From a virus: 24,701 nt of DNA. The notes beneath the pieces are model-generated. The model saw only the letters and a list, made by a program, of their open reading frames with translations. It was not told the origin of the DNA and ran no database searches. This document shows, piece after piece, positions 1 to 24,701 of the stretch. The position numbers were made by a program, and so were the translations under genes. Numbering within the stretch: the first letter of the stretch is position 1; every line of letters begins with the position of its first letter. The stretch lies in IMG/VR virus record IMGVR_UViG_3300033892_000009, positions 1 through 24,701 of that record. The stretch is one strand, 5' to 3'.

Positions 1-1130
1 CCGTCAACAAATACCCTTGTGGGGCGCCTGAAGCGTTTTTGAAAATCCATCGCGCCCAATACAAATCCAGCTGAGGCTGCACCATAAGGCGTAAACTCAC
101 ATCGTGACACCGCAGTGGGCGCGTACTTGACCAATATCTCCTTAACGAGATCGCCAGACCGTTCGTCTTCCACGTATATGTCACATTCTGGATAATTTTC
201 GTCATCCATTTGCGACATCGCAAATTCAGGACTAATCCCAGTTACGATGGTCTTTTGTGGCTGCGTACTCATCACATATATGCGGGCCTCGGGTGGAAGC
301 TCGCTCAATATGTATGGGGAGTGCGTTGTCATAATTATTTGAACGTCTTGTTGACGAGCACGGTCTGCAAGCCATCTCATGAGTCTGCGTTGCACGCGAG
401 GATGAAGCGATGTCTCAATCTCGTCGATTAAAACCAAGCTTGTATTTTTGAACTCTACTTGAAGAAAATCTTCCATCGTGAGTTCGCCAGCTCCGTGATG
501 GAAACCCGAGTTTTCGATTCCGGATGCCTTTAGCACTGGAATTCCGCGCTTGGCGTCCATCGATGTTATGGCGAGGCGAGCTTCTTCGTAGTCTCTGCCC
601 ATGATGTGAGAGAGAGACGCCACTCTTGCCTTATCCCAGGCCGAGGCCGATGCTTCTTGCACCTGAGGGTTTGCCAGTCGGAAATAACCAACTCGTTCAG
701 CAATGGGCTGCACTCGACTGAGGTCGATATAATTTACGTGCCGTCGAGGTCGCTTTGAGTATCCTCTCCAACGTTCCAATTTCTTAAGACCATCAGAAAG
801 GGATTGGGAGCCTTGTCTTATTGTGTAGGTAATGGATGCGCCGCGGAGATTGTCCCATCGGGTTTCTGGCAAAAAGTCAGTTGGATAATATCCCCTCTCT
901 TCAGAAGGAGCATTCTCGGGTGGCTGAAAGACCGAAGCCGCACATTGAAGGACTGTGCTCTTTCCCGCTCCATTTTCTCCGACTATCGCGACGATCGGAA
1001 ATTTGAATTCTATTTTCTGTCCCGTCCAACCTCGAATGCCAGAAATCTCCAACGCGTCGAGACGCTTCGGCCAGCCCGTATTAGCGTTCCACTTGTTGTA
1101 AAGCCTGCGGACGTCTGAACTCAGCGCCAT
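1..1130 (-). CDS. AAA/ABC-type ATPase with TOPRIM-like domain (OLD-like), C-terminus beyond window edge
   Basis: The minus-strand frame stays open from an ATG at 1130 to the window edge, giving about 376 residues without a stop. Near residue 50 is a Walker A motif, GENGAGKST. A Walker B reads LVLIDEIETSLHP near residue 240, followed by TTHSPYILSELPPEARIY, the switch-histidine block typical of SMC/RecF/OLD ATPases. After residue 310 the sequence CDIYVEDERSGDLVKEIL looks like the acidic start of a TOPRIM nuclease domain, and the window ends just as VFVDG begins, where the second acidic TOPRIM motif is expected. GGAG lies 8 bases before the start. OLD-family ATPases with TOPRIM act as DNA nucleases, several of them in phage defence (OLD, GajA, retron-associated). 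Which subtype this is cannot be decided without the missing C-terminus and the next gene. Confidence 0.85.
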   Translation of the reverse strand, partial: MALSSDVRRLYNKWNANTGWPKRLDALEISGIRGWTGQKIEFKFPIVAIVGENGAGKSTVLQCAASVFQPPENAPSEERGYYPTDFLPETRWDNLRGASITYTIRQGSQSLSDGLKKLERWRGYSKRPRRHVNYIDLSRVQPIAERVGYFRLANPQVQEASASAWDKARVASLSHIMGRDYEEARLAITSMDAKRGIPVLKASGIENSGFHHGAGELTMEDFLQVEFKNTSLVLIDEIETSLHPRVQRRLMRWLADRARQQDVQIIMTTHSPYILSELPPEARIYVMSTQPQKTIVTGISPEFAMSQMDDENYPECDIYVEDERSGDLVKEILVKYAPTAVSRCEFTPYGAASAGFVLGAMDFQKRFRRPTRVFVD

Positions 1131-1236
1131 CAACTTGCTCCTGTCGCGTCATCACGCCATGTGACAGCATCCCCTGGCTCAATTTTTGGACATTAAGCAA
1201 TCAGAAGCAAGTTATTTTTCATGAATTAGCGACAGC

Positions 1237-1377
1237 TACCTAGGGTTAGCGCCGCCAAATAGCGCCCTAATCCGCACTCCTCAGCCGCCGCATCCGGTCA
1301 AATGACTGCACAACTAACGGTTTTCTCTATCGGTATTGTAATTTTAAGTTGAGTCACCATCTAGGTAAGGTACCTAG
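1237..1377. promoter_or_regulatory. Three TACCTAG half-sites, two forming a perfect inverted repeat
   Basis: CTAGGTA-AGG-TACCTAG at 1361-1377 is a perfect 7-base inverted repeat with a 3-base spacer. A third copy of the half-site, TACCTAG, lies at 1237-1243. All fall in the intergenic region between the divergent ATPase gene and the small gene at 1412, so they could be an operator for either or both. The RNA form could also take part in folding of the 1412 leader. No regulator can be named. Confidence 0.35.
1274..1296 (+). repeat. Dispersed short repeat, copy 1
   Basis: The 23 bases here are identical to those at 2902-2924; the core is CAGCCGCCGCATCCG. Related shorter copies are at 1711-1726 and 2508-2520. 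All four are intergenic and lie 3' of one small gene and 5' of the next. The core is GC rich and does not fold on itself. Function unknown. Confidence 0.7.
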
Positions 1378-1390
1378 AAATGTTTTTAGG

Positions 1391-1409
1391 TATTTCCGGA
1401 AAGGAAATA
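1391..1409 (+). promoter_or_regulatory. Hairpin occluding the ribosome binding site of the gene at 1412
   Basis: TATTTCC-GGAAA-GGAAATA is a perfect 7-base stem with a 5-base loop ending two bases before the start codon at 1412. The probable Shine-Dalgarno (AAGGAAA, 1401-1407) lies in the loop and 3' arm, so folding would limit ribosome access. The stem is AU rich and could melt with temperature or by antisense pairing. The fold is seen in sequence; regulation is inferred. Confidence 0.4.
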
Positions 1410-1411
1410 CG

Positions 1412-1537
1412 ATGACCGACAGCAATCAAAATGCACCCAAAGCGCCCCAGACCGTTGCGCCGGGTGAAAATAAGCCGGGTCAGCAGCAGGATAATGGTGG
1501 CAACAAGCCAACTGAGAAGCCTACTGAACAGAAGTAA
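1412..1537 (+). CDS. Small disordered protein (41 aa)
   Basis: Begins MTDSNQNAPKAPQTVAPG and is made almost entirely of Gln, Asn, Pro, Lys, Gly and Thr, with KPTEKPTEQK at the end; it has no hydrophobic core and should be unstructured. The ATG at 1412 is chosen over the upstream TTG at 1349 because AAGGAAA sits just before it. A clean intrinsic terminator follows the stop, which supports a real single-gene transcript. Its function is not recognised. Confidence 0.6.
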   Translation: MTDSNQNAPKAPQTVAPGENKPGQQQDNGGNKPTEKPTEQK

Positions 1538-1563
1538 TTTGCCCGAATGGGCCGATGAGGAAA

Positions 1564-1586
1564 GCCCGGCAAGTGCCGGGTTTTTT
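1564..1586 (+). terminator. Intrinsic terminator after the 41-aa gene
   Basis: CCCGGC-AAGT-GCCGGG followed by six T residues: a perfect 6-base GC stem with a tetraloop and U-tract. It lies 27 bases after the stop at 1537 and 18 bases before the next start at 1604, so the 31-aa gene is reached only by readthrough or its own promoter. Confidence 0.9.
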
Positions 1587-1603
1587 CTTTTCTGGAGATC
1601 CGA

Positions 1604-1699
1604 ATGGTGAAGCTTCGAGAGTGGTTCGTACCGCCGATTGTCGTACCGCTGCTACTTGCTTTGTTGGTAGCTCTGGCAGTTCTTTGGCAATCAATCTAA
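1604..1699 (+). CDS. 31-aa single-pass membrane peptide
   Basis: Translates as MVKLREWFVPPIVVPLLLAL followed by LVALAVLWQSI and a TAA stop. The peptide has a short basic/aromatic N-terminus, then about 20 hydrophobic residues, so it should span the inner membrane with the N-terminus inside. CTGGAG lies 7 bases before the ATG. It starts directly after the terminator of the preceding gene. The size and composition resemble stress-related membrane microproteins, but no family is recognised. Confidence 0.6.
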   Translation: MVKLREWFVPPIVVPLLLALLVALAVLWQSI

Positions 1700-1710
1700 C
1701 CAGCTGATTA

Positions 1711-1726
1711 CAGCCGTCGCATCCGG
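1711..1726 (+). repeat. Dispersed short repeat, copy 2
   Basis: CAGCCGTCGCATCCGG, one base different from the core of the copies at 1274-1296 and 2902-2924. It begins 12 bases after the stop of the 31-aa membrane peptide gene and lies upstream of the operon that starts at 1878. Confidence 0.6.
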
Positions 1727-1842
1727 CGATCTATTTTTCGAAAATGACTTATTTTGCTAAGGGGCTCGTTTAAATCAGCATCGTAGCTATATGTGAAACA
1801 TCACCGCGCTGCCTCCGGCATCTATCGGTGACTGAGAGTATT

Positions 1843-1872
1843 GTGCTCCCGCCCTCTGCATCAGAGGAGCAC
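1843..1872 (+). promoter_or_regulatory. Hairpin sequestering the Shine-Dalgarno of the 1878 operon
   Basis: GTGCT (1843-1847) pairs with AGCAC (1868-1872), and CCTCTG (1853-1858) pairs with CAGAGG (1862-1867), with a CAT loop and a CCCGC bulge on the 5' side. The Shine-Dalgarno GAGGAG at 1864-1869 is entirely inside the paired 3' arm, 8 bases before the ATG. Translation would need opening of the helix. The pairing is seen; regulation is inferred. Confidence 0.5.
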
Positions 1873-1877
1873 TTTCG

Positions 1878-2072
1878 ATGTTTCATTCCACAACCTCACT
1901 GCTACCGCCTGCTCAGCGCTTGATCAAAGAGATCCAGCGCCTGCGGAAGGAGGCGAGCTTCACCCCCCTAAGTGTCAAGCGCCAAAGGCTCATTCAGCGA
2001 GCTCGAGAGGCGCAGGCTGCAATTCGGACCAACGGTTGGATCAACTCTCCTGGCCTCCGACCCCCGACATGA
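1878..2072 (+). CDS. Small basic hypothetical protein (64 aa), first of three coupled genes
   Basis: Starts MFHSTTSLLPPAQRLIKEIQ and continues as a mostly helical, Arg/Lys-rich chain, including KRQRLIQRAREAQAAI. AGGAG lies 8 bases before the ATG but within a hairpin. The stop TGA overlaps the next start as ATGA. A longer frame in this region (from 1841) overlaps it, but only the 3' part of that frame, from 2069, has features of a gene. No known domain is recognised; the helical basic character would suit a nucleic-acid-binding or antitoxin-like peptide, which is only a guess. Confidence 0.5.
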   Translation: MFHSTTSLLPPAQRLIKEIQRLRKEASFTPLSVKRQRLIQRAREAQAAIRTNGWINSPGLRPPT

Positions 2073-2278
2073 TGGAGGGCCCCGCCTTCATGCGAGCCGG
2101 CATGAAAAGGCTTCGTCGGCTCCGTTCAGGATTGGGGACTAAAGCCGACTCCGCAATCACTGCAGCCTTAAACCGTCTCTGGGAGAAAGAGATGGAACGA
2201 AACGGTATGCAGATTCAAATGGACAAATCGAAGTCGGACCGTTCCCCGACAGGCCGACAAACGGAGGACCAGCCATGA
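2069..2278 (+). CDS. Small basic hypothetical protein (69 aa), second of three coupled genes
   Basis: Begins MMEGPAFMRAGMKRLRRLRS and ends with a polar tail rich in Asp, Lys, Ser and Gln. The middle (SAITAALNRLWEKEMERNG) should form an amphipathic helix. The start overlaps the previous stop as ATGA, which implies translational coupling; ATG at 2072 or 2089 are alternatives. Its own stop overlaps the next start in the same way. Function not recognised. Confidence 0.5.
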   Translation: MMEGPAFMRAGMKRLRRLRSGLGTKADSAITAALNRLWEKEMERNGMQIQMDKSKSDRSPTGRQTEDQP

Positions 2279-2481
2279 TAAATCATCGCTTTGGTCGAAA
2301 GGTCAGATTACATTCAACAGCAGCGATAAAGCATCAGATCCTAACATTGATGCTTGAGGATGAGATTCGAGCCGCACCTGGAAACTCTACCTTTCAGGCA
2401 CACAAATCACCGGCTATCGCAGCGTTGGAAAAACTTCGTGATCGGGGACATGACCGGTTCTCGTACCAGCCAGCCCTCTAA
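2275..2481 (+). CDS. Small hypothetical protein (68 aa), third of three coupled genes
   Basis: Begins MINHRFGRKVRLHSTAAIKH. The start overlaps the preceding stop as ATGA and GGAGGACCAGCC precedes it, giving a strong Shine-Dalgarno (GGAGG) 7 bases upstream. The chain is basic with a likely helix around residues 15-30 and another near SPAIAALEKLRDRG. No family is recognised. A repeat copy follows 27 bases after the stop. Confidence 0.45.
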   Translation: MINHRFGRKVRLHSTAAIKHQILTLMLEDEIRAAPGNSTFQAHKSPAIAALEKLRDRGHDRFSYQPAL

Positions 2482-2507
2482 TTCGCCCATCAGCCTGCGC
2501 TTCGCGG

Positions 2508-2520
2508 TCGCCGCATCCGG
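2508..2520 (+). repeat. Dispersed short repeat, copy 3 (short)
   Basis: TCGCCGCATCCGG matches the 3' half of the repeat core seen at 1274-1296, 1711-1726 and 2902-2924. It lies just after the gene ending at 2481. Being shorter, it is the least certain of the four. Confidence 0.4.
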
Positions 2521-2604
2521 AAATCGGCGGCTCTGCAGATGAGTTCCACTTTGGCAGCCTCCATAACAAAATAGACTTGGAACCGAGCCTGTCCCCACGG
2601 CATT

Positions 2605-2898
2605 ATGAAGGTCGATTTTGGGGAACTCAGTGTAACGGCCATGAAGGACATCAAGCTTTACATCGACAAACTCAATTCCGACGCAGAGCATTGCGTCACG
2701 ATCAGCGAAACGGCCACGAACGAGGCCAAGCGCGTTGCCTTTAGCAATTTAGCCGGGACCTACCGAAAGCTAGCGCAAGATCTCCAACGAATTTTGGAGG
2801 ATCACGCTGAGACCGACGCTCAAAGGGATGGACATCTGCTCGGGCTCCTCTCTGGTGAGGATGACCAAAAAGCGAGATCAAAAAATCGGAACGACTAG
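2605..2898 (+). CDS. Small helical hypothetical protein (97 aa)
   Basis: The centre (AEHCVTISETATNEAKR, then FSNLAGTYRKLAQDLQRILE) follows the pattern of small rhizobial proteins with a Cys-containing helix, an acidic/basic linker and a YRxLA helix, a widespread uncharacterised group. The C-terminal 30 residues are polar and probably disordered. Neither the ATG at 2605 nor the one at 2641 (MKDIKLYIDKLNSD) has a convincing Shine-Dalgarno; 2641 would give 85 residues and fits the family length better. It is flanked on both sides by repeat copies, with separate transcription likely. Confidence 0.55.
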   Translation: MKVDFGELSVTAMKDIKLYIDKLNSDAEHCVTISETATNEAKRVAFSNLAGTYRKLAQDLQRILEDHAETDAQRDGHLLGLLSGEDDQKARSKNRND

Positions 2899-2901
2899 TC
2901 G

Positions 2902-2924
2902 GCACTCCTCAGCCGCCGCATCCG
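2902..2924 (+). repeat. Dispersed short repeat, copy 4 (23 bases identical to copy 1)
   Basis: Begins 3 bases after the stop at 2898 and is identical over 23 bases to 1274-1296. It precedes the DUF3606 gene by about 60 bases. A perfect 23-base match 1.6 kb apart is not expected by chance. Confidence 0.7.
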
Positions 2925-2983
2925 ATCGCTGGAACTGGCAGCCTGCCCGCTTGTTCTAGCGTGGCTACCCAGGTGGAGGTGCC

Positions 2984-3160
2984 ATGGCCGACGATCTGTC
3001 CAAGAAGGGTCCGCAGGACCGCAATCACATCAACATGAATGAAGACTATGAGGTGAAGTACTGGACACACCATCTTGGTGTGAGCCGGGAAGAACTTCAG
3101 AGAGCCATCGATAAGGTAGGCAACTCCGCTGCATCAGTACGGAAGGAACTGGGGAAGTAG
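2984..3160 (+). CDS. DUF3606 family protein (58 aa)
   Basis: The protein reads MADDLSKKGPQDRNHINMNE, then DYEVKYWTHHLGVSREELQR and ends SVRKELGK. This is the complete DUF3606 signature: an N-terminal D-x-S-K-K-G-P-x-D-R-x-x-I-N box, an E-x-Y-E-V-x-Y-W-T box and a short helix-turn-helix-like end (GVSREELQRAIDKVGNSAASVRKEL). Family members are about 60 residues and very common in Rhizobiales, often near stress genes, with unknown function. GGTGGAGGTGCC gives a strong Shine-Dalgarno 5-7 bases before the ATG. Confidence 0.92.
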   Translation: MADDLSKKGPQDRNHINMNEDYEVKYWTHHLGVSREELQRAIDKVGNSAASVRKELGK

Positions 3161-3186
3161 TCTAGTCGAGGTTTATTGCATCGCAA

Positions 3187-3218
3187 ATGGCCGGCACGGG
3201 TCATGCCATACCGGCCAT
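3187..3218. terminator. Possible bidirectional hairpin terminator
   Basis: ATGGCCGG (3187-3194) and CCGGCCAT (3211-3218) form a perfect 8-base stem between two converging genes (ends at 3160 and 3227). There is no T-tract on either side, so intrinsic termination would be weak; the placement is the main support. Confidence 0.35.
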
Positions 3219-3226
3219 GCGCAGGC

Positions 3227-3427
3227 TCACTTGGCCGGGGGACTATCGATCCCAAGACCACGCTCAAGACTGGCGATTCTGGATTCCAGATCCATCATCC
3301 AGTCCTCAGCAGGAATCATCCTAGGGGTCCCGAACTTGATCTCGGAGCCGAGTACGGCCTCTTTCAGCCGTCGAAGCCGCGGAAGTTCAAAAGCTTGTGG
3401 TACACTTCCGAACATAGCGACCTCCAT
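3227..3427 (-). CDS. Small hypothetical protein (66 aa) coupled to the gene before it
   Basis: Begins MEVAMFGSVPQAFELPRLRR. The ATG at 3427 overlaps the preceding TGA as TGATG, so it is probably translated by re-initiation; a TTG one codon earlier is an alternative start. The middle (EDWMMDLESRIASLERGLGI) should form a short coiled helix. It is last in the hsp20 unit, downstream of the gene at 3427-3753. Function not recognised. Confidence 0.45.
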   Translation of the reverse strand: MEVAMFGSVPQAFELPRLRRLKEAVLGSEIKFGTPRMIPAEDWMMDLESRIASLERGLGIDSPPAK

Positions 3428-3753
3428 CAAGCCGCGGCGGGGACGCGAGATACAGATCGACGCCGGAGCGGTTTTCCTCCCGGGGGTCGAGGTCGGTGAT
3501 CCAGGCTTGAAAGGGCATCGAGGATTTCATCGATCGTCACCGGTTGCCGCTGCCCGGGGCTTGCCCTGAGCGAAGGGCACGAAGTTACGGCGGCTGCATC
3601 CGAAGCCCAAGACGCCAAGATAGCTCGCTTCTCTGCCTTGGTCAGCCCTTCTTGGGCGAGAACATCTCGGGGATGGTCGTAGACCAACCCGGGATGGAAG
3701 ATGCCGTTGAGGTCAAAAACATCGTCATCGTTGAATCTGGTATGTACAGTCAT
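3427..3753 (-). CDS. Conserved rhizobial hypothetical protein downstream of hsp20 (108 aa)
   Basis: Begins MTVHTRFNDDDVFDLNGIFH; the core HPRDVLAQEGLTKAEKRAIL followed by ASWASDAAAV and then VTIDEILDALSSLD is a pattern I recognise from short uncharacterised Bradyrhizobium/Rhizobium proteins (the K-R-x-I-L-A-S-W-x-S-D block is diagnostic). The ATG at 3753 is chosen because AGGAGG lies just upstream; the frame itself opens further up. It follows hsp20 in the same direction across a 75-base spacer that contains a strong hairpin, so it probably shares the heat-inducible transcript at a lower level. Role unknown. Confidence 0.8.
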   Translation of the reverse strand: MTVHTRFNDDDVFDLNGIFHPGLVYDHPRDVLAQEGLTKAEKRAILASWASDAAAVTSCPSLRASPGQRQPVTIDEILDALSSLDHRPRPPGGKPLRRRSVSRVPAAA

Positions 3754-3792
3754 GTCGTCCTCCTTTCTCTCCTTTCGTTGCGGACGGCAAAC

Positions 3793-3820
3793 GAAGCGGC
3801 TCGGGGTACCGAACCGCTTC
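3793..3820 (-). terminator. Strong intercistronic hairpin after hsp20
   Basis: GAAGCGG pairs with CCGCTTC and the inner TCGG with CCGA around a TACC loop; with one G-U pair this makes a 12-base stem. It sits 8 bases after the hsp20 stop and upstream of the next gene. Only three T residues follow, so it may act as a partial terminator or a 3' stabiliser that lets hsp20 be expressed more than the downstream genes. Confidence 0.55.
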
Positions 3821-3828
3821 AAGGAAGG

Positions 3829-4278
3829 TCAGGCGGCCTTCGATTCAATCTGGAGAACGTTCGAAGAGCCCGCGTTGATTTCGATTTTGCGCGGCTTCAT
3901 TGCCTCCGGAACCTCTCGGAACAGATCGATACGCAGAATGCCATTTTCGAACGAGGCACCTTTCACCTCGACGTGGTCAGCAAGGCTAAACTGCCGCCGG
4001 AACGCCCGCGCGGATATTCCATGATATAGGAACTCACGCTTTTCCTCGTTCTTGCGGCCATCAATGGTAACAACATTCTGCTCGGCAGTGATGTTGACAT
4101 CGCTCGGCGCGAAGCCAGCCAGCGCCAGCGAAATCTGGTACTGATTGTCACCGACGCGCTCGATGTTGTACGGGGGGTAGCTTTCCTCGCTGTTGCGTTG
4201 TGCCGCATCAACGAGGTCGATCAATCGGTCGAAGCCAATTGATGACCGCCAGAGAGGCGTAAAATCAAAAGTCCTCAT
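3829..4278 (-). CDS. Small heat-shock protein, Hsp20/alpha-crystallin family (IbpA-like)
   Basis: The 149-residue protein begins MRTFDFTPLWRSSIGFDRLI and contains the alpha-crystallin domain at about residues 35-130: YPPYNIERVGDNQYQISLAL, then GFAPSDVNITAEQNVVTIDG, YHGISARAFRRQFSLADHVE and ASFENGILRIDLFREVPEAM. The closing GILRIDL and PRKIEI match the conserved C-terminal part of rhizobial class A sHsps. It is an ATP-independent holdase that binds unfolding proteins in the cytoplasm. The ATG at 4278 is chosen over an upstream in-frame start (4320) because GGAGG precedes it and forms part of a ROSE element. It heads a three-gene unit. Confidence 0.96.
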   Translation of the reverse strand: MRTFDFTPLWRSSIGFDRLIDLVDAAQRNSEESYPPYNIERVGDNQYQISLALAGFAPSDVNITAEQNVVTIDGRKNEEKREFLYHGISARAFRRQFSLADHVEVKGASFENGILRIDLFREVPEAMKPRKIEINAGSSNVLQIESKAA

Positions 4279-4386
4279 AGCCAAATCCTCCACAGAGCAA
4301 GTTGGATACGGCCAGGACACCGGACACCACCGGCGCCCGCCTCGCGGAACCCATCAGGCGCTCCGCACCACTCATCGTGGCGAAAA
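4279..4386 (-). promoter_or_regulatory. ROSE-type RNA thermometer upstream of hsp20
   Basis: The leader of about 105 bases has several GC-rich hairpins. The last one, 4281-4305 on the minus strand, has CCAA pairing with TTGG and CTTGCTC opposite GAGGAT, which contains the Shine-Dalgarno. The U-U-G-C-U segment facing A-G-G-A with a G opposite G is the hallmark of ROSE elements, known from Bradyrhizobium and other rhizobial small heat-shock genes, where melting above about 37-42 degrees C frees the ribosome binding site. Confidence 0.85.
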
Positions 4387-4387
4387 A

Positions 4388-4416
4388 AAATTAGAGCAAG
4401 GCGGATCGTCTTCAAG
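4388..4416 (-). promoter_or_regulatory. Probable RpoH (sigma-32) promoter of hsp20
   Basis: On the minus strand, CTTGAAG (4416-4410) is followed after 13 bases by CTCTAATTT (to 4388). This resembles the CTTGAAA / CCCCATnT heat-shock consensus and sits about 110 bases before the hsp20 start, at the upstream end of the ROSE leader. The -10 match is imperfect. Confidence 0.5.
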
Positions 4417-4431
4417 AGGTACCCGAAAAAA

Positions 4432-4674
4432 TTAATCGGCCGAGCGCAACCGCCTCATCCGGAACTCGATCCGATCGCCCGGTAGCTCCTGCCACCATTC
4501 GACCTCGGACATGTAGGCCGCAGCCGGCCAGCGATCGAGCCACAGGCGAGCTCTCGCTCTCGCCTCCTCGCGCGGCAGCGTGAAGGTCTCCCGAACATAG
4601 CCATCGTCGGCCACCTTCGCCTTCCGGCGCCGGGATAAGCTTTCAGCCAGATCTTTCGGTGTGCGGTAGGTCAT
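4432..4674 (-). CDS. Conserved hypothetical protein (80 aa)
   Basis: Begins MTYRTPKDLAESLSRRRKAK; the middle FTLPREEARARARLWLDRWP and then AAAYMSEVEWWQELPGDRIE give an Arg-rich amphipathic helix followed by aromatic residues. The pattern (ARxKARxxxDRxPxAAYMxExExW) is familiar from rhizobial proteins of unknown role. It lies upstream of the hsp20 promoter in the same direction and is divergent from the gene at 4764; no clear Shine-Dalgarno is visible. Confidence 0.7.
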   Translation of the reverse strand: MTYRTPKDLAESLSRRRKAKVADDGYVRETFTLPREEARARARLWLDRWPAAAYMSEVEWWQELPGDRIEFRMRRLRSAD

Positions 4675-4763
4675 CGAGCAAAGCTAAGTGCTGTGATGTT
4701 CCAAATCCACATCCACCAGACCTAGGACTATTTGCCTACAGCGAATTGGACTACGTTTGTCCT

Positions 4764-4961
4764 ATGAGCATCATCCCTTTCCGTCCCCGCCGCACCCTCT
4801 CCCACCGCACCAGTGATAAGGCCGTGAAGGACTTTGAGCGAGTGGCCAAGAGCCAAGGCTTATTCATCGACGACAAGCGGATTCTGGATCTGCTCAACAA
4901 CCCCAACCCGACCGGCGAGACGATCGAGGAATTGGCGAAGCTGTTAGGGCAAAGCGAATGA
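4764..4961 (+). CDS. Small hypothetical protein (65 aa), first of three overlapping genes
   Basis: Begins MSIIPFRPRRTLSHRTSDKA; the C-terminal part GETIEELAKLLGQSE suggests a short helical module. There is no clear Shine-Dalgarno before the ATG at 4764, and the frame opens further upstream (4659), so the start is uncertain. The stop overlaps the next start as ATGA. No domain recognised. Confidence 0.5.
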   Translation: MSIIPFRPRRTLSHRTSDKAVKDFERVAKSQGLFIDDKRILDLLNNPNPTGETIEELAKLLGQSE

Positions 4962-5170
4962 CTGACGACCCCAACGACGCTTATGAGGTCGCGCCCATCC
5001 CGCCTGGTGAACTGATGCACTCATATGGCTGGTGGCAATGCGTTCGTAATGGCGAGCTGCAATGGATCGGGCCTGAGGATCGTATGCGCGAATTAGCGAG
5101 CGATCCAGAGGCAAGAAACGAGGCGCGGCGCAGCAAGATGCACCACGATAGGAAGAGTGCGGATGCCTAG
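4958..5170 (+). CDS. Small hypothetical protein (70 aa), second of three overlapping genes
   Basis: Begins MTDDPNDAYEVAPIPPGELM; the segment SYGWWQCVRNGELQWIGPED is rich in Trp and looks like a small beta fold, followed by an Arg/Glu-rich helix (RMRELASDPEARNEARRSKM). The start overlaps the preceding stop as ATGA and the stop overlaps the next gene by 8 bases, so the three genes are probably coupled. Function not recognised. Confidence 0.6.
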   Translation: MTDDPNDAYEVAPIPPGELMHSYGWWQCVRNGELQWIGPEDRMRELASDPEARNEARRSKMHHDRKSADA

Positions 5171-5372
5171 GAAGCTGATCGAGTTCGACGATGACATGCT
5201 TCAGAAGTTGACCATCCTTGCTCGCGACCGAATGGCAACATTCCAGGAATTGGCTGATGAAGCCTTTTCCGACCTACTGAAGAAACATGGCGTCCCGATC
5301 GATCTGAAAGACGCACTGAAAAAGAGCGCGAAGCCCCCGCCGCATAAAAAAGCGCGCAGGCCCCGCTCCTAA
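5163..5372 (+). CDS. Small ribbon-helix-helix-like protein (69 aa), third of three overlapping genes
   Basis: Begins MPRKLIEFDDDMLQKLTILA; the order is a short strand (RKLIEFD), then two helices (DDMLQKLTILARDRMATFQE and ELADEAFSDLLKKHGV), which is the layout of ribbon-helix-helix DNA-binding proteins, followed by a Lys/Pro-rich tail. GGAAG lies 7 bases before the ATG at 5163; a GTG two codons upstream is an alternative start. It could be the antitoxin-like or regulatory member of this micro-operon, but the partner genes do not resemble a known toxin. Confidence 0.55.
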   Translation: MPRKLIEFDDDMLQKLTILARDRMATFQELADEAFSDLLKKHGVPIDLKDALKKSAKPPPHKKARRPRS

Positions 5373-5393
5373 GATCGCGGGAATACTGCGCGC
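5347..5393 (-). terminator. Intrinsic terminator facing minus-strand transcription
   Basis: GCGCGCAG (5352-5359) pairs with CTGCGCGC (5386-5393), and inside it CCCGC pairs with GCGGG. On the minus strand the helix is followed by six T residues, so it terminates leftward transcription; on the plus strand it only covers the stop codon of the gene ending at 5372. No minus-strand gene clearly ends here, so it may stop readthrough from the prophage. Confidence 0.55.
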
Positions 5394-5551
5394 CCTTCTG
5401 ACAGCAGCAGAAACGCTGCAGCACAGCGTCCACTCCTCCTAATCACCAAGTCAAAACGTCGAAATTCAAATGACGTTCCCCGCAGTTTTGCGGAACGGTT
5501 TGACTTTTTCTGCATTACATCGCCGCGATTAGAAACGCAGTGAGGAGAGCG

Positions 5552-5752
5552 ATGAAGAAAAATAGCTGGTCTGAAGATGACCTTCGGACACTTCGTCTTT
5601 ATGCCAGAGAGGGACGTTCGGTTTATCGCATTGCTGCAGCATTGGACCGGACGGTTCCGAGCGTTCGTTCAATGGCAAACCGCTTGGGTCTATCTATCCA
5701 GTCAAATAGAACGCCAACATCCAGCGACACAGAAGGCGCGGCGCTTCGTTAG
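5552..5752 (+). CDS. Small SANT/Myb-like helix-turn-helix protein (66 aa)
   Basis: Begins MKKNSWSEDDLRTLRLYARE, then GRSVYRIAAALDRTVPSVRS and MANRLGLSI. This is one Myb/SANT-type or GcrA-like helix-turn-helix: W-S-E-D-D-x-x-x-L first helix, then I-A-A-A-L-D-R-T-V-P-S-V-R-S-M-A recognition helix. Such single-domain proteins are common in rhizobia and are presumed DNA-binding. GAGGAG lies 5 bases before the ATG. It is transcribed alone; the upstream 150 bases hold an imperfect inverted repeat (GTTCC...GGAAC near 5485-5505) that could be an operator. Confidence 0.75.
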   Translation: MKKNSWSEDDLRTLRLYAREGRSVYRIAAALDRTVPSVRSMANRLGLSIQSNRTPTSSDTEGAALR

Positions 5753-5884
5753 GAACTAATCGGAGCGGGAAACTCTTGAATCCTCCGTTCAGTTGCGGAG
5801 TAACGTAATGGGTTAGTCAGCAAAGTTGGGGGAGTTTTTTGTGCCCCTTTTGGAAAAAGACGAAGGCATGATGAGGATTGTCTT

Positions 5885-5983
5885 TTGACCAGACCGGATT
5901 CCAATAAGCGATGGCGGCGCCAAGCCTTGGCTGTAACAGCTGTGTTCATCGTAGCGATATTGTTCGCAGTCGTGTTTAGATAA
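5885..5983 (+). CDS. 32-aa membrane peptide with TTG start
   Basis: TTG at 5885, with GAGG 8 bases upstream, opens a frame reading MTRPDSNKRWRRQALAVTAV followed by FIVAILFAVVFR and a TAA at 5981. A basic N-terminus precedes one hydrophobic segment, so it should be a single-pass inner-membrane peptide with the N-terminus inside. The 130-base leader after the HTH gene contains a CTCCG...CGGAG hairpin. It ends right at the late-operon terminator of the neighbouring prophage. Family unknown. Confidence 0.45.
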   Translation: MTRPDSNKRWRRQALAVTAVFIVAILFAVVFR

Positions 5984-6020
5984 TAAAAAAGCCCGCCTCT
6001 CCGAGCATGGAGGGCGGGCT
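5984..6020 (-). terminator. Strong intrinsic terminator at the end of the prophage late operon
   Basis: AGCCCGCC (5990-5997) pairs with GGCGGGCT (6013-6020) and CTCC (5999-6002) with GGAG (6009-6012), with one bulged base and a six-base loop. On the minus strand a run of T residues follows at 5990-5985. It is therefore directed against transcription from the right and is a natural end for the phage lysis genes. Confidence 0.88.
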
Positions 6021-6062
6021 AAGGCGTGGGAGGTAACAGACTGACCGGTCTGTCAGCGGACC

Positions 6063-6143
6063 TCAAACCGGCATAAAGCCGCAAGCGACGAGACCAATCA
6101 CCGCAGCCGCAATCATGATGCGTGCGCGGGGCCAGCCGGGCAT
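6063..6143 (-). CDS. Possible 26-aa hydrophobic peptide
   Basis: An ATG at 6143, one base after the stop of the preceding gene, opens MPGWPRARIMIAAAVIGLVA followed by CGFMPV and a stop. It is basic at the start and hydrophobic afterwards. No clear Shine-Dalgarno is present, so it would depend on coupling to the gene before it. Weakly supported. Confidence 0.3.
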   Translation of the reverse strand: MPGWPRARIMIAAAVIGLVACGFMPV

Positions 6144-6144
6144 A

Positions 6145-6306
6145 TCAGAGACGCCGATAGCCACGGTCAGCACAGTCGGACGCCGTGGCGAGATGGGTGA
6201 AGCAGAACGCCTGCCACCTCTGCCGGCCGGTCATGTTGATGTAGGCGAAATGCAGCGCCGTCAGACCGAAGATCGCCGCCAGCAAGCCGAAGCCTACGTA
6301 GCGCAC
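6145..6306 (-). CDS. Small phage membrane protein (53 aa), GTG start
   Basis: GTG at 6306 starts one base after the stop of the preceding gene and gives MRYVGFGLLAAIFGLTALHF, then AYINMTGRQRWQAFCFTHLA and a short Cys-containing tail. Residues 3-22 form one membrane segment. The frame is open up to 6417, but that part overlaps the CHAP-like gene out of frame. It lies at the end of the lysis region. Function unknown. Confidence 0.45.
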   Translation of the reverse strand: MRYVGFGLLAAIFGLTALHFAYINMTGRQRWQAFCFTHLATASDCADRGYRRL

Positions 6307-6307
6307 G

Positions 6308-6859
6308 TCACACCGCCCCGCTCGGGTCGACCACGGTGAAGCCTGCGATAGAGCGGGCATGAAGCCGCGTCCGACCGCCGCCAGAGTTGGCGTCGAACAC
6401 CAGCCAGACATTCCCATGTAGGTGGCGCTTCAGGACGAACACATGCCCTCGTCTCGCTGCAGCCATGTTGTGAGCCGGATCAGCGCGCGGGAAGCGCAGC
6501 CAGTTCGCAGCGAGGTTCAGCCGAGGAATGATGCGTCCGAACAGATGCAGGCTTGCGCCACAGCCACAGTAGCGATGCGGACAACCAGCAGGGCGACCGC
6601 CGATCACCTGAGAAGCCGGAAGCGCATTCCCTGCCCTGTCCGTCGGCATCCCGAACGGCATGGCGTCGTATAGTTATTGGCCTCGAGCTCGCCTTGCCGT
6701 CTCCTTCCGATCTGAAACCGAGGCACCAGCGGGGATCTGACAGGGCATCGAAACGTTGCATTGCGGATCGTACTTCTGATGCGCGACATGACGCGGGCGA
6801 GCTTCAGCAGTCGATGCCGCGCAGACAAGCGCAAGCATCGCGACAAGCGCGATTTTCAT
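6308..6859 (-). pseudogene. CHAP/NlpC-like secreted protein interrupted by an in-frame stop
   Basis: Two open segments share one frame: 6859-6674, beginning MKIALVAMLALVCAASTAEA (signal peptide, cut near AEA), and 6661-6308, containing NALPASQVIGGRPAGCPHRY, CGCGASLHLFGRIIPRLNLA and RRGHVFVLKRHLHGNVWLVF. They are separated by one TAA (6676-6674) and four codons. The parts together match one continuous family of exported rhizobial proteins with a probable CHAP-type peptidase layout (Cys in CPHRYCGC, His in RRGH, DANSGG near the end). A nonsense mutation is the simplest reading; translation restart at 6661 would yield a piece without signal peptide. GAGG lies 8 bases before the 6859 ATG. The role may be host wall or surface related. 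Confidence 0.65.
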
Positions 6860-6932
6860 TCTTTACCTCATTTGTTAATGGGATTTGTTTACAGACCGGA
6901 TATTCTGTTGCGCCGCTTCCCGCAGTGGCTTG

Positions 6933-6974
6933 AGCCCGATCGGGGTTTAAAGGGTGCCCCCGCCCGGTCGGGCT
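6933..6974 (-). terminator. Large inverted repeat after the coiled-coil membrane protein gene
   Basis: AGCCCGA (6933-6939) pairs with TCGGGCT (6968-6974), with CGGGG/CCCCG inside. It starts 3 bases after the stop at 6978 and precedes the CHAP-like gene. No T-tract follows, so it is a possible partial terminator or processing hairpin only. Confidence 0.35.
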
Positions 6975-6977
6975 GAC

Positions 6978-7268
6978 CTAAGGCTTGGTCCACGGTGCAA
7001 ATATGGTCTTGCCGTAGGTCAGGATGATGCCGATTGCGGTGCCTAGGATCGGCAGGAGCATCAGCATTCCTGCGCCACGCTGAAATGCAGCTTCCATTTT
7101 GGCGACACGGAGCTCGAGCTGCGCCCGCGTCTCCTGCTCCTTTTCTAGCGCTTTCTCTAGCGCTTCCTTTTCTCTCCCGAGATTTGCAACACGCTCGCTA
7201 ACGAGCGCTAATGCCGTGAACGGATTGTTCGGGTTGAAGTCATCAAACTCAGGAGGATGGTTCGACAT
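6978..7268 (-). CDS. Phage coiled-coil protein with C-terminal membrane segment (96 aa)
   Basis: Begins MSNHPPEFDDFNPNNPFTAL. Residues 24-62 are a charged heptad-type helix (REKEALEKALEKEQETRAQL is typical), followed by a hydrophobic segment GMLMLLPILGTAIGIILTYG and a short positive end. Small tail-anchored coiled-coil proteins of this kind are common next to phage lysis genes and are sometimes annotated as holin accessories. It follows the outer-spanin-like gene by 9 bases in the same direction. Exact role unknown. Confidence 0.65.
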   Translation of the reverse strand: MSNHPPEFDDFNPNNPFTALALVSERVANLGREKEALEKALEKEQETRAQLELRVAKMEAAFQRGAGMLMLLPILGTAIGIILTYGKTIFAPWTKP

Positions 7269-7277
7269 TCGACCGTC

Positions 7278-7481
7278 TCAGTTCTTCGGCCGCTTCCAGC
7301 CGCAGACCGTAATGCCCTGCTCCTGCGTCTTGCCGATCCATTGCTTGTCCTTCAGGCGCTTGCCCTGCACCGCGAAGCCTGGATCTGAGAACACTTTGCA
7401 TTCGCCATCCACGCTGCCGGGACGATTGCTCGCGCAACCAGCCAAAGCGAACGCGAGCGTCATCATCGCGACAATCCTCAT
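7278..7481 (-). CDS. Small lipoprotein, likely outer spanin (Rz1-like, 67 aa)
   Basis: Begins MRIVAMMTLAFALAGCASNR: a lipoprotein signal with the lipobox LAGC and Cys at residue 16. The mature part has two more cysteines and a basic end (VCGWKRPKN). Its start overlaps the stop of the preceding membrane protein gene as ATGA. A small lipoprotein directly following a membrane-anchored partner in a lysis cassette is the arrangement of Rz/Rz1 spanins, which fuse inner and outer membranes at the end of lysis. The assignment rests on topology and position, not on sequence similarity. Confidence 0.6.
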   Translation of the reverse strand: MRIVAMMTLAFALAGCASNRPGSVDGECKVFSDPGFAVQGKRLKDKQWIGKTQEQGITVCGWKRPKN

Positions 7482-7768
7482 TCCGCGCCCTCCAATTTGC
7501 AGTTCTGTGTGATGACATCCCAGTAGCCATTCGCGTCCGAGCAGACGGTCGTTTTCTGCTCGACCTTCTTCGACGCATCGACGGCGATGTTGTCTTGCTT
7601 CTGTATCTTGGCAGCGTGGGCGTACCAGCCCTTGTTGATGTAATGCTGGCGGATCGTTAGGGCGCCGATGAATACGGAAATCACCAGCGCGCCGATCATG
7701 ATGAGTTCGGCCACCAGCTTCGACAGCCCGAGGCGGTCGGCAATCCAGCCGACGATAATCATTCCCAT
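7478..7768 (-). CDS. Membrane-anchored phage protein, possible inner spanin (Rz-like, 96 aa)
   Basis: Begins MGMIIVGWIADRLGLSKLVA; one strong membrane segment (IMIGALVISVFIGALTI) is followed by a polar, mainly helical part (YAHAAKIQKQDNIAVDASKK) and a C-terminal Cys pair (VCSDANGYWDVITQNCKLEG). GGGAGG lies before the ATG at 7768. It overlaps the lipoprotein gene by 4 bases, which supports an i-spanin/o-spanin pair, although the periplasmic part is short for Rz. An uncharacterised membrane protein is the alternative. Confidence 0.5.
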   Translation of the reverse strand: MGMIIVGWIADRLGLSKLVAELIMIGALVISVFIGALTIRQHYINKGWYAHAAKIQKQDNIAVDASKKVEQKTTVCSDANGYWDVITQNCKLEGAE

Positions 7769-7780
7769 TTCAGCCCTCCC

Positions 7781-7903
7781 TCAAATCCCGCGCTCCAGCG
7801 CTATTTCAATGAAAACCACCCAAAGCGCGAAGCCGACGAATGCAATAAGAGCTAAGAACGCCAGCAGGACGACGGCGATAGAGGCGCGACGAAGCCAGAT
7901 CAT
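7781..7903 (-). CDS. 40-aa single-pass membrane peptide in the lysis cassette
   Basis: ATG at 7903, with GGGAGG at good spacing, gives MIWLRRASIAVVLLAFLALI followed by AFVGFALWVVFIEIALERGI and a TGA at 7781. A basic N-terminus precedes about 26 hydrophobic residues. It lies between the endolysin gene (ending at 7905) and the inner-spanin-like gene. It may be a second holin or antiholin; the sequence alone does not say which. Confidence 0.65.
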   Translation of the reverse strand: MIWLRRASIAVVLLAFLALIAFVGFALWVVFIEIALERGI

Positions 7904-7904
7904 T

Positions 7905-8405
7905 TCAATCCTCCCTTAAGCACCAAGGCCGCTCGCCCCACATCGCGTCAGTGCGGCGGTTGAGCAGGCCTTGCATGAACGAGCCGTTCGATCTTGTGTA
8001 TTTGACCATCGCGTCGCAGGCCCGCTTGACGCGGCCAGCCTCAAGATCTGGACCGATGGACGTTCCGCAGACCTTGCCGGGGCCGAGATTGACGGTGAAC
8101 GAGGCGATGGCAGCCTGACGGTGCGGCGGCATCGTCGGCAGGCTCGGGACGCAATGGAGTATCTTCTGCGCGTACCGCTCCCCAACTTCGGACAGCGCCT
8201 TGTTGCAGTCCTCTTTCGTGAACTTCATCCCGACCTTGAGCCACGGCCAGTCGTAATTTGTGATCCCACCGCAAACGGTGATGACACCGGGAGGATCGAA
8301 CGGCAGATGTTTGGCGACGAGATTCATACCCTCCCAATGGGCGATCAAGACGCCGGCCAGCACGGCGCCGGAGGCCGATAGCGCCCGTTTGCTGGGGGCC
8401 TTCAT
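7905..8405 (-). CDS. Phage endolysin, GH24 lysozyme with SAR-type N-terminus (166 aa)
   Basis: ATG at 8405 gives MKAPSKRALSASGAVLAGVL then IAHWEGMNLVAKHLPFDPPG and VITVCGGITNYDWPW. The catalytic Glu is in HWEGM, with Asp in FDPPG and Thr six residues later (VIT), the spacing of the T4-lysozyme Asp-Thr pair. GLLNRRTDAMWGERPWC closes the fold. The enzyme cuts the glycan strands of peptidoglycan. The weakly hydrophobic Ala/Gly/Ser-rich segment at residues 8-23, without a cleavage site, fits a signal-arrest-release anchor. The start overlaps the holin stop as ATGA. The longer open frame upstream (to 8570) overlaps the holin and is not used. Confidence 0.88.
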   Translation of the reverse strand: MKAPSKRALSASGAVLAGVLIAHWEGMNLVAKHLPFDPPGVITVCGGITNYDWPWLKVGMKFTKEDCNKALSEVGERYAQKILHCVPSLPTMPPHRQAAIASFTVNLGPGKVCGTSIGPDLEAGRVKRACDAMVKYTRSNGSFMQGLLNRRTDAMWGERPWCLRED

Positions 8406-8641
8406 TGCTCGGTCCCAGGCTGTTTGAGAACGCGAGCAACCGCGAACGACGCCGAAATGACGATCAGCAGCGCCCCTACCCACCAATTGAAAGTCGAGTA
8501 CAAGTAGGCCGACAGGATCACGATCACCGCGCCGACGGCACCCCAGAAGGCGGCGACCCAGACGCTCCAAAGCCGCAGCAACTCGGTCTTCCAGTTATCG
8601 ATCAGGCGCGCGGACGCGCCCGGCGTTGGAGTGTCGGACAT
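8402..8641 (-). CDS. Putative holin with two membrane segments (79 aa)
   Basis: ATG at 8641, preceded by AGGAA six bases away, gives MSDTPTPGASARLIDNWKTE, then LLRLWSVWVAAFWGAVGAVI and a second membrane segment WWVGALLIVISASFAVARVL ending KQPGTEQ. The pattern (LIDNWKTxLxxLWS, two membrane helices, RVLKQP end) fits the rhizobial phage holin-like group (DUF7940-type). It lies immediately upstream of the SAR-type endolysin, with which it overlaps by 4 bases, so it should set the timing of lysis. An earlier ATG at 8647 is less likely because its spacing to AGGAA is too short. Confidence 0.75.
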   Translation of the reverse strand: MSDTPTPGASARLIDNWKTELLRLWSVWVAAFWGAVGAVIVILSAYLYSTFNWWVGALLIVISASFAVARVLKQPGTEQ

Positions 8642-8729
8642 CTGCATTTCCTGATTTTTTTGGGATTTGCCCGGAACGTGCGGGAGCTTGGAAAATTATT
8701 GGCTTCGATGATTCAATTTTGACGTTGCA

Positions 8730-8864
8730 ATGCACCGACACGACGCTGAACGACGCGCCGACCGCCTAAATCTCTTCAGGGGCGCCATTATAGGAATGCT
8801 CGCTGGAGCCCTCGGGTTAGGACTGATAGCGGTAGCCGCGGTTGTCTATTCCCATGTGGCTTAG
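8730..8864 (+). CDS. 44-aa membrane peptide on the opposite strand
   Basis: ATG at 8730 gives MHRHDAERRADRLNLFRGAI followed by IGMLAGALGLGLIAVAAVVY and SHVA. A polar, basic head precedes one glycine-rich membrane segment. It runs opposite to the surrounding late phage genes. No clear Shine-Dalgarno is present, so the start is uncertain. Function unknown. Confidence 0.45.
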   Translation: MHRHDAERRADRLNLFRGAIIGMLAGALGLGLIAVAAVVYSHVA

Positions 8865-9027
8865 TAACGTCCCATCCATGCAGCAGGATGATGGATTTCT
8901 CCAACTATTCATCGGCGCGTTTTTATGGTGTGGCTTGGTCTTCTGTCTGTTCGGCCTTGCTGCCGCGATACTCTGGGCCATATTCCCGGAATACTCGCCT
9001 AACCTGCGGGCATTAATAGAATGGTGA
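8854..9027 (+). CDS. 57-aa membrane protein on the opposite strand
   Basis: ATG at 8854 overlaps the end of the preceding frame by 11 bases; an ATG at 8878 is an alternative. The protein continues MQQDDGFLQLFIGAFLWCGL and VFCLFGLAAAILWAIFPEYS: one long or two short membrane segments. With the gene at 8730 it makes a pair of tiny membrane proteins inserted between the fibre genes and the lysis cassette of the prophage. No known superinfection-exclusion or immunity family is recognised. Confidence 0.45.
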   Translation: MWLSNVPSMQQDDGFLQLFIGAFLWCGLVFCLFGLAAAILWAIFPEYSPNLRALIEW

Positions 9028-9132
9028 ATGCACCACGCGCGGCGCGTCTGGCGCTGCGTTGGGCATTTTGCTTATCCTTTAAGATTGCTGGACTCTCACC
9101 CAACGGCCTGAAACGATCCCTTGGGGAAACAA

Positions 9133-9141
9133 GGGGGGGGG
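9133..9141 (+). repeat. Homopolymeric tract of nine G residues before a start codon
   Basis: Nine consecutive G residues end six bases before the ATG at 9148, where the Shine-Dalgarno should be. Tracts of this length are prone to slipped-strand changes, which would alter ribosome binding or promoter spacing for the gene at 9148. Confidence 0.6.
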
Positions 9142-9147
9142 CTACAA

Positions 9148-9462
9148 ATGGCTGAGATACCGGACCATCTCGTTCCAACAGATGGGTTGACCAATTCCTC
9201 CATGGCGCTGGCGGGAATTGATCTAATTGGCCGAGGTGGGATTCGAGCGCGCTTCAACTTCAGCGACGAAGAACAGAACTACATCGGCACATTTGCGATT
9301 GATGTTCGCCCGCGAAGCAGTGAGGGCACATCTGATGCAATGATTGCCGATGCTTACCGCAAGATGTCGGACGTTCTTCGTCAATGGCTTTATTCTGCGG
9401 ACAAGATGAGGCAGGTGTATGAAAGACGATCGGCGTCTCAGAGCCAATCGCATACGTCCTGA
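9148..9462 (+). CDS. Hypothetical protein (104 aa) on the opposite strand in the prophage
   Basis: Begins MAEIPDHLVPTDGLTNSSMA; a predicted beta-rich part (GIRARFNFSDEEQNYIGTFA, IDVRPRSSE) is followed by an amphipathic helix (AYRKMSDVLRQWLYSADKMR) and a polar end. It is soluble, with no signal or membrane segment. The ribosome binding site is the G9 tract. A 28-codon frame (9419-9505) follows in another register and may or may not be translated. It is probably a moron gene; function unknown. Confidence 0.55.
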   Translation: MAEIPDHLVPTDGLTNSSMALAGIDLIGRGGIRARFNFSDEEQNYIGTFAIDVRPRSSEGTSDAMIADAYRKMSDVLRQWLYSADKMRQVYERRSASQSQSHTS

Positions 9463-9569
9463 TCTCGCCATGGTCAGGCGCGTGGGGCATTGGATTTGTC
9501 CTTGATTATGTGAACTGGAGAGGCGCGCCGGGGATTGCACGAGACGCGCCAGTGTCGTTAATGTGAGTC

Positions 9570-9713
9570 CGTTCAGGCGGCTTGATAACCGGCTGAACGA
9601 TTGTCGAAGACAGGGACCGGCCTCATGCCGGGTGTCCCACGGATAAGCCCCTTGAAAGTGTGCGCGGTTCAGCCGTGTGCAGGGTCAAGCAGTGGGGTCG
9701 GCTTCTGTCTTCG
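9570..9713 (+). ncRNA. Candidate structured RNA upstream of the gene at 9758
   Basis: A 9-base outer helix joins CGAAGACAG (9605-9613) with CTGTCTTCG (9705-9713). Inside are a hairpin GGGA-CCGGC...GCCGG-TCCC (9613-9638) and a long arm: AAGCC (9645-9649) with GGCTT (9700-9704), CTTGA (9651-9655) with TCAAG (9685-9689), and TGCGCG (9661-9666) with the mirrored TGTGCA (9676-9681). A further hairpin, CGTTCAG...CTGAACG (9570-9599), lies in front; its GGCTGAAC (9591-9598) can instead pair with GTTCAGCC in the apical loop (9667-9674). Two G-U pairs in the central arm are possible only on the plus strand. The gene-free stretch 9506-9757 is taken up mainly by this element; a small ACCCG...CGGGT hairpin follows at 9727-9744. 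No known RNA family is recognised. Confidence 0.5.
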
Positions 9714-9757
9714 TCGATTATCAAACACCCGGCACCAGTCGGGTCGATGAGGACAGA

Positions 9758-9913
9758 ATGCTCATGGCTCAAATCGTTGTCCTTTCAATCCTCGCAGCCC
9801 TAATCGTCGCTTACGCGATTTGGAGAAGTCCCGCTGGCCGCGCCTTCAGAATCCGCGTTTTCTTCAATGGAGACGAGGACGCGATGTTAAAGGATGAATG
9901 GCGGCAATCATAA
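9758..9913 (+). CDS. 51-aa membrane protein on the opposite strand
   Basis: ATG at 9758, with TGAGGA five bases upstream, gives MLMAQIVVLSILAALIVAYA followed by IWRSPAGRAFRIRVFFNGDE and a polar end. One N-terminal membrane segment and a short cytoplasmic tail are expected. It ends one base before the stop of the converging tail fibre gene (9915). Its leader is the candidate structured RNA, so expression may be controlled there. Function unknown. Confidence 0.55.
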   Translation: MLMAQIVVLSILAALIVAYAIWRSPAGRAFRIRVFFNGDEDAMLKDEWRQS

Positions 9914-9914
9914 A

Positions 9915-11228
9915 TTAGGTGGCCGTTGTAACGTTCGTCCAAGTCGTACTGCCGCTCGTATTGACATAAAGCCGCGTGCTTGTGCTTGAGCCATCCGTTC
10001 GAATGTAGAGAGAACCTTTTGCTGCTGAGAGCGTAGGCGCTCCCGAGCCGACAAAAATTCCGAGGTTTGCCGTCGCGGTGAACTTGAGACCTATGGAGTT
10101 GTCACCGCCAGCAGGGACGGTAGCAACCGGCCTGATCGTCACCGCCTTATCCGTGTCGAGGGACATATTTTCTTGGACATTATTCGTCCCCATCCGGAAC
10201 GGATGATTTGTTGAGGTGTAGAGACCGCCATATCCTCCAGCCGCGTAAGCAAATGCGACAAACTTAACTGGCGTGCCTGAAGTATCCGAGACAGATAGAT
10301 AGCGAGCCCCAGCCGCGGAAACAGTTACCTCGGTGCCATTATCAGTGATATTCGCGGCAGCGATGATACCGTTTGTGCTTGTACCGACCGCGACCTTACC
10401 GGCACCAAGCGTTCCACTCAACTGCACGGCGCTGTCTGCCTTAGTGCCTTGAGCTGCTGTGGCGAACAACAACGCCAGCGCCGCCTTCAGATTCGCCCAT
10501 GTCATCTTTTTCAGAACATTCGATGCTTCACTATCGACGATAGGAAATTCATCGGCGTTGGCAGGCGTCGTCTTACTTGTCGCAGAGTGGGTTTCTCCAG
10601 CGACGTCGCCGCCACCAGAAAATGTAAAACCATTCGACCAGTCTCCGCTGGACGCCGATTCCTTGAAATACAACGTTGGAAGATCGCTGTTTGAGGAATC
10701 ACTCTCGACTAGAACAGCGAAGTTCTTGGCCTCACCATCATATGCCGCGCGGGCAGCGATATCAGGCACGACCTGATCTGGACTGAAGTTCCGGCCATTT
10801 GTGCCAGGGCTCCCCTCAGGTCCGACAATTTGCGATCCCGATGACCATCCCCCAGCACTCAAGCGGATATAGAGAAGCTCGGTATCAGTTCCGAAATAAG
10901 TAAAGCCGGGGTCTTCACTATCGAAGGCCACTCGCCCCGAAAGCGGCCCAGCGGCGTCGATACCAATACCCGCCCCGCTGGAAATGACCTTCCAAATACC
11001 TCCACTGCCATCGACGATGACGGAGATGCCATTATCAGCACTGGTTGTGTCGCTTGTATCCCGATAGAAGAACGAAACCACAGACTGAATATAGACCAGC
11101 CAGAACGTCGATCCATCGAGCGCGCGCAACGCATCAGGATTCCCGAGGCGTAGCGGCAAATAGGCGCGCGCATTTGCCTTCTCAACCGGAACGTTATCCT
11201 GAAATACTGGATGCGGATTTCCAGACAT
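9915..11228 (-). CDS. Phage tail fibre protein (437 aa)
   Basis: Starts MSGNPHPVFQDNVPVEKANA with TGATG overlap to the preceding gene. The N-terminal region (residues 40-80) contains TFWLVYIQSVVSFFYRDTSD and SADNGISVIVDGSGGIWKVI, resembling the N-terminus of the fibre at 11581. Around residue 135 is a short collagen-like stretch, GPEGSPGTNG. The middle has typical fibre shaft motifs (LKAALALLFATAAQGTKADS, AVQLSGTLGAGKVAVG) and the end reads LSAAKGSLYIRTDGSSTSTR, LYVNTSGSTTWTNV, the common C-terminal module of phage fibres. It probably forms the receptor-binding trimer at the tail tip. It is the last structural gene before the reversed insertion. Confidence 0.85.
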   Translation of the reverse strand: MSGNPHPVFQDNVPVEKANARAYLPLRLGNPDALRALDGSTFWLVYIQSVVSFFYRDTSDTTSADNGISVIVDGSGGIWKVISSGAGIGIDAAGPLSGRVAFDSEDPGFTYFGTDTELLYIRLSAGGWSSGSQIVGPEGSPGTNGRNFSPDQVVPDIAARAAYDGEAKNFAVLVESDSSNSDLPTLYFKESASSGDWSNGFTFSGGGDVAGETHSATSKTTPANADEFPIVDSEASNVLKKMTWANLKAALALLFATAAQGTKADSAVQLSGTLGAGKVAVGTSTNGIIAAANITDNGTEVTVSAAGARYLSVSDTSGTPVKFVAFAYAAGGYGGLYTSTNHPFRMGTNNVQENMSLDTDKAVTIRPVATVPAGGDNSIGLKFTATANLGIFVGSGAPTLSAAKGSLYIRTDGSSTSTRLYVNTSGSTTWTNVTTAT

Positions 11229-11581
11229 CAGTTCAAATCCTCAAATGCAGCGACGATCTGCTCCAGCGTCGTGATGGCACCGGACAAAATCGCGTCGTCG
11301 ATTTCTTTGTTTCGATTGAAACAGGCTTGGACATGCGCCGTCACGGCATCACCTGCCGAGATGACTGTCTCGTTGCTCAGCGGGACGTAAATCCCGTCCG
11401 CGACCTTCCAGTTATCGATTTGGAACGTCGGATCGCCCTTCGCCATAACGTAGGCAGAGGTTAGGACCCTCTGGGAATCCGTGTCCGTCTCCAGCCTCAT
11501 GCCGTTGAAGTCGAGGCCGGAAACCACCCTCTTCTGACGTTCAGCCGCAGCCCAAGCCAAAAGTGTTTGGATATCAGCCAT
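11228..11581 (-). CDS. DUF4376 phage tail protein (117 aa)
   Basis: Begins MADIQTLLAWAAAERQKRVV; it has the DUF4376 pattern: a helix, a strand-rich part with SGLDFNGMRLETDTDSQRVL, then KGDPTFQIDNWKVADGIYVP and a C-terminal helix VTAHVQACFNRNKEIDDAIL. Proteins with this domain sit next to tail fibres in many phages and are thought to be fibre assembly or fibre-linked factors. It overlaps the genes on both sides by one base (TAATG and TGATG), so the three tail-tip genes are translationally linked. Confidence 0.8.
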   Translation of the reverse strand: MADIQTLLAWAAAERQKRVVSGLDFNGMRLETDTDSQRVLTSAYVMAKGDPTFQIDNWKVADGIYVPLSNETVISAGDAVTAHVQACFNRNKEIDDAILSGAITTLEQIVAAFEDLN

Positions 11582-12876
11582 TAGGCCGCCTCTTCTATCT
11601 CGAAGTCTCGTCTGGTAAGTGAACTGGCATCAACAGAGACGGCTGGTGCCGCCCTAGAAATGAGAGCAACCGTGTATGAGTGAGAAGATGCATCTGGCGC
11701 TGTCAGCGTGAACCAATGATCAAGATGCGTCAGATATGGTCCAGCTACTGAAGCCGTAATCATGCTATCGATAAGCGGGATAAGTTGCCAGGCCACCGCA
11801 TTTGTTCCGCTATCGCGAAAGATTGCGATGACCAAGTTTCCACTTCCAGCACCGCCCGCTTGTGCGTAAGAAACGTCTGCAGAGTAATGCAGACGCAGGG
11901 TTGCTCCTGTTTTCTTTGCTGAGAAGCTAAGCGTCACCGCATCGATAAGGCGGCGCACAGACGTCGTGGGCGGAGTCGAATTTGAATATGTGTAAGATGT
12001 GTTTCCGGTAGGAGCTGTCGTCGAACCAGACGCTGTCGAAACGACCTTCCGATCAATCCACGTTCCTGCTGTCGAGAGCCATGCCGTGCCGTTCCAGGTG
12101 AACGACGAGCTTTGAGACTTGTCGTAGACCGACCAGCCGTTCTGTGGTGCATAGAACGTCCACGTCCCGGAAACCTCACAGATAGCTATCTGCTTGTCTT
12201 TGCCAAGCCACGCACCGGTTGCACTAGCGCCGACAACGTACAGCAGCCCCTTCGTGGCCGTCGGCGGCGCGGTCGTCGTCTGATTTTCGACCTCGAACTT
12301 GGCGCCCCAGCCAAGCGCGGCGGAGAACGGAATACTGGCAGCGTCGAACGACCGTGCACCTGGCCCATAGACCCAGCCGGACGACGTATACGAAATGAAC
12401 CCGCCTACGGATTCATCGAGAACCCATTGCCCAATCGTCGGTATCTGAAATTTCCAGCCGTTCGGCGTCCAGACTGCTAGATCGTCTTGGTGTGACGACC
12501 AGTCTCCAGTCGCACCCGCCGGGACACCGTACTTGTCGCCAAGGGCCGGATTGGCGGGCGGATCGGTGACAGTGAACGATAGCACGGACTTGAAGTCGTA
12601 ATCGCCAGCCGTCTTATATCGATAGCCATCTGCGGTGACGATGACCGCAACGCCATCATGATCTGATGTCGTGTCGTTCGGATCGAGCCAGAAGATTGAT
12701 CCGTTAAACCCGAGAGCTTGAGGTAATGCACCGGTATCGGAATCCAAAGCATCAAACGTCGACGGGTCTTCTGACGACGTGAAGATATAGGCAACGCGCT
12801 TGATGAGAAAATTGCGCAATACCGGCGCGCTCGGTGCTCCCGTGGTTGGGAGTGCCGAAATAACCTCATTGTCCAT
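11581..12876 (-). CDS. DUF2793-containing tail fibre/spike protein (431 aa)
   Basis: Begins MDNEVISALPTTGAPSAPVL. Residues 50-95 include SIFWLDPNDTTSDHDGVAVI. Then two DUF2793-like units follow one another: PPANPALGDKYGVPAGATGD to about YTSSGW, and PPTATKGLLYVVGASATGAW to FTWNGTAW; both share the G-x-x-Y-x-V-x-x-x-A-T-G-x-W and W-x-Y/F motifs. The C-terminal 150 residues are Ser/Thr-rich beta sequence with LTRRDFEIEEAA at the end. DUF2793 is found in surface fibres of GTA and rhizobial phages and is thought to bind host surface polysaccharide. Start 3 bases after the tip protein gene. Confidence 0.8.
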   Translation of the reverse strand: MDNEVISALPTTGAPSAPVLRNFLIKRVAYIFTSSEDPSTFDALDSDTGALPQALGFNGSIFWLDPNDTTSDHDGVAVIVTADGYRYKTAGDYDFKSVLSFTVTDPPANPALGDKYGVPAGATGDWSSHQDDLAVWTPNGWKFQIPTIGQWVLDESVGGFISYTSSGWVYGPGARSFDAASIPFSAALGWGAKFEVENQTTTAPPTATKGLLYVVGASATGAWLGKDKQIAICEVSGTWTFYAPQNGWSVYDKSQSSSFTWNGTAWLSTAGTWIDRKVVSTASGSTTAPTGNTSYTYSNSTPPTTSVRRLIDAVTLSFSAKKTGATLRLHYSADVSYAQAGGAGSGNLVIAIFRDSGTNAVAWQLIPLIDSMITASVAGPYLTHLDHWFTLTAPDASSHSYTVALISRAAPAVSVDASSLTRRDFEIEEAA

Positions 12877-12879
12877 TTA

Positions 12880-14532
12880 TCAGCTCACATCCAGCGGAGG
12901 CAGGGTGAAGTCGGGCTCATCGACGGCAGGATTCCAATCGATCGGAATGTTCGGGTCGCATTCTTTGAGCGAGATCGGCAGGCCCGAGAAGTCGTCGAGA
13001 AACCCGGTGCTCACGACGTCGTAGAGCCCATTCATTTTGGTGTAGATTCGCGAGTCGACGCGAACACATGCGCCGGCGGCCAGATCGTCTCCAATGGCCT
13101 TAACCCTGATATTACAGGTCAGACTCCGCGGCAGACGTGATGTTTCGAGAAACTGCTTCTCTGTCTGGGCTACTGCGCGATAGTCGGAATGAAACGGAAG
13201 CCGGATGTTCTTCGTGATCTTCTCGCCGTCGGCCTCGATCAGATCTTCGCGCGTGAGCGTCGGTGCGTCAGTATCCTGATATTCGCGGTCGGAGGACGAG
13301 AACCTGGCCGTCACCTCATTGACCAAATCGGTCTTTGCCCGGTTTTTCTGGAAATCGAACCCGCCCATAAGCATGTTGTCGTCGATTGTCAGAACCGGTG
13401 TCCGCGGCATAAGTGGCTGGACCCACCCTCGCCCACGATCGTGTACCACAAAGCCCTGATTAGCCGTAAGCATCGCCTCCATGACGGTGCGCGGGCTTTG
13501 GTCCATCGTCACGATTCCGTCTATCGTGCTACGCGGCCGGCTGCTGCCGTCCTTATTTGCGACGGGTTGCTCGTCCCAATCGGCTGCCTTTGCGATTTCA
13601 TCCCAGCGAATGCGTCCGGCTGGGTAGTTCACACCCTGCGGGTGCCCCAGCCAGTCTGCCTGCACCAGAGAGGCGGTGCGACCAACATCCTTGCCGTCCC
13701 GTCGATACTTCCAAGTTGCCTTTGCTGCGGCAACTTCGTCGGCATCGCGCCAGTCTGTTGGATAGAATTGTGATGGGTCGCGCGGATCATAGATCGGAGT
13801 CCCCTCAATATCCATGAGTGGGCTCGGTATCGATACGCCCGTGCCCCACATAGCCTGAAAGTCGGTTGCGTCGTTGCCGTAGGTAAATTTGAAGACAGCC
13901 CGAGCGATGCCCTGCTGGCGAAAGCTAACGTCCAGATCAGGAAAATCGGCATGAAGAATGGAATCTATAGCCTGCGTCGGGAGCCCTGCTCCGAAGGACA
14001 TCGACAGGCGGCTTGTGCCGCTCTTGACGTAGACCTGCCCATCTACCGGCAGGGGCGTTACAGCCTGATCGAAACCGAACGACGAGAGCGCGATATCGTT
14101 AGTGCTGATGTGAAGACCGCGGATCGCGTTGATCTGTCGACCAGAAAGCATTAGCCCCAGATAGAGATACGGCGGCTTGCTGTCGTCGATCATGAAGACC
14201 GCACCACCAGCCCTCACCCGCCCATAAATCCACCTCTCGATTGGTGCCGACTGCTGGACGTTTCCGCGAGCCTCTGGAGCATTGATCCCGCCGGCATCAC
14301 CGACGCCCTGCCCGAGCTTCGGCTTATTGATGGCCGCGATTGCGAAAGAGCCAGCGAGCACCGCTCCGGTGATAACCGTGCCTGCGCTTAGGCCGCCGAT
14401 CGTCAGCGCCGTTCCCGCCGCGGCGCCAAATCCCGTCAAGCCGCCACCAAAGACAAGGCTGGTAATCAGAGGTGTGATGATGGGATCGCGCGGCGGATAC
14501 CGCCACGCCTCCATCCGTCGTTGCCAGTGCAT
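12880..14532 (-). CDS. Tail tip attachment (J-like) protein (550 aa)
   Basis: Starts MHWQRRMEAWRYPPRDPIIT with an N-terminal glycine-rich hydrophobic segment (residues 22-68, including FGGGLTGFGAAAGTALTIGG), then NVQQSAPIERWIYGRVRAGG and PYLYLGLMLSGRQINAIRGL, the pattern of the phage tail tip/host-specificity protein family. The rest is beta-rich, with DTDAPTLTREDLIEADGEKI and a final FSGLPISLKECDPNIPIDWN. It should form the tail tip hub through which DNA passes. ATG at 14514 is an alternative start. It directly follows the peptidase gene, the order seen in lambda-like tails (K-I-J). Confidence 0.8.
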   Translation of the reverse strand: MHWQRRMEAWRYPPRDPIITPLITSLVFGGGLTGFGAAAGTALTIGGLSAGTVITGAVLAGSFAIAAINKPKLGQGVGDAGGINAPEARGNVQQSAPIERWIYGRVRAGGAVFMIDDSKPPYLYLGLMLSGRQINAIRGLHISTNDIALSSFGFDQAVTPLPVDGQVYVKSGTSRLSMSFGAGLPTQAIDSILHADFPDLDVSFRQQGIARAVFKFTYGNDATDFQAMWGTGVSIPSPLMDIEGTPIYDPRDPSQFYPTDWRDADEVAAAKATWKYRRDGKDVGRTASLVQADWLGHPQGVNYPAGRIRWDEIAKAADWDEQPVANKDGSSRPRSTIDGIVTMDQSPRTVMEAMLTANQGFVVHDRGRGWVQPLMPRTPVLTIDDNMLMGGFDFQKNRAKTDLVNEVTARFSSSDREYQDTDAPTLTREDLIEADGEKITKNIRLPFHSDYRAVAQTEKQFLETSRLPRSLTCNIRVKAIGDDLAAGACVRVDSRIYTKMNGLYDVVSTGFLDDFSGLPISLKECDPNIPIDWNPAVDEPDFTLPPLDVS

Positions 14533-14946
14533 CTATCTTACCCGCCAAGCTCGCGCGATTTGGTCTGTCGGCAGGGCGGAGAATGCCGTCTCATTTCGTC
14601 CGACCCAGAGTTCGACGTCCCGAATGAGCCCACAAGTCGTCCCGGCCCGCTGTAAACCAATGTCTCCGACAAGGGCGAGACGAGGTTCGATTTCTCGCCA
14701 CCCTGCGGTGATCGCAACAAACTCAAGAGCGCAAGCGAAGCCACCATATTCAGCGGTGACACGAATGGCTCCGCGCTTGGTTGTGTACCGGTTTCGGAAC
14801 ATTGCTCCGGGGTCATAACCGCGAGCCTCAAGGATAATGTCCGAGAGCGACAGGAAGCAGTCGCCCCTGCCCCACTCGAAAGGATTCTCACACCACAGAT
14901 CGACGTGCCGGCGGATCGCCGCAGCCAGCGCCTCGCGCTTCCTCAC
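14533..14946 (-). CDS. DUF6950/NlpC-P60-like tail peptidase (137 aa)
   Basis: Begins MRKREALAAAIRRHVDLWCE. FEWGRGDCFLSLSDIILEAR contains the likely catalytic Cys in a DCF motif at the start of a helix, and LALVGDIGLQRAG takes the place of the GDIxL strand of NlpC/P60 and GTA peptidases; the usual catalytic His is not obvious, as in the DUF6950 group. Such tail-tip proteins open the peptidoglycan during DNA entry. It lies between the hub protein and the tip protein, the place of lambda K, and overlaps the hub gene by 4 bases. Confidence 0.75.
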   Translation of the reverse strand: MRKREALAAAIRRHVDLWCENPFEWGRGDCFLSLSDIILEARGYDPGAMFRNRYTTKRGAIRVTAEYGGFACALEFVAITAGWREIEPRLALVGDIGLQRAGTTCGLIRDVELWVGRNETAFSALPTDQIARAWRVR

Positions 14947-15497
14947 GGCGTCAGCCGCCAGTTTGTTTGCTTGTTCGCTAGCCCTGGAATGAGGCTGAGG
15001 CCACTATCGCCGGGATACTTGGCCTGCTGCGCTTCATGGGTCCACGCTTGGTTTACGGCTCGCTCTATCGTCCAAAACCCAATATTTGCTGTGATCTTCA
15101 ACGTTGCTGTCTGGCTATCCGACACACTGAGCGTCTGATAGTCCATCAGGTCATCGATAATGACGTAGGGCTCACCAACGACCTTGTTCCGCGATATTGC
15201 CGCCAACCAGAGCTTGATCGAGCGGTTGCGGACATCTCCAGCCAGCAGATCCATACTGTCGACCGGAACGCCGGCCAATTCAAAGACGACTTGCTTGACC
15301 TCAAGCGTTGTCGTTTTGGATATTCCCGTGACGCGACCGAGCGCGCCGATGCCGCGCCATGATGCGCCGTTCCAGTTCAGCGTTCCAGATCGCGACCAAA
15401 GCCAAACCGCACCGTCCGGATGGTCGACGTAGCAGAGAAGAGCGACCTCTCCGCCTTTCCGGAGATGCTGACGGAACCGCGCGTTCGTCACTGCCAC
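14943..15497 (-). CDS. DUF2163-like tail hub protein (184 aa)
   Basis: Begins MAVTNARFRQHLRKGGEVAL; further segments are WNGASWRGIGALGRVTGISK, TTTLEVKQVVFELAGVPVDS and the end KYPGDSGLSLIPGLANKQTN. This is the pattern of the DUF2163-type proteins of GTA and rhizobial siphophage tails, which form the baseplate hub between distal tail protein and tip. It is shorter than the GTA protein of this type. It overlaps the distal tail gene by 10 bases and the peptidase gene by 4. Confidence 0.65.
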   Translation of the reverse strand: MAVTNARFRQHLRKGGEVALLCYVDHPDGAVWLWSRSGTLNWNGASWRGIGALGRVTGISKTTTLEVKQVVFELAGVPVDSMDLLAGDVRNRSIKLWLAAISRNKVVGEPYVIIDDLMDYQTLSVSDSQTATLKITANIGFWTIERAVNQAWTHEAQQAKYPGDSGLSLIPGLANKQTNWRLTP

Positions 15498-16223
15498 GGC
15501 AGAACCTCAGTGAGTGAAAGACCCATGTCGCCTAGGTTAGCGAGGCCGCGAGAGATTAGGCCTTCCTGATCGGAGGCCAGACGGAAAACAGAGGTCGGGT
15601 ACCGAAGAACGATCATGTCGCCAGCCGCTATCTTCTTGCGGAGTCCTGGCTCGAAATAGAGCCGAGTTTTCCCGGTCGAATTCGTGTCAGCTTCGCGGTT
15701 TACTTCGTAGAGATGCCCGTGCTCGGCCGCGATGCCACCCGGGCGCGCTTCAAACAAGTCACCCATATTCAGGATAGCTGACGCTCTCTGGCAGCCCACG
15801 AACAACGACGCTTGTTGCCCCCTCTTCGGCGGGCTCATCAGCAACGATCGATGGCGGAAGAAAACCATCAGACCAACCGCGACCGTCTGTAAATAGCGTT
15901 CCGTCGCTCCATGGCTCCTCCGTCGGCCTGACGACGAACTGATCGCGAAATGGCTTCATCCGGTTGTAGTCAACCATCCGAACCATGCCAGTGACGCCGC
16001 GGAGCCTCGTTATGAAGCCCTGCACCTGGCGCCATGGCATGCGGTTATCGCCTGCCCGCATCGTCGGAAAAGTCAGCTTCGCAGTCCACGTCTGGACCTG
16101 AGGCCCGTATGGCGTCATCTGCCCGGTATAGGGCGACACGGATTGCAGGCTCGACGGCGCCAAAAAGAACTGGCTTTGCGTCGTTGCCCGCCAATTTTTC
16201 GGCCATTCCCAGATAGTCGGCAT
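15488..16223 (-). pseudogene. Distal tail protein gene split by a frameshift
   Basis: The first frame (16223-15759) begins MPTIWEWPKNWRATTQSQFF and ends ATSVVVRGLPESVSYPEYG. The second frame, open up to 15868, carries the expected continuation: SAILNMGDLFEARPGGIAAE, HGHLYEV, YFEPGLRKKIAAGDMIVLRY and SLTEVLPWQ. Moving +1 near 15775-15785 joins them into one chain of about 245 residues, the size of distal tail proteins in rhizobial phages. No recognised slippery site is present, so a mutation or sequencing error is the likeliest cause. Alternatively an ATG at 15766, overlapping the stop by 8 bases, could let the second half be made as its own 92-residue chain. The position between tape measure and hub fits. 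Confidence 0.72.
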
Positions 16224-16226
16224 GGC

Positions 16227-18245
16227 CTATCCCAGAAAGCGGGAATCGCGGGCATTACCGTTGCGAATGGCCGCAACGGTATCGATCTGTGTCTGGCGCG
16301 AGTTGGCGGCCAACATCCCCCGAATCTGCGCCATATCCGTTGGTGTCATTCCTGCCTGAAATGTTGGGTAGCTTCTGGCGTCGACAACAATGCTGCCTGC
16401 CGGTGCCTTCGGCGCGGGCGATGAGGGTTGAACCATCCCGACATAGCCCCCGTTGGCATAGCCGCGCTGAAGGCGTTCTAGGTTCTTCACGCCAATGCGG
16501 TTGACCGCATCCTGGTCGAAGACAAACTCGCCCTTATGGACAATGCCGGCCGGCTGATATTTTCCGCCCGCCCCCGTGAAGCCCCCGCCGTCGAAGCCAA
16601 GAAGCTTCAGGAATGGCGAAAACCCGCCACTGGAAGGCGCATTGAAAAACTGGCCGAAGATGGAATTTATCGCCATCTTCTCAAGCGTTTTGCCTAGATT
16701 GCTAAGAACGTCGTTGAGGCTCTTGCCCTCAACAATTGCATCGGCAAATGAAGATGACAGCGCTGAGCCAAGCTGCGAGCTCGCGCCATTCAGCCTGCTC
16801 ATAGCCTCGCGGGCTGCGTCATAGTTCTCGGTCGCCTGCCGGGCTCCCTCGGACGCTGAAATGAAGGACGCGCGGTGCGCCGGCGTGAGATTGATGTGGG
16901 CCTGCTCGAGTGCTTGCTCAGCGGTCATCGTGGCGCGAAGCTTCTCGTAAACGTCAATTTGCTCCTGCGTGACCTCTCCATCATCCTTCCGGATCGCATT
17001 GAGAAGCTGGAATTCCGCCCGAAGCTGCGCCTGTGCGGCGCGATTCTGCGTAACGGCTATCGTATCTGCATTAAGCGTTGCCGTGTGGCGCGTGATCTGC
17101 TCTTCCGTTCGGTCGAAGGAGTCATCTCCCTCATCCTTCGCGTTGAGCTTATCCCTCGCACTGAATGCCGGCTTATCTGGTTTCTTTGGCTTATCCTCAT
17201 CGTCGTCTTGACGATTATCGAGAATTTTATCGCGGAGTTTCTGAAATTCCTTTTCCTTGTCGATCTTCTTCTGAATCGCTGCGATCTCCGCATCATTATT
17301 GCTCAAAAATGCGGGGAGAGAACTTGTGGCTGCCTCTTTCTTAAGATCGGAAATTTTCTTTTCATATCCCTGAACGGCCCTTACGGAATCATCAAGCTCT
17401 CGCTCAAGGGTCGATGTGGGACGCGATGCAGGGCTTGCGAAACTGGCGAGACTATCAAGTAGAAGCGATCCGAGCTTCTCCATATATGGCAACACTTCGA
17501 CGATCGCTGGAATGAGACTTCCAATAGCCGTCGTCAGCTCAGCTCCAATCACTCGCGCAAGGGATGTGAGTTTTGTCTGAGCTGTCTGGGCCTGCTTAAC
17601 CATCCCTTCGTCGATTTTGATTCCTAGATCATCGGCCTGCTTAATGAGCGAATCCATCTGCGAGTTAAGACTGGCTACAAAGCCCGTCACTCTCTCACTG
17701 TCACTTCCGAATGCGGTCAGCCCAAGCTGCGCGCGCTTGACCTCATCCGTGGTTGACCCCATAGCCTTAGATAAGATTTTCAGCCTTTCCGACTGGGAGG
17801 GGGCATTCTTAAACGCCTCAACAAAGCCGCTGCCGATGTTCTGTAGCGCCTTGTAGAAATCCTTCCCGTCGTCAGTCGACTTCTTCGAGACGTCCGTGAA
17901 CGTCGTCAGCATCTTGCTTAGCTCGTCACCTGATACGCGAGCCTGCTGAGCCCCCGTGCTGAGGGCCTGCAACTCCTCGACAGGAAGGCGGGTATCTGTA
18001 GCTTTGTCTCCAAGCTCAGCCAACGCATCAACCACAGCCTTGATCGAAGCGATCGCACCCGTAACCAATGCAGCCGGGATTAGAGCCTTTATACCGCTGA
18101 AAGTCGGATTAGCGGAAGCAAACCGGTCCTCGATGCTGGAAACTTGCCTATCGGCAATATCTCCCGCGCTCTTCATGTCCCTTTCGAACTTGGTAAGCTG
18201 CGCCGAAAGCGCCACTACCAAGGCCGCGGTATCGTTACCGGCCAT
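16227..18245 (-). CDS. Tail tape measure protein (672 aa)
   Basis: Begins MAGNDTAALVVALSAQLTKF; the N-terminal helix (FERDMKSAGDIADRQVSSIE) is the usual start of phage tape measure proteins. Residues 50-75 and 230-275 are hydrophobic, and the centre (residues 285-450) is charged coiled coil (AEIAAIQKKIDKEKEFQKLR). The end has SPFLKLLGFDGGGFTGAGGK and GIVHKGEFVFDQDAVNRIGV, the conserved C-terminal motif of this family. The protein sets tail length; at about 0.15 nm per residue, 672 residues would suit a tail near 100 nm. AGGACGG precedes the ATG. It follows the tail chaperone genes as expected. Confidence 0.92.
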   Translation of the reverse strand: MAGNDTAALVVALSAQLTKFERDMKSAGDIADRQVSSIEDRFASANPTFSGIKALIPAALVTGAIASIKAVVDALAELGDKATDTRLPVEELQALSTGAQQARVSGDELSKMLTTFTDVSKKSTDDGKDFYKALQNIGSGFVEAFKNAPSQSERLKILSKAMGSTTDEVKRAQLGLTAFGSDSERVTGFVASLNSQMDSLIKQADDLGIKIDEGMVKQAQTAQTKLTSLARVIGAELTTAIGSLIPAIVEVLPYMEKLGSLLLDSLASFASPASRPTSTLERELDDSVRAVQGYEKKISDLKKEAATSSLPAFLSNNDAEIAAIQKKIDKEKEFQKLRDKILDNRQDDDEDKPKKPDKPAFSARDKLNAKDEGDDSFDRTEEQITRHTATLNADTIAVTQNRAAQAQLRAEFQLLNAIRKDDGEVTQEQIDVYEKLRATMTAEQALEQAHINLTPAHRASFISASEGARQATENYDAAREAMSRLNGASSQLGSALSSSFADAIVEGKSLNDVLSNLGKTLEKMAINSIFGQFFNAPSSGGFSPFLKLLGFDGGGFTGAGGKYQPAGIVHKGEFVFDQDAVNRIGVKNLERLQRGYANGGYVGMVQPSSPAPKAPAGSIVVDARSYPTFQAGMTPTDMAQIRGMLAANSRQTQIDTVAAIRNGNARDSRFLG

Positions 18246-18253
18246 GAACCGTC

Positions 18254-18379
18254 CTACAAATCGCCATGAAGCTTCTTCGCCGCCAGAAACTCGGCGGCCG
18301 ATGGAGCCTCAATCGCTTCTTCCGTGGAATGAGCTTTGTTGTAGCCATCTATGCAGGCTGCAAACTGATAGAGGCTCAT
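18254..18379 (-). CDS. Tail assembly chaperone, second part (T-like), 41 aa from its own ATG
   Basis: From ATG 18379: MSLYQFAACIDGYNKAHSTE, then EAIEAPSAAEFLAAKKLHGD and L. The same frame stays sensible upstream of this ATG (LSAAEIYGTGAVLGFTPQQV, then GAM), and that stretch looks like the N-terminal half of the known small chaperone family. This suggests that most of the product is made as an extension of the preceding gene by -1 frameshifting; re-initiation at 18379, five bases after the preceding stop, is the alternative. It lies directly before the tape measure gene. Confidence 0.65.
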   Translation of the reverse strand: MSLYQFAACIDGYNKAHSTEEAIEAPSAAEFLAAKKLHGDL

Positions 18380-18384
18380 TGCCC

Positions 18385-18807
18385 CTACTTGCTGCGGGGT
18401 GAAGCCGAGGACCGCGCCGGTTCCGTAGATTTCGGCGGCTGAGAGCTTATCGCCCCCGGCTTTTCGGCCGCCGTCTCCTCTTTTCCCGCTTGATCGCCTT
18501 CGTCTCCTTGGATGGCAGAAAGGATAACCGCGAAGGCAACCATAGCGCTTCCCGCCAACTTTCCAGGGACGGCCTGCTCATCGATTAAGCGTTGAGCCAG
18601 TCGCGGTTCACAACCGCCGCCTATCAGTCCCAGACGCAGCGTTTCTGTAATGTCCTGAACCCGCCACGTCTTCTGCAGGAAACGGGTCGCTATCTCCTGT
18701 GGTCCGGCATCCCGCTTATCCTGAAGCGCGATCAACTCATCAATGCCGAGCCTAAATTTTCGAAGGTCACCGGCCCATTGAAGTTCGATCGATCCGTCGC
18801 GGCTCAT
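18385..18807 (-). CDS. Tail assembly chaperone, first part (GTA-type, gpG-like), 140 aa
   Basis: Begins MSRDGSIELQWAGDLRKFRL; GIDELIALQDKRDAGPQEIA, LRLGLIGGGCEPRLAQRLID and the following helix are the signature of the GTA gene-transfer-agent tail chaperone family. After residue 105 the chain turns into low-complexity polar sequence (EEKPGAISSQPPKSTEPARS in outline), which overlaps the alternative frame of the next gene and is probably not part of the fold. Such chaperones coat the tape measure protein before tail tube assembly. The start overlaps the tail tube gene stop as ATGA. Confidence 0.85.
   Translation of the reverse strand: MSRDGSIELQWAGDLRKFRLGIDELIALQDKRDAGPQEIATRFLQKTWRVQDITETLRLGLIGGGCEPRLAQRLIDEQAVPGKLAGSAMVAFAVILSAIQGDEGDQAGKEETAAEKPGAISSQPPKSTEPARSSASPRSK
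18452..18464 (-). promoter_or_regulatory. Probable -1 ribosomal frameshift site in the tail chaperone genes
   Basis: On the minus strand the sequence AAAAGCCGGGGGCG is read in the zero frame as AAG-CCG-GGG-GCG. Slipping back one base on the G5 run (18457-18453) leads into GGC-GAT-AAG and the frame of the gene at 18254. The joined product would be about 185 residues. This corresponds to the conserved G/GT frameshift of long-tailed phages, but the heptamer is not a classical X-XXY-YYZ site. Confidence 0.5.
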
Positions 18808-19241
18808 GGTGCCGCCGTGAATATCGCCACCTCACCCGATGACTCCAAGGTAAGCGTGACTTCGGCCAAACCGCCACGATCACCGCTTACTTCAAAGTTT
18901 GTAAGGTTGAACGCTCCATCCCAATGGCCCTTTGTCCCGAGCCACACCTGGACATTCTTGGTGTCAGGGCTTCGAAACCATTCATCGAAGTCGGCCACGC
19001 TCGCTACGTCCAAAGTACCGGCGCCGGAAACGGTTGCCCCGAGACTGTCTTTGATTGCCTCGGTCCAGGCTGGATCATCCGGATTCTCACAGTCCGGAGT
19101 GATGATCTTGTTCGTGCTCGAAGTGAATTGAATACCGCGCTTCGTATTGATGAGGCACGGGTGGGTGAAAACTTCCGGCGAAGCGCCGTCACCCACCTTG
19201 ATATAGAGCGCGGTACCGCGAATTGTTTCAGCTTTAGCCAT
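18804..19241 (-). CDS. Major tail tube protein (145 aa)
   Basis: Begins MAKAETIRGTALYIKVGDGA; CENPDDPAWTEAIKDSLGAT, VSGAGTLDVASVADFDEWFR and the final AEVTLTLESSGEVAIFTAAP match the TP901-1/GTA-type tail tube family. It polymerises into the hexameric tube around the tape measure. It lies between tail terminator and chaperone genes, in canonical order. Confidence 0.9.
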   Translation of the reverse strand: MAKAETIRGTALYIKVGDGASPEVFTHPCLINTKRGIQFTSSTNKIITPDCENPDDPAWTEAIKDSLGATVSGAGTLDVASVADFDEWFRSPDTKNVQVWLGTKGHWDGAFNLTNFEVSGDRGGLAEVTLTLESSGEVAIFTAAP

Positions 19242-19252
19242 AACGGCCTCTC

Positions 19253-19654
19253 CTATGTATGAACGATGATGAAACGGAATTCGACCATCGCGTGCCGCGT
19301 AAGGCCGTCGGGGTCATCCAGCAGTTGGGTTTGCTGGTACTCTTGGATTTGAATGTCGAATCCGGTGATCGCCAGCGGGGCCTTCAGCGCATCGCGTATA
19401 GCGCGAGCGATGTTTTTGGCCTCAGGCCATCCGACGGACCGAGACCACCCGTGAATTTGAAAGAACGTCTCTGAAATATCGGCGCAATCGATATCATCGC
19501 CGTTCTGTTGACCGCCACCAAGCGTGATGTACGGAAACACTGCACCAGCCGGCACCGCGTCAAACACACGCTGAGCGACTAAAGCAGTCGTAGCTACGTC
19601 GGCTTTTAACCGAGAGACAACTGCACCTTGCAACCCAAGAAGTGGGTCGCTCAT
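19253..19654 (-). CDS. Tail terminator / completion protein, DUF3168 (133 aa)
   Basis: Begins MSDPLLGLQGAVVSRLKADV; VFDAVPAGAVFPYITLGGGQ, then FFQIHGWSRSVGWPEAKNIA and the final HAMVEFRFIIVHT are the full DUF3168 pattern (gp17-like). It caps the tail tube at the end that joins the head. It overlaps the gp10-like gene by 4 bases. Confidence 0.92.
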   Translation of the reverse strand: MSDPLLGLQGAVVSRLKADVATTALVAQRVFDAVPAGAVFPYITLGGGQQNGDDIDCADISETFFQIHGWSRSVGWPEAKNIARAIRDALKAPLAITGFDIQIQEYQQTQLLDDPDGLTRHAMVEFRFIIVHT

Positions 19655-20055
19655 TCAGCCGATCGCTTCTTGATCGAAGCCGTGATCTTCCGCTTCATGC
19701 TCGAGATCATCTTTTTCTTCATCAGCCTATATGTCGGAAAGAAGAACGGTTTTGGGTGCATGTGAACGGTTCCGAACTCATCAGCGCGAGCGTAGTCAAA
19801 AGGCTTTGTCGAAACACTTGGGCGGATAGTCAGGACGCCTCCAGCTACTATTCGAATTTGAGTGTCCGATTTTCCCGGAATCTTTCGCACCGAGTGAGAC
19901 AGGTTGCCTTTATCTTCTGGCGCCGCGGCCTCCATCAATCCGACAAGACCGTCGCCCTGACTGTTCAGTTCATTGACGGCCTCGTCATGAACTTCCTTCT
20001 GGAGATTTTTCGTCAGCGCCTTGAACCGTTGGACGCTCTGGTTCGGCTTTCCCAT
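19651..20055 (-). CDS. HK97 gp10-like phage protein (134 aa)
   Basis: Begins MGKPNQSVQRFKALTKNLQK; the middle AAAPEDKGNLSHSVRKIPGK and the end ARADEFGTVHMHPKPFFFPT, YRLMKKKMISSMKRKITASI carry the gp10 signature (GxLxxS, then E-F-G-T near the end with P-x-P-F-F-x-P). It helps head-tail joining. GGAAGGTGG precedes the ATG. The N-terminal 71 bases overlap the gene at 19985-20200 out of frame. Confidence 0.9.
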   Translation of the reverse strand: MGKPNQSVQRFKALTKNLQKEVHDEAVNELNSQGDGLVGLMEAAAPEDKGNLSHSVRKIPGKSDTQIRIVAGGVLTIRPSVSTKPFDYARADEFGTVHMHPKPFFFPTYRLMKKKMISSMKRKITASIKKRSAE

Positions 20056-20200
20056 TGACCACCTTCCCGGCGCCGGCTTTCAGGATTGCAGCCACCGCAG
20101 CTTCAGGAACGCGCGAATAAGTCTGACCAGCGCGATATTGGAGGGTGACTTGGCGAAACGGGCAGTACGAAAACTCGCGGATCATCTCGACGGTCTTCAT
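19985..20200 (-). CDS. Small phage protein in the head-tail joining block (71 aa)
   Basis: Begins MKTVEMIREFSYCPFRQVTL, then QYRAGQTYSRVPEAAVAAIL and an acidic, Pro-rich tail. The pattern (KTVxxxREFxY, a beta hairpin, then VPEAxVAxxxxAGAGK) occurs in small proteins between head closure and gp10 genes of HK97-like phages. The start overlaps the head closure stop by 4 bases. Its last 23 codons overlap the gp10-like gene in another frame, and the downstream gene still has its own good ribosome binding site. Confidence 0.7.
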   Translation of the reverse strand: MKTVEMIREFSYCPFRQVTLQYRAGQTYSRVPEAAVAAILKAGAGKVVNGKAEPERPTVQGADEKSPEGSS

Positions 20201-20550
20201 GCGGCCGTTCCTGTCTGCGTTAAAATCTCAATCCACTGCCGCCGATCGTCAGTATCAACAATTGATCGGATGGCGTATTCCTGACCACTCCGGACGTCGC
20301 GGGCTCGCCAGTTAGTCGCGATCTTGGCTGTATTAGAGGAATATCGAACCGTGATGGTGACCGGCTGCTGGCCGGTCAAACGCGCCGCTGTAACGGCTTC
20401 TCCCCCGAACTTGGCTTGCACCTTGGCGGCGACGACGAACTGCTCGACAAAAGCAGATTGAGTGTTTCCGAGATCATCCGGTGAGTCGGGATTGACGTCT
20501 TCCCGTCGGTCGAACGCTACCCGGTGTCGTAGTTCGCCAGCCGTGGTCAC
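20197..20550 (-). CDS. Head closure / head-tail adaptor protein (117 aa)
   Basis: Begins MTTAGELRHRVAFDRREDVN; QSAFVEQFVVAAKVQAKFGG, TITVRYSSNTAKIATNWRAR and the end DTDDRRQWIEILTQTGTAA make up the phage head-tail joining domain (SPP1 gp16-like). It seals the portal after packaging and accepts the tail. Overlaps the genes before and after it by 4 bases. Confidence 0.9.
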   Translation of the reverse strand: MTTAGELRHRVAFDRREDVNPDSPDDLGNTQSAFVEQFVVAAKVQAKFGGEAVTAARLTGQQPVTITVRYSSNTAKIATNWRARDVRSGQEYAIRSIVDTDDRRQWIEILTQTGTAA

Positions 20551-20957
20551 GTAAGGATCACGCCGGGCGTCTGAATGTTCAGCGCGAGAACAGTAGTCGA
20601 TTTGGCAAGGCCAAGCAGACAGACGTTCTCGGAAGCTAAGTCAGCGGCCGGTTGGATACCGCCCGGAGTTTCGGAGAGATAATACGCACCGCCCGCAACG
20701 AGTGTCCCGCCGATCGTGATATCTCCCGAGGTCTGGACCGTAATCGGCTGGTCGAGGGATGCACCATTCAGTGCGATGCCGCCGGCTTTGTTGGCGCCAG
20801 CGGTTGCAGAGTTCGAATCCGCCAGCTTCCATTTCAGCACAGTCGGGTCGAGATAGACCGCCTTTCCGGCCGCGATTGCCTCGCCTGCCCGGCCCTGAAC
20901 CATGGAGGCATTCGATCCTGGAACAACGTTCGCAGCGGTGATTGAAATGTCCGTCAT
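20547..20957 (-). CDS. Phage capsid decoration-like protein (136 aa)
   Basis: Begins MTDISITAANVVPGSNASMV; it is a small beta-rich Ala/Gly protein with QGRAGEAIAAGKAVYLDPTV and DQPITVQTSGDITIGGTLVA, LVAGGAYYLSETPGGIQPAA, resembling DUF2190-like capsid-associated proteins. GGATAGG is a fair Shine-Dalgarno. Placed between connector and head closure genes, it may be a decoration or fibre-like head protein; the exact role is not known. Confidence 0.65.
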   Translation of the reverse strand: MTDISITAANVVPGSNASMVQGRAGEAIAAGKAVYLDPTVLKWKLADSNSATAGANKAGGIALNGASLDQPITVQTSGDITIGGTLVAGGAYYLSETPGGIQPAADLASENVCLLGLAKSTTVLALNIQTPGVILT

Positions 20958-20972
20958 GACCTATCCTTCGGG

Positions 20973-21614
20973 TTAGAATTTGATGCGGCGGAATGGTGAA
21001 ATGAGAGCATCCACTGCCATGGGCAGTTCGAATGCCTGGCCCGCCACGACGGCATCACGGTTCTGGTACCAATGGCTCACAAGGAGCAGGATGGCGTGTT
21101 TGATGGCGTCGGGAACATTGCTGATGCGCGGCGCGCCCTCGACGGGAGGGGTCGCTTCAGGATCAGCCTCGACAGCAGGTGTATCCGCGTATCCCGCCAC
21201 ATATTCAACGCGCACTGCGGCAGGCAGAAATTGTTTCAGCGGCGGCGATGCAAAATTGAAGATAAATTCGACATAGGTGCCGAGATCGTCAGTCTGCACC
21301 GAATAGCTTTCAGGATCGACGGTCTGCTCTACCCCGTTCGTATCAGTGTATTTGACACTCGAGACTGAGATAACCGGGAACAGAGGCAAACGCAGACAGG
21401 GTTGAAAGCAATCGAAGTCCTGCCACCACGTCTGCTCACACAAACATCGACCGAGTATTCCAGTCCAGCCATCTAAATGCGAAGTCGCCGCGGCCAATAG
21501 GCCCGTCAGCGAAACGTCGTCGTCAGTGAAATCGGTTGCGCGGCAATGAGATTTCACTTCTGCCAGCGTGACAGGCGTGATCGACGGTGCCGTGACAAGG
21601 ACTGGACGATACAT
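20973..21614 (-). CDS. Head-tail connector protein, gp6-like (213 aa)
   Basis: From ATG 21614: MYRPVLVTAPSITPVTLAEV, then KSHCRATDFTDDDVSLTGLL and AAATSHLDGWTGILGRCLCE; later LPLFPVISVSSVKYTDTNGV and NVPDAIKHAILLLVSHWYQN. These blocks are the standard phage gp6/gp15-like connector fold (helical core plus a beta extension). The frame is open to 21878, but the part before 21614 overlaps the upstream gene and does not resemble the family. It binds beneath the portal. About 50 bases separate it from the small head gene. Confidence 0.88.
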   Translation of the reverse strand: MYRPVLVTAPSITPVTLAEVKSHCRATDFTDDDVSLTGLLAAATSHLDGWTGILGRCLCEQTWWQDFDCFQPCLRLPLFPVISVSSVKYTDTNGVEQTVDPESYSVQTDDLGTYVEFIFNFASPPLKQFLPAAVRVEYVAGYADTPAVEADPEATPPVEGAPRISNVPDAIKHAILLLVSHWYQNRDAVVAGQAFELPMAVDALISPFRRIKF

Positions 21615-21666
21615 GCGCGAGCCTACGGCAAGAGTAATGGCGGGCTCGAAAGCCCGCCACAGATCA

Positions 21667-22089
21667 TCAGGCCGGAGGATTGGCCGCTGGCATGCGCAAC
21701 GGGCGGAGAACCCACTGTGCTGCAACGAAGATATTGCCGGAATCGTTGCCAGTCGGCGTAATTGTCGCGCGTAAATATCGCTTGATGCCGGTATATCCGA
21801 CCTTGCGGCACTTGTTGTCGTCCGATGCTGCGGTGAAACCGGCCAACGCCTCGGTGCCGTTGAGATAGGCGTCATCAACGGCGGTGAAGTCGCTGTTATT
21901 GTCGGAATCTTCCATCAGCACGGCGAACGTGGCGTTCGTGTCGGTGTTGGCGCCGATGTTGATGGCGAGCATGGCCCCGTCGTAGCCCTTGAGATCGGCC
22001 ACTTGGGAAACCATGGCGGTATTGTCGGTGCCGGCTGCAGCGGGCGAGATCGCGCGCTTCAGGTCCAGCCCATTCATGATGTCACGCAT
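21667..22089 (-). CDS. Small phage head protein of unknown role (140 aa)
   Basis: From ATG 22089, with AGGAA 8 bases upstream: MRDIMNGLDLKRAISPAAAG, then KGYDGAMLAINIGANTDTNA, FAVLMEDSDNNSDFTAVDDA and the end RATITPTGNDSGNIFVAAQW. It is a mainly beta protein. Proteins of this type follow the major capsid gene in many HK97-like rhizobial prophages and may be a decoration protein. The frame opens further upstream to 22158, but the ribosome binding site favours 22089. Confidence 0.75.
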   Translation of the reverse strand: MRDIMNGLDLKRAISPAAAGTDNTAMVSQVADLKGYDGAMLAINIGANTDTNATFAVLMEDSDNNSDFTAVDDAYLNGTEALAGFTAASDDNKCRKVGYTGIKRYLRATITPTGNDSGNIFVAAQWVLRPLRMPAANPPA

Positions 22090-22166
22090 TGAAGCGTTCC
22101 TTTCGATTTGGATTGATGGGAAGTAGGAAGGCGACCGGCGGCATGCGCCGCCGGTCATGCGTCAGA

Positions 22167-23510
22167 TCAGGATGTGCCGAACTTCATCAGCTTGATCGCT
22201 TCGAAGTTCACGACGCCACCACCGGTGCGCTTGGTGGTGTAGAACTTCGTGTACGGCTTCGAAGTCAGATTATCGCGCAGGACGCGAATGCCCTGACGGT
22301 CGACGATCTGATAGGCCTGCTTGAGGTCACCGAAAGCCAGCGAGAGGCTATCCGCGCCGAGCGCCGGCATGTCTTCCATCCGGACAACCGGGTAGCCCAT
22401 GATGGTCTCGGGCGTTCCCGCGACAAACGAGGGCTGCCAGAGATAGTTGTTCTGGCCGTCCTTGAACTTACGGATGGTGGTGATAACCGACCGACGGGTG
22501 AACCAGGCGGCATTGATGAGGTACTCATTCTTGAGCAGCCCCATCAGATCGATCAGTTTGTCGCCCTTCGCGGATGCGGCGAAATCGCCAGAAACGCCGG
22601 TTGCGAGGTAGCCAAGCGACCCCCACGCTACCCCAGACCCGTCATCAGCGGCCACAGGGTAGCCGTTGATGAAACCTCGAATCTTGTTCGCGGCACCGGT
22701 AACAAACTCGGAGTTCTCGAAGCGACCGAACTTGCCGCCGACCTTATCCATGAGCCAGCCCTCGATATCGACCGAGGCATCGTCGAGCAGGTTCTGGGTG
22801 GCCTTCGGCTCCGTGTCGAGATTGAACACAGGAATCTTCCACTCTCCAACCTGGGGCGTGGTGGTGTCGCCGGAGGTCGAGTGCTCGCCAGCGTAACCGA
22901 CGCCGGCCTCGCCCAAGTCCTCAATACCCTCGAGCGCGTCCGTCGAGATGGTCCGCGCGGACGCATACTGACGAACCGGGCTCGTCTCGTAGACCTTCTT
23001 CACGATGCCGCCGGTTACGTTAGGGGTAACGAAATAGCCACCGTCTGGGTCGGAGCCGACAGAGAGGGTTTTGACTTCTTCGGCGCTGAGAGCCTGATGC
23101 CCCTCACGAGCGAACCGGTCGAACGCCGATTTGTAATCGCCGTAGCCCTTCTCGTCGAGCGTGGTGAACGGACGGCGGCGGTCGATCGCGTTTGCGTTCA
23201 GAATGGTGTTGAATTCCTTCAACTCCAGCGCGGCCTTGCCGTTGTCGTCATTCTTGAGGCCCATGCGATTGAGCTTCAGTTCGAGAGCCTCGCGTTCGGC
23301 CTTCTCCGCCTTAACCGCGGCCTCAATGGCGGTTTTGGCCTCAACGGCCTTATCGAGAGAAGCCTCGATCTTGCTGAGACGCTCGACCAGCACCGGATCA
23401 TTGGCGCCGCCCTTCGTCTTAATCTCTTTGATCTGCTCGTCGTGCGATGCTTTGAACGCGTCAAAGGCCTCGCCCTGCTGCTTGAGCAGGGTTTCAATCT
23501 GGTCCGTCAT
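22167..23510 (-). CDS. Major capsid protein, HK97 family (447 aa)
   Basis: Begins MTDQIETLLKQQGEAFDAFK with a long N-terminal coiled-coil scaffold (about residues 1-90, including AIEAAVKAEKAEREALELKL), which the prohead protease should remove. The mature HK97 fold follows: SVGSDPDGGYFVTPNVTGGI, VKKVYETSPVRQYASARTIS, GWLMDKVGGKFGRFENSEFV and GYPVVRMEDMPALGADSLSL. It forms the icosahedral shell. It follows the protease gene with 11 bases between. A plus-strand frame of 518 codons lies opposite to it and is a shadow. Confidence 0.96.
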   Translation of the reverse strand: MTDQIETLLKQQGEAFDAFKASHDEQIKEIKTKGGANDPVLVERLSKIEASLDKAVEAKTAIEAAVKAEKAEREALELKLNRMGLKNDDNGKAALELKEFNTILNANAIDRRRPFTTLDEKGYGDYKSAFDRFAREGHQALSAEEVKTLSVGSDPDGGYFVTPNVTGGIVKKVYETSPVRQYASARTISTDALEGIEDLGEAGVGYAGEHSTSGDTTTPQVGEWKIPVFNLDTEPKATQNLLDDASVDIEGWLMDKVGGKFGRFENSEFVTGAANKIRGFINGYPVAADDGSGVAWGSLGYLATGVSGDFAASAKGDKLIDLMGLLKNEYLINAAWFTRRSVITTIRKFKDGQNNYLWQPSFVAGTPETIMGYPVVRMEDMPALGADSLSLAFGDLKQAYQIVDRQGIRVLRDNLTSKPYTKFYTTKRTGGGVVNFEAIKLMKFGTS

Positions 23511-23521
23511 GGGACTACCTT

Positions 23522-24199
23522 TCAGAGAGTGAGTGTTGCGATGTTGCGGCGGATCATTGCCGCCAGATCGGCACCGTCCTCATCCCGAGGGTCCGAAGCC
23601 TTGAAGCCGCCCGCGGCGATCGCCTTGGCAGCGGAGTGCGAGTAGCCCCCTACATCCCGTAGGAAGTCCTCGAATTCACGAATGGTCTTCACCTCACCAG
23701 CAGCCTTCAGGGCGGTGACACGCGATGATCCATTTGAGGGATTGTCGACGAGTGAAACCTCGCCCAAATGTACGGATTCCAGAATGCGCTTCGCTTGCGA
23801 TCCTGCCGGCGGCCGGCTGGCGCGTTTCGCGCGGTAGCCGATCGACAGACCGGCCAAGGCGCCGTCCTTCATCAGAGAATAAATACGTTTGCCGAAGTCG
23901 GTCTCGATGCCTGAGAGCTTTCCCTCCACAAATAGGCCCCGCGCGTCTTCGCGCATGGATTTCCAAACGCCCAGAGGTAGATCATCTCCGGAAAATGGAT
24001 TGATTGCGGTGCCGTGCATCAATTTCATTGATGGCAAACGGCCCTTGCCGCTCCAGTCAGCTAACGTCTCGCTGAACGCGCCTGGCTGGATCACGTCGCC
24101 ATGGCTGTCGATATTGCCGAAAACCGCCCCATAGCCGGAGAAAACGCCCGTCTTTGCGTCGACGTCCTCGGCCGCAAACTTCACTTCAATGCGGTCCAT
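23522..24199 (-). CDS. HK97-family prohead protease (225 aa)
   Basis: Begins MDRIEVKFAAEDVDAKTGVF, then SGYGAVFGNIDSHGDVIQPG. The catalytic His is in the MKLMHG motif and the Ser in GALAGLSIGYRA, matching peptidase family S78; HLGEVSLVDNPSN closes the core. The C-terminal 60 residues are helical and not part of the peptidase. It cleaves the scaffold domain from the capsid protein during head maturation. It lies between portal and capsid genes as in HK97. Confidence 0.95.
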   Translation of the reverse strand: MDRIEVKFAAEDVDAKTGVFSGYGAVFGNIDSHGDVIQPGAFSETLADWSGKGRLPSMKLMHGTAINPFSGDDLPLGVWKSMREDARGLFVEGKLSGIETDFGKRIYSLMKDGALAGLSIGYRAKRASRPPAGSQAKRILESVHLGEVSLVDNPSNGSSRVTALKAAGEVKTIREFEDFLRDVGGYSHSAAKAIAAGGFKASDPRDEDGADLAAMIRRNIATLTL

Positions 24200-24201
24200 T
24201 A

Positions 24202-24701
24202 CTAGTCTCCAGGATTTGGATTATCGGTCGGCTTTGGTGGGATCTTCGCCGCTGGCTGTGGAAGCAAATCAGCTTCCAGTTCGTCTGAGCGGTCCATGTC
24301 TTCAAAGTCGCGAACTTCGTTCTGTGTGAGCCAGCCTTTGATGCCGCCGGCGCCGAGCGCCTTTGCGTAATATTCGGCCTTATCCTTGGGCGCCGAACTC
24401 ATCAACGCGTTGCTGATGAATTTTGTGTAGTAACCAGCCCGAAGGTCTTCATCAGACAGAAGATGCACGTTGGCGCTCTGTGAGACGCGCCGGTACATTG
24501 GATCTAGCGTGTAAGTTTTGTGGGCCTGGAAGAACTCAGACGCGCTCGCGAATGTCGGAGACTGGTCACCGGCATGTCCGATCATGATCGGCCACACCCG
24601 CATTGCGCGGCACATTTCCTCGATTTGATGCTTGCGGGTCTCGATAAGCTGCTGGTCGATGGCCGACTGCACAAGCGTTTTGAAGTCCGCATCCATGTCG
24701 A
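24202..24701 (-). CDS. HK97-family portal protein, C-terminal part (cut by window edge)
   Basis: The frame runs off the right edge; 166 residues are visible. AIDQQLIETRKHQIEEMCRA, MRVWPIMIGHAGDQSPTFAS, MYRRVSQSANVHLLSDEDLR and AGYYTKFISNALMSSAPKDK are the conserved final third of the HK97-type portal found in rhizobial phages, with the disordered Pro-rich end (KIPPKPTDNPNPGD). The first in-frame ATG at 24696 is internal. The portal is the dodecameric DNA channel of the head. The terminase should lie just outside the window. Confidence 0.92.
   Translation of the reverse strand, partial: DMDADFKTLVQSAIDQQLIETRKHQIEEMCRAMRVWPIMIGHAGDQSPTFASASEFFQAHKTYTLDPMYRRVSQSANVHLLSDEDLRAGYYTKFISNALMSSAPKDKAEYYAKALGAGGIKGWLTQNEVRDFEDMDRSDELEADLLPQPAAKIPPKPTDNPNPGD

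Follow-up and report, generated by a model that had tools for sequence, protein, structure and literature searches.

A structured leader RNA in a virus record and its relatives in Bradyrhizobium-like bacteria, a candidate family of cis-acting switches

Which RNA, if any, is encoded ahead of a small membrane-protein gene in IMG/VR record IMGVR_UViG_3300033892_000009, and does it act on that gene? The window, that is, the whole stretch of DNA analysed, is this 24.7-kb virus record (24,701 nucleotides). A structured RNA lies at 9570-9758 (+). It is probably the leader of the 51-aa gene and one member of a previously undescribed cis-acting RNA switch family. The best reading places this family in prophages and chromosomes of Bradyrhizobium-like bacteria, a host name that we infer from the closest Hsp20/ROSE copy, found in genome G196. 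No description of the element was found in the literature; published surveys were compared by their main texts, and an earlier listing in them is possible.

Setting and fold of the window RNA

The late genes are on the minus strand, with the major capsid protein at 22167-23510 and tail genes continuing to 9915; the endolysin gene (7905-8570) is left of the tail genes. The element is within a plus-strand island, with the last tail gene on one side and the endolysin on the other. As the preliminary description stated, it leads into a 51-aa ORF (9758-9913, +), which is preceded by GAGGA at 9749-9753 and stops 2 bases short of the convergent tail gene. The protein has a single hydrophobic segment (19-residue mean 2.5), and protein searches returned no relatives of it. 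When the 51-aa, 104-aa, and tail proteins were used as queries, no closer phage turned up. No promoter was recognizable for the element, and no terminator-like site was seen behind it.

Folding of 9560-9750 (+) gave -92.5 kcal/mol vs -68.4 +/- 4.2 kcal/mol for dinucleotide shuffles (z -5.7), with none of 200 shuffles as good. The core at 9599-9719 (+) reached -63.9 kcal/mol (z -5.7), and the front hairpin 9570-9599, folded alone, -17.2 kcal/mol (z -5.3), in agreement with the hairpin proposed earlier. The 9-base closing helix of the preliminary description (9605-9613 with 9705-9713) is exact, and all coordinates given in that description are correct; in the fold, the helix reaches 9605-9615/9703-9713, with more pairs on either side. 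Since the antisense strand folds much more weakly (z only -2.2 to -2.5) and the apical arm holds four G-U pairs on the plus strand, the plus strand is the structured one, as had been proposed. A coarser record-wide folding scan missed the element's exact frame, so the element is assigned no rank within the record. The parts of the element, which follow one another in the same order in the three relatives described below, are as follows.

9570-9758, +: whole leader element, with P0, P1 and its junction, pseudoknot, P4, and putative sequestor target; z -5.7
9570-9599, +: P0 front hairpin, loop 9581-9588 CUUGAUAA; z -5.3; L126 has a hairpin at the same place
9582-9588, +: pseudoknot strand 1, UUGAUAA, partner 9718-9724; pairing in all four members, read by hand
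9603-9615, +: P1 5' arm (putative anti-sequestor); both-side changes in 9 of 13 P1 pairs among four sequences
9617-9631, +: Pa, small junction hairpin CCGGC/GCCGG of the family fold; counterparts in the minimum-free-energy (MFE) folds of L126 and L131
9636-9640, +: Pb 5' strand CCCAC, partner 9692-9696; both-side changes in 2 of 5 pairs, 100% of cells paired
9647-9650, +: Pc 5' strand, partner 9682-9685; both-side changes in 2 of 5 modelled pairs, 85% of cells paired
9651-9658, +: 8-base bulge CUUGAAAG between the Pc 5' strand and P3
9659-9681, +: P3 apical hairpin (9659-9668/9672-9681); both-side changes in 9 of 10 pairs
9692-9696, +: Pb 3' strand GUGGG; evidence as for the CCCAC strand
9703-9718, +: P1 3' arm, the putative sequestor, partner either the 5' arm or 9743-9758; 16 contiguous bp to the ribosome-binding site
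9718-9724, +: pseudoknot strand 2, UUAUCAA, directly 3' of P1; pairing in all four members
9727-9744, +: P4 hairpin with kept letters CCCGGC and ACC; z -3.1; in all four members, by hand reading
9743-9758, +: putative sequestor target, the ribosome-binding site and the first base of the start codon
9749-9753, +: Shine-Dalgarno GAGGA, read from the sequence, 4 bases ahead of the ATG at 9758
9758-9913, +: 51-aa ORF with one hydrophobic segment, the putative regulated gene

Relatives and comparative structure

DNA searches with the element found nothing in phages or plasmids, and a DNA search of 397 genomes gave short chance matches only (L079-L081). The RNA is missing from the phages with the most similar capsid proteins, among them Bradyrhizobium phage ppBeUSDA76-1. 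Proteins similar to the capsid protein (22167-23510, -) at about 45% identity occur in 267 of the 397 genomes of the order and are probably those of gene transfer agents; the true phage relatives by capsid are the few above 55% identity.

Relatives were obtained using covariance models, as the preliminary description had suggested. Model R1, built from the window sequence alone, was run on 391 genomes of the Bradyrhizobium-like family, which was picked via G196, the genome with the closest Hsp20/ROSE copy among 20 tested. It gave one good match, L126 in G562 (45.2 bits, roughly E 5e-6 per genome). Model R2 (window and L126) gave L131 in G472 (33.9 bits), and model R3 (three sequences), run on eight whole genomes of that genus, gave L133 in G540 (69.5 bits, E 3.5e-13); all E-values of these searches are rough. 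R3 matched in two of the eight genomes, one of the matches being a training sequence; L133 played no part in R3, yet it is 86% identical over 185 bases to the training sequence L131. Plain BLAST matched L131 to the window at 71% over 120 bases (E 3e-7), so homology does not depend on the models alone. L127 (29 bits with R1) was set aside after giving no match with R2, and pattern matches in viral contigs (L110-L120, L130) were judged to be chance by sequence, fold, and model score. The Rfam 15 covariance models did not match the window element, L126, L131, or L133, even at permissive E-value limits, which agrees with the earlier statement that no known family was recognized.

The four sequences, a small set, were fitted to the model as alignment A6, in which 93.8% of pair cells hold and both-side changes occur in 22 of 33 pairs. 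None of 500 shuffles reached this, and slid-partner controls had 2-9 pairs with both-side changes. The compensatory changes that the preliminary description had proposed looking for are thus present; P1 and P3 are rewritten almost completely among the window, L126, and L131/L133. Inside P1, the alignment favors a three-way junction made of hairpin Pa and an arm of Pb, internal loop, Pc, bulge, and P3. The internal loop between Pb and Pc is GGAUA/AAGCA in both the window and L126. The inner hairpin and long three-part arm described earlier do form the MFE core of the window, but this core is an alternative to the junction fold that L126 tolerates and L131 breaks; the relatives favor the junction with its CCCAC/GUGGG helix.

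Bases of the P0 loop pair with bases directly behind P1 in a pseudoknot: UUGAUAA/UUAUCAA in the window, CUUGACA/UGUCAAG in L126, UGAUAA/UUAUCA in L131, and UCGUAA/UUACGA in L133. Read by hand, the pairing is kept in all four members, and three positions have both-side changes. The three CTGTCYTCRWCRA repeats were also considered as a DNA operator, a reading dropped because the relatives alter the letters jointly and retain the pairing.

Long inverted repeats and a sporadic occurrence in phage and chromosomes, both seen here, would also be expected of a palindromic repeat or a small mobile DNA element with a fortuitously good fold. We give such an origin almost no weight: G562, G472, and G540 each have a single match, multiple copies with target-site duplications were not seen, the pairs include sense-strand G-U pairs and both-side changes, and the sense strand folds better than the antisense strand in all four members, by a wide margin in the window and L126.

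Exclusive pairing with the ribosome-binding site

The preliminary description had proposed two exclusive states, and part of this stood. Its own pair, GGCTGAAC with GTTCAGCC (9590-9598/9667-9675), forms 9 bp in the window, but its counterparts in the three relatives are at most 3-4 bp long, and the pair is not conserved. An exclusive pairing does exist elsewhere. In the window, the P1 3' arm (9703-9718) is complementary to 9743-9758 over 16 contiguous bases, and no longer helix of that span occurs on the record's plus strand; pairing of this arm with the P1 5' arm and with the ribosome-binding site is mutually exclusive. The L126 arm CCCGAGUC pairs with GACUCGGG, over the GGGG ahead of a methyltransferase gene with a TTG start, and the arm of L131 and L133, CCUCUGCUGC, pairs with CAGC-GCAGAGG ahead of 70-aa and 63-aa ORFs, respectively. 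Because L131 and L133 have the same P1 arm and leader, these are three independent putative switches and not four. Comparison of the four sequences shows that the fold, the pseudoknot, and the exclusive pairing are conserved.

Each arm fits its own leader (-24.5 kcal/mol in the window, -17.2 in L126, and -17.1 in L131), and swapped combinations reach only -9 to -11 kcal/mol. Among 5000 shuffled leaders for each member, 1 (window), 47 (L126), 139 (L131), and 81 (L133) were as good; the single-case values for L126, L131, and L133 are modest, and the pattern rests on the agreement among members. In real GC-rich genes, it is not rare for a ribosome-binding site to pair strongly with sequence upstream of it. 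In ppBeUSDA76-1, one of 51 genes beats the upstream duplex of the window (-27.7) and several come near, so duplex energy alone proves little.

Predicted energies of the two states (kcal/mol) are -93.0/-92.7 for the window, -98.8/-94.0 for L126, -85.2/-87.4 for L131, and -91.6/-98.3 for L133. The window states are 0.3 kcal/mol apart when the transcript ends at 9760. Longer window transcripts running into the gene are predicted to favor P1 by 8:1 to 12:1, and full sequestration is predicted for transcripts without the P1 5' arm. With P1 closed, a short and weaker hairpin in the 51-aa gene (9749-9756/9777-9784, +) can cover the Shine-Dalgarno.

On the switch reading, the RNA would consist of the front hairpin P0, the closing helix P1, which encloses a three-way junction, and a pseudoknot joining the P0 loop with bases directly behind P1. 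P1 could form first in transcription, since both of its arms precede the ribosome-binding site. With P1 closed, its 3' arm would leave the ribosome-binding site free and the gene could be translated; with P1 open, the same arm would cover the ribosome-binding site and start codon, and translation would be blocked. The state may be set by a metabolite, a protein, or another RNA that stabilizes or unsettles the junction, the pseudoknot, or P1. We infer the transcription of the element, the translational effect, its direction, and its trigger.

Temperature is an unlikely trigger. An RNA thermometer would be in keeping with an element that can sequester a Shine-Dalgarno and with the ROSE element elsewhere in the same record, but in three members, the predicted occupancies of the two states barely shift from 15 to 42 C, and sequestration stays unmelted; this explanation has a negligible chance of being right. 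ROSE (RF00435) is likewise a rhizobial leader RNA over a Shine-Dalgarno, present in one copy in the record, whereas the element has no match to RF00435, and its predicted states are not thermometer-like. The only RF00435 match in the record is at 4272-4365 (-) (62.4 bits), ahead of an Hsp20 gene at 3829-4320 (-). The nearest plasmid copies are in Tardiphaga and Bradyrhizobium, and this locus may be phage cargo or host flank.

Downstream genes and resemblance to known leaders

All four elements directly precede a same-strand ORF. L131 is in a prophage whose minus strand carries genes for portal, protease, capsid, tape measure, tail J, and tail fibre; the portal, protease, and tape-measure assignments come from reading the sequences. 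The L131 RNA is on the plus strand in the interval between tail fibre and endolysin, where the window has its element too. The other two, L126 and L133, appear to be chromosomal. The neighbors of L126 are a methyltransferase, a possible glycosyltransferase, and an apparent type I restriction system; L133 has an MFS transporter on one side and a PepSY-type membrane protein on the other. The products directly behind the relatives are a 262-aa methyltransferase (L126) and proteins of 70 aa (L131) and 63 aa (L133), both without a hydrophobic segment. L131 and L133 are similar as far as the start codon and no further, with unrelated proteins behind it; the leader thus behaves as a unit joined to different genes. 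The four downstream genes differ, with no common function or pathway pointing to a ligand.

The RNA might instead act in trans, as a small RNA, or bind a protein of the phage, its placement and its match to the ribosome-binding site being secondary. Its fold and its pseudoknot match stand-alone RNAs in strength of conservation, the genes downstream are unrelated, and the shuffle values of the ribosome-binding-site match are modest in three members. We nevertheless consider a trans-acting or protein-binding role unlikely, in view of the position directly before a same-strand ORF in four of four cases, the L131/L133 similarity extending to the start codon, the lack of a terminator-like site behind the window element, and a match to the ribosome-binding site that recurs in different letters.

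The leaders of the toxin genes hok, tisB, and zorO are long and structured, stand before a small membrane protein, and hide the start in some RNA forms. The window element resembles them as a long structured leader ahead of a small membrane protein, and it could accordingly be read as the leader of a type I toxin-like gene whose translation is blocked until processing or antisense RNA binding. The one hydrophobic segment of the 51-aa product and the predicted full sequestration of 5'-truncated transcripts fit this, but the small hydrophobic product is found behind the window element only, not behind L126, L131, or L133. With a methyltransferase and soluble small proteins behind the other members, the family is not one of type I toxin leaders. 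No antisense RNA gene was noticed either, and we regard this explanation as very improbable.

A translational riboswitch is a structured leader in which the 3' arm of the closing helix doubles as the anti-Shine-Dalgarno strand. The P1 3' arm of the element is predicted to have the same double role, with near-equal energies of the two states, and the element has conserved junction and internal-loop letters as well as a pseudoknot. A conserved, covarying structured domain is present (both-side changes in 22 of 33 pairs), and an exclusive pairing that hides the ribosome-binding site is predicted in four of four leaders. The element differs in matching no Rfam riboswitch family and in having downstream genes without a common pathway. 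It would thus work like a translational riboswitch, with the expression platform of one, and is not classed as a riboswitch here.

The cis-acting switch reading can be taken further, and we do so tentatively: the family could possibly be a new riboswitch class, a small-molecule-sensing RNA of prophages that is placed on the reverse strand between the tail-fibre and the lysis genes, controls accessory genes of the lysogen, and also serves chromosomal genes of the host. Phage accessory genes are usually viewed as promoter-controlled. A conserved RNA switch module that prophages and chromosomes have in common, and that reaches to the ribosome-binding site of a different gene each time, would make phages carriers of sensor RNAs and would prompt a search for the signal. 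With four aligned sequences and a supported structure, the family can be searched for and the mechanism tested directly.

Structured-RNA surveys (PMC8632094, PMC11109978) report, in their main texts, the same kind of object, conserved RNAs with riboswitch-like placement; these main texts differ in not mentioning Bradyrhizobium, Rhizobiales, or phage.

Further features were seen near the elements. The region G562:C32:4500-9850 (L126/L128), in which the chromosomal copy heads the methyltransferase and the possible glycosyltransferase, is perhaps a genomic island. In the window, 8730-9462 (+) is an island of small ORFs facing the late operon (44 aa, 49 aa, and 104 aa), for which no family or relative was found; the 44-aa and 49-aa ORFs have one hydrophobic segment each. 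A strong terminator-like hairpin followed by a T run is at 5990-6020 (-).
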